DNA of 45,875 nt from an uncultured Prevotellaceae bacterium (GTDB lineage Bacteria; Bacteroidota; Bacteroidia; Bacteroidales; Bacteroidaceae). Below are positions 1-45,875 of this stretch, one piece after another. Every line of letters begins with the position of its first letter. Within the stretch, counting starts at the first letter, position 1. The DNA lies in the NCBI GenBank assembly GCA_900321835.1, contig ONXQ01000016.1, positions 1-45,875 on the forward strand, given 5' to 3'. A model generated the notes under the pieces. The model was not told the DNA's origin, made no database searches, and saw nothing but the letters and a program-made list of their open reading frames with translations. The translations under genes and the position numbers were made by a program.

Positions 1-119
1 CGCAGGCGTCGGCGGCGAACGGTGCGGCGCAGGTCGCTGAGCGTGGCGCGGTTGATTTCGGCAACGAGATGCTGACGGTCGAGTGTCGCGGAAATCAGGG
101 TGTCGATGTTTTCATTCAT
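1..119 (-). CDS. partial CDS downstream of ECF sigma factor, possible anti-sigma-like protein
   Basis: The gene runs off the left edge of the window, so only about 39 N-terminal residues are visible, beginning MNENIDTLISATLDRQHLVA. The start ATG at 119-117 lies inside the end of the sigma-factor gene, whose stop is at 114-112, so the two overlap and are very probably co-translated. The visible part is a short polar helix followed by a strongly basic stretch (RRTVRRRRL). That would suit the cytoplasmic side of a membrane segment lying just outside the window. Small membrane-anchored proteins encoded directly after ECF sigma factors are often their regulators, so an anti-sigma role is a reasonable guess. 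It rests only on position and the basic stretch; no family was recognised. Confidence 0.6.
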   Translation of the reverse strand, partial: MNENIDTLISATLDRQHLVAEINRATLSDLRRTVRRRRL

Positions 120-645
120 GGGTCATGAGGGTTTTTAGACGTTCACGGATGCGATGCAGACGGACGAGGACATTGGCCTGCGTGAGACCAGTGTGCCGGG
201 CGATGTCGGCTGTCGTTTTCTTCTGATAATAGTGGAGGTCGAGGATCGTGCGGTCGAGTTCGGGCAGTTGGGCGATGGCTCGCTCCATCTGCTGGAGTTG
301 GGCTTCGCGTTCGGCCGAATAGCCAACATCGGGCGGCGCATCTGCCTCCTGCAAATCGTCGAACGAGACCGTGCGCCGTCGGCGTTCCTTGTCCAGCAGG
401 TTGAGCGCCGTGTGCATGGCGATGGTCACGAGCCACGGACCGAGTTGGCGTCCGCTCCACGTGTCGAGGCGGTCGTAGGCACGGATGAAAGTCTGCTGCA
501 CCACCTCGGCAGCCAGTTCGTCGCTACGCACAATCCCGATGGCTTTCGAGAAAATCATGCCGCCGTAGCGCTGCATGATTTGTCCGAAAGCGCGGGTATC
601 GCCGCTGCTGAGTATGTGTCTGACGAGGGCTAAGTCTTCCATCAT
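112..645 (-). CDS. RNA polymerase sigma-70 factor, ECF subfamily
   Basis: A 177-residue protein of normal ECF length. Sigma region 2 occupies about residues 10-90 (RYGGMIFSKAIGIV, then DELAAEVVQQTFIRAYDRL and a W-rich segment ending PWLVTIAMHTALNLLDKERR). Region 4 is about 120-175, with LPELDRTILDLHYYQ and the helix-turn-helix TTADIARHTGLTQANVLVRL. It directs core RNA polymerase to a small regulon, and its overlap with the next gene suggests control by that product. The start is either of two adjacent ATGs (645 or 642). There is no extra N- or C-terminal sensor domain. The target regulon cannot be told from the window. The 276-bp region upstream of it holds the first 22-bp repeat array, not an obvious autoregulated promoter. 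Confidence 0.93.
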   Translation of the reverse strand: MMEDLALVRHILSSGDTRAFGQIMQRYGGMIFSKAIGIVRSDELAAEVVQQTFIRAYDRLDTWSGRQLGPWLVTIAMHTALNLLDKERRRRTVSFDDLQEADAPPDVGYSAEREAQLQQMERAIAQLPELDRTILDLHYYQKKTTADIARHTGLTQANVLVRLHRIRERLKTLMTHE

Positions 646-732
646 TCGTGTCGGATTTCATCAGTAAGACAGACAAACCGCCGGATTATTACAGGCGAAC
701 AGGGAAAAAATCTGCGGTGCGTACCAAAATAT

Positions 733-864
733 CTACCGGCGAAGTGGTACAACTGTACCAACGCAGTGGTACAAAAATTCCAACGCAGTGGAACTTCAGT
801 TCCACCGCAGTGGAACAAAACATGCACCGCAGTTCGTCCGACGGCGTTCTGCGGTGCATGTTTC
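733..864. repeat. array 1 of the 22-bp hairpin repeat (6 units)
   Basis: Six consecutive 22-bp units with the core GTGG (or its equivalent) at 744, 766, 788, 810, 832 and 854. Unit 2 (755-776) is the type form: GTACCA, loop ACGCAG, TGGTAC, linker AAAA. Units 3 and 4 have changed both arms together to TTCCA/TGGAA. The left half of unit 5 (821-832, CATGCACCGCAG) is perfectly complementary to the right half of unit 6 (849-860, CTGCGGTGCATG), making a 12-bp stem. The array fills most of the 276-bp space between the DHHW gene that ends at 922 and the sigma factor that starts at 645. I see no gene or clear promoter in the rest of that gap. Confidence 0.9.
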
Positions 865-921
865 ATCATAGGTAACGGGAAGCATCTGCTGGGTGCTGCA
901 TGGCATGGAACAGGCTCTGAA

Positions 922-2412
922 TCAATTGCTTGACAGGCTGTCCGTGGCATTGTCGGCGGCAGTGGGTTCTGGGGGTTCGGCTGCATCGTCGGCCGATTCA
1001 GTCGGCGCGACAGGAGTGTCCGCATTGTCCTTCGGCTTCGGCTCCTGGGCAGAACGGCTGGGCGGTGTCCACTGCTGGTGGAGGAAGCGACGGTAGGCAC
1101 TGCAGGTGGCTGCGCTGTAGGCCGAGAAGATGTTGTTGGCAAAGAGGATGTCGGTGATGTGGTTGTCGCGGACGTATGCCACCATGTCCTTCGTGAAGTA
1201 GCGTGCATCGACCACGTGGACTTCCTCGAACGAGTAGAAGAGATAGCCGGGCAGCATGTTGCCGAAACTGTCCTTGAGAATGAGCACACGGCGGTGGTTG
1301 TGGGTACTGGTTCGCACCTGCGTGATTTTGGCATCGCCGCCCATCATCGTGCAGTAGGCTCCGCCGTTGCCGTCCTTGTAGTGGAAGAAGAACTGCGAAC
1401 GGAAGGGCCGTCCCTCGCCCGTCACCTGATAGTGGTCGTTGATGGTGTAATTGATGTAGGTTGTTTCGTAGTCAACCTCGGTCGGGACATAATAGACGAA
1501 GTCCTCGGGCGCGTTTTTGACGGCGATGTCGTGGCTGTAGCCGTACATCGAACCCACGTAGCCGTGGACGACGTGCTGCTCGTAGTGCGAAAGGTCCTTG
1601 AAGGGCACGCCGGCTGTCTTCGCAAAGGCGAGCGCCGCATAGTAGCCGCCGAGGGGCGACCAGTGGTGGTCGGTGCGCAGGTAGATGTCCTCGCCTCGAT
1701 GGCGCTTGAGCGGCGTGTAGATATCGACAGGCTTCACGCCTCCTTCCAGACAGGAGAAGATGTGGTCGGTCACTGCGAGTTGCGACTTGGAGAGGTGCTT
1801 CACCTTTTCGGGACAATAAAATTCGATGGCCGTCGGTATGACCATGCAATACACCTGAACCGCATCGCCGAAGGTCTGCTGGTAGAGATTGGCCACGTCG
1901 GCATAGCCCTTGCCTCCTGCCGGCGTTCCGCCGAAAGCCATGAGGGCACGCACGTTGTCGCCCGAACCGATGACCACGATGCCGGCGTGTGCAATCTTGG
2001 CATTTTCCTCAAGGGTGAAGTCGGCATCGTTGATGTTGTCCTCGGGATATTCGTTGGCCGGGTCGGCATTGTCGGCCGCTTGTCCTGCATTGTCGGAGGG
2101 TCCGCTGCCGGCCGACGGTTCGGCTGCATGGAAACGGACATTGTCGTCCGATAGGGAAACGCCGAGCCAGTCGGTGAACAGCATGGAGAGTGTCATGAAC
2201 TGGTCGCGGAAAGGCTCGCTGTCGCTGAACCATGCGGACACCTCGCTCGTGAACGCTCCGCTCCACAGGCGTTGCCAACTGAAGTCGGGAAACGTGGCCA
2301 GTTCGCGCTTTTCCAATTCAGAAATGCGTGTACGCGGAAAAGTGTCGAACACGATGACAAAGCCTACAAAAACCAGGGCCAGAAGGATGACATAAATGAG
2401 ATTTCGTTTCAT
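922..2412 (-). CDS. DHHW / AlgJ-AlgX-like SGNH-type protein (second copy), polysaccharide O-acetylation
   Basis: A 496-residue protein with an N-terminal membrane anchor (MKRNLIYVILLALVFVGFVI), so the catalytic part is periplasmic. It has the hallmark motif RTDHHWSPLGGYYAA and the serine block RVLILKDSFGNMLPGY, the arrangement expected of AlgJ/AlgX-like acetyltransferases. Those proteins take acetyl groups passed across the membrane by an MBOAT partner. The start ATG at 2412 overlaps the stop of the upstream paralogue by 4 bp (ATGA), which fixes the start and implies translational coupling; the longer frame to 2550 only shadows that gene. Oddities are an acidic Ala/Asn/Asp-rich insertion near residues 95-130 and a similar tail of about 45 residues at the C-terminus. 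The paralogue at 2409-3416 lacks both. Target polymer unknown. Confidence 0.88.
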   Translation of the reverse strand: MKRNLIYVILLALVFVGFVIVFDTFPRTRISELEKRELATFPDFSWQRLWSGAFTSEVSAWFSDSEPFRDQFMTLSMLFTDWLGVSLSDDNVRFHAAEPSAGSGPSDNAGQAADNADPANEYPEDNINDADFTLEENAKIAHAGIVVIGSGDNVRALMAFGGTPAGGKGYADVANLYQQTFGDAVQVYCMVIPTAIEFYCPEKVKHLSKSQLAVTDHIFSCLEGGVKPVDIYTPLKRHRGEDIYLRTDHHWSPLGGYYAALAFAKTAGVPFKDLSHYEQHVVHGYVGSMYGYSHDIAVKNAPEDFVYYVPTEVDYETTYINYTINDHYQVTGEGRPFRSQFFFHYKDGNGGAYCTMMGGDAKITQVRTSTHNHRRVLILKDSFGNMLPGYLFYSFEEVHVVDARYFTKDMVAYVRDNHITDILFANNIFSAYSAATCSAYRRFLHQQWTPPSRSAQEPKPKDNADTPVAPTESADDAAEPPEPTAADNATDSLSSN

Positions 2413-3416
2413 CGTTGCTGAATGAGATAGGTTTGGTACATGCTCGCCGTGGCAGGCGCATAAGCATGTGAAATGTTGTTGGCAAAAAGGATGTCGGTGA
2501 TGCTGTGCGCCGTGGCAAAGTCTATGATGTTCTGCGTGAAGTAACGGCAATCGACCACACAGATTTCTTCAAACGAATGGAAGAGATAGCCGGGCAGCGC
2601 ATTGCCGAAACTGTCTTTCAGAATGAGCAGACGACGGCCGTTGTGGGTCGATGTCTGCACCGTCGTCACACAGTCGTCGCCATGCATGAAACACAGATAG
2701 GCACTGCTGCTGCCGTCGGGATAGTCATAGAAAAACGGCCCTTCCTGTTCGTCCGACTCACTGACCACACTGCGGCGCCCACGACTCAGCGTATAGCGGA
2801 CATACGTGGTGCGGTACTCCACATCGCGCGGCGTGTAATAGACAAAGTCCTCGGGGGCATTGCGCACCGAGAGGTCGCGTGCAAACTTGGCCATCGTTCC
2901 GACATAATGGTGCACAACATGCGCATCGTATGCCGACAGGTCGGCAAAGGGCACACCGGCCGCTGCAGCAAACGTTCGGGCGGCATAGAAGGCACCGAGA
3001 GGCGCCCAGTGGTGGTCGGTGCGCGAATAGATAGGTTCGTTGGCGTGGGCCTGTAACGTGTCGAACAGTGAAACGGACACCACCGACTCGGAAAGATGGT
3101 CGTAGATTTGGCGTTCTGCCATCGGCTGATTCTGCGTCCACTGTTCCGCACTTTCCGGACAATAGAACGCCACAGCCGTGGGTATCACCATGCAGAAAAT
3201 GCGGGCATGGGGGAACGTGCGCTGGTAGGCATTCACAGCCTCGGCATAGTCAATGGCACGCTCATGGCTTTCGCTGAAGGGCGAAACCGCACGCAAAGAG
3301 TCGCCACGGCCGATGATCAGCATCCCCGAAGCCGTCTTGCGGACGGGAATTTCCTGGGCCACAGCCACGTTGAAGCCACACAACAGGGCCAATAGTAGTA
3401 AAGGGCGATGCATCAT
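2409..3416 (-). CDS. DHHW / AlgJ-AlgX-like SGNH-type protein (first copy)
   Basis: A 335-residue exported protein with a cleavable-looking signal peptide (MMHRPLLLLALLCGFNVAVA, then QE). It contains YSRTDHHWAPLGAFYAA near residue 140 and LLILKDSFGNALPGYLFHSF near residue 280. These are the Asp/His and Ser elements of the SGNH-like acetyltransferase fold. It is clearly paralogous to the next gene: both have the order MVIPTA..FYCPE, TDHHW, HVVHHYVG or HVVHGYVG, APEDFVYY, KDSFGN and DILFANNI. It lies 15 bp after the MBOAT gene and overlaps the second copy by 4 bp. A soluble copy (this one) and an anchored copy suggest division of labour in transferring acetyl groups to a cell-surface or secreted glycan. 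That division is inference; the family assignment is firm. Confidence 0.88.
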   Translation of the reverse strand: MMHRPLLLLALLCGFNVAVAQEIPVRKTASGMLIIGRGDSLRAVSPFSESHERAIDYAEAVNAYQRTFPHARIFCMVIPTAVAFYCPESAEQWTQNQPMAERQIYDHLSESVVSVSLFDTLQAHANEPIYSRTDHHWAPLGAFYAARTFAAAAGVPFADLSAYDAHVVHHYVGTMAKFARDLSVRNAPEDFVYYTPRDVEYRTTYVRYTLSRGRRSVVSESDEQEGPFFYDYPDGSSSAYLCFMHGDDCVTTVQTSTHNGRRLLILKDSFGNALPGYLFHSFEEICVVDCRYFTQNIIDFATAHSITDILFANNISHAYAPATASMYQTYLIQQR

Positions 3417-3431
3417 TTTCGGCTCTGCTGT

Positions 3432-4868
3432 TTAGAATCGAGTGTAGATAAAGGCATTGTTCGTTGCACCGACCAGCAGCGCCGTACTCAGCACAAGAAT
3501 CGCAACGCTGATGAGCGTCTTCACGGTCACCAGAGTGAACGACTTCATACGCCCTGCCGGACACTTCCGTTCAAACCACTGTGCCACCACACTGCGTATG
3601 GGCATACTGAACACAATCGCAGCCGCCCACAACCAGAAATGCCCCAGCAGCGCACTCTCGACCGAAAAGTCTGTGAAATCGCCTGCCAACCCAACATAGC
3701 GCTGGAAGAACTGCTGCATGGCGCCGAAGTCGTCGAAGTAGAAAATGCCCCACCCCGTCACGAACAGCAAAATGCTGTACACATGGAGAAATGGCGCAGG
3801 GATGTGCTGCTGAACCTTCAGCAGCGTGTATTTTTCAGCCATCACGATAATGCCGAAATATACACCCCAGAGGATGAAATTCCAACTGGCACCATGCCAC
3901 ATGCCCGTCAGGAACCACACGACGAGGATGTTCAGTGCCTGATGGCGCCGGTTGCCTCCCAGCGGAATGTAGAGATAGTCGCGGAAGAAACTGCCCAGCG
4001 AAATGTGCCAGCGGCGCCAGAACTCCGTGATGCTGCGCGAAATGTAGGGATGGTTGAAGTTCTCATTAAAGTGGAAACCCATGCAGCGCCCCATGCCGAT
4101 GGCCATGTCGCTATAGCCGGAGAAGTCGAAGTAAATCTGGAACGTAAAGGCCAGGATTCCCACCCATGCGCCAGCCGTCGACAGGTCGTCGAGACCTTGT
4201 TTCAGGAAACCGTCGGCAAGGGTCGAAAACTGATTGGCCAGAATCACCTTTTTGCCCAAACCGATGAGAAAACGGAACACACCTTCGGCTACATCATCCG
4301 TCGACACCCGCCGGTCATGGATTTCTTCGGCAATCGTGCCATAACGCACAATAGGTCCGGCAATGAGTTGAGGGAACATCGAAATGTAGAGGAGCAAGTT
4401 CCACAAATTATGTTGCACACGTGCCTCACGGCGATAGACATCTATCAAGTAACTGATGCTCTGGAACGTATAGAACGAGATGCCGATGGGCAGGGCAATC
4501 TTCGGCACAGGCACGTCAAGTCCGACACTGCACAATTGTTCTGCCAGAAAGCCTGCATACTTGAAGGTGCCCAGCACAGCCAAGTTGCCGATGAGCCCCA
4601 CGGCCAGAGCCAGTTTGCGGTGTCCGTCAGCCTTCGCTATCCACAATCCTGCCAGATAGTTCATGAGCACACAACCGAGCATCAGGAACACATACACGGG
4701 TTCGCCCCATGCATAGAAAACAAGCGAAAAGACAACAAGCACGCTGTTGCGGCAAACCAGCGATTTAGCGTCTCTGGTCAGCAGTTTGTCCACCCTTCCT
4801 GCAACAAAATAGCATAAGATGAAGGCCGGAATGAAGACAAAAAGGAAAAAAAGATCTGAAAATACCAC
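3432..4868 (-). CDS. MBOAT family O-acyltransferase (AlgI/DltB-like)
   Basis: A 478-residue polytopic membrane protein beginning MVFSDLFFLFVFIPAFIL, typical of AlgI-like MBOAT proteins. Diagnostic parts are PQLIAGPIVRYGTI (about residue 160), WRRWHISLGSFFRDYLYIPL (about 285) and WFLTGMWHGASWNFILWG (about 325). The last carries the invariant histidine of the family. MBOATs of this type move an acetyl or other acyl group from a cytoplasmic donor to the outer face of the inner membrane, where a periplasmic transferase takes it over. The two DHHW proteins encoded directly downstream are the natural acceptors, and the SGNH esterase upstream could act on the same polymer. No polysaccharide synthesis genes are present in the window, so the substrate is unknown. 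Confidence 0.95.
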   Translation of the reverse strand: MVFSDLFFLFVFIPAFILCYFVAGRVDKLLTRDAKSLVCRNSVLVVFSLVFYAWGEPVYVFLMLGCVLMNYLAGLWIAKADGHRKLALAVGLIGNLAVLGTFKYAGFLAEQLCSVGLDVPVPKIALPIGISFYTFQSISYLIDVYRREARVQHNLWNLLLYISMFPQLIAGPIVRYGTIAEEIHDRRVSTDDVAEGVFRFLIGLGKKVILANQFSTLADGFLKQGLDDLSTAGAWVGILAFTFQIYFDFSGYSDMAIGMGRCMGFHFNENFNHPYISRSITEFWRRWHISLGSFFRDYLYIPLGGNRRHQALNILVVWFLTGMWHGASWNFILWGVYFGIIVMAEKYTLLKVQQHIPAPFLHVYSILLFVTGWGIFYFDDFGAMQQFFQRYVGLAGDFTDFSVESALLGHFWLWAAAIVFSMPIRSVVAQWFERKCPAGRMKSFTLVTVKTLISVAILVLSTALLVGATNNAFIYTRF

Positions 4869-4889
4869 GAAAAAAAAAGAATTATGACA

Positions 4890-5588
4890 TCAGAGATGTG
4901 AATTGACAAAAGACGCCAAGCGTTTAGCGCCTGCAACATTGGTATGCACACCGTCGCGCGTATAAGTCGGCCGTCTGCGCTCCTGCGCAGCATCGATGAC
5001 ATCCGCGCCGCTGGCATTGATACAATCTACGCCCATGCGCAAGGCAACCGTTTCAATCATGTCGGCAGCCTCAAGCACCCGTTCGTCCGACACCTTTGTA
5101 TTCTGCATCGGCGTGATCAGCACAATGCGCGCATCAGGGAAAGACTCTTGAAGCAGCAGCACATCGTCGCACGCCACATGCTCCAGCGTGGAGAGAATGC
5201 CTGGTCGGAGCCACACATCATTCGTGCCGGCCATGATGAGGATGAGCGTCGGCACTGCCTGTTTACCGGCCTCCACCGCCTCCTGCAGACGGTAAATCTG
5301 GTTGGTGACGACATTGTTGTCGCTCAACACAGCCGTATTCTCCTCCGTGTCGCGCACCATCTTGTCGGTGTGTACCCACGTGGCACCGCTGCGCGCATAA
5401 CTGCGGCACGTCGTCGGCTGCAACATCTCGCGCACCCAGTAGTTCCAGCCACGGTTCACATCGCATTTGTCGCCACCAATCCATGTATTCGAGTCACCCA
5501 GAAACACCACATGCGATTGTTCCTGACCCATCACAAACACTGCCATCAGCACTGCTGACAGCAAGCAAATCAATCGTTGTCTTGTCAT
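4890..5588 (-). CDS. secreted SGNH/GDSL hydrolase
   Basis: A 232-residue protein with a signal peptide (MTRQRLICLLSAVLMAVFVM, then GQEQ). It carries the four SGNH blocks: FLGDSNTW (Ser, block I), YARSGATW (Gly, block II), IMAGTNDVW (Asn, block III) and TRDGVHTNVAGAKRLA (Asp and His, block V). Such enzymes are usually carbohydrate acetyl-esterases or lipases. As the first gene of the cassette with the MBOAT and DHHW genes (21-bp gap to the MBOAT) it probably removes or edits acetyl groups on the same glycan. The start ATG at 5588 is only 8 nt from a canonical -7 box, so the transcript may be nearly leaderless. The exact substrate cannot be read from the sequence. Confidence 0.92.
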   Translation of the reverse strand: MTRQRLICLLSAVLMAVFVMGQEQSHVVFLGDSNTWIGGDKCDVNRGWNYWVREMLQPTTCRSYARSGATWVHTDKMVRDTEENTAVLSDNNVVTNQIYRLQEAVEAGKQAVPTLILIMAGTNDVWLRPGILSTLEHVACDDVLLLQESFPDARIVLITPMQNTKVSDERVLEAADMIETVALRMGVDCINASGADVIDAAQERRRPTYTRDGVHTNVAGAKRLASFVNSHL

Positions 5589-5596
5589 ATTGACTA

Positions 5597-5627
5597 CAAA
5601 GGTACGGATAAGTGAGCGAAAAACAAA
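5597..5627 (-). promoter_or_regulatory. Bacteroidota-type promoter of the O-acetylation cassette
   Basis: On the minus strand the -7 box TACCTTTG (5604-5597) is preceded by TTTG (5627-5624) with a 19-bp spacer, a textbook match to the Bacteroides housekeeping consensus. Only 8 nt separate the -7 box from the ATG of the SGNH hydrolase, so transcription probably starts within a few bases of the start codon. Confidence 0.82.
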
Positions 5628-5637
5628 ATTATTCCCC

Positions 5638-5679
5638 GCAAAAAAACAAGCGCCCGGACTTTACGTGCCCAGGCGCTTG
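5638..5679 (-). terminator. rho-independent terminator of nagB
   Basis: Arms CAAGCGCC (5647-5654) and GGCGCTTG (5672-5679) form a perfect 8-bp GC-rich stem. Read on the minus strand it is followed by a run of T (the A-run ending at 5646). It lies 38 bp beyond the nagB stop, separating that gene from the O-acetylation cassette. Confidence 0.88.
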
Positions 5680-5716
5680 CTCGGTTGTATGACAATATGG
5701 GGATGAGAGGATGGAC

Positions 5717-6538
5717 TTATTTGTCAGCCTTCTTCTCGTCCTCAATCATCTTGATCATCTGTTCCTTGTCGATGAAATACTTGTAGGTAGCCACCTTGAG
5801 TTCGGCACAGGCTGCTTCGTCGCAGACGAGAATGCCGAAGCGGTGGGTCTGCAGAGCACTGATGGTCCATTCCTGGCAGACAGGGCCTTCGATGGCTGCA
5901 CGCAGGGCACGAGCCTTAGCATGACCGTTGCAGAGGATAAGGACTTCGCGGGCTGCCATCACGGTGCCGACACCGACGGTCAGTGCCTGCTTGGGCACCT
6001 GCTCAACATCGTTGTCGAAGAAACGGCTGTTGGCAATACGTGTGTCCATCGTCAGGGTCTTCATACGTGTCTTCGAGGACAGCGACGAGAAGGGTTCGTT
6101 GAAGGCGATGTGTCCGTCGGGACCGATGCCGCCGATGAAGAGGTCGATGCCGCCGGCTTCCTCAATCATCTCTTCATAGTGAGCACACTCGGCCTTGAGG
6201 TCAGGAGCGTTGCCATTGAGGATGTGGATGTTCTCGCGCGGAATGTCAATGTAGTTGAAGAAGTTGGTGAACATAAACGAGTGGTACGACTCGGGGTGAG
6301 ACTCGGGCAGTCCGACATACTCGTCCATGTTGAACGTGATGACATACTTGAAACTTACACGGCCTTCGCGCTGTGCCTCAATGAGGGCGCGATACATGCC
6401 GATGGGCGACGAACCTGTGGGCAGGCCGAGCACGAACGGTTTCTCTGCTGTGGGATGGAAAGCGTTGATCTTGTTGATAACATATTCTGCAGCCCACTGC
6501 GACATCTGCAGATAGTTCTTTTCTATAATAACTCTCAT
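5717..6538 (-). CDS. nagB: glucosamine-6-phosphate deaminase
   Basis: A 273-residue cytoplasmic enzyme that converts glucosamine-6-phosphate to fructose-6-phosphate and ammonia, linking amino-sugar use to glycolysis. Family motifs are [16 protein letters not shown] (phosphate binding, about 37-52), [20 protein letters not shown] (catalytic Asp, about 69-88), [14 protein letters not shown] (about 135-148, with the active-site Asp-His) and [18 protein letters not shown] (about 185). Length is normal and the frame is intact. It is followed by a clear terminator and sits 160 bp after valS, so it is probably transcribed alone. No other amino-sugar genes (nagA, transporter) are nearby. The N-terminus MRVIIEKNY is the standard start for the family. 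Confidence 0.96.
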
Positions 6539-6571
6539 GGTTTTCTTTGAATTTAATAAATGAATAATAAT

Positions 6572-6619
6572 GGATAATTTAACTCTGAATGGAAACTATC
6601 GCATCAGGGGAAATTATCC
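6572..6619. promoter_or_regulatory. 9-bp inverted repeat upstream of nagB
   Basis: GGATAATTT (6572-6580) and AAATTATCC (6611-6619) are perfect inverted repeats separated by 30 nt, in the 160-bp gap between the valS stop and the nagB start. The spacing suits two half-operators better than a stable RNA hairpin. Function is unknown. No convincing TAnnTTTG promoter box was found for nagB. Confidence 0.4.
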
Positions 6620-6698
6620 GACGCAAGCCAGCGGCGAAAGTTCAAGCGGGCTTCTCGTCGTTCGTTATTGTGCAACAATCGTTTGAATTCTCTCATCT

Positions 6699-9398
<2,700 letters not shown>

Positions 9399-9443
9399 CA
9401 TGAAAATCTTTTTATCGGCCTTGAGATGAGTGGCCAAAGGGCT

Positions 9444-9471
9444 CTTGACCCTCAGCCCTTGACTCTCGGCT
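9444..9471 (-). repeat. 14-bp tandem repeat in the valS leader
   Basis: Minus-strand units AGCCGAGAGTCAAG (9471-9458) and GGCTGAGGGTCAAG (9457-9444) are direct repeats, 11 of 14 positions identical, followed by the start of a third (AGCC). They lie between the likely valS promoter and its start codon. The same unit (AGCCGAGAGTCGAG) recurs at 29387-29400 upstream of nudC, so this is a dispersed family. AAGGGCT (9437-9443) and AGCCCTT (9454-9460) also form a 7-bp hairpin here. Confidence 0.7.
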
Positions 9472-9509
9472 CATGTGACTTTATGGTTTCGAATAATCAG
9501 AAAAACATG

Positions 9510-9517
9510 CAAAGTTA
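9510..9517 (-). promoter_or_regulatory. probable -7 box for valS
   Basis: TAACTTTG on the minus strand (9517-9510) fits the Bacteroidota -7 consensus TAnnTTTG. No clear TTTG is found 19-20 bp upstream, only T-rich sequence. The leader to the ATG would be about 105 nt. Confidence 0.6.
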
Positions 9518-9566
9518 TAAAAAAAATGAAAAAACTTTTTATGCTTAGGCACAAAAATATCACATC

Positions 9567-9597
9567 TTTTGCCAAACTAATACATTTTTAGGCAAAA
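9567..9597. promoter_or_regulatory. inverted repeat TTTTGCC/GGCAAAA upstream of valS
   Basis: TTTTGCC (9567-9573) and GGCAAAA (9591-9597) are perfect inverted repeats 17 nt apart, about 50-80 bp upstream of the valS -7 box. A related sequence (CTTAGGCACAAAAA) starts at 9544. The same TTTAGGCAAAA core occurs at 33983-33993 upstream of another promoter. The remainder of the 379-bp valS-rlmH gap holds the second 22-bp array. Confidence 0.4.
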
Positions 9598-9656
9598 TCA
9601 AGGCTGTCGGACGCCAATCAGAAGGTCAAAACAGGTGAAAACGCACACTGACGTTC

Positions 9657-9744
9657 GTACCAGCGCAGTGGTACAAGTGTACCGGCACAGTGGTACAAAA
9701 GTTTCAGCGCATTGGTACAACTGTACCAACGCAGTGGTACAAAA
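9657..9744. repeat. array 2 of the 22-bp hairpin repeat (4 units)
   Basis: Four units starting at 9657, 9679, 9701 and 9723, exactly 22 bp apart. Units 1 and 4 have perfect GTACCA/TGGTAC arms with loops GCGCAG and ACGCAG. Unit 2 is GTACCG..TGGTAC and unit 3 TTTCA..TTGGTAC. A decayed fifth unit may follow to about 9766. The array begins 34 bp beyond the rlmH stop, upstream of valS. Confidence 0.9.
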
Positions 9745-9777
9745 ATTGGTACACGCTTTGTCACACACGGCTGTGGG

Positions 9778-10251
9778 CTATTCGTGATGGTAGGGTTCAC
9801 CGCGCAGGATGGTGTGTGCCCGATAGAGTTGTTCGACAAAGATGAGGCGTACCATCTGGTGGGAAAACGTCATGGCCGAGAGCGACAACTGCTCGTTGGC
9901 ACGGGCATAGACCTCGGGCGAGAAACCATAAGGTCCGCCGATGACAAAGACCAGTCGGCGCGATGCCGCATTCTGACGCCGCTCCATCCATGCAGCCAGT
10001 TCGACGCTGCGCAGTTGCTTGCCATGTTCGTCGAGCAACACCACGTGGTCCGACGGTTGCAACTGGCGCAGAATCTGCTCACCCTCAGCCAGTTTCTGCT
10101 GCTGAGGAGTCAGGTTCTTCGTGTTCCGGAGTTCGGGAATGGTCAGCAGTTCGAAGATTGTGTAGTGCTTGAGGCGGCCGATATAGTCGTCAATCAGCGC
10201 CACCACGTGCGGATTGGTGGTCTTGCCCACCAGAATCAGTGTTGTCTTCAT
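9778..10251 (-). CDS. rlmH: 23S rRNA (pseudouridine-1915 N3)-methyltransferase
   Basis: A 157-residue SPOUT-class methyltransferase that methylates pseudouridine 1915 in helix 69 of 23S rRNA. The family signature is clear: N-terminal MKTTLILVGKTTNPHV, HVVLLDEHGKQLRSVELAAW in the middle, VFVIGGPYGFSPEVYARAN (SAM-binding knot, about residues 100-118) and the C-terminal SLSAMTFSHQMVRLIFVEQL followed by LYRA. Length matches the usual 155-160. Its start overlaps the stop of the upstream rel gene by 4 bp (ATGA at 10251-10248), so the two are co-transcribed and probably translationally coupled. This pairs a ribosome-maturation enzyme with the stringent-response enzyme. The 22-bp array directly downstream could act in ending or stabilising this transcript. 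Confidence 0.96.
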   Translation of the reverse strand: MKTTLILVGKTTNPHVVALIDDYIGRLKHYTIFELLTIPELRNTKNLTPQQQKLAEGEQILRQLQPSDHVVLLDEHGKQLRSVELAAWMERRQNAASRRLVFVIGGPYGFSPEVYARANEQLSLSAMTFSHQMVRLIFVEQLYRAHTILRGEPYHHE

Positions 10252-12440
10252 CGGCTCACGTTCTTGACACCTTTCACACCCTGAATCTTCTTCACCAGCA
10301 GTTTGAGTTTGTTGAGGTCGTCAATCTGAATGGTGAGCGTACCGGCGAAGAGGCCGTCCTCGCTCGATTTGATGTCAATCGAGCGCAGCATGACATTCTG
10401 CTCTTTCGCAATGATGCTGGTGATGTTGTTCACAATGCCGATGTCGTCGTTGCCCACGACACGCAGCGTGACAGGATAGAGGCTGCTGCCCTTTCCTGCC
10501 CAACGTGCAGCAATGACACGATAAGGCATTTGTTCGCGCAGACGACGAGCGTTGGGACAGTCGTCGCGGTGAATCTTGATGCCACGTCCAGCCGTGACGA
10601 AGCCAAAGACGCGGTCGCCGTAGATGGGGTTGCAGCAGCGGGCCATCGAATACTCCACGCCCTTGATGTTCTGGTCGATGACAAGCACATCCTTGTTGCG
10701 CGAATCGTCGGGTTCGGTGAAGTTCTGGACATAGTCGCCGGCGCTGTGCGTGGCCGTCGGCTGAAGTTCGCCGCTTTCGCGCTTCTGCTGTTCCAGATAG
10801 CGGTCGATGAAGTCGTTGACATCAATCGTCTCGTTGCTGATGTCGCGGTAGAACTCCGACACATGCTTGTAGCCGAGCCGCTTGAGCATACGCATCATGA
10901 GAGCCTCGTCGTAGTCAACCTTGCGGTTCTTGAATCGGCGCTCAAGGGTTTCCTTCGCAATGGTGGTGGTCTTGAGTTCCATCTCCGTCAGTTGCTGACG
11001 TATCTTGGCCCGCGCCTTCGATGTGACAGCGATGGAGAGCCAGTCGCGCTTCGGTGTCTGGTTGGGCGAGGTAAGAATCTCCACCTGATCGCCACTCTGC
11101 AAACGGGTGCGCATCGGCACATTCTTTCCGTTCACACGTCCGCCGCTGCAATGGCTGCCTACATTCGTGTGGATGCGGTAGGCAAAATCGAGCACCGTTG
11201 CACCCTTCGGCAACTTGAAGAGGTCGCCCTTTGGCGTGAAGACGAAGACCTCGTCGCTGTAGAGATCGACCTTGAACTGATCGACCGACGCTTCTTCGCC
11301 TCCTGTCTGCGACTCCAGTGCAGCACGGATGTCCTTGAGCCATTCTTCCAACTTTGCCCCACTCTCCTTCACGCCCTTGTAGCGCCAGTGGGCAGCCAAA
11401 CCGCGCTCGGCAATCTCGTCCATCCGTTCGGTGCGAATCTGCACTTCCACCCATTTTCCTTCGGGGCCCATCACCGTGATGTGCAGGCTCTCGTAGCCGT
11501 TCGACTTGGGTACACTGAGCCAGTCGCGCATCCGCTTCGGATTGGGCCGGTACATGTCGGTCACGATGCTGAACACCTGCCAGCAGTCCTGCTTCTCCTT
11601 GTCGGGTTCGCTGTCGAGGATAACACGGATGGCAAAGAGGTCGTAGATGCCTTCAAACTTGCATTTCTGCTTCTTCATCTTCTGCCAGATGGAGTGGATG
11701 CTCTTCGTGCGTCCCTTCATGTGGAAATGCAGGCCAGCCTCTTGCAGTTTCTGCTCGACGGGACGAATGAAGTTGGCAATGTAAAGGTCGCGCGAACGCT
11801 TCGTCTCGTTCAGTTTTTCCTTAATCATGTAATAGGCCTCAGTCTCCAGATACTTGAGCGAGAGGTCCTCCAGTTCCGACTTGATGAGGTAGAGACCCAG
11901 TTTGTGCGCCAGCGGAGCATAGAGCCGGCTGGCCTCGGTGGCCACCTTGCGGCGTTCCTCGTCCGTTCCACGGTCCTTGATTTGGCGCATCAGGTTGACT
12001 CTGTCGGCAATGATGATGAAGATGACGCGCATATCCTCGGCAAACGAAAGCATGAGGTCGCGGAAGTTCTCGGTCTCAATGGCTGTGTTGCGGGCATAGA
12101 GTTTGTTCACACGCGTGATACCTATTATAATATGTGCCACGTCGTCACCAAACTCACGACTGATCATCTGCACACGGTCCTCCTGCCCCACTGATACATC
12201 CTTCAGCAAGATGGCCAACAGGCTGGAACGGTTCAGACCTATCTCCTCGGCACAAATCACTGCTGTCTGCACATCAAACAGCACGGGATTCAGGTCGAAC
12301 ACACCACGTTCGAGGGTTTCCTCCTCCAGCGTGTGGAGCAGTAACGTGCTTACCTTTTCAAAATCTGCAGCCGCAAACGTGTCGGCGCACAATGCTTTCA
12401 AACGGTCAAAAGCATCCTGTATTTGTTGTTTTTCGTTCAT
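10248..12440 (-). CDS. RelA/SpoT-family (p)ppGpp synthetase with degraded hydrolase motif
   Basis: A 730-residue long RSH protein. In order: HD-like domain (about 20-190), synthetase domain (about 200-370, with KSIHSIWQKMKKQKCKFEG and YESLHITVMGPEGKWVEVQI), TGS domain (about 385-450, VFVFTPKGDLFKLPKGATVL), helical and zinc-finger-like region with CC, and a C-terminal ACT domain (from about 650). In the HD domain the canonical His-Asp of LLHD is LLKD, and the His expected in the conserved DR.H segment is replaced (ADRVNLMR). It is therefore probably a synthetase without hydrolase activity, which implies a second RSH elsewhere in the genome. The start MNEKQQIQ at 12440 is 8 nt from a -7 box; the longer frame to 12482 would read through the promoter. 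It overlaps rlmH by 4 bp. Confidence 0.94.
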   Translation of the reverse strand: MNEKQQIQDAFDRLKALCADTFAAADFEKVSTLLLHTLEEETLERGVFDLNPVLFDVQTAVICAEEIGLNRSSLLAILLKDVSVGQEDRVQMISREFGDDVAHIIIGITRVNKLYARNTAIETENFRDLMLSFAEDMRVIFIIIADRVNLMRQIKDRGTDEERRKVATEASRLYAPLAHKLGLYLIKSELEDLSLKYLETEAYYMIKEKLNETKRSRDLYIANFIRPVEQKLQEAGLHFHMKGRTKSIHSIWQKMKKQKCKFEGIYDLFAIRVILDSEPDKEKQDCWQVFSIVTDMYRPNPKRMRDWLSVPKSNGYESLHITVMGPEGKWVEVQIRTERMDEIAERGLAAHWRYKGVKESGAKLEEWLKDIRAALESQTGGEEASVDQFKVDLYSDEVFVFTPKGDLFKLPKGATVLDFAYRIHTNVGSHCSGGRVNGKNVPMRTRLQSGDQVEILTSPNQTPKRDWLSIAVTSKARAKIRQQLTEMELKTTTIAKETLERRFKNRKVDYDEALMMRMLKRLGYKHVSEFYRDISNETIDVNDFIDRYLEQQKRESGELQPTATHSAGDYVQNFTEPDDSRNKDVLVIDQNIKGVEYSMARCCNPIYGDRVFGFVTAGRGIKIHRDDCPNARRLREQMPYRVIAARWAGKGSSLYPVTLRVVGNDDIGIVNNITSIIAKEQNVMLRSIDIKSSEDGLFAGTLTIQIDDLNKLKLLVKKIQGVKGVKNVSR

Positions 12441-12448
12441 AATCGGTG

Positions 12449-12456
12449 CAAAGTTA
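12449..12456 (-). promoter_or_regulatory. -7 box of the rel-rlmH operon
   Basis: TAACTTTG on the minus strand ends 8 nt before the ATG of rel, again implying a very short or absent leader. The -33 region is not a good match. Confidence 0.62.
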
Positions 12457-12499
12457 AAAAAATATCGGGGGTATTGTTGCACGGAAATAAAAAAAATTG

Positions 12500-12507
12500 T
12501 AATTTTG
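12500..12507 (+). promoter_or_regulatory. -7 box of the DUF4301 gene
   Basis: TAATTTTG fits TAnnTTTG and lies 38 nt before the ATG at 12546, in the 105-bp divergent region shared with rel. The -33 element is weak. Confidence 0.55.
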
Positions 12508-12545
12508 TCTTCGGAAATGATTGTTCTTTGTTAATTAGTGAAAGT

Positions 12546-14063
12546 ATGTTGACCACACAGGACATGGAGTTGCTGAAGCGGAAGGGCATCTCGGAAGCAC
12601 AACTGAACGCACAACTTGAATCCTTCAAGACAGGATTCCCGTATCTGAAACTTGCCGGCGCTGCATCACCCAAGCAGGGCATCACCATCCCCTCGCAGAA
12701 GGAACAGGACAGTTATATCAAAGCCTGGAAAAAGTACCTCGGACGCGACGGGAAGGTGTTGAAATTCGTACCTGCCAGCGGAGCAGCCAGCCGTATGTTC
12801 AAGGACCTCTTCGCCTTCCTCGACGGCGAAAGCGAAGCGCCCGACACTGACTTCATGCGCAATTTCTTTGCCCACATCCATTCGTTCGCCTTCTTCACGG
12901 CACTCAACGATGCGTGTGTGAAGAACGAAGGCAAGGACATTGACACGCTCATGAACGATGGAAAATACAAAGCCGTCGTCAGCAACCTGCTCGAAGACAA
13001 AGGACTCAACTACGGTCGTCTGCCCAAAGGTCTGCTCCTATTCCACAGTTACGAAGACGGGCCTCGCACACCGGTCGAGGAACATCTGGTCGAAGGCGCA
13101 CTCTATGCAGCAGCCAACGGTACGGTGAACCTGCATTTCACCGTCTCGCCCGAACACCGCGCTCTCTTTGAGGTCCTCGTGCGTGAGAAAGCCCCGGTGT
13201 ATGAGCAAAAGTTCGGCGTTAAATACGACATCTCCTTCTCTGAACAAAAAGCATCGACCGACACCGTCGCTGCCACAGCCGACAACGAACCGTTCCGCAC
13301 AGCCGACGGCACGCTGCTCTTCCGTCCCGGAGGTCACGGCGCACTGATTGAGAACCTCAACGACCTCGATGCCGACGTCGTCTTTATCAAAAATATTGAC
13401 AACGTCGTGCCCGACCGCATGAAGGACGACACCGTGACCTACAAGCAACTCATCGCCGGCGTACTCGTCACCATGCAGCAGAAAATCTTTGAGTACATGG
13501 AACTGCTCGACAGCGGCGAATACACTCATGCTCAACTCGAAGGCATCATCCGCTTCATGCGCGACGATCTCGGTGTGCGCAACCCACAAATCAAATATCT
13601 GGAAGATGCGGACCTCGTCATCTACATGCGTAGCAAACTCAACCGTCCCATCCGTGTCTGCGGCATGGTAAAGAACGTAGGTGAACCCGGCGGCGGCCCC
13701 TTCCTCGTTTACAATCCCGACGGCACCATTTCGCTCCAAATCCTTGAGAGCAGCCAGATTGACAAAGAGAATGCCGACTACGTCCGTATGTTCAAGGAAG
13801 GCACCCACTTCAACCCCGTCGATCTCGTCTGCGGCCTCAAGGACTACAAGGGCGAGCCCTTCAATCTCAAGCAGTTTGTTGACCCGAAGACGGCTTTCAT
13901 CTCCTCAAAGTCGAAGGACGGACGCGAACTCAAGGCCCTCGAACTTCCCGGCCTTTGGAACGGAGCCATGAGCGACTGGAACACCATCTTTGTCGAAGTT
14001 CCTCTCTCAACCTTCAACCCCGTCAAGACCGTCAACGACTTGCTGCGAGCAGAACATCAGTAA
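12546..14063 (+). CDS. DUF4301 family protein
   Basis: A 505-residue cytoplasmic protein without signal peptide or membrane segments. I recognise it as the Bacteroidota DUF4301 family from its N-terminus (LTTQDMELLKRKGISEAQL) and conserved blocks such as FVPASGAASRMFKDLFAF, FRPGGHGALIENLNDLDAD and FIKNIDNVVPD. The GxASRM and HGALI..LN..DAD stretches resemble nucleotidyl- or sugar-phosphate uridylyltransferase motifs, which suggests a nucleotide-sugar binding fold. No reaction is established to my knowledge. The start at 12546 was chosen because the frame upstream to 12423 runs through the divergent promoter region. It is transcribed alone and ends at a strong bidirectional terminator. Confidence 0.9.
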   Translation: MLTTQDMELLKRKGISEAQLNAQLESFKTGFPYLKLAGAASPKQGITIPSQKEQDSYIKAWKKYLGRDGKVLKFVPASGAASRMFKDLFAFLDGESEAPDTDFMRNFFAHIHSFAFFTALNDACVKNEGKDIDTLMNDGKYKAVVSNLLEDKGLNYGRLPKGLLLFHSYEDGPRTPVEEHLVEGALYAAANGTVNLHFTVSPEHRALFEVLVREKAPVYEQKFGVKYDISFSEQKASTDTVAATADNEPFRTADGTLLFRPGGHGALIENLNDLDADVVFIKNIDNVVPDRMKDDTVTYKQLIAGVLVTMQQKIFEYMELLDSGEYTHAQLEGIIRFMRDDLGVRNPQIKYLEDADLVIYMRSKLNRPIRVCGMVKNVGEPGGGPFLVYNPDGTISLQILESSQIDKENADYVRMFKEGTHFNPVDLVCGLKDYKGEPFNLKQFVDPKTAFISSKSKDGRELKALELPGLWNGAMSDWNTIFVEVPLSTFNPVKTVNDLLRAEHQ

Positions 14064-14079
14064 GAAACGTTACATAGAA

Positions 14080-14117
14080 AAAACGCCACGGAATCGCAAT
14101 GAATTCCGTGGCGTTTT
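14080..14117. terminator. bidirectional terminator
   Basis: Perfect 15-bp inverted repeat: AAAACGCCACGGAAT (14080-14094) and its complement at 14103-14117 with an 8-nt loop. The T-rich right flank serves the DUF4301 gene (+), and the A-rich left flank serves the hydrolase gene (-) that ends at 14144. Confidence 0.92.
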
Positions 14118-14143
14118 GCTTTTCAGTAAACTGCTTAATGTAC

Positions 14144-15241
14144 TTATTTGAGATTTTCGGCAAAGAACTGTTCGATACGGTCGTAGGGGATGACACCTTT
14201 CTGGTCGTCGTAGAGGTCAACGTGAGTGGCGCCGGGGATGATGAGCAGGTGCTTGTTGCCGACGGTCTTGCTTTCACCTTCGACTTTCACGCCAGTCATA
14301 CGTTCGAAGGCGTATTCGGAGAAGTAGCGTGAGTGGGCCTTTTCGCCGTGAATGAGCAGCACGGGATTTTCTATTTCGTTGGCAAAGGCGAGCAGTGGCT
14401 GATTGAGGAACGACTGGCAGCCGATGACGTTCCAGCCGTCGTTGCTGTTGCCGCTGCGCTCATGGTAACCGCGTTCGGTTTTGTAATAGTCGTGGTATTC
14501 CTTGACAAACCAGGGTGCATCGTCGGGCAGGGGGTCGATGACTCCGCCGGCTCGCTGATAGGTGCCCGCCTTATAGTCTTCGGTGCGCTGTCGTGCCATA
14601 GCACGGCGTTTCTCCATGCGCTGCTGAGGTGTATCCTCGCTCTTGAAGTAGCCTTCGGCGTTCACTTTCGACATGTCGTACATGGTTGAAGCCACGGTGG
14701 CCTTGATGCGAGGGTCAATGGCTGCTGCATTGACGGCCATGCCTCCGAATCCGCAGATGCCGATGATGCCAATGCGCTCTGGATCGACATTGTCCTGAAC
14801 GGAGAGGAAATCGACGGCAGCAAGGAAGTCTTCGGTGTTGATGTCGGGCGATGCCATACGACGCGGTTCGCCACCACTCTCACCTGTGAATGAAGGGTCG
14901 AAGGCAATGGTGAGGAATCCGCGTTCGGCCATGTGCTGTGCATAGAGACCGCTCGACTGCTCCTTGACGGCTCCGAAGGGGCCGCTGACAGCAAGTGCTG
15001 CAAAAGGTGGCTGGGCATGGAGGGGAATGTACATGTCGGCGGCCAGTGTGATGCCATAGCGGTTGTGGAAGGTCACCTTCTTGTGGCTGACCTCCTTACT
15101 CAGCGGGAATGTCTTGTCCCACTCTTGTGTCAGATTCAGTTTCTGTTCCATAGTGTTTTCTTCATTGGGTGTTGATGATTGATTCTGGGTGCAACTCGTG
15201 AGCAAAAGCACGAGAGCGATGATTTTCATAGGAGTGTTCAT
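14144..15241 (-). CDS. alpha/beta hydrolase, predicted lipoprotein
   Basis: A 365-residue protein with a lipoprotein signal (MKIIALVLLLTSC, lipobox LTSC), so it should be membrane-anchored outside the cytoplasm. The body is a DltE/dienelactone-hydrolase-like alpha/beta fold: ALAVSGPFGAVKEQSSGLYA, FDPSFTGESGGEPR, the nucleophile elbow RIGIIGICGFGG, LLIHGEKAHS and GATHVDLYD with the catalytic His. The elbow has Cys where many hydrolases have Ser (as in dienelactone hydrolase), so the nucleophile is probably Cys. An internal ATG (MEQKLNLTQEWDKTFP) would give a cytoplasmic form, so dual localisation is conceivable. Start is M1 at 15241 or M5 at 15229. The substrate is unknown. Confidence 0.87.
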   Translation of the reverse strand: MNTPMKIIALVLLLTSCTQNQSSTPNEENTMEQKLNLTQEWDKTFPLSKEVSHKKVTFHNRYGITLAADMYIPLHAQPPFAALAVSGPFGAVKEQSSGLYAQHMAERGFLTIAFDPSFTGESGGEPRRMASPDINTEDFLAAVDFLSVQDNVDPERIGIIGICGFGGMAVNAAAIDPRIKATVASTMYDMSKVNAEGYFKSEDTPQQRMEKRRAMARQRTEDYKAGTYQRAGGVIDPLPDDAPWFVKEYHDYYKTERGYHERSGNSNDGWNVIGCQSFLNQPLLAFANEIENPVLLIHGEKAHSRYFSEYAFERMTGVKVEGESKTVGNKHLLIIPGATHVDLYDDQKGVIPYDRIEQFFAENLK

Positions 15242-15289
15242 GGGGGAGATAATTATATGAGGTGAAAATTATATGAGGAGAACGGAAAG

Positions 15290-15316
15290 TCCGTTATTTC
15301 CGGACATTCCGGCGGT
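15290..15316. repeat. 9-bp tandem repeat, intergenic
   Basis: Units TCCGTTATT, TCCGGACAT and TCCGGCGGT repeat at 9 bp, directly 3' of the stop of the membrane-protein gene (15318). The pattern, TCCGGA every 9 bp, is the same as the insertion within valS. Just before it, the string AATTATATGAGG occurs twice 17 bp apart (about 15251 and 15268). Confidence 0.65.
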
Positions 15317-15317
15317 A

Positions 15318-16589
15318 TTATTCCTGAAAGTCGAAGTACCACCAATAGGTGCGGCCTTGTTCGTAGAGCGTCAAGTTGCGGCGCTGGCGCGGCGTGGAGA
15401 GGGTATCGACCATTGCGGCATAGTCATAGTAACGCTGGAGGGTGGCAGAGTCTGTCCATTGGGGGGCGATGATGGCGAGCGCTTCGCGATAGGCACGAGG
15501 CAAAGCGGCACGGATGTCATCAACACTATCGGCTACGGCGGGATAGTAGCGGGAAATCTCATCGACAAACTGCGGCAGATTCTTGTCGAGTAGCAGGGCG
15601 CAGAGACGATAGTCGGCCATGACTGACACTTGGCGGCGGAGAGCACGGACGACTTGGGCGTGCTGCTGCCGGATGCTGTCGGGCATGGTGGCCAGGGTGA
15701 TGCTGTCAAGAGAACAGAGCGAGTCGAGGTGAACCTGCTGCAAATGGAGACCTTCGAGCAGGAAACGGCCGACGGGCATGTCGAGCGCTGCTGTATGAAC
15801 ACCCAGACGTGCGGTAATGTCAGCAACAGTCAGTCGCTCTCGACGACTGACGGTGTCGGAAAGCACAAGCAATCCGTCGATTCCGTAGGGCTGGGGATAG
15901 AGAAACATTTGGTCAGGAAGTCTGCCCTGCCCCATCTGCGAAAGTGCAAAATGGCGAAGGTTGTTGAGACGGGGACTTGTGACGTCGGCTTCGATGCCCA
16001 CCTGGGCAGCCTCAGCATAGCGGCGTTCAAGGATTAGACGCTCCGTTTTGAGTTCGTAGAACCATACGTCGTCGGCCTTGTTCGTAAGCCCGCAGAAGAG
16101 CATCAGGACAAAGAGAATGAGATAGTTTGGCCAAAGGATGGAGGCCAGTGTATCTGCCGTCTGCTGGTGGATTGAAGCATATCTTACTCTCTTCAGAATC
16201 AACACGAGGCAAACCCAGCAGACAAACAGAAAGGGGAGCAGCCATGTCCAGGGGGCGAAGGTTTCGTCGCTGAAGCGTTCACGGCTCAAGTCAGTGAGGG
16301 CTGCGAGACAGAGGAAGGACGGGAAATAAGTGAGGGCATGGAACGAGGCGGGCACTTTCGTCAGCCATGCCACTAATAACTGCAGCAACTGAAGGCTGGC
16401 AGTGATGATGAGAGCGCCAACGAGATTGTCGTAATGGGTGATGCCGTGGGAATAGACGTATTGTGCCTCGGAGAGCAATTCACCCTGCATAAAGAAGATG
16501 TAGCAGAAGCAGAAAAGCAGAAACAGCAAACTACAGGAATAGCGGATGATTCCTGGAATTTGCTGCGAACGCTGGTTGTTATAGTTCAT
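15318..16589 (-). CDS. polytopic membrane protein with helical C-terminal half, unknown function
   Basis: A 423-residue protein. The first 170 residues contain about five hydrophobic segments, for example YSCSLLFLLFCFCYIFFMQG, LVGALIITASLQLLQLLVAW, WTWLLPFLFVCWVCLVLIL and ILWPNYLILFVLMLFCGL. The C-terminal 250 residues are soluble and helix-rich, with stretches reminiscent of tetratricopeptide helices (LILERRYAEAAQVGIEADVTS, broken by LNNLRHFALSQMGQGRLP). I do not recognise the family with confidence; comparable membrane-plus-TPR proteins of unknown function are known in Bacteroidales. It lies 15 bp after glgB and is likely co-transcribed with it and with yhcH. Nothing in it points to glycogen metabolism. 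Confidence 0.85.
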   Translation of the reverse strand: MNYNNQRSQQIPGIIRYSCSLLFLLFCFCYIFFMQGELLSEAQYVYSHGITHYDNLVGALIITASLQLLQLLVAWLTKVPASFHALTYFPSFLCLAALTDLSRERFSDETFAPWTWLLPFLFVCWVCLVLILKRVRYASIHQQTADTLASILWPNYLILFVLMLFCGLTNKADDVWFYELKTERLILERRYAEAAQVGIEADVTSPRLNNLRHFALSQMGQGRLPDQMFLYPQPYGIDGLLVLSDTVSRRERLTVADITARLGVHTAALDMPVGRFLLEGLHLQQVHLDSLCSLDSITLATMPDSIRQQHAQVVRALRRQVSVMADYRLCALLLDKNLPQFVDEISRYYPAVADSVDDIRAALPRAYREALAIIAPQWTDSATLQRYYDYAAMVDTLSTPRQRRNLTLYEQGRTYWWYFDFQE

Positions 16590-16604
16590 TGAGAATTCTG
16601 CGAT

Positions 16605-18626
16605 TTAATCCACCTTCTTCAATACCACCGCACTCCGAGCCGGGACATAGAGTTTGAGCCATCCCTTGTGGTCCTGGGCATAGATGGGGTCGAAGTTGGT
16701 GAAGTGGCGAACGGAGTCATCGGCGAGGTCGTGTCCGCCATAGAGGCTTGAGTCGGTGTTGAGGACGACTTCATAACTGCCTTCGGGGACGATGAAACCA
16801 TAGTCGGTGTACGAACGGTTGGGGCTGAAGTTGAACACGAAGAGCAAGTCGCCACGGCTATAGGCGAGAATCTGGTCGCCGTCGTTGTGCCATACCTCCT
16901 GTACGGGTGTCTTCTGGAAGTTCTTCTGGCCGCCAATCAGGTGAATCATCGCCACGTCGAAATCGCCGAGCCAATGGTAGCAAAGTTCGTGGTTATCGAC
17001 CAGGTTCCATTGACGACGTGCATACATGTGGCTCCATCCGTTGCCCTCGCGTGGGAAGTCAATCCATTCGGGGTGTCCGAACTCGTTGCCCATGAAGTTG
17101 AGATAGCCGCCGTTGATGGTCGATGCCGTGAGCAGACGAATCATCTTGTGGAGGGCGATGCCACGTTCGGCGGTGAAGTTCTCGTCACCCTTCTTGAAGT
17201 GCCAGTACATGTCGGCGTCGATGAGTCGAAAGACGATGGTCTTGTCGCCCACGAGTGCCTGGTCGTGGCTCTCGGCATAGGAGATGGTCTTCTCGTCCTT
17301 GCGGCGGTTGGTCACTTCCCAGAACATCGACGAGGGTTTCCAATCCTCGTCCTTGAGTTCCTTGATGGTCTTGATCCAATAGTCGGGGATGTTCATGGCC
17401 ATGCGGTAGTCGAATCCATAGCCGCCATCCTTGAAGGGTGCAGCCAATCCGGGCATTCCGCTCACTTCCTCGGCGATGGTGATGGCGTGGGGATGTACCT
17501 CGTGGATGAGCAAGTTGGCCAGTGTGAGATAGGCGATGGCCTCGTCGTCCTCATGGCCGTTGAAGTAGTCGCCGTATCCGCCGAAGGTTTCTCCAAGCCC
17601 ATGACTATAGTAGAGCATCGAGGTGACGCCGTCGAAGCGATAGCCGTCGAAGTGGAACTCGTCGAGCCAATACTTGCAGTTGGAGAGGAGGAAGTGGAGC
17701 ACCTCGTTCTTGCCATAGTCGAAGCAAAGGGAATCCCACGCGGGATGCTCACGGCGTCCGCCTTGCATGAAGTACTGGCAGGGGTCGCCGGCAAAGTTGC
17801 CGAGGCCTTCGACCTCGTTCTTCACGGCATGGCTATGCACAATGTCCATGATGACGGCAATGCCGTGCTGGTGAGCCGTATCGACCAGTTCCTTGAGTTC
17901 TTCGGGCGTGCCGAAACGGCTGCTGGGTGCAAAGAAGTTCGAGACATGGTAACCGAAACTCCCGTAGTAGGGATGCTCGGCGATGGCCATGATTTGGATG
18001 CAATTATATCCGTCGCGGATGACGCGCGGGAGCACGTTCTCCTGAAATTCGCGATAGGTGCCCACCTTCTCGGCGTCTTGTGCCATACCGATGTGGCATT
18101 CATAGATGAGCAGGGGGTTGGTGTTGGGGCGGAACGATTTCTTCTTCCAAACGTAGGGTTGCTCGGGTGCCCACACTTGTGCGGAGAAAATCTTGGTACG
18201 GTCGTCCTGAACGACACGTCGTGCCCATGCGGGGATGCGTTCGCCTTCCCCACCCTGCCAATGCACCTTCAACTTGTAGAGGTCGCCGTGTTTCATGGCA
18301 CGAGCAGGAAGTTTGATTTCCCAGTTACCGCTGTTTTTCAGGCGTTTCATGCGATACTTCTTGTCTTCGCGCCAATCATTGAAGTCGCCCACCACGTAGA
18401 TGTCTGTGGCATTAGGTGCCCACTCGCGCAGCACCCATCCCTTCTCCGTCTGATGAAGTCCGAAGTAGAGATAGCCGGTGGCAAAGTCGGAGAGCGTCTG
18501 GCGTCCGTTGTTGGTCAACTCGTTGAGTTTATAGAGTGCATGTTCGTGCCGTCCGCGGATGGCATCTTCGAAGGGTTCGAGCCAGGGGTCATTCTTCACG
18601 AGGCCGATGTGCTGGATTTTCTTCAT
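16605..18626 (-). CDS. glgB: 1,4-alpha-glucan branching enzyme (GH13, eukaryotic-like subfamily)
   Basis: A 673-residue cytoplasmic enzyme that makes alpha-1,6 branches in glycogen. An N-terminal CBM48/isoamylase-N-like domain (VLREWAPNATDIYVVGDFND, about 65-85) precedes the GH13 barrel. Catalytic elements are GYRFDGVTSML (nucleophile Asp about 330), IAEEVSGMPG (acid/base Glu about 387) and SHDQALVGD (transition-state Asp about 453). A C-terminal all-beta domain ends in VPARSAVVLKKVD. The motif set and length match the GH13_8 branching enzymes of eukaryotes and Bacteroidetes, not the longer E. coli-type GH13_9. No other glycogen gene is in the window, but the YhcH-type gene lies 40 bp upstream and the membrane protein 15 bp downstream. 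Confidence 0.95.
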   Translation of the reverse strand: MKKIQHIGLVKNDPWLEPFEDAIRGRHEHALYKLNELTNNGRQTLSDFATGYLYFGLHQTEKGWVLREWAPNATDIYVVGDFNDWREDKKYRMKRLKNSGNWEIKLPARAMKHGDLYKLKVHWQGGEGERIPAWARRVVQDDRTKIFSAQVWAPEQPYVWKKKSFRPNTNPLLIYECHIGMAQDAEKVGTYREFQENVLPRVIRDGYNCIQIMAIAEHPYYGSFGYHVSNFFAPSSRFGTPEELKELVDTAHQHGIAVIMDIVHSHAVKNEVEGLGNFAGDPCQYFMQGGRREHPAWDSLCFDYGKNEVLHFLLSNCKYWLDEFHFDGYRFDGVTSMLYYSHGLGETFGGYGDYFNGHEDDEAIAYLTLANLLIHEVHPHAITIAEEVSGMPGLAAPFKDGGYGFDYRMAMNIPDYWIKTIKELKDEDWKPSSMFWEVTNRRKDEKTISYAESHDQALVGDKTIVFRLIDADMYWHFKKGDENFTAERGIALHKMIRLLTASTINGGYLNFMGNEFGHPEWIDFPREGNGWSHMYARRQWNLVDNHELCYHWLGDFDVAMIHLIGGQKNFQKTPVQEVWHNDGDQILAYSRGDLLFVFNFSPNRSYTDYGFIVPEGSYEVVLNTDSSLYGGHDLADDSVRHFTNFDPIYAQDHKGWLKLYVPARSAVVLKKVD

Positions 18627-18666
18627 TTTTGAGGAATTAGAATTATTTTAGGGGAAACACTCAAAA

Positions 18667-19110
18667 CTATATTTTCACCTTGAAAATCACTTTCTGGATT
18701 TCCTTTCCCTCGCCGATGCACGGTGCATGACCGTCTTGGGGGAGGAAGATGGCGAACTCGCCCGGACGTACGGTGATGTATTGCTCGGCCAAGCCTTCGT
18801 AGAAGGTGATGTCGTTGTCGGCGTCGTAGGGTGTTTCGGGCAAATCCTTGCGCGGGGTGAAGCCCATCGTCTCGGCGGTGTTGAAGGGCACCTGGATGTC
18901 GAGCATCACGTTGTGGGTTTCCAACTTGGCCTCCTCACGTGTCTTTCCTTTGAGCGTCTGGAAGTTGCCGAAGACGTCGTCGCCGTTAATCTTGACCTTG
19001 CCCTGAGGCACGGCCTTCAAATCATTCTCACGGATGAAGTCCACCACCTTTTGGATGCGTGGATTCAGTGCCACATACTTGTGGAGATTGTCTAATGTGT
19101 CTAATATCAT
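18667..19110 (-). CDS. YhcH/YjgK/YiaL family protein (DUF386)
   Basis: A 147-residue soluble protein. Family features are the N-terminal MILDTLDNLHKYVALNPRIQ, LETHNVMLDIQVPFNTAETM (His in a conserved beta strand), FAIFLPQDGHAPCIGEG (the cupin-like metal site with His) and the C-terminal KVIFKVKI. YhcH-type proteins are beta-sandwich/cupin proteins linked to sialic-acid or other sugar catabolism, probably as sugar isomerases or anomerases. The linkage is known from operons in other bacteria and is not shown here. It precedes glgB by 40 bp on the same strand. Start at 19110 follows the family and leaves a 146-bp gap to the MORN gene that contains only GC-rich palindromes. Confidence 0.92.
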   Translation of the reverse strand: MILDTLDNLHKYVALNPRIQKVVDFIRENDLKAVPQGKVKINGDDVFGNFQTLKGKTREEAKLETHNVMLDIQVPFNTAETMGFTPRKDLPETPYDADNDITFYEGLAEQYITVRPGEFAIFLPQDGHAPCIGEGKEIQKVIFKVKI

Positions 19111-19126
19111 ACTGGCCTCTCCCCAT

Positions 19127-19250
19127 CCCTTCCTCGAGGGGAGGGGCGTAGAATGTTTGTGGGGAGATATTCTACTTGTATAAGAAAGTGACCACTCCCC
19201 TCTTTGCCGTAGGCTTCCCCCTCGCCTTTAGGAGAGGAAGTAAGGGGAAG
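19127..19250. repeat. GC-rich palindromes 3' of the MORN gene (probable terminator)
   Basis: Two elements are seen. CTTCCCC (19214-19220) pairs with GGGGAAG (19244-19250) and begins just beyond the MORN stop (19257), so it may end that transcript. A second palindrome around CCTCGAGG (19132-19139), flanked by TCCC and GGGA runs, lies close to the yhcH start. A relative (CCCCTCC/GGAGGGG) lies at 20672-20687 after the A2M gene. Confidence 0.55.
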
Positions 19251-19256
19251 GGTCTT

Positions 19257-20393
19257 TTATTGCAGCGTTTCGATTCTGCCTCTCTTGTAATAACCCTTGC
19301 GGATGACGTTGCCCGTGCGGTCCTTCTCGACGAAGGCGCCGTCGCGCTGGTCGTTCACGTACGTACCTTCGAAGCGTGTGCCGTCGGCAGCCTCCTCGAC
19401 GGCCTTGCCGTTCTTCATGCCCTTCGTGAAGTGGCCCTTGAACTTCGTGCCGTCCATCATGCGGAGCACGCCTTCGCCGTCGAGTTCGCCGTTCAGCCAC
19501 TCGCCGTCGTAGATGTCGCCGTCTTTCGAGGTATATTTGCCACGTCCGTTCTGCTTGTCGTCCACCCAGTAGCCCTCGTACTTCGCGCCGTCGGGCCATG
19601 TGTAGGTGCCGAAGCCCTCCATCACGCCGTTCTTGAACTGTCCGACATACTTGCGTCCGTCGGCAAAGACGAAGATGCCCTGTCCCGTACGGTCGTTGTT
19701 AAAGTAGTCGCCCTCGTAGCGGTCGCCGTTCTTGAACGTGTAGATGCCCTTTCCCTCGCGCGAGTCGGCCTTCCATTCGCCCTCATAGCGGTCGCCGTTC
19801 GAATAGTTGTAGATGCCGTGACCCGAACGCTGGTCGTACTTCCAGTCGCCGTAGTAACTGCTTCCGTCGCGCCAGTCAATCAGACCCTTGCCATGCTTGC
19901 GGTCCTCCTTCCACTGACCTTTGTAGAAGATGCCGTTCGCCCACGTGTAGGTGCCTTCGCCCTCACGGTTGTCCTGCTTCCACTCGCCGACATACTTGTC
20001 GCCGTTGTAGTAGAACATCGTGCCCTGGCCCTCCTGATAGTCCTTGTACCAGAGACCCTCGTACTTGTTGTTGTTGGCAAAGTAGAAAGTGCCACGGCCA
20101 TGCTGGTGGTCCTCCATCCAGTCGCCCTCATACTTCTCGCCGTCGGAGAACGTATAGACGCCGTGCCCCTGGCGTTTGCCCTTCACATAGTTACCCTCAT
20201 AGCGGTCGCCATTCTCAAACTCCGCCTTCCCCTGTCCGTTAGGCTTTCCGCCCACGAGTTCGCCGTAGTAAGTAGCGGCCACAGGGTTGTTCTTGTCTTT
20301 CTCAAACGTGTAGTTGCCCATCACCACCTTCTGTGCCGCCACGGGCAGGGAGAGGGCAAGGAGGACAACGGAGGAAAATATGATTCGTTTCAT
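19257..20393 (-). CDS. exported MORN-repeat protein (14 repeats)
   Basis: A 378-residue protein with a signal peptide (MKRIIFSSVVLLALSLPVAA, then QKV). The mature part is almost entirely MORN repeats of 23 residues, each of the form [KR]YEGxWxxxxxxGxGxYxxxxGD. I count 14, the first being YYGELVGGKPNGQGKAEF and the last two degenerate, before a short C-terminus (RKGYYKRGRIETLQ). MORN repeats form extended beta-hairpin ribbons, in bacteria of mostly unknown role and often at membranes or surfaces. The start at 20393 was preferred over the longer frame (20549) because it gives a signal peptide and lies just after a -7 box. It follows the A2M gene on the same strand but is separated from it by a 22-bp repeat array and its own promoter. 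Confidence 0.9.
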   Translation of the reverse strand: MKRIIFSSVVLLALSLPVAAQKVVMGNYTFEKDKNNPVAATYYGELVGGKPNGQGKAEFENGDRYEGNYVKGKRQGHGVYTFSDGEKYEGDWMEDHQHGRGTFYFANNNKYEGLWYKDYQEGQGTMFYYNGDKYVGEWKQDNREGEGTYTWANGIFYKGQWKEDRKHGKGLIDWRDGSSYYGDWKYDQRSGHGIYNYSNGDRYEGEWKADSREGKGIYTFKNGDRYEGDYFNNDRTGQGIFVFADGRKYVGQFKNGVMEGFGTYTWPDGAKYEGYWVDDKQNGRGKYTSKDGDIYDGEWLNGELDGEGVLRMMDGTKFKGHFTKGMKNGKAVEEAADGTRFEGTYVNDQRDGAFVEKDRTGNVIRKGYYKRGRIETLQ

Positions 20394-20416
20394 GAAATCT
20401 CGCAATTTAGTTTCGG

Positions 20417-20424
20417 CAAAGTTA
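20417..20424 (-). promoter_or_regulatory. -7 box of the MORN gene
   Basis: TAACTTTG on the minus strand (20424-20417), 23 nt before the ATG at 20393, fits the Bacteroidota consensus. The -33 element is not obvious. Confidence 0.6.
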
Positions 20425-20542
20425 CACATTTCCTCCGTAATAAACAAACAATCGCGGCGCGAGCGCGTGTCCGCATCGTCGAGGCTGCGCGTATGGAAAA
20501 CCATCTTCCGCAATCCTTTGCAGGAGGTACAGACAAAGGTCA

Positions 20543-20652
20543 ATAGCACCGCAGTGGTACGAAAGTTTCACTGCGGTGGTACAAAAATTTCACCGCGGTG
20601 GTACAAGAATTTCACCGCGGTGGTACAGAAATACCATCGCGGTGAAATCATT
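20543..20652. repeat. array 3 of the 22-bp hairpin repeat (5 units)
   Basis: Units at 20543, 20565, 20587, 20609 and 20631, all exactly 22 bp. The core is CACCGCGGTGG in units 3 and 4, a longer GC palindrome than in the other arrays. Left arms are mostly TTTCA and right arms TGGTAC, while the last unit has ATACCA on the left and TGAAAT on the right, so some pairing is better between neighbouring units. It lies about 60 bp beyond the A2M stop in the 319-bp gap before the MORN gene. Confidence 0.9.
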
Positions 20653-20671
20653 GGGGTATTTGGCCCCCTTT

Positions 20672-20687
20672 CCCCTCCTCGGAGGGG
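20672..20687 (-). terminator. GC-rich hairpin 3' of the A2M gene
   Basis: CCCCTCC (20672-20678) and GGAGGGG (20681-20687) form a 7-bp stem with a tight loop, about 25 bp beyond the A2M stop. No good T-run follows on the minus strand, so termination is plausible but not certain. Related palindromes occur after the MORN gene. Confidence 0.5.
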
Positions 20688-20712
20688 TTAGGGGAGGTCG
20701 TTTTTTGTGAAG

Positions 20713-23700
20713 TCATTCCCCCACCTCCATGTTTCCTCCGGCGCTGTGTCCGCTGAAGGCGGGGGTGTAGGCGCACTGGACGGTGGAGATGCCGAGGGAG
20801 TAGCGGCCGGCGGCTCGGGTGACATAGTAGTCGAGGTCGAGGGTCGAGGTGCCCTTGCGGAAGCGGTCGAAGAAGAGGTCGGCCGAGGCGTCATGCATGG
20901 CGAGGTAGGCGCCGCGTCCGCCGAGCCACTGGTAGCCGCTCGTCTGGCGGAGGGGTTCGAGGCAGGCGGAGTGCTGCGAGCGTACTTGCACGAAGTCCAT
21001 GTCGCGGTCGGAGGTGACGATGTTTCGGATGCGCACCTTGTCGCCTACGCGCAGGGGTGTGCCTTCGCCGAGGGGTTGCCACTCGCCGGGGGTTGTCTCG
21101 ATGTAGGTCTTTCGCTCGACGCGGAGTTCGCCTTCGGTCGCCTGGAAGCGGTCGAGGGATTCGAGGCACTGGCCGTAGAAGCATCCCCAGGAGATGGAGG
21201 GTGTCGTCTTGGTGACGGTGGCCGTGGTGGCGTCGATGAGGGTGTCGGGCACGGGGGTCTTGGAGTAGCCGACGGCGGCGGTTTGACCTGAAATCTCGAG
21301 TGGCTGGCCGGCGAACCTGACTTCGGGGAGTTGGGGCTCGTGGAAGGTTGTCTCGGGGTCGAGGCGCAGGAGGAGGTCGGCGACGGCAAGGGTGTTGAGG
21401 ACGTTGTCCCACTTCTGGGTTTGCTTCTGGCGGAGGAGCCACATCTGCATCTGCAGGAGGTCGTCCTTGCTGAGTTGGTCGGGGGTGTCTGCCCCACTCT
21501 CGCGCTCGAGGCAGGTCATGAAGGCTTGCATGGCGGCCAGGTGGGTGGGTATGCGGTAGTCGCACCAGGAGTATTGTGCCTTGTCGGTGTCGAAGTAGCG
21601 TCCCATGCCGGGGCGTGTGACGGTGTATTCGTGGAGCGACTGGACGAAGCGTCGGGCGTAGGCGTCGCGGTGGTCGTCGTAGAGGATGACGGCGACGTTG
21701 GCGCGTCCGTACATCGAGAGGTCGGCGACACGTCGCTGGGTCTTGTCGAGGTAGAAGCGCTTCATGGCGTCGATGTCGGCGCTGCCCTTCAGGGCTTCGG
21801 GCACGAGGGTGCGGAGGTAGAGGTAGCGGAAGGTGGATTCGGTGGGAAGTCCTCGCTTGTCCTTCTTGCCGTACTTGTTGTAGTACTCGAGTTCCTCGCG
21901 GTCGAGGTAGCGGAGGCTCTTCTTGAGCATGGCGAGCACGTCGCGGTCTTCCTCGTCTTGCGAACGGAGGTAGCGGAGGAGGTTGGCCATGTGTTCGCTC
22001 ACGCTCAGGGTGATGTAGTAGGAGGGTTCCATGCCTTGGAACCACGACCATCCGCCGTCGGCGAATTGCTTTTCGGCGAGTTTCTTCTTGGCGGCGGCGA
22101 TGCGACGGTCGAGCAGTCGCTGGTCGAAGAGTTCGCAAAGCGTGTGGCGTTGAGCCGTCTCGTCCTGTGCGTCGAGCATCCAGGGCGATTCCTGGAGGAG
22201 GATTTCGCGGAGTTCCTGGTTCTTCTCAAGTTCGCTCGTGAGGGTGGTTTCCGTGCCTTCCTCGGCGTTCCATCGCATGATGAGTTCGAGCAGGCGCGGC
22301 ATACGCTTGGCGATGCTCTGGGCGACGCGGTTGGCATAGAGCGAGGCCGACCATGACACCATGTCGTCGTTCTCGGGGAGGATGACGGTGTGGAGGGCGA
22401 GGATGGCTTGCCACGAAGGGTTGTCGGTGTATTCGAAGGTCATGCGGCGCTGTGTGGCCGTCGTGCTGTGACGGTTGAAGAGGGACGAGAGGTCGATGTC
22501 GGCAGTGCCGGCTCCGTCGATGTAGAAGGGGACGGTTTCGGTGACATAGCGCTTGGAGGAGAGGACGGGGAGGAAGTTGCGCTCGCCGTCGCTGAAGAGG
22601 CCCGACGTTCCGCTGATTTCGCAAACGAGCATGGGGTACTCTTCGGGCACGTCGTAGTCGAACGTGACGCTCGAGGTGTTGCCTGCCCCCACTTGGAAGG
22701 GTCGCTTCTGGGTCATGACCACGGCGTCGTTCTCAGGATTGATGAGCCGCATGAGTGCCTCGCCGCTCAGGTCGTTCTCCGACGTGTTGATGATCTTGGC
22801 GGCGATGGTGAGGCGGTCGTTCTGACGCACGAAACGCGGCATGTTGGGTTGCACCATGAACTCCTTGCGAGCCACGGCCGTGCCTTCCAGGTGCCCGTAT
22901 TCGATGCCGGCGGTGTGTGCCAGCGAGAGTACGCGCCACTCGGTGAGGCAATCGGGAAGTGTGAACGAGATGCTGACGTTGCCCTCCTTGTCGGTGCGGA
23001 GATTGGGTTCGAAGAAAGCCGTCTCGTTGAAGTTCTCGCGGAGTTGGGGCGCAGGTGCGTTGGGTTCAGCCTTTTCGTCGTCGTCACCTCCGGCCACGCC
23101 CGGCGTGGGCATCGCCTCGTCCGTCTCCTCCGCATCGGCCATCATCGCGGTGGCTTCTTCCACACGCGCCATCTTCATCAGGGCACGCGACTCGAGCGGA
23201 CGTCCTGCGGCGGCTCCGAGCATATTGCTGTACACGAGGCGCTCCATGCCATAGCGGCTGCTATAGTCGTCAAAGGCACGCAATTCGTTGTACGCACGGC
23301 TATACACTGAGGGATATTCGGGACGGAACGGAAGGCTGAGCGAGGGAACGCTTCCAAGATGGCTCAACGTGCTATACACCGAGGGGATGTAGCGCGAGAA
23401 ATAGAGGGAGAAGGGCCATGCGTGACGTACGAAATAGTCGAGCGAGGCGTCGTACATCGTAGCCATCACGCTGGCAGGTACGGGCTTTCCATTCTTATCG
23501 ACGACACGGAGCGTCCATGTCTCGCGTTGGCCGGGGGTCAACTTGTCGCGGAAGGTCGTCCATGCCATCTTCAACTCCTTCTCAGGCTTCACGAGATAGA
23601 AGGTCTCTGCGATTTCGTGCTGACGTCCGTCCTTGACGTATGCCAGATAGAAGCGCATTCCTTCGCCATATTCCTCCTTATAGTCGAGGCGGAAGTGTTG

Positions 23701-26532
23701 TTGGGTGGGTTGGAGCACTGCCACCTTTTCGACCACCACATTGCGGTTATCGACGATGTAGAGATAGGTGTGGGCATCGGGCTTCTCGACCGCATACCAC
23801 ACATCGACACTCTTGCCCGGCTCGAGCACACGGGTGGAGGCGTGAATCCAGTCCTTCGCCAGGTTCATACGTCCGCCACGCTTCGAATCCCAAAGCACAA
23901 ACGTCGTGCTCGACGTGATGCGATGACCGTGTGTGTCGGTGGCTTCGGCACCGAGTTGATAGGCACCGAGTTCGGAACCTTGCAGCGAGGGAAGGTCGAT
24001 GGGCGTGTCGGCGACGAAACTCCCCGACGCCACGTCGATGTCATATTTCGACGTCTGCTGATTGTACTTGCGGAGCGTCCACGTGCCGGAGGCATCCACC
24101 TTCTGACCCTGTGCGTTGACGGCCTTCACCCGCCATTCCGTCTTCTTCGTGTCGGCACGATCCACGAGGTCGTTGCCTTCGACATCGAGCGAGAAGTCGC
24201 GCGCAGTGATGCGGACGGTCGTTTCGTCCTCATGCGTCTCGCCCGCAAGGTCGGTCACCTTCGCCTCCACACGGAATTTCATCATGCCGTAGTAGTCGGT
24301 CAGCACATAGCGGCCGTTCACTCTCTCCACGCGTGCACCCATGTCGGTCGAGTTGCGCACCATGTCGTCGTCGAGGAACACCTTCACGCGGAAGCGTCCC
24401 TCGTCGTCGGTCACGGTTTCGCCCTCCTCGGCCGTCTGCCATTCGTCACGGTCGTACCACCTGTACCACGAGGTGCTCTTGGCCATGCTCACCTTGAAGA
24501 CGACTTTGGCATTCTGAACGGGCACACCGCTATAGGTCTTTGCCACGCCCGTCACCTCGATGGTGTCGCCGAGGGCAAAACGTCCTTGCGTCTCCTCCAT
24601 TTCGAGGGTGAACGTCGGACGCTTGTATTCCTCGACACGGAAGTCGATGTCCGTTCGTCCGAACTCGATGTGCCAACATCCCGTGAGACGGTCGGTGGGA
24701 AGGACAAACTCGGTCGATGCCGCACCAAACTCATCGCTCTTCACCATCGCCTTCTGAATCACTTGCCAGTTGGCATCGCGCAGCGTGATGGCAAACTCCA
24801 CACCTTCGACCGCATGGATGCTCTCACCCAAACGCGTGTAGGCAAAGCCCGACACCTTGACCGTCTGACCGGGGCGATAGATGGCACGGTCGGTGAAGGC
24901 CTGGTAGATGGTTTGCTCGTATGCTTTCGACGGACGGAACTGAATTTCGCCGTTCACATCGACCAGCATCGTCTCGTCGTCCGCTGTTCCTCGTGCCGCT
25001 ACGCGGTCAATCTCAGGGTCGAGCACGACTTGACCTCGGGCATCACTTTCGTAGGTCTTCGAGAAGGTGAGCCACTTGCCGTTCACGTATTTTCCCCAAA
25101 GGCCAATGACCTCGCATCCCGCCTTCGGTGCGCCGCTCATGGCATCGACGACCGTGGCCAGACGACGTCCGCCAGGCATCGACACGGTCATCACCTGAAG
25201 CGTGGAGAGTTGGAAGTCGGATTTCGATTCCAGATTACTTCCCCGCAAATAGATGCGGAAACAACCGGCGGGAAGGCTCAACGCCAACGTGTCGTACTGC
25301 ATTTCCTCGGCAAGTTCGGGATGCTGCTTGTGGGCGTCGAACGAGAGGTGTTGCGTCCACACGGTTCCCACCTCCTTCATGTCCTCCGACTTTTGGTTAC
25401 AAAGCAACAAATCGGTCAACTTTCCTTTCGGACGAAGGCGCACCACCACAAGTTCGGCCTCATCGACATTTCGGTGCGACACCTTCACCATGAGCGGCTT
25501 GCCGGCTATCTCCGTTCCGCTTCCATCTTCCGGCTTCACATAAACCGAAAGGCTCGGAGCCAGACATTCCATCTCACGACGACGGAAATAATCCTTGATA
25601 TCGCTCTCCGGCCAACGGCGCATGGCTTCGCGCGCCAGTTCGAGTTCCTCTTGCCAGGTCGTCTGCTTCTTCTCGTTCACCCATCGGCGGAACACGTCGG
25701 CTCCCACCTCCGAGTCTTGCATCTCGTCGAGCAACGTCTTCAGCGCCTCCTCGTAATCATCGTCGTGCAGACGCAGGCGATAACTGCCGAGCAAGTTCTG
25801 CGACTGAAGTTCGCGCATACGCATCAGGGCATACGCCTCGCGCATCCCCTTTTCCTTATACACCGTGGCACAAAGCCCGTACAAGCGCCATTCCTCCTCT
25901 TTGTTCAAGAACGATTCATCGTCGAAGAAATCGACCACGAGCGAGAGGGCATCGTCGTGATAGAAACGGCTATCCTTGCCCACTTCCTCCATCAACGGTC
26001 GGCAATCCGCCACCGACACACCGGCGATTTCGCTCGCCCTTGCCGTGGCTGCCTTGATGTGTTCAGCCTTCCGACGGTTGCTCACGTCCAACGTCTCCTC
26101 GTCGCTCAACGTCAGGCTCGTGTATCGCCATTCGTGATACACACTCGCCGCCAGGGCATGGAGCATCGCCACCTCCGCCCAATCGCGGGGCGACGTGGCA
26201 CGTGCCTCACGTTCGCGGATGCGTGCCTCCAGTTGCTCAACGTCAATCACCATGCTATCGGGCGAAATGCTTCCGCGCATGGCCATCAACGTCAATCCGG
26301 CACGAGCCATCTGACCGAAGTTTCCCTCGTCCGAGGCTTTCTTGTAGATTTTCTCCGTCTCCTTGATGGCGGATTTGGGCAGGTCGTCGTTGATGTGTTG
26401 CTCGACCTTCGCCCAACTCTTGTCGTAACTGGTCTTAAAAATGTTCATGTCTTCCTGGTTTTGTGCAAAAGTAACTGCCGACACCAGTAGCAAACTCCAT
26501 GCCAGCATCAATCGTCGTAGGTCCATAATCAT
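20713..26532 (-). CDS. alpha-2-macroglobulin family protein without thioester motif
   Basis: A 1,939-residue exported protein (signal peptide around LMLAWSLLLVSAVTFA, then QNQED). After a helical N-terminal part of about 330 residues come macroglobulin beta domains, including FTDRAIYRPGQTVKVSGFAY near 545. An acidic linker (ADAEETDEAMPTPGVAGGDD) leads into LRENFNETAFFEPNLRTDKE near 1167, and then NMPRFVRQNDRLTIAAKI. The helical domain that normally carries the Cys-Gln thioester starts near 1390. There the sequence reads ILPENDDMVSWSASLYANRV, with no CxEQ, so it cannot trap targets covalently by the classical route. Bacterial A2Ms are periplasmic protease traps, usually partnered with PBP1c, which is absent here. 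Start may be 26532 or 26526. Confidence 0.92.
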   Translation of the reverse strand: MIMDLRRLMLAWSLLLVSAVTFAQNQEDMNIFKTSYDKSWAKVEQHINDDLPKSAIKETEKIYKKASDEGNFGQMARAGLTLMAMRGSISPDSMVIDVEQLEARIREREARATSPRDWAEVAMLHALAASVYHEWRYTSLTLSDEETLDVSNRRKAEHIKAATARASEIAGVSVADCRPLMEEVGKDSRFYHDDALSLVVDFFDDESFLNKEEEWRLYGLCATVYKEKGMREAYALMRMRELQSQNLLGSYRLRLHDDDYEEALKTLLDEMQDSEVGADVFRRWVNEKKQTTWQEELELAREAMRRWPESDIKDYFRRREMECLAPSLSVYVKPEDGSGTEIAGKPLMVKVSHRNVDEAELVVVRLRPKGKLTDLLLCNQKSEDMKEVGTVWTQHLSFDAHKQHPELAEEMQYDTLALSLPAGCFRIYLRGSNLESKSDFQLSTLQVMTVSMPGGRRLATVVDAMSGAPKAGCEVIGLWGKYVNGKWLTFSKTYESDARGQVVLDPEIDRVAARGTADDETMLVDVNGEIQFRPSKAYEQTIYQAFTDRAIYRPGQTVKVSGFAYTRLGESIHAVEGVEFAITLRDANWQVIQKAMVKSDEFGAASTEFVLPTDRLTGCWHIEFGRTDIDFRVEEYKRPTFTLEMEETQGRFALGDTIEVTGVAKTYSGVPVQNAKVVFKVSMAKSTSWYRWYDRDEWQTAEEGETVTDDEGRFRVKVFLDDDMVRNSTDMGARVERVNGRYVLTDYYGMMKFRVEAKVTDLAGETHEDETTVRITARDFSLDVEGNDLVDRADTKKTEWRVKAVNAQGQKVDASGTWTLRKYNQQTSKYDIDVASGSFVADTPIDLPSLQGSELGAYQLGAEATDTHGHRITSSTTFVLWDSKRGGRMNLAKDWIHASTRVLEPGKSVDVWYAVEKPDAHTYLYIVDNRNVVVEKVAVLQPTQQHFRLDYKEEYGEGMRFYLAYVKDGRQHEIAETFYLVKPEKELKMAWTTFRDKLTPGQRETWTLRVVDKNGKPVPASVMATMYDASLDYFVRHAWPFSLYFSRYIPSVYSTLSHLGSVPSLSLPFRPEYPSVYSRAYNELRAFDDYSSRYGMERLVYSNMLGAAAGRPLESRALMKMARVEEATAMMADAEETDEAMPTPGVAGGDDDEKAEPNAPAPQLRENFNETAFFEPNLRTDKEGNVSISFTLPDCLTEWRVLSLAHTAGIEYGHLEGTAVARKEFMVQPNMPRFVRQNDRLTIAAKIINTSENDLSGEALMRLINPENDAVVMTQKRPFQVGAGNTSSVTFDYDVPEEYPMLVCEISGTSGLFSDGERNFLPVLSSKRYVTETVPFYIDGAGTADIDLSSLFNRHSTTATQRRMTFEYTDNPSWQAILALHTVILPENDDMVSWSASLYANRVAQSIAKRMPRLLELIMRWNAEEGTETTLTSELEKNQELREILLQESPWMLDAQDETAQRHTLCELFDQRLLDRRIAAAKKKLAEKQFADGGWSWFQGMEPSYYITLSVSEHMANLLRYLRSQDEEDRDVLAMLKKSLRYLDREELEYYNKYGKKDKRGLPTESTFRYLYLRTLVPEALKGSADIDAMKRFYLDKTQRRVADLSMYGRANVAVILYDDHRDAYARRFVQSLHEYTVTRPGMGRYFDTDKAQYSWCDYRIPTHLAAMQAFMTCLERESGADTPDQLSKDDLLQMQMWLLRQKQTQKWDNVLNTLAVADLLLRLDPETTFHEPQLPEVRFAGQPLEISGQTAAVGYSKTPVPDTLIDATTATVTKTTPSISWGCFYGQCLESLDRFQATEGELRVERKTYIETTPGEWQPLGEGTPLRVGDKVRIRNIVTSDRDMDFVQVRSQHSACLEPLRQTSGYQWLGGRGAYLAMHDASADLFFDRFRKGTSTLDLDYYVTRAAGRYSLGISTVQCAYTPAFSGHSAGGNMEVGE

Positions 26533-26573
26533 TTTTTTGTTTAGGTGATACGCACAATGGGTTAATTATTTCA

Positions 26574-26604
26574 CAAAGGTAAAATTTTACATTCAGCCGA
26601 CAAA
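26574..26604 (-). promoter_or_regulatory. promoter of the A2M gene
   Basis: Minus-strand TACCTTTG (26581-26574) with TTTG (26604-26601) 19 bp upstream is a perfect Bacteroidota promoter. The leader to the ATG is about 40 nt. Confidence 0.82.
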
Positions 26605-26705
26605 ATATTTAACACTTTTTATCTCCATAACACCTTCCGCCTCGCTTTGCCGGTTTTATATATAAAGAGATTGACCGTCGAAAAAAACTAACACCCTGCG
26701 CCCCC

Positions 26706-26815
26706 ACCCGAGCGCTTGGACGAAAACGTCTGAGCGCTCAGAAATTTTCGTCCGAGCGCTCAGACGTTTTTTTCCGAGCGCTCACACCTTACGCACGTGC
26801 GCGTGAGACATTTTA
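26706..26815. repeat. array 6: 22-bp-period repeat with GAGCGCTC core
   Basis: GAGCGCT(C/T) occurs at 26710, 26732, 26754 and 26776, spaced exactly 22 bp, and a decayed fifth unit (CACGTGCGCGTG) follows in register. The best units read GTCTGA-GCGC-TCAGA and GTCCGA-GCGC-TCAGAC, so each is a palindrome with an A/T-rich linker. Sequence differs from arrays 1-5 but period and layout agree. It lies between the divergent A2M and 5'-nucleotidase promoters in a 398-bp intergenic region. The rest of that region is AT-rich and holds only the two promoters. Confidence 0.85.
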
Positions 26816-26878
26816 ATTTCATTCCAATCGGAAAAAAGCCGAACATATTTGTTTTTTTGCACTCCCCGCTCCAAAAAT

Positions 26879-26909
26879 TTTGTTTTTTGCACACTTAATC
26901 GTAAATTTG
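26879..26909 (+). promoter_or_regulatory. promoter of the 5'-nucleotidase/miaA operon
   Basis: TTTG (26879-26882) and TAAATTTG (26902-26909) are separated by exactly 19 bp, matching the consensus. The ATG is at 26931, giving a leader of roughly 15 nt. A similar T-rich TTGCAC string lies about 40 bp further upstream. Confidence 0.8.
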
Positions 26910-26930
26910 CAGATTAAATTCCATCGGGCA

Positions 26931-28613
26931 ATGGACACGCGCAAAGTTAACATCATCTTCACGACCGACATACACGGCAACTATTTCCCCTTCGACTTCC
27001 GGCACGACCGGTGGGGCAAGGGAAGTATGCAACGTGTTCATGCCTACGTGGCTCAACAGGTGAAACGACTGGGCGGAGCGACCATCCTCATCGACGGCGG
27101 CGACATGCTGCAGGGCGAACCGACATCGTACTATTATAACTTTGTCAACCGGGGTGAGCGTCACAAGGTGGCCGACATGTGCAACTTCGTGGGGTACGAC
27201 ATCGGCGTCGTAGGCAACCACGACATCGAGACGGGCCACGACGTGTTCGACCGTTTCGTGGACGATTGCACGTTTCCGATTCTCGGCGCCAATGCCGTGG
27301 ACGAGGAAACGGGCGAACCCTATTTCGAGCCTTACACTATCCTTGTGCGGAGCGGCATACGCATCGCCGTCATCGGCTTCACGACACCCGCAGTTCCCCA
27401 TTGGATTCCACGCCGCGTGTGGTCGGGCATCCGTTTCGAGGACATTCGCGAGAGTGCCGAACGGTGGGTGAAATTTGTTCGCGAACATGAGCATCCCGAC
27501 TTTGTGGTAGGCCTTTTCCACTCGGGCATGGACGAGGGCATCGTGACACCCGAATACCGAGAAAATGCCGTCCGCGAGACGGTGAGCCAAGTGGAGGGTT
27601 TCGACCTCGTGCTCTATGGCCACGACCACTCGTCGAACATGGAGGAGGTGGAGGCTCCCGACGGACGCAGCGTCATGTGCATCAACCCTGGAAGTTATGC
27701 CCACAGCGTGGCCGAGGTGCGACTGAAGTTCTCGCTCGATGCCGAGGGACACGTCCAGAAGTACGACATGGACGCCCAACTCCGCTACATCGGCACCATC
27801 CACAACAGCCATGCCGTCGAGTTCCGCCGCCATTTCAAGCGTGATTATGCCGACGTCCAAGCCTACGCCTCGCGACACATCGGCCATTTCCTCGCCGGCA
27901 TCGACATCACAGACGCCTATTTCGGTTCGTCGGCATACATCGACTTTATTCAGACGCTCCAACTCTCCGTCTCCCATGCCGACCTCTCACTGGCTGCTCC
28001 GCTCTTCTTCAACGCGAGCATCGACGAGGGCGACGTGAAGGTGAGCGACCTCTTCAACCTCTATCGTTTCGAGGACAAACTCTACACCCTTCGCCTCACC
28101 GGACGTGAAATCAAAAACTACCTGGAGATGAGTTACGCCAACTGGACAAACCAAATGCGCTCGGCCGACGACAACCTCTTGTTGCTCAGCCCCATGAAGA
28201 GCAATCCCGAACGCATGGGATTCACCAACTTCATCTTCAACTTCGACTCGATGGCAGGCCTTCGCTACACGGTTGATGTCCGCAAACCGACGGGCGAGAA
28301 AGTGTGCATAGAGTCGATGGCCGACGGCTCTCCGTTCGATTTCAACCGCGGTTACAGTGTGGCCATGACGGCGTATCGTGCCAACGGCGGTGGGGAACTC
28401 CTGACGAAGGGAGCCGGCCTTACGAAGGAAGAAATCGACCGCCGCATCCTCGACATCACACCTCGCGACATTCGCCACTACATGATGGAGTATATCGAAC
28501 ACCAGGGCAACGTGCGTCCCCAAGCCCTCCACCATTGGCGGTTCGTCCCCGAAGATTGGGTGAAGGCGGCCGAGGAACGCGAGCGGAAACTATTGTTTGG
28601 AAAAAAGAAATGA
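26931..28613 (+). CDS. metallophosphatase / 5'-nucleotidase family protein
   Basis: A 560-residue two-domain protein. The N-terminal calcineurin-like metallophosphoesterase domain has the metal ligands in order: FTTDIHGNYF (about 9-18), LIDGGDMLQG (about 57-66), VVGNHDIETG (about 94-103) and VLYGHDHSSN (about 226-235). The C-terminal half is the 5'-nucleotidase substrate domain (for example YRFEDKLYTLRLTGREIKNY, and FNRGYSVAMTAYRANGGGEL). Such proteins hydrolyse nucleotides or UDP-sugars and are usually exported, but no signal peptide is present here, so this one appears cytoplasmic. Start MDTRKVNIIF at 26931 follows a canonical promoter. Its stop overlaps the miaA start by 4 bp, implying coupling. 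Confidence 0.92.
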   Translation: MDTRKVNIIFTTDIHGNYFPFDFRHDRWGKGSMQRVHAYVAQQVKRLGGATILIDGGDMLQGEPTSYYYNFVNRGERHKVADMCNFVGYDIGVVGNHDIETGHDVFDRFVDDCTFPILGANAVDEETGEPYFEPYTILVRSGIRIAVIGFTTPAVPHWIPRRVWSGIRFEDIRESAERWVKFVREHEHPDFVVGLFHSGMDEGIVTPEYRENAVRETVSQVEGFDLVLYGHDHSSNMEEVEAPDGRSVMCINPGSYAHSVAEVRLKFSLDAEGHVQKYDMDAQLRYIGTIHNSHAVEFRRHFKRDYADVQAYASRHIGHFLAGIDITDAYFGSSAYIDFIQTLQLSVSHADLSLAAPLFFNASIDEGDVKVSDLFNLYRFEDKLYTLRLTGREIKNYLEMSYANWTNQMRSADDNLLLLSPMKSNPERMGFTNFIFNFDSMAGLRYTVDVRKPTGEKVCIESMADGSPFDFNRGYSVAMTAYRANGGGELLTKGAGLTKEEIDRRILDITPRDIRHYMMEYIEHQGNVRPQALHHWRFVPEDWVKAAEERERKLLFGKKK

Positions 28614-29368
28614 TAACGATTTTAGGACCTACGGCTTGTGGCAAGACGACCTTTGCGGCGCACTTGGCAGCACGTCTCGATGGCGAAATCATCAGTGCCG
28701 ATAGCCGTCAGGTGTATCGTGGCATGGACATCGGCACGGGCAAAGACCTGGCCGACTATGTCGTCGAAGGCAAACAGATTCCTTACCACCTCATCGACAT
28801 TGCCGAACCTGGTGAACGCTACAGCGTCTTCCATTTCCAACGCGATTTTCTCCGTGCCTACGACGATATTGTCCGCCGTCACAGGTTTCCCATTCTTTGT
28901 GGCGGCACCGGGCTTTACATCGAGAGCATCGCACGATGCTACCAACTGGAGAGTGCTACTCTGGAGGAGAACGAACACATTGCCGACATCAGCCGTCAAA
29001 ACACCATCGTCGGCCTCAAGATTGACCGTGAACTCCGCCGCCAACGCATCAGTCAACGTCTTCAACAACGTCTGGACGAGGGAATGCTCGACGAAATACG
29101 GTGCCTTCTCAACGCTGGAGTATCAAGCGAACGACTCATACGCTATGGTTTGGAATACAAATACTTAACGCTCCACGTCATCGGAGAACTCTCCTACGAG
29201 GAAATGTTCCGCCAACTCGAAATCGCCATCCACCAATTTGCCAAACGGCAGATGACCTATTTCCGAGGAATGGAAGAGCGACGCGGCGTCAAAATCCATT
29301 GGATTGAAGCCACACTTCCTATGGACGAAAAGATTGCCCAAGCAATAAACATCATGAACAAAGAATAA
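28610..29368 (+). CDS. miaA: tRNA dimethylallyltransferase
   Basis: A 252-residue enzyme that adds a dimethylallyl group to A37 of tRNAs reading UNN codons. Elements are the P-loop ILGPTACGKTTFAAHL (about 4-19), EIISADSRQVYRGMDIGTGK (about 27-46, with the catalytic Asp and Arg), YHLIDIAEPGERYSVFHF, ILCGGTGLYIESI and the C-terminal FAKRQMTYFRGMEERRG. It is shorter than the roughly 300-residue E. coli enzyme, as is seen for one of the two MiaA paralogues often present in Bacteroidales; the shortening lies in the insertion domain. The start at 28610 is fixed by the ATGA overlap with the nucleotidase gene. A longer frame upstream is a shadow. Confidence 0.94.
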   Translation: MITILGPTACGKTTFAAHLAARLDGEIISADSRQVYRGMDIGTGKDLADYVVEGKQIPYHLIDIAEPGERYSVFHFQRDFLRAYDDIVRRHRFPILCGGTGLYIESIARCYQLESATLEENEHIADISRQNTIVGLKIDRELRRQRISQRLQQRLDEGMLDEIRCLLNAGVSSERLIRYGLEYKYLTLHVIGELSYEEMFRQLEIAIHQFAKRQMTYFRGMEERRGVKIHWIEATLPMDEKIAQAINIMNKE

Positions 29369-29386
29369 TTTTTTAATTTTGTCAAG

Positions 29387-29466
29387 AGCCGAGAGTCGAG
29401 TGTCCTCCCCTATTCGAGAGAGTGAGAGAGGTTTTAATTTTTAATTTATAATTTATAATTTTCAAG
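29387..29466. repeat. 14-bp repeat copy and AT-rich repeat upstream of nudC
   Basis: AGCCGAGAGTCGAG (29387-29400), preceded by GTCAAG, is the same unit as in the valS leader (9444-9471), here on the plus strand. It is followed by an AT-rich stretch with repeated AATTTAT (about 29430-29463) that runs up to the nudC start. No terminator for miaA and no good promoter for nudC were seen. Confidence 0.6.
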
Positions 29467-29468
29467 AA

Positions 29469-30200
29469 GTGTACTGGTTTGCTTTCATAGGCAATAGCCT
29501 TATCTTAAAGAAGAACGGAGAGCACTACGAAGTGCCGCAAGGCGAAGTACCACCCACACCGACACACACGGGCGGGTTGGCCGAGGGGTTGACCACGATG
29601 GAACTTCGTGCCTCCTACAACGTGCTTCCCTACCCCCTTCATAACATGGCCGGGAAAGGCGCAGAATTGCTCTATTGGGATAGCAACACACGCTATTGCG
29701 GACATTGCGGGGCACCGATGGAGCGTTCGACCGACATTTCCAAACGATGCACGAATTGCGGCAAGGAGGTGTGGCCACAAGTGGCACCTGCCATCATTGT
29801 ACGCATCCTGAAAAAGGCTATAACAGATACTGAAGGGGACATCCTTGAACCTGAGAAAATCCTCCTTGTCCATGCCCGCAACTTCCGTCATGCTGACCGC
29901 TACGGCCTTGTGGCAGGTTTTGTGGAAACAGGTGAGACACTGGAGCAGTGTGTCGAACGCGAGGTAATGGAGGAAACACACCTGCGCATCACAAATCTCC
30001 GTTATTTCGGCTCACAACCCTGGCCCTACCCCAGCGGCATCATGATTGGCTTTACCGCCGATTACGATAGCGGTGAATTGCATTTGCAAGACGAGGAACT
30101 CAGCCGCGGAGGATGGTTCGACCGCAACCACCTTCCCGAGATTCCCGACAAGATGTCCATAGCCCGAAAGTTGATTGATGATTGGATTCTCAGAAGATAA
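29469..30200 (+). CDS. nudC: NAD(+) diphosphatase (NudC-type Nudix hydrolase)
   Basis: A 243-residue protein. A zinc ribbon (CGHCG and CTNCG, Cys at about 77, 80, 94 and 97) precedes a Nudix box, GFVETGETLEQCVEREVMEE, with intact REVMEE. The NudC-specific SQPWPYPSGIMIGF follows. NudC cleaves NAD(H) to NMN(H) and AMP and also removes NAD caps from RNA; that is known for the E. coli protein and inferred here. The N-terminal domain is short (MYWFAFIGNSLIL). The start codon is GTG at 29469; no ATG upstream in frame gives a better start. The 3' end overlaps the convergent exported-protein gene by 11 bp. Confidence 0.92.
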   Translation: MYWFAFIGNSLILKKNGEHYEVPQGEVPPTPTHTGGLAEGLTTMELRASYNVLPYPLHNMAGKGAELLYWDSNTRYCGHCGAPMERSTDISKRCTNCGKEVWPQVAPAIIVRILKKAITDTEGDILEPEKILLVHARNFRHADRYGLVAGFVETGETLEQCVEREVMEETHLRITNLRYFGSQPWPYPSGIMIGFTADYDSGELHLQDEELSRGGWFDRNHLPEIPDKMSIARKLIDDWILRR

Positions 30201-31104
30201 AATAATACCAACTCAGACTCTTACAATATGCTGTGGCAATGTCGCTAACAGCCTTGATGCGATATTTTTCCAATTCCACTTCATTTTTACTGGCTCGTTC
30301 GTATGCTGCTAATTCTCGTGCGGCTTCAGCATCTCGCGTTTTCTTGATTTGTTGACATAATGCCCTTGCCTCATTTCCGCTACTACTCAACGGATCAACT
30401 AGACTCAAACGTTCCGACGCTTCAGTGTAATTACCAATTGCATATGCAGCCCGTGCCTGTTGCATCAGTTGAGAGGCACAATCATTCTGATATTGTCTGT
30501 AAACATTTTTGATAGCAGCACTTACCGAAGAGTAACCAGCAAGTGATGTTGGATAGGAACACAACAAAGTGAGTGCTTCATCGTAACGTTTCATGGCGAC
30601 CATGCTATTTGCTTGCTGAACAATGCTGTTCGTGTTGCTCTGGTAGTAATTCTCTATCTTCGCTTTCGCTGTACTGATGAACATGCCGATACGCCCGTCG
30701 TCCGAACGCAGTTTCCCTACTGCATTCCTTACAGCGTCATCTAAGGATTGTCCCTCACCACGAAGCTCAAGGGTTACGCTATTGAACACAGTATTGGTTA
30801 GTAGTTGCTGCGCCACTAAATTCAACTGTATATCCATAACAGTAATGTTTCGCATTCCACTTTCCACAATCTGCTCATTAATGACACTGATTTCTGGACA
30901 TACAACAATACAACTATACTCGGCAGATGCTACTCCACTCCGTGTCATGGCACCGAGAAGTTTACCACGAATGATACGATACGTATTTATACTGATGTCG
31001 GGACGTTGTTGCGGAACTACAATAGCCATTTCAACCCGATTCTGAGCCTCAAGGCTCAAGCAGGCAACCAAGAGGAAAAAAGACAAGAAAATTCTGTATT
31101 TCAT
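30190..31104 (-). CDS. exported protein of unknown function, last gene of CsgG-like operon
   Basis: A 304-residue protein with a signal peptide (MKYRIFLSFFLLVACLSLEA, then QNR). The first domain (about 20-150) has VVCPEISVINEQIVESGMRN and VTLELRGEGQSLDDAVRNAV, the latter resembling LPP20/FlgT-N-like segments. Residues 150-290 are helical, with repeated Ala-rich helices (QLMQQARAAYAIGNYTEASE) like TPR helices. I do not recognise the family. It is the fourth gene of a closely packed minus-strand operon of exported proteins (9-bp gap to the previous gene), so it probably works with the CsgG-like and DUF6175-like products in the cell envelope. Base composition is more AT-rich than the flanking housekeeping genes. 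Confidence 0.82.
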   Translation of the reverse strand: MKYRIFLSFFLLVACLSLEAQNRVEMAIVVPQQRPDISINTYRIIRGKLLGAMTRSGVASAEYSCIVVCPEISVINEQIVESGMRNITVMDIQLNLVAQQLLTNTVFNSVTLELRGEGQSLDDAVRNAVGKLRSDDGRIGMFISTAKAKIENYYQSNTNSIVQQANSMVAMKRYDEALTLLCSYPTSLAGYSSVSAAIKNVYRQYQNDCASQLMQQARAAYAIGNYTEASERLSLVDPLSSSGNEARALCQQIKKTRDAEAARELAAYERASKNEVELEKYRIKAVSDIATAYCKSLSWYYFIF

Positions 31105-31113
31105 GGTTTGATA

Positions 31114-32010
31114 CTATTTAATTGTGACAACAAGCATGTTGTTACTGGTAGTACGTTCAATCCTGATACCCATTTGCCGGAAGAATGCCATCATCTTCAG
31201 TCCGAACTTATTAACATTGTATGTACGCCCTTTCTCATCCCTCAAAGGAATGCGTACGTCATCAAAAATCATCTGGCGGTCAGTTGTTCCTTGAATATGA
31301 TAGTTACTTTTGAACGCATTTTCCTCCATCCACAATTCTAACTCATCCGCAAGGGTGTAGCCATTATTTCCCACTTCACTCGACATGAGGTAGGAAGAGC
31401 CAGTATCTATACCGATAGTAATGCTGATGGACTGACCATTGGCAACAATGTCACCAAACTTTGACTGAATCACATCAAGAAAACCGTCCATACAAGTTTC
31501 CACACTTTTGGATGTCAACTTGCCATAGTCATCCGTATAGAACTTTCCACTTTCACCGACTGTGTTAGACAGTGCGTTTCCTGTCGAAGACTCGTATGCA
31601 GTTAAGAGGGTCTTGACTGCATTGCCCGTAGGAGATTCCAATAAATCAATCTCGGCTTCGACATATACGTCTGCCCCCGACTGCTGTATGATGGCAGTTT
31701 TGTAGTCTTGCTGCTGATCCACTCCAAGGCCGCTTGCTGTTGACAGAGCACGTACACGTCCGAGAAAATCGACGGTTGTGAAACCACGCAAGTCAAAGGC
31801 TTCCTTTATTTTGGTCAAGGCAACGCGTTTATTAACGTCATTCTCCAAAACAGTGCGGATGTCTTCCCCCTGTTTCGTAAAAGGGATCACCATGATTTTC
31901 GGCTTATGCTGAACTATAGAGACAGCTTCAACGGTTGCACTCAAATCTTGCGCATTAACAATGAGAATACACGTCATTAATGATATGGTGCTTATGATTC
32001 TCTTCATCAT
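31114..32010 (-). CDS. exported DUF6175-like protein
   Basis: A 298-residue protein with a signal peptide (RIISTISLMTCILIVNA, then QDL). Conserved-looking parts are HKPKIMVIPFTKQGEDIRTV, LTKIKEAFDLRGFTTVDFLG and the C-terminal GLKMMAFFRQMGIRIERTTS. I associate it with the Bacteroidales DUF6175 family, moderately sure. The opening, a beta strand IMVIPF followed by an alpha-helical R(V/I)ALTKIKEAF, resembles the CsgG-type nucleotide-binding-like fold of the upstream gene. Two consecutive ATGs (32010, 32007) are possible starts. It abuts the stop of the CsgG-like gene without a gap, so translation is probably coupled. A role in an outer-membrane assembly is inferred from context alone. Confidence 0.83.
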   Translation of the reverse strand: MMKRIISTISLMTCILIVNAQDLSATVEAVSIVQHKPKIMVIPFTKQGEDIRTVLENDVNKRVALTKIKEAFDLRGFTTVDFLGRVRALSTASGLGVDQQQDYKTAIIQQSGADVYVEAEIDLLESPTGNAVKTLLTAYESSTGNALSNTVGESGKFYTDDYGKLTSKSVETCMDGFLDVIQSKFGDIVANGQSISITIGIDTGSSYLMSSEVGNNGYTLADELELWMEENAFKSNYHIQGTTDRQMIFDDVRIPLRDEKGRTYNVNKFGLKMMAFFRQMGIRIERTTSNNMLVVTIK

Positions 32011-32838
32011 TTACTTGCTTTTTTTAATTAATAAACTACAACGTACCTTTGCTTTGGCTGACAGTTTTTCCAAAATCACCTTAGCAGTCTTTCCAGAAAC
32101 ATCCGCTTCGGAAAAAGATTCGCCAGCCAGTTTCTTAACCTTTGCTTCACCAATGCTTGTGGGATAAGGCTTTCCTCCTATTATTTCGACAGACTCTATT
32201 ACAAACTTGTCTCCCACCTTCACACCTTGTTCCTTTCCTGCGGCAATCAATACGGTATTGTTGTCTATACACCGTTCAAGCACAGCCGTCAATGGAAAAT
32301 TCACGCGAAAGTATTCATGGATTTGCGACTGAAGCGACTGCATCGCCATCGTTACCGCCGACTCTGGCGATAAGCATTCCTTGCTGGCTTTTCCTTCAAA
32401 ACTTGTTGCTTCACTACTGGTGCCTGTCTCCACATCAACAATCTTCATTTGAAAGGCTACGCTGCCCTTAAACCCTCTTATGCTGCCATTTGAGTTATGA
32501 ATGGCATAGACGGGAATTTTTACAATATGCCCTGTTATCATTTTCTCTGCCGCCAGTGCCGAATACTGGTCTGCCAAATTTTTACTGTCAAGAAAAGCCT
32601 CGCTCTTCTGCAATTCCAATTCGGCCTCCACCTTGTCACGGCTAGTACGGTCAACGACACGAAAGCGATGTGTGTCAGTCAACATCTCCACAACCTTTTC
32701 TGTCACTAATCCCGTGAATGGGCTGTCTATATCGTCGCTCGTAAACTGAGCCACGCCAACAACAGGGCGAGTATCTGCTTGCGCATAGCAAACTATGCTA
32801 CACGCAAGCAGAATAGAAGTAACAACAGACTTTTTCAT
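32011..32838 (-). CDS. CsgG/HfaB-like exported protein
   Basis: A 275-residue protein with a signal peptide (MKKSVVTSILLACSIVCYA, then QAD). The N-terminal domain is CsgG-like: RPVVGVAQFTSDDIDSPFTG, then LVTEKVVEMLTDTHRFRVVD and a region reading ADQYSALAAEKMITGHIVKI. The C-terminal part (about 195-250) contains AAGKEQGVKVGDKFVIESVE, similar to the small beta-barrel domain of FlgT-type proteins. CsgG-family proteins form oligomeric outer-membrane secretion pores or rings. No lipobox Cys is clear: the signal ends CYAQ, so lipidation is uncertain. It lies 3 bp after the coiled-coil gene and directly abuts the DUF6175-like gene. No curli subunit gene is in the window. Confidence 0.87.
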   Translation of the reverse strand: MKKSVVTSILLACSIVCYAQADTRPVVGVAQFTSDDIDSPFTGLVTEKVVEMLTDTHRFRVVDRTSRDKVEAELELQKSEAFLDSKNLADQYSALAAEKMITGHIVKIPVYAIHNSNGSIRGFKGSVAFQMKIVDVETGTSSEATSFEGKASKECLSPESAVTMAMQSLQSQIHEYFRVNFPLTAVLERCIDNNTVLIAAGKEQGVKVGDKFVIESVEIIGGKPYPTSIGEAKVKKLAGESFSEADVSGKTAKVILEKLSAKAKVRCSLLIKKSK

Positions 32839-32841
32839 AGA

Positions 32842-33423
32842 TTAAAGGTTCTTGCCAGTCTTCAATGTCTCAATAATGTCTTTAACGGCTTTGGCTTGAC
32901 TCGCAGACTCTGTTGCAATAATAGGGAGAGCATCCTTTCCGAATGTTATAATAGCACCTGCACCTTTTGCATTCTTGGCTATCTTTCCCTTTTTGAGCGG
33001 ATTACTTTCGGCTTTTAACTGCTCTTCCAAAACTTGAAGTTGTTTGATGGCGGCTTCTGCACTTTCTTCTGCTTTCTTTAAGGATGCCACTTCACCTGCA
33101 ATGGAAGTCGAAAGGGTCATCCACTCTTCAAGTGTAGGCTTCTTAATCGTAACGTCTGTTACGCCATCCTTTGTCTCACCAATCTGACGATAGTAGAAAT
33201 TACTCAATTGTTCACTGTTTGAAATCGATAGAGCAGCCGCATTTTTGACAGACTCTGCGTACTTGTCTAAATCAGAAATTCCTGTGGATTTCGGCGAGTT
33301 ATCCACCAATTTCTGCAGTTCGGCTACTCGTTTTTCACTCTGCTGGATGTCATCCTTCGTCTGAGCATTTCCAGCCACTACCAATGCCATCATAGCGATG
33401 GCGGTCAATAAAACTTTTTTCAT
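32842..33423 (-). CDS. exported coiled-coil protein, first gene of CsgG-like operon
   Basis: A 193-residue protein with a signal peptide (MKKVLLTAIAMMALVVAGNA, then QTK). The mature part is predominantly helical with heptad-like patterns, IQQSEKRVAELQKLVDNSP near the N-terminus and SLKKAEESAEAAIKQLQVLE in the middle. A Gly/Ala-rich stretch (KIAKNAKGAGAIITFGKDAL) follows, and it ends with a helix (AKAVKDIIETLKTGKNL). No family recognised. The start at 33423 gives the signal peptide; the frame upstream to 33498 lies in the apparently structured leader. As the promoter-proximal gene, it is likely to be the most abundant product of the operon and could be a structural or secreted component. That is speculation. 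Confidence 0.83.
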   Translation of the reverse strand: MKKVLLTAIAMMALVVAGNAQTKDDIQQSEKRVAELQKLVDNSPKSTGISDLDKYAESVKNAAALSISNSEQLSNFYYRQIGETKDGVTDVTIKKPTLEEWMTLSTSIAGEVASLKKAEESAEAAIKQLQVLEEQLKAESNPLKKGKIAKNAKGAGAIITFGKDALPIIATESASQAKAVKDIIETLKTGKNL

Positions 33424-33826
33424 ATTACGAAAAGTTTTAAGTATCCGCAAGATACCCAGATTCGGACAATGATTATAGAAGATTTTTTCCGACTGCATAA
33501 AAAGAAAGCGGGGTATCTGGCCTCTGCTTGTTCAAACTATTAGGTTGTCGGATACCTTCCAAATAAACAAACAGAATTGACACCCACGCCGTTGGTATGT
33601 GGCCTATATCCCGCAAAGTGTGCGTGAGGACAAATGTCCTCTGCACACTCACGGACAAGTCATATACCGCGTCCGTAGTGCCTACCTCTGCCATGTTCTT
33701 GATTTGGATTATTGAGTTTCCGACATTCAATAGTTTCAAAAACAAAGCGTTAGCAAACACTTTCTCTAATATGTAGTTTCTCAACCAAATATAATATCTT
33801 TGATAACATACTGATTGAGATTGTTG
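33424..33826 (-). ncRNA. candidate structured 5' leader or ncRNA of the CsgG-like operon
   Basis: About 400 nt separate a -7 box (33827-33834) from the first start codon. Three helices are visible. One is a strong interrupted hairpin at 33611-33654 (GTGTGC/GCACAC and GAGGACA/TGTCCTC arms). The second is GGTATC (33512-33517) with GATACC (33551-33556). The third is a small hairpin at 33441-33455 just before the ATG. An alternative 8-bp pairing, 33450-33457 (AGATACCC) with 33511-33518 (GGGTATCT), would exclude both of the last two, as in an attenuator or riboswitch. It could instead be an independent small RNA. No known RNA family was recognised. Confidence 0.5.
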
Positions 33827-33834
33827 CAAAGGTA
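33827..33834 (-). promoter_or_regulatory. -7 box of the CsgG-like operon or leader RNA
   Basis: TACCTTTG on the minus strand (33834-33827) matches the consensus. The -33 region is A-rich on the plus strand (T-rich on the minus) without a clear TTTG at 19-20 bp. Confidence 0.6.
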
Positions 33835-33986
33835 CACAAAAAAAACAAAAATCACCATTGGTATTAGTAGAAAAAATGATAAAATTAAGTTTTTTTCACA
33901 AAGAAACATTAACTGAGGAAAATTGTTCCTGAGATGGTTAATAGGGGATTTCCCCGACACATTAGGAATATCACCCCAAAAGTTTA

Positions 33987-34028
33987 GGCAAAAATGTTAA
34001 AGTTTTTGCCTTTTTTGTTATAACTTTG
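33987..34028 (+). promoter_or_regulatory. inverted repeat GGCAAAAA/TTTTTGCC and -7 box of the glycine-zipper gene
   Basis: GGCAAAAA (33987-33994) and TTTTTGCC (34003-34010) are perfect inverted repeats 8 nt apart, followed by TTTTTTG, then the -7 box TAACTTTG (34021-34028), 30 nt before the ATG at 34059. The hairpin with its T-run could be a terminator or an operator lying over the promoter. A further hairpin, GGGGATTTCCCC, lies near 33946-33957. The remaining sequence from 33835 is AT-rich with no gene seen. Confidence 0.55.
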
Positions 34029-34058
34029 CAGCGTCTTTCAACCACCAGTTGTGACAAC

Positions 34059-34736
34059 ATGGACACGCGCACCTACCTCGGAACAATGGCCGGTGCCGAA
34101 ATCGGCGGCACCATCGGCGAAGCCATCGGATGGATGTCCACCAGCCGCCATTCAGGTCCTGGCAAAGCCATGCTCGGCAGTGTCATCGGCACTGTGGCCG
34201 GCGCAGTCATCGGCAACCAACTCTCCAAACCCAAGACATCCACCCGCGAGTATAACGACGAATACGCTTACGAGCGTCAGGACAACTACCAGACAGGAGG
34301 CGGATATGAAAGCGACTACACCTCGCGCAACTACGGCAGTACGTACAAGGCACCTCGCACTTCTTCCCGCCGTGGCAACGGCACTGCCTACAACAACACG
34401 GGTTCGCAACTCTCCATCCGCAACCTCACCTATCAGGACGAAGACGGGGACGCACACTTCGGACGTTACGAAACGATCAACGTCATCTACGAAGTGCGCA
34501 ACAATGGCCAGTTTCCTGCCGACGTCGAACTCATCATCGACGACCCTGCCCACCCCAGCAACTTTGCCTTCTCGCCGGCCAACAACGTGACCATCCAGCC
34601 AGGGCAAACCATCCGCTACAAGGCCAAAGCCTTCTGCAAGAGTCGTCCCAAGTCGCGCACCTGCGACATCATTGCGTATGCCAACTGCGCCACACACGGC
34701 AACGCCTCCGCCCAGATGCACATCCGGGTGAAATAG
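34059..34736 (+). CDS. glycine-zipper protein of unknown function
   Basis: A 225-residue protein. Residues 5-55 form a glycine zipper (GTMAGAEIGGTIGEAIGWM, then GKAMLGSVIGTVAGAVIG), typical of envelope proteins that insert in membranes. Residues 65-125 are a Tyr/Ser/Asn/Arg-rich low-complexity linker. The C-terminal 100 residues look like an Ig-like beta domain (LSIRNLTYQDEDGDAHFGRY, then VIYEVRNNGQFPADVELIID and QPGQTIRYKAKAF). No classical signal peptide precedes the zipper with the start used; the longer frame from 34026 (MQRLSTTSCDN) includes a Cys but no hydrophobic core. The chosen start at 34059 follows a -7 box. Transcribed separately from pyrB, with array 4 between them. Confidence 0.8.
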   Translation: MDTRTYLGTMAGAEIGGTIGEAIGWMSTSRHSGPGKAMLGSVIGTVAGAVIGNQLSKPKTSTREYNDEYAYERQDNYQTGGGYESDYTSRNYGSTYKAPRTSSRRGNGTAYNNTGSQLSIRNLTYQDEDGDAHFGRYETINVIYEVRNNGQFPADVELIIDDPAHPSNFAFSPANNVTIQPGQTIRYKAKAFCKSRPKSRTCDIIAYANCATHGNASAQMHIRVK

Positions 34737-34765
34737 GCTTCCGCAGCGTTTCGCCTCGAGGAAAA

Positions 34766-34875
34766 AACGCACTGCCGTGTGCCGAAAGTACCGGCGCTGT
34801 GGTACGGTTTTTTCAGCGCAGTGAAACTTTTGTACCAGCGCAGTGGTACAACTGTACCAACGCAGTGGAATTTTT
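34766..34875. repeat. array 4 of the 22-bp hairpin repeat (5 units)
   Basis: Units at 34766, 34788, 34810, 34832 and 34854, all 22 bp. Unit 1 has changed arms (GCAC-TGCCGT-GTGC), unit 2 GTACCG/TGGTAC and unit 3 TTTCA-GCGCAG-TGAAA, again with both arms altered in concert. Unit 4 has GTACCA/TGGTAC and unit 5 GTACCA/TGGAAT. It begins 30 bp after the stop of the glycine-zipper gene in the 333-bp gap before pyrB. Confidence 0.9.
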
Positions 34876-35035
34876 TTGGTACGGAACAAATCTTCTCCCT
34901 GAAGGGCATTACAGTTCGTAGTGCCCTTTTCTTTTGGCAATCATATAGAGGCTTCCACAAACGTTCTTCTAATTATGTGCTCGGCAAAAAATGAAAGATT
35001 TTTCCTTTTTTGCGCTCACTTACGCAGATTTTTTG

Positions 35036-35043
35036 TAACTTTG
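35036..35043 (+). promoter_or_regulatory. -7 box of the pyrB-pyrI operon
   Basis: TAACTTTG, 26 nt before the pyrB ATG. The nearest upstream TTTG is about 23 bp away, slightly further than consensus. No uracil-dependent attenuator hairpin was seen in the short leader. Confidence 0.6.
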
Positions 35044-35069
35044 CACGAATAAACAGAAAAGGAAAGAGG

Positions 35070-35984
35070 ATGAACAACAGAAGCATTGTGTCGATTGCCG
35101 ACTATAGCCGCGAAAAAATCATGCAACTGCTGGAGCGTACGGCCCTGTTTGAACAGCAGCCAAACCGACGGCTGCTGGAGGGAAAAGTGGTTGCCACGCT
35201 GTTCTTCGAACCTTCGACGCGCACCCGCCTGTCGTTCGAGACGGCTGCGCTGCGGCTGGGTGCCCGCGTCATCGGTTTCACCGACCCGAAGGTGACGAGC
35301 AGTTCGAAGGGCGAGACGCTGAAGGATACCATCAAGATGGTGTCGAACTATGCCGACGTCATCATTATGCGCCACAAGTTGGAGGGTGCTGCGCTGTACG
35401 CCAGCGAAGTGACCGACGTGCCGATTATCAACGCGGGCGACGGGTCGAACCTGCACCCTTCTCAGACGATGCTCGACCTCTACTCCATCTGGAAGACGCA
35501 GGGACGGCTGGACGACCTGAACATCTACATGGTGGGCGACCTGAAGTATGGGCGCACGGTGCACTCGCTGCTCATGTCGATGCGCAAGTATAACCCGACG
35601 TTCCACTTCATCGCGCCGAAGGAACTGGAAATGCCCGACGAGTACAAGATGTACTGCCGCAAGGAGGGCATCCGATACGTGGAGCAGACGGACTTCACCG
35701 AGGACACCATCAGCGATGCGGACATCCTGTATATGACCCGTGTGCAGCGCGAACGCTTCTCCGACCTGATGGAGTATGAGCGTGTGAAGGACGCCTACAT
35801 CCTCAGGGCGGACATGCTGGGCAAGTGCCGCGAGAACATGCGCATCCTGCATCCGCTGCCCCGCGTGAACGAAATTGAGCAGGAGGTGGACGACTCGCCT
35901 CATGCCTACTACTTCCAGCAGGCACAAAACGGATTGTATGCCCGCGAAACCCTGATTTGTCAAGCATTAGGAATTGAGCCATGA
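35070..35984 (+). CDS. pyrB: aspartate carbamoyltransferase catalytic subunit
   Basis: A 304-residue enzyme that condenses carbamoyl phosphate and aspartate, the committed step of pyrimidine synthesis. Carbamoyl-phosphate motif [20 protein letters not shown] (about 45-64), [16 protein letters not shown] (about 75-90), [20 protein letters not shown] (about 128-147), then [15 protein letters not shown] and [19 protein letters not shown] (about 263-281, aspartate site). Length and motifs are those of the class that forms c6r6 holoenzyme with PyrI, which is encoded directly downstream with a 4-bp overlap. Start [14 protein letters not shown] at 35070 is the family start; the longer frame to 35010 runs through the promoter. 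Confidence 0.97.
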
Positions 35985-36442
35985 ATACGGAAAAGAAATC
36001 TCTGCTGGTGGCTGCCATCGAGAATGGCACAGTCATCGACCACATACCGACGGACAAGGTGTTCACGATTGCTTCGTTGCTGCAACTGGACAAGTGCAAC
36101 GACCAGGTGACGATTGGTAACAACCTGGACAGCGGAACGATGGGCCAGAAGGGCATCATCAAGATTGCCAACCGATTCTTCAGCGACGCTGAAATCAGCC
36201 GCCTGGCTGCCGTCTGCCCCAACATCCGCCTGTGCATCATCAAGGACTACGATGTGGTGGAGAAGAAAATTGCCACGCTGCCCGACGAATTTGTCAACGT
36301 CGTGCGCTGTGCCAACCCTGTCTGCATCACAAACAACGAACCGATGCGCACGGTGTTCTACGTAACCGACAAGGAGCGTGGCGTGGTGAAATGCCGCTAC
36401 TGCGGAAAGGAACAACTGATTGAAAACATTAAACTGGTATAA
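35981..36442 (+). CDS. pyrI: aspartate carbamoyltransferase regulatory subunit
   Basis: A 153-residue allosteric subunit. The N-terminal nucleotide-binding domain includes [20 protein letters not shown] and [20 protein letters not shown]. The C-terminal zinc domain has the four ligands in CANPVC (about 109-114) and CRYC (about 137-140). It binds CTP/ATP and holds the catalytic trimers together, providing feedback control. ATGA overlap with pyrB and a TAATG overlap with ileS show a single translationally coupled operon. Co-operonic placement of ileS is unusual functionally but natural by position. Confidence 0.97.
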
Positions 36443-39400
36443 TGAAAAAATTTACAGAACGTGCTCGCCTTGACTTGAGCGAGGTGAATGAAGAAGTGCT
36501 GAAAAAGTGGAACGAGGAAGATTTGTTCCACAAAAGTATAACCGAGCGTGAAGGGTTTCCTCCCTTCATCTTTTATGAAGGTCCGCCTTCGGCCAACGGA
36601 CATCCCGGCATCCACCATGTGATGGGCCGTACCATCAAGGACACCTTCCTGCGCTACAAGACGATGCAGGGTTTTCAGGTGAAGCGCAAGGCTGGCTGGG
36701 ACACTCACGGCCTGCCCGTGGAGTTGAGCGTGGAGAAGAGCCTGGGCATCACGAAGGAGGACATCGGACGGAAAATCTCGGTGGATGACTACAACGACGC
36801 CTGCCGCAAAAACGTGATGATGTACACCAACGAATGGACCGAACTGACCGACAAGATGGGTTACTGGGTCGATTTGGAGCATCCGTACATCACCTATGAT
36901 AATAAGTACATCGAGACACTCTGGTATCTGCTGAAGAAACTCTATGAGAAAGGACTTCTCTACAAGGGCTACACCATCCAGCCCTACTCGCCGGCAGCAG
37001 GCACAGGCCTCTCGAGCCACGAACTGAACCAGCCGGGCTGCTACCGCGACGTGAAGGACACAACCGTGACAGCACAGTTTAAGTTGCTAGATAATATAGA
37101 AGGTCTAGAAAATCCAGAAGGTTTAGCAACCTACATCCTTGCATGGACCACCACACCGTGGACACTGCCCTCAAACACCGCACTCTGCGTCGGCCCCAAG
37201 ATTGACTACGTGGCCCTGAAGGGCAAGAATCCTTACAGCGGCGAAGAGGCTGTGTATGTTTTGGCAGAAAGCCGTCTGTCGGCCTATTTCCAGTTCGAAG
37301 AAGGCGAAACGCCGGAGATTCTCTGGAGAGGAAAAGGCACGGACCTTGTGGGCCTGCACTACGAGCAGTTGTTCCCCTGGGTGAAGCCCTGTGCGCTCGA
37401 AGACGACAAGGTGGTGGTGAAGGAGCAGGATGCCTTCCGCGTCATCCCCGGCGACTACGTGACGACCGAGGACGGTACAGGCATTGTCCACATCGCACCG
37501 ACCTTCGGTGCCGACGACGCCAAAGTGGCTAAGGATGCAGGCATCCCTTCGCTCTTCGTCATCGACAAGGCTGGCGACACACGCCCGATGGTGGACTTCA
37601 CAGGTAAATATTTCGTTCGTGAAGACATGGACGAGAACTTTGTGAAACTCTGTGTCAATGAGAGTTATTGGAAACACAGCGGCGACTTCGTCAAAAACGC
37701 CTACGACCCGAAGTACAACAAAGACGGCAAGTATGACGAGAAGGCTGCCACGAAGGACATGGACCTCAACGTCGTGCTCTGCCTCGAAATGAAGGAAGAA
37801 GGCACGGCCTTCAAGATAGAGAAGCATGTGCACAACTATCCGCACTGTTGGCGCACCGACAAGCCTGTGCTCTACTATCCCCTCGACTCTTGGTTCATCC
37901 GTTCAACAGCCAAGAAAGACCGCATGTACGAACTGAACCAGACCATTCAGTGGAAGCCAGAATCAACGGGTACAGGACGTTTCGGCAAATGGCTCGAAAA
38001 CCTCAACGACTGGAACCTCTCCCGTTCACGCTACTGGGGTACTCCCCTACCCATCTGGCGCAACAAGGACACCCACGAAGAAGTGTGCATCGGAAGCATC
38101 GAGGAACTCTACAACGAAATAGAAAAGGCTGTTAAGGCTGGTGTGATGAAGTCCAATCCGCTAAAGGAAAAAGGCTTCGTTCCGGGCGACATGACGCAGG
38201 AAAACTACGACCGCATCGACCTGCACCGCCCCTATGTGGACGACATCAAACTCGTTTCGGAACAAGGCAACGTGCTGACCCGCGAACTGGACCTCATCGA
38301 CGTGTGGTTCGACTCGGGTGCCATGCCGTACGCCCAGATTCACTATCCCTTCGAGAATCGCGACCTCATCGACAAGGGTACAGCCTTCCCCGCTGACTTC
38401 ATCGCCGAGGGTGTTGACCAGACACGAGGCTGGTTCTTCACGCTCCATGCTATAGCCACAATGGCGTTCGACAGCGTAGCGTTCAAGAATGTCATCTCCA
38501 ACGGACTTGTCCTCGACAAGAACGGCATCAAGATGTCGAAGCGTCTGGGCAACGTCATCAATCCGTTCGAATGCATCGGGAAATATGGCGCAGATGCAGT
38601 GCGCTGGTACATGATTACCAACTCGTCGCCGTGGGATAACCTCTCGTTCGACCCCGAAGGCGTGAAGGAAGTGACCAGCCAGTTCTTCATCAAACTGCAG
38701 CAGGCCTACGCCTTCTTTACTATGTATGCCAACGTGGACGGCTTCGACTACAAAGAAGCCGACCTGCCCTACGCAGAACGTCCCGACTTCGACCGCTGGC
38801 TGCTCAGCGAACTGAACACACTGGTGAAGAACGTGCAGCACTATCTCGACGACTACGACCCGACGCCGGCAGGACGTCTGATTCAAGCATTCGTCATCGA
38901 CAACCTCTCCAACTGGTACATCCGTCTGAACAAGGCACGTTTCTGGGGTGGAGAAATGACTGCCGACAAACTCTCTGCCTACCAGACGCTCTACACCTGT
39001 CTGGAAACGTTGAGCCGCCTGATTGCACCGATTGCACCGTTCTACGCTGACCAACTCTTCCGCGACCTCAACGCCGTGACGCAGAAGGACCAGAGCCAGA
39101 GCGTGCATCTTGCGAAATTCCCCACCTACAACGAAGCATTCATCGACACCGAATTGGAGACCGCGATGGAGGCTGCCATGAAAGTCACCTCAATGGGTCT
39201 TTCCATCCGCAAGAAGGTGAAGATTCCTGTGATTCAGGCTCTTCAGTCTCTGGCCATTCCCGACACCGACCCCGTCTTCTCTGCCCGCATCGAACGTATG
39301 AAGGACATCATCACGAAGGAGGTGAACGTGAAGGAACTGCAACTCATGGATGGTAAACTTCTTGTCAAGAACGTTCGCTGCAACTTCCGTGTGATGGGCA

Positions 39401-39885
39401 AGAAATTCGGCAAACTGATGAAGGCCGTAAGCCAGGCCGTTGCCGAAATGTCTCAACAACAGATTGCTGAACTCGAAAGCAACGGGCAAGTGACGCTCAT
39501 GGCCGAAGGACAGCCGGCACTGATTGAACTCGAAGACGTGGACATCATGTCGCAGGACATTCCAGGGTGGAGCGTGGCCAACGACGGCACAACCACCGTT
39601 GCGCTGGATATCACGATTACTCCCGAACTGAAAGTGGAAGGCGATGCACGCCGTCTGATCAAGCAGATTCAGAACCTGCGCAAGTCACAAGGCTTCGACA
39701 TCACCGACCGCATCGTTGTCACGTTGTCCAACCAGCCGCAAATTGCCGAAATCATTGCCTCCTACGGCGAAAACATCAGCCGTCAGGTATTGGCCACAGA
39801 CATACGGCTGACCGACGCCCTTGAGGAAGGCACCGATGTTGAATTTGAAGACTTCAAAGCACTTCTCCATGTCCAGAAAGCATAA
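36442..39885 (+). CDS. ileS: isoleucine--tRNA ligase
   Basis: A 1,147-residue class Ia synthetase. Elements are YEGPPSANGHPGIHHVMGRT (HIGH-type motif HPGIHH, about 54), the CP1 editing domain beginning with ILAWTTTPWTLPSNTALCVG (about 232), WGTPLPIWRNK, TRGWFFTLHAIATMAF, GIKMSKRLGNVINPFE (KMSKR, about 697) and a long C-terminal anticodon-binding and DUF5915-like region. Just before the editing-domain strand there is an AT-rich insertion of two near-identical hexapeptides, LDNIEG and LENPEG (about 216-227), with codons unlike their surroundings. This is the equivalent point to the insertion in ValRS. The start overlaps the pyrI stop by 1 bp. The 3' end overlaps lspA. Confidence 0.97.
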   Translation: MKKFTERARLDLSEVNEEVLKKWNEEDLFHKSITEREGFPPFIFYEGPPSANGHPGIHHVMGRTIKDTFLRYKTMQGFQVKRKAGWDTHGLPVELSVEKSLGITKEDIGRKISVDDYNDACRKNVMMYTNEWTELTDKMGYWVDLEHPYITYDNKYIETLWYLLKKLYEKGLLYKGYTIQPYSPAAGTGLSSHELNQPGCYRDVKDTTVTAQFKLLDNIEGLENPEGLATYILAWTTTPWTLPSNTALCVGPKIDYVALKGKNPYSGEEAVYVLAESRLSAYFQFEEGETPEILWRGKGTDLVGLHYEQLFPWVKPCALEDDKVVVKEQDAFRVIPGDYVTTEDGTGIVHIAPTFGADDAKVAKDAGIPSLFVIDKAGDTRPMVDFTGKYFVREDMDENFVKLCVNESYWKHSGDFVKNAYDPKYNKDGKYDEKAATKDMDLNVVLCLEMKEEGTAFKIEKHVHNYPHCWRTDKPVLYYPLDSWFIRSTAKKDRMYELNQTIQWKPESTGTGRFGKWLENLNDWNLSRSRYWGTPLPIWRNKDTHEEVCIGSIEELYNEIEKAVKAGVMKSNPLKEKGFVPGDMTQENYDRIDLHRPYVDDIKLVSEQGNVLTRELDLIDVWFDSGAMPYAQIHYPFENRDLIDKGTAFPADFIAEGVDQTRGWFFTLHAIATMAFDSVAFKNVISNGLVLDKNGIKMSKRLGNVINPFECIGKYGADAVRWYMITNSSPWDNLSFDPEGVKEVTSQFFIKLQQAYAFFTMYANVDGFDYKEADLPYAERPDFDRWLLSELNTLVKNVQHYLDDYDPTPAGRLIQAFVIDNLSNWYIRLNKARFWGGEMTADKLSAYQTLYTCLETLSRLIAPIAPFYADQLFRDLNAVTQKDQSQSVHLAKFPTYNEAFIDTELETAMEAAMKVTSMGLSIRKKVKIPVIQALQSLAIPDTDPVFSARIERMKDIITKEVNVKELQLMDGKLLVKNVRCNFRVMGKKFGKLMKAVSQAVAEMSQQQIAELESNGQVTLMAEGQPALIELEDVDIMSQDIPGWSVANDGTTTVALDITITPELKVEGDARRLIKQIQNLRKSQGFDITDRIVVTLSNQPQIAEIIASYGENISRQVLATDIRLTDALEEGTDVEFEDFKALLHVQKA
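37087..37122 (+). repeat. 18-bp (2 x 9-bp) in-frame tandem repeat inside ileS
   Basis: CTAGATAATATAGAAGGT (37087-37104) and CTAGAAAATCCAGAAGGT (37105-37122) are 15/18 identical. Each is itself two 9-bp units, roughly (C/A)TAGAANNT. The codons (CTA, ATA, GGT, CCA) are much more AT-rich than the rest of the gene. Confidence 0.82.
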
Positions 39886-40501
39886 AGGCTGGCTCGCTGT
39901 TGCCATCATCTTGTTGGTGCTGATGGCCGACCAGTGTATCAAGGTCTGGGTGAAGACGCACATGTATCTCGGCGAAAGCATCCACATCGCCGACTGGTTT
40001 CAGTTGCACTTCATCGAGAACAACGGCATGGCGTTCGGTTGGGAACTGGGTGGGAAATATTTCCTCACAGCCTTCCGCGTCATCGTCGTTGCAGCCATCG
40101 GTTTCTACACCTGGAAGCGCATCCGACAAGGGGCACCGACATTTCTCGTCGTCTGCCTCGCCCTCATCATTGCCGGAGCAGCAGGCAACATCATCGACTG
40201 CCTCTTCTACGGACTCATCTTCAACAATCCCGCACCGCCACAGGTGGCGCAGTTCGTGCCGTGGGGCATGGGCTACAGCAGCCTGATGCTCGGCCGCGTG
40301 GTCGATATGTTCTACTTCCCGCTCATCGAGTGGGACATGCCCGCGTCGTGGACATGGCTCGACAGCGTGGGTTTTCTGCCACAAGCAGGCGAACACTGCA
40401 TCTTCTTCTCCCCCATTTTCAATTTTGCCGACGCCGCCATCAGTTGCAGCATCATCGTGTTGCTCGTCAACTATGCCTTTGTCGCCAAGAACAACAAATA
40501 G
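39869..40501 (+). CDS. lspA: lipoprotein signal peptidase
   Basis: A 210-residue inner-membrane aspartyl protease that cleaves prolipoproteins at the lipidated Cys. Four transmembrane segments are visible (WLAVAIILLVLMADQCIKVW, YFLTAFRVIVVAAIGFY, FLVVCLALIIAGAAG and a last one around ISCSIIVLLVNYAF). Conserved boxes are FIENNGMAFGW, GAAGNIIDCLFYG, GRVVDMFYFPL (catalytic Asp about 146) and FNFADAAISC (catalytic Asp about 186). It is longer than the E. coli enzyme because of the loop between the last two boxes, as is usual in Bacteroidota. The start MSRKHKGW at 39869 overlaps the end of ileS by 17 bp. At least three predicted lipoproteins in this window would be its substrates. Confidence 0.95.
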   Translation: MSRKHKGWLAVAIILLVLMADQCIKVWVKTHMYLGESIHIADWFQLHFIENNGMAFGWELGGKYFLTAFRVIVVAAIGFYTWKRIRQGAPTFLVVCLALIIAGAAGNIIDCLFYGLIFNNPAPPQVAQFVPWGMGYSSLMLGRVVDMFYFPLIEWDMPASWTWLDSVGFLPQAGEHCIFFSPIFNFADAAISCSIIVLLVNYAFVAKNNK

Positions 40502-40514
40502 TCACGTCAGCACC

Positions 40515-41495
40515 ATGCGCAACACTCCCCTCCTCATCGTCTGCCTGATTCTTGCATTCAGCATCCTTTCCTGCGAGCAGCGCCCCGAAGGCATCCTGTC
40601 GAAAGGAGAGATGGAGGATGTGCTGTACGACTACCACCTTGCCCAGGCTATGGCCGACTGGGTGCCGGGGCATGAGGGAGAATCCAACCAGCCCTACATC
40701 GACGCTGTCTTTCGCAAGCACGGCATCACACAGGCCGAGTTCGACTCATCCCTCGTGTGGTACAATGCCCACGCCAGCGACCTGAAAGACATTTACGAGA
40801 GCCTCAAGGACCGCTTCACTTTCGAGAGCCAGAAACTCCAGATCGAAGCCGGCGACAAGGAAATGGCTACTCTCATTGTCGAAGGCGGCGACACCACCAA
40901 TCTCTGGAATGGGCCGCGTCTCATTGTGCTGCGCAACAATCCCCTGCTCAATCTGGAGAAGTTTTCGGTCAGCAGCGATACGCTCTTTCAGCCAGGCGAC
41001 GACTTCAAACTCTCGGCCGATGTCCTCATGATGGCCGAAGAGCGTTACGGACGGAACGCCCAGTTGGTGGCAGCCATCTCCATTCTGACGGCCGACGGAA
41101 AGACCTACGGCGACTCTCGCTCGATTGAAAGCACGGGCAACTTTACCATCAATATCGACGTGCCGGCCCATCAGACACCCCGTCAAATCAACTGCTACTT
41201 CCAGTACCAATCCAACGATGCGACCCGCAATTTCGGCATCATCCGAAATCTTTCGCTCATTCGCATCCACACCCATCCCGCCGAAGCCGACACGTTGGAG
41301 GTCGATTCTGCCGAGACGGTGGTTCAGCCAGAGCCAGCCGCTGCCAAGCGTCCGAGCCACGGCCCACGTCTGTCGCCAGAGCAACTGCGCAAGCAGACGC
41401 AGGACAACGTGCAGAAGATTGAGATTCGCACGGCTCCCGAACATCGCACGCCCAACTCTTTCGGGCCTACAAGGCGAAAGAACAATAAAAAATAA
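40515..41495 (+). CDS. DUF4296 lipoprotein
   Basis: A 326-residue predicted lipoprotein (MRNTPLLIVCLILAFSILSC, lipobox ILSC). Residues 25-110 match what I recognise as DUF4296: GILSKGEMEDVLYDYHLAQA, FRKHGITQAEFDSSLVWY and ASDLKDIYESLKDR. The rest is a beta-rich domain (LSADVLMMAEERYGRN, FTINIDVPAHQTPRQINCYF) and a charged, Pro-rich tail ending RRKNNKK. The family is confined to Bacteroidota and commonly sits directly after lspA, as here (13-bp gap). Function is unknown; location is the periplasmic face or outer membrane. The start at 40515 gives the lipoprotein signal; the frame from 40425 shadows lspA. Confidence 0.9.
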   Translation: MRNTPLLIVCLILAFSILSCEQRPEGILSKGEMEDVLYDYHLAQAMADWVPGHEGESNQPYIDAVFRKHGITQAEFDSSLVWYNAHASDLKDIYESLKDRFTFESQKLQIEAGDKEMATLIVEGGDTTNLWNGPRLIVLRNNPLLNLEKFSVSSDTLFQPGDDFKLSADVLMMAEERYGRNAQLVAAISILTADGKTYGDSRSIESTGNFTINIDVPAHQTPRQINCYFQYQSNDATRNFGIIRNLSLIRIHTHPAEADTLEVDSAETVVQPEPAAAKRPSHGPRLSPEQLRKQTQDNVQKIEIRTAPEHRTPNSFGPTRRKNNKK

Positions 41496-41506
41496 CAGTA
41501 TTATTT

Positions 41507-41758
41507 GTGTCCAAACACATCGTATGTGCACTTTCCACGCGGCGCATTGCAGCCTCGTGCGTCGTCTTCGCCGATGGAAAAAAATACAGGCAACACGTCG
41601 TCGAACTCATCGACTCTCGTGTTGCCAATCATTATGCCCTGACGGCCGAACTGCCGCACACAGAGTGGTATGGTGGCACACTGTTGGTGGACGAAGGCCT
41701 GCAAGTCAGCCGGCTCGTCATGCTTGCCGACGGAACTCAGCGCAAACAACCGCTGTAG
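41507..41758 (+). CDS. small conserved-looking protein, GTG start
   Basis: An 83-residue frame beginning GTG at 41507, 11 bp after the DUF4296 stop. The sequence (MSKHIVCALSTRRIAASCVV, then KKYRQHVVELIDSRVANHYA and LPHTEWYGGTLLVDEG) reads like a real folded protein: alternating beta strands and sensible composition, with no low-complexity shadow character. I believe similar small proteins follow DUF4296 genes in related genomes but cannot verify it. Function unknown. It overlaps the convergent methyltransferase gene by 41 bp at the 3' end, which lowers confidence slightly. Confidence 0.62.
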   Translation: MSKHIVCALSTRRIAASCVVFADGKKYRQHVVELIDSRVANHYALTAELPHTEWYGGTLLVDEGLQVSRLVMLADGTQRKQPL

Positions 41759-42479
41759 CAATCGCCACGTTGAGCGATTCGACATGGCTGTCTGTCCAAC
41801 TGGGAATGGTCAACCGCTCCGTCACACCCTGTGCTACAGCCGCCGAAATGCCACTTCCCTCGTTTCCCATCACAATCACACCTGCGTTTGCCAGCCGTTT
41901 CTCATAAATGTTTTCTCCGTCGAGAAACGTGCCATACACCGTCACACCCTCCTGACGGGCACGCTCCAGCACGCCTGCTAAATCAATATAATGTACGCGC
42001 ACGTGCGCGAGAGCCCCCATCGTTGCCTGCACCGTCTTCGGGTTGAAAACGTCGGCACAACCCTGCGAGCAAAACACATCGCCGATGCCGAACCAGTCGG
42101 CCAGCCGCACAATCGTACCCAAGTTGCCGGGATTCTGCACCTCGTCGAGCGCCAGACACAGGTTCGCTTTCGCCGCCTTTACGAAATCGACCGCGTAGCA
42201 GGGCTGTCGGAACACAGCCAGCACACCCTGCGGTGTCTCCACCGTGCTCACCTGCCGCAGTTCGTCCTCTGTTGCCAGTTCGACGGGAAACGGCTGCGTC
42301 GCTCCCTGGGGCCGCTCAGCCACATACTTCGTGCTTTGCACCTGATACACACACTCGAAACCACCGGACAGCAATTCGCCCACCAGTTTCGGCCCTTCGG
42401 CCACGAACACACCTTCAGCCGTCCTGTGCTTCTTCATCTGAAGGCTGCGCAACCATTTTATTCTGTTTTTGCTCAGCAT
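41718..42479 (-). CDS. TrmH/SpoU-family RNA 2'-O-methyltransferase
   Basis: A 253-residue SPOUT methyltransferase. The N-terminal substrate-binding domain (KNRIKWLRSLQMKKHRTAEG, VFVAEGPKLVGELLSG) is followed by the three SpoU motifs: LALDEVQNPGNLGTIVRLAD (motif 1, about 130-149), VIVMGNEGSGIS (motif 2, about 207-218) and LTIPSWTDSHVESLNVAIAT (motif 3, about 226-245), with a C-terminal deep knot. It methylates a ribose in rRNA or tRNA. The exact nucleotide is unknown; the RlmB/TsnR-like architecture favours rRNA. The start MLSKNRIKW at 42479 was preferred; frames upstream run toward the promoter, where a TAATTTTG box lies at 42513-42506. Confidence 0.92.
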   Translation of the reverse strand: MLSKNRIKWLRSLQMKKHRTAEGVFVAEGPKLVGELLSGGFECVYQVQSTKYVAERPQGATQPFPVELATEDELRQVSTVETPQGVLAVFRQPCYAVDFVKAAKANLCLALDEVQNPGNLGTIVRLADWFGIGDVFCSQGCADVFNPKTVQATMGALAHVRVHYIDLAGVLERARQEGVTVYGTFLDGENIYEKRLANAGVIVMGNEGSGISAAVAQGVTERLTIPSWTDSHVESLNVAIATAVVCAEFRRQA

Positions 42480-42505
42480 ATCCGGCATCAATTCAGTTGA
42501 CGCCG

Positions 42506-42513
42506 CAAAATTA
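42506..42513 (-). promoter_or_regulatory. -7 box of the TrmH-family gene
   Basis: TAATTTTG on the minus strand, 26 nt before the ATG at 42479. The -33 element is weak. Confidence 0.5.
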
Positions 42514-42552
42514 AGCAAAAACTTTCAAACTCCGACACGCCGTACCAAAAAA

Positions 42553-42640
42553 GTTTCACCACTTTGGTACAAAAGTACCAACGCAGTGGTACGAACGTAC
42601 CGGCGCAGTGAAAACTTCATACCAGCGCAGTGGTACGACC
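42553..42640. repeat. array 5 of the 22-bp hairpin repeat (4 units)
   Basis: Units at 42553, 42575, 42597 and 42619, exactly 22 bp apart. Unit 2 has perfect GTACCA/TGGTAC arms. The others have TTTCA/TTGGTAC, GTACCG/TGAAAA and ATACCA/TGGTAC. A decayed unit with GTACC precedes it at 42531-42552. It occupies the divergent gap between the TrmH-family gene and tamL. Confidence 0.9.
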
Positions 42641-42721
42641 GTCACACAGCGATGCCGGTGCGTCCGGTTGGCAAACCGCTATTTTTCAATCCCCGATTTT
42701 CATTTTTTCAATTATTAGTCG

Positions 42722-42729
42722 TACCTTTG
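42722..42729 (+). promoter_or_regulatory. -7 box of tamL
   Basis: TACCTTTG ends 9 nt before the ATG at 42739, implying a very short leader. The -33 region is T-rich without a perfect TTTG. Confidence 0.62.
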
Positions 42730-42738
42730 CACATCAGA

Positions 42739-45207
42739 ATGGGAACAAAAGCCACACACCGAGTCACAGGATTCAGCACAATGCTGCTCAGCGCCGCATT
42801 GCTGTGCTTGATGTCGTGCAGTGTCAACAAGTATATCGGCGACGACGAACTCTACCTGAAAGACGTTTATGTCGTCTCGGCCGACAAACAGGCCACAAAG
42901 GACATGGCACTTGAAGGCTATGTGCGACAAACGCCGAACACGAAATGGTTCGGTGCCAAAATTCCCATGCGCATCTACTGTCTCTCCAACCCCAAATCCA
43001 ACCGATGGGGCGCCCGGACACTTCGCAAAATCGGCCAGCAGCCCGAACGCTACGACACCTTGCAGACCCTGCGCACCATCCAGGACATGCAGCAAGTGCT
43101 GACCAATGCCGGATACATGCACGCGACGGTTGGTGTTGAAAAGAAGATTGAGGGAAAGAGTCTGGCGCTCAACTATCTGGTCGTGCCCAACGAACGCTAT
43201 CAGGTGACTCGCCTACGCCGCATCGTCGACGATCCGCGGCTGCGCCAAATCATCTGCGGGCAAGACACGCTCCAGTCGCTTCTCTACAAGGGTATGCCGC
43301 TCGATGTGAACACCCTCAACGCCGAACGTACTAGAATCAACAACCTGCTGCGCAGCATCGGTTTCTTCAAGTTTAACAAAGACTATATCCGCTTCGATGC
43401 CGACACCCTCGCCGGCAGTAGCGACGTGGCACTCACCCTCCACATTCCCCGACATCTGGAGAACGGACGCTCCGAAGCGCAGGACCATCCGCAATACCGC
43501 ATCGGACACATCACCTTCTCGGTCGATGCACCGTCCGACTCCTCCCTCTACAACACCATCAGCCATCGGGGCACCACCATCCGCTACGGCGAACGTCTGC
43601 CCTTCCGCCCCAATCTGCTCACGTCGAACACCATGCTCCGCACTGGTGCCCTCTACGACGAACATGCACAGCGCCTGACCTACAACAACTTCATGCGGCT
43701 ACAGGCGGTGTCCTACTCCAGTATCCACTTCACCGAACGTCCCTCGACCGACACACTCGACTGCGAAATCATACTGAACCACGCCCGTCCGCTCACCATC
43801 AGTTTCGACCTCGAAGGCACGAACTCGGCCGGCGACCTCGGCGCAGCAGCCTCAGCCTCCTTCCAGCATAAAAATCTGCTGCGAGGAAGCGAGACCCTCA
43901 CCCTGAAACTACGCGGTGCCTACGAAGGCATCACCGGCCTCGAAGGCTACGAAGGCAACAACTACACCGAACTCGGAGGCGAAGTCCGCCTGGGCTTCCC
44001 CGGATTCCTGCTCCCCTTTGTCAACAGAGAATACGGCGCCACACACCATGCCACGTCCGAGATTGCCCTGCAATACAACAGGCAGAACCGTCCCGAATTC
44101 CGACGCCGAGTGCTCACCGCTGCCTGGCGCTACCGCTGGCAGAGCCACACGCAGAAGGTGCTGCACCGCTTCGACCTCCTCGAGGTCAACTACATCTACA
44201 TGCCCTGGATTTCGGCACAGTTCCGCCAGCAATACCTCGACGTCGTCGGCCGTCAAAACGCGATTCTCCGCTACAACTACGAGAATCTGCTCATAACAAA
44301 ACTGGGCTACACCTACGCCTTCAACTCGCTGGGCTCAGCCGTCACCAACACTTACGGACAAAATGCCTACACCTTCCGTTTCGGCGTAGAGACCTCTGGC
44401 AACGTACTGCAAACGCTGACCAGCGCCATCAACGGCAAGAAGAATTCGCAAGGGCAGTACACCTTCTGCGGCATTGCCTTTGCCCAGTACATCCGCGGCG
44501 ACATAGACTTTGCCAAAAGCATCCGCATCGACCGCAACAACTCCATAGCCTTCCATGCCGCCCTCGGCATAGCCTACCCCTACGGCAACAGCAATTTGCT
44601 GCCGTTTGAAAAGCGCTATTTTGCAGGTGGAGCGAACTCTGTGCGCGGATGGTCGGTGCGCAGCCTCGGTCCTGGAGCCTACAAGGGTGCCGACCGACAA
44701 ATCAACTTTCTCAACCAGAGCGGTGACATCAAACTCGACCTCAACGTCGAACTGCGCAGCCATCTGTTCTGGAAAATCAACGGCGCTCTCTTCGTCGATG
44801 CAGGCAACATCTGGACCATCCGCAAGTATGAAGACCAGCCCGAAGGCGAATTCCGCTTCGACAAATTCTACCGCCAGATTGCCGTGAGTTACGGTCTGGG
44901 CCTCCGCCTCGCCCTCGACTTCTTCACCCTGCGATTCGATGCAGGCATGAAGGCCGTGAACCCTGCTTACGAAGGGCGCGACCACTACCCCATCTGGCAT
45001 CCCTACCACAGAAAAACACGGAAATGCACGGAAACACACAGAAATATCCGAGTTCTTCCGTTATTTTCCGTGTGTTTCCGAGGTTTACTTCTCAAAATGC
45101 TGATAGTCCTTCAAACTCTTCCAATGTCCACCCCATTGGAAGCCACGTTCTGTGAAGAGACGAAACATCAAATCTCCTTCCACAATCTTATAAGGAAACT
45201 TACGTGA
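42739..45207 (+). CDS. tamL: TamL (lipidated Omp85-family) with apparently replaced C-terminus
   Basis: An 822-residue frame. It has a lipoprotein signal (MLLSAALLCLMSC, lipobox LMSC), the mark of Bacteroidota TamL. POTRA-like domains span about 30-400, and the Omp85 barrel includes YFAGGANSVRGWSVRSLGPG (the conserved (V/L)RGW loop), INFLNQSGDIKLDLNVELRS and LFVDAGNIWTIRKYED. TamL works with TamB in outer-membrane assembly. The barrel should end soon after RFDAGMKAVNPAYE in a final strand closing with an aromatic residue. Here the frame enters a repeat (YHRKTRKCTETHRN) and continues about 65 further residues of non-barrel sequence, overlapping the convergent M15 gene by 123 bp. No other frame supplies the missing strand. 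Possibly non-functional. Confidence 0.85.
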   Translation: MGTKATHRVTGFSTMLLSAALLCLMSCSVNKYIGDDELYLKDVYVVSADKQATKDMALEGYVRQTPNTKWFGAKIPMRIYCLSNPKSNRWGARTLRKIGQQPERYDTLQTLRTIQDMQQVLTNAGYMHATVGVEKKIEGKSLALNYLVVPNERYQVTRLRRIVDDPRLRQIICGQDTLQSLLYKGMPLDVNTLNAERTRINNLLRSIGFFKFNKDYIRFDADTLAGSSDVALTLHIPRHLENGRSEAQDHPQYRIGHITFSVDAPSDSSLYNTISHRGTTIRYGERLPFRPNLLTSNTMLRTGALYDEHAQRLTYNNFMRLQAVSYSSIHFTERPSTDTLDCEIILNHARPLTISFDLEGTNSAGDLGAAASASFQHKNLLRGSETLTLKLRGAYEGITGLEGYEGNNYTELGGEVRLGFPGFLLPFVNREYGATHHATSEIALQYNRQNRPEFRRRVLTAAWRYRWQSHTQKVLHRFDLLEVNYIYMPWISAQFRQQYLDVVGRQNAILRYNYENLLITKLGYTYAFNSLGSAVTNTYGQNAYTFRFGVETSGNVLQTLTSAINGKKNSQGQYTFCGIAFAQYIRGDIDFAKSIRIDRNNSIAFHAALGIAYPYGNSNLLPFEKRYFAGGANSVRGWSVRSLGPGAYKGADRQINFLNQSGDIKLDLNVELRSHLFWKINGALFVDAGNIWTIRKYEDQPEGEFRFDKFYRQIAVSYGLGLRLALDFFTLRFDAGMKAVNPAYEGRDHYPIWHPYHRKTRKCTETHRNIRVLPLFSVCFRGLLLKMLIVLQTLPMSTPLEATFCEETKHQISFHNLIRKLT
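45006..45080. repeat. ACACGGAAA-type repeat at the end of tamL
   Basis: The region is built from variants of CACGGAAA. CGGAAACACACAGAAATA (45029-45046) is the near-perfect inverted complement of a stretch at about 45061-45079 (TATTTTCCGTGTGTTTCCG), so it can form a long hairpin. It lies between the convergent tamL and M15 genes, where it may act as a bidirectional terminator, but it is currently read through by the tamL frame. Confidence 0.65.
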
Positions 45208-45747
45208 ACGATTCGTGTAGCGTTTTGCCGTTGACGGTTGCACCAGTACCGTACCGTCCTTTCTCTTACGAACACATGGATTGTAAAGCGTATTCACATC
45301 CACAGCCATCCCCTGCGCATGCTTCGACAGTTTCGTGCTGCCTTCGACGACACGATAGCAGAAAGAACTTGAATTGTTGTCCTGCATCGAACGTTCATCG
45401 TCGGCGTCGTAGTCGTCAATCAGCCGCATCCGTTCAATGGGGTAACGTTGACGGTACAACTCCTGAAAAATCTCCAGAAGGTCCTCGGCAATCGCCTTGT
45501 TGCACACCATCTCTCCCCGATGCGTTTCACCATCCGCATCGACGTGCAGCACCTGCAAATAGCGCAGGTCGCTGCGTTTCACCGTGCAATGGGCGGGAAA
45601 GGATTTCCCCTGCATCCTTGCAAACACCGAGTCACTGATTTCCTGAATCGAAAATCCCTGCATCGTCTGGGCCGTTGCCACCGACGAGCACACCATCAGC
45701 AGAAGAAACAATGCGCCTCCTGCACAAAATCGACTTATCTTTTTCAT
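45085..45747 (-). CDS. M15-family peptidase (D-alanyl-D-alanine carboxypeptidase-like)
   Basis: A 220-residue exported protein (signal peptide MKKISRFCAGGALFLLLMVC, ending SSVATA then Q). Zinc-binding motifs of the M15 (VanY/Hedgehog-like) fold are KLSKHAQGMAVDVNTLYN (S-x-H-x6-D, about 138-155) and WGGHWKSLKDYQHFEK at the C-terminus (terminal His). RYPIERMRLIDDYDADDERS is the usual preceding segment. It probably trims peptidoglycan stem peptides in the periplasm. The start at 45747 lies only 4 nt from a canonical -7 box, so the mRNA may be leaderless; the frame upstream to 45774 covers the promoter. The 3' end meets the convergent tamL frame. Confidence 0.92.
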   Translation of the reverse strand: MKKISRFCAGGALFLLLMVCSSVATAQTMQGFSIQEISDSVFARMQGKSFPAHCTVKRSDLRYLQVLHVDADGETHRGEMVCNKAIAEDLLEIFQELYRQRYPIERMRLIDDYDADDERSMQDNNSSSFCYRVVEGSTKLSKHAQGMAVDVNTLYNPCVRKRKDGTVLVQPSTAKRYTNRSRKFPYKIVEGDLMFRLFTERGFQWGGHWKSLKDYQHFEK

Positions 45748-45751
45748 GCTG

Positions 45752-45783
45752 CAAAGGTACAACAAACCGAGCACAATACCAAA
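45752..45783 (-). promoter_or_regulatory. promoter overlapping the start of the M15 peptidase gene
   Basis: Minus-strand TACCTTTG (45759-45752) with TTTG (45783-45780) 20 bp upstream. The ATG at 45747 begins 4 nt after the box, so the transcription start should be at or next to the A of the ATG. Nothing else was identified from 45784 to the end of the window. Confidence 0.8.
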
Positions 45784-45875
45784 TTGTCTCCGCGTATCTT
45801 ACGAATTTTCTCGTATCTTCATGCACTCGTGACAGACCCAACACGTGGTTTCCCCATGTCCTGATGCCCCTAAAA

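Follow-up and report, generated by a model that had tools for sequence, protein, structure and literature searches.

A four-core palindromic array in a divergent gene gap belongs to a dispersed class of intergenic arrays that share a 22-bp frame and differ in sequence

The window analyzed here is a 45,875-nucleotide stretch of DNA that makes up contig C59 of G000, a draft genome of 2.38 Mb. It contains an alpha-2-macroglobulin family gene (MG2, A2M, bMG10) on the minus strand at 20713–26532 and, divergent from it, a 5'-nucleotidase/metallophosphatase gene on the plus strand at 26931–28613. A Bacteroidota-type promoter-like consensus, TTTG-N-TANNTTTG, is matched for the former gene at 26574–26604 on the minus strand (TTTG / TACCTTTG) and for the latter at 26879–26909 on the plus strand (TTTG / TAAATTTG). 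Nearly midway between these divergent matches, and outside both predicted transcripts, lies a tandem array at 26711–26782 on the plus strand. The first-pass annotation had noted four copies of GAGCGCT exactly 22 bp apart, and all four positions (26710, 26732, 26754 and 26776) were confirmed. The AGCGCT cores occupy 26711–26716, 26733–26738, 26755–26760 and 26777–26782. They are separated, on the same strand, by spacer 1 (26717–26732, TGGACG-AAAA-CGTCTG, A4 linker at 26723–26726), spacer 2 (26739–26754, CAGAAA-TTTT-CGTCCG, T4 linker at 26745–26748) and spacer 3 (26761–26776, CAGACG-TTTT-TTTCCG, T4 linker at 26767–26770). The arms thus follow the CGTCTG/CAGACG type and the linkers are A4 or T4, in agreement with the earlier statement that they differ from the GTACCA arms found elsewhere and are joined by A/T. 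The last core is followed on the plus strand by an end module at 26783–26805 (CACACCTTACGCACGTGCGCGTG), the local version of a recurrent tail, CAGACCTTTACGCGCGCGCG. The four-unit pattern, with up to three mismatches allowed, was found at one place in the window, matched on both strands, and shuffled sequences are expected to yield 0.00 such matches. These shuffles and the period counts in the window and in a 396-kb sample (below) rule out a chance origin. Elsewhere in the window, positions 30001–34000 have a G+C content of 0.42–0.44 compared with about 0.55 for the remainder, possibly an acquired segment.

A singleton reading of the array was also ruled out. The unit pair AGCGCT-N16-AGCGCT (at most one mismatch) occurs 195 times in G000 versus 5 times for a control, and a directional pattern places the element, designated F2, at about 50 dispersed sites. 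Among 47 arrays extracted from the genome, 43 have exactly four AGCGCT cores and then a recurrent end module, which refutes the proposal of a decayed fifth unit. Of the 47, L016 and one array in L078 proved to be members of a sister AAGYRCTT family and were excluded from later statistics. The left end, AGCGCTTGGA, is present in nearly all copies, with TTGGA as the oriented left end. The right end after core 4 is CTCAGACCTTTACGCGCGCG or CTCAGACGTATATAG (elsewhere given as CCTTTACGCGCG / GTATATAG); in the 47 extracted arrays it reads CAGACCTTTACGCGCGCG or CAGACGTATATAG. The element is about 90 bp long, or about 105 bp when counted with its fixed ends, and copies have a mean pairwise identity of 82%. 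Its linkers are AAAA (47), TTTT (47) and few others, such that 94 of 126 are exactly one or the other, and of the 111 linkers made of A and T alone a single one contains a TpA step, where independent columns would give 70. Of 42 copies, 39 have a spacer 2 made up of an A-type half and a G-type half (22.4 expected), in either order, and this spacer is found in both orientations relative to the element ends. Adjacent bases change as blocks (AAAA/TTTT, AA/CG).

F2 is one of several such families. Hundreds of short palindrome clusters with a 22-bp repeat and several unrelated sequences lie between the genes of G000. No period but 22 has array regions at six places of the window, the F2 array being one of them; the other five (724–841, 9650–9748, 20534–20654, 34792–34879 and 42543–42635, no strand assigned, all with a period of 22) are of the GTACCA type (F1, GTACCA-NNGCNN-TGGTAC), of which G000 has 145 sites. 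We surveyed ungapped self-similarity regions at periods from 10 to 80 in a 396-kb sample of G000, not the whole genome. The sample contained 54 regions at period 22, 39 at 44 and 9 at 66, with 0–5 at every other period. By reading, the period-22 regions were assigned to F1, F2, F3 (AAGTGCTT) and F4 (TTTCGTCYGCRGACGAAA), with two left unclassified; F1+F4 hybrids, in which two families stand in register, account for four regions. The first-pass annotation had proposed that the period is constant while the sequence varies, a view that would have failed had no 22-bp peak existed outside the GTACCA family. With 54 regions and at least four families in 396 kb the peak exists, and the proposal gains further support from arrays of other sequence in relatives. 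Because some congeners use 21 bp, we infer that what is constant is a spacing of two helical turns and not 22 bp as such. Curvature from A-tracts was set aside as a general principle, since the F1 linkers (by reading) and those of an array family in a second genome, G009, are not A-tracts.

Relatives were searched for palindromic arrays irrespective of sequence, a check suggested at the outset, and 21- or 22-bp arrays of other sequence were found. Dyad-scored arrays in all sampled groups numbered 51 at period 22 (38 in G000), 12 at 21, 6 at 18 and 4 at 14, and no period other than 21 and 22 exceeded 6. Period-22 regions of other sequence occur in other congeners and in G023, which represents a single further genus and has 14 regions in 40 kb; the 21-bp period was seen in G002 and G004, and G007 has both 21 and 22. 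F2 itself matched 109 times in G000 versus 0–6 times in other relatives. In G007, F2 is found mainly inside a tract 98–99% identical to G000, which probably reflects recent exchange or assembly mixing. At one pair of loci (L237:690–850 in G007 and L188:13195–13400 in G000) the array has three versus five cores between nearly identical flanks, the nearby DNA being about 99% identical; this is a recent change and shows that unit number is not rigid. G009 carries AAGYRCTT pairs (386 and 384 strand matches), and its spacer 2, like that of F2, pairs an A-type with a G-type half in 47 of 51 cases (about 25 expected). Several further arrays were observed. In G010, palindromic arrays have a period of 18, unlike those of congeners (L255:227–318, 15767–15901 and 16463–16633). 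A MAG titled Streptococcaceae has 12 AGCGCT/AACGCT cores in one array with a 22-bp period (L136:3532–3790). Eight mutually similar viral contigs (L172, L173, L174, L176, L177, L179, L182 and L184) contain GGAGCGCTCC at 22-bp spacing, with coding status unchecked. Promoter regions about 100 bp long at L187:7177–7297 and 7488–7589 match many places in G009 and are dispersed and strongly conserved. The pattern scan of GTDB genomes brought up chance or coding repeats along with true relatives, and no phylogenetic range was drawn from it.

The divergent gap orthologous to that of the F2 array in the window was read letter by letter in G009 (L300). It contains CCAAGCACTTGG...AAGCACTT..., again with four cores at 22 bp, the core being AGCACT instead of AGCGCT, and the array starts where the window has CCGAGCGCTTGG, adjoining alignable flanking DNA. 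Other syntenic G009 loci were judged by coordinates only. By that measure, four-core arrays at C96:61222, C96:71473 and C11:11480 occupy gaps orthologous to those of the G000 arrays at C130:14003, C130:23754 and C130:29562, respectively; the last of these already has the AAGTGCTT-type core, and only the arms differ from G009. The remaining F2 loci in the syntenic stretches gave no strict four-core match in G009, and at C11:19088–19114 only 28 bp are left and the array is absent. The probability of the positional coincidence varies between about 0.009 and 0.17 with the choice of gaps regarded as available. Because this is modest evidence, L300 carries most weight. The window locus has no array in G007, G002, G011 or G004 (L301, L302, L303 and L305), and since several loci lack one in relatives the array is not essential at each site. 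In another gap orthologous to a G000 F2 array, G007 has a 21-bp array, AAATATCA/TGATATTT, within a long inverted repeat (GGAGCGCGGAATGAACTCAAAATATCA and its complement; L329:848–941). The four compared gaps, three of them by coordinates, suggest that spacing and position matter more than letters; the place of an array and its number of units are, like the period, mostly retained.

These data bear on whether the arrays are non-autonomous mobile elements of MITE or REP/BIME type, with a body of about 105 bp, fixed ends, a transposase acting in trans and any protein binding secondary. We consider this possible, though not the likelier account, and have no data on target-site duplications. The dispersed copies with recurrent ends (TTGGA at the left), their 82% identity, the species-specific abundance and the apparent empty sites (G007 at the window locus and G009 C11:19088–19114) are all as expected of such an element, and a Y1 (IS200-type) transposase gene adjoins a sister-family array in G000. 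However, by reading that gene has its own flanking palindromes, no Y1 match was found in the array-rich drafts of G009 (87% complete) and G023 (95% complete), and the different unit that G009 has at corresponding loci is not accounted for by transposition alone. The absence of Y1 is provisional, since for both G009 and G000 the draft is only 87% complete. The array beside the IS200-like gene has nine AAGYRCTT-type cores (array and gene at L016:1171–1353 and L016:1481–1960).

Known systems resemble the arrays in part. The 22-bp iterons of plasmid origins are tandem protein-binding sites with about two-turn spacing, few per replicon and located at an origin, whereas the G000 arrays occupy many gene gaps spread along the chromosome. 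REP/BIME sequences with their RAYT transposases (enterobacteria, Pseudomonas and Stenotrophomonas; PMC2817692, PMC3686654) are likewise abundant extragenic imperfect palindromes (more than 100 copies per genome) that form regularly spaced and hybrid clusters, in species-specific classes that switch between relatives. The G000 arrays differ in sharing a fixed 22-bp frame, 4-bp linkers and mostly four units across unrelated sequences, and in that at orthologous places the class is exchanged in the arrays and not merely in the rayt flanks. In addition, no cognate Y1 (IS200/IS605-like) transposase flanked by the same palindromes was found in the G000, G009 and G023 drafts, and the GTAG/GTGG tetranucleotide was not noticed on reading the F2 and G009 units, for which no search was made. 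RAYT/REP is not supported as the sole explanation, given the lack of Y1 in G009 and G023 and the separate palindromes of the L016 gene. The BrickBuilt MITE, described in Porphyromonas gingivalis only, has a single unit family with 1 to 22.8 copies of a 23-nt unit, long leader and tail segments and terminal inverted repeats (PMC4596501). It too is a dispersed intergenic sequence of Bacteroidales with tandem units of about two helical turns and conserved end segments, but the G000 arrays comprise several families and have a period of 22, mostly four units and short ends. We found no earlier report of 22-bp palindromic intergenic arrays in Bacteroidota in the open-access literature.

All family-assigned arrays are intergenic, and one of the two unclassified regions touches gene calls, which come from a simple codon-usage caller with approximate start positions. 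Classified F2 copies fall in divergent gaps in 19 of 41 cases versus 27 of 123 background gaps of at least 120 bp (Fisher P 0.004). The first-pass annotation had emphasized two divergent promoters; the promoter-like matches on both sides stand, but the divergent setting is enriched and not required, as tandem and convergent gaps also hold arrays. Many of these latter copies lie just past stop codons, and arrays in tandem gaps tend to lie closer to the end of the upstream gene. Such copies, together with a long hairpin predicted with DNA parameters on either strand (z about −7.5 to −7.8), are what one would expect if transcript hairpins served as terminators or mRNA stabilizers at gene ends. 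We regard an RNA-level role as improbable nonetheless, because of the copies in divergent gaps, the position of the window array outside both predicted transcripts and the A4/T4 linkers that swap strand freely. Furthermore, dyad-arm mismatches show no strand bias of the GU type (48 GT versus 50 CA), the arms of one core do not covary, and no compensation within copies is seen. The folding energy of real copies (−28.4) is no better than after reshuffling spacers between copies (−29.0) and worse than after reshuffling half-spacers (−30.3), which argues against selection for single-stranded structure. Despite the predicted hairpin, selection for an RNA or ssDNA hairpin is thus not supported. Rfam gave no family at the gathering score, and the sub-threshold hits were mostly to miRNA models that fit any long hairpin. 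Neutral minisatellites, whose 22-bp period would be only mutational and arise by replication slippage or quasi-palindrome template switching, could account for the five versus three cores in near-identical DNA, the block changes and the two orientations of the central spacer, but are hard to credit given one period across unrelated sequences, mostly four units, linkers nearly devoid of TpA, and intergenic restriction with retention at orthologous positions.

We favor the reading that these are double-stranded, BIME-like protein-binding arrays with concerted sequence turnover, and give it a probability of roughly one half by analogy, without binding data or an identified protein. BIMEs of E. 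coli bind gyrase, IHF and Pol I (PMC2817692). The near-absence of TpA from the linkers was counted in its favor, as it is a strand-independent property of the double strand; dispersal, period, the usual four cores, intergenic position and the unit-switched locus L300 are likewise observed. A genome-wide class of intergenic elements of about 90 bp would place typically four near-palindromic sites every two helical turns between transcription units. Each 18-bp dyad would take one protein dimer, with adjacent dimers on one helix face, and the unit sequence would turn over in concert, leaving other families, and other species at one locus, with other units in an unchanged 22-bp frame. The bound protein and its cooperativity are inferred, as is a role at operon boundaries, where the arrays may act as a supercoil sink, roadblock or insulator; all that is said about function rests on inference. 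A mobile origin would not conflict with the binding-array reading, and mobility is also its main rival.

More speculatively, and in our view doubtfully, some gene boundaries may be marked by two-turn phased dyads that are read by a fast-evolving trans-acting DNA-binding protein. Its specificity would drift and units would be replaced in concert at fixed positions, so that the letters change and frame and place persist, a possible bacterial analogue of the co-evolution of satellites and their binding proteins. If the binding-array reading is true, the chromosome would have an architecture recognizable by its geometry, with dyads usually in fours, two turns apart and at gene boundaries, and not by sequence, and homology searches would therefore miss it. 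A locus at which two species differ in the unit would then be a natural experiment on what maintains the arrays: a protein, a transposase or DNA mechanics.
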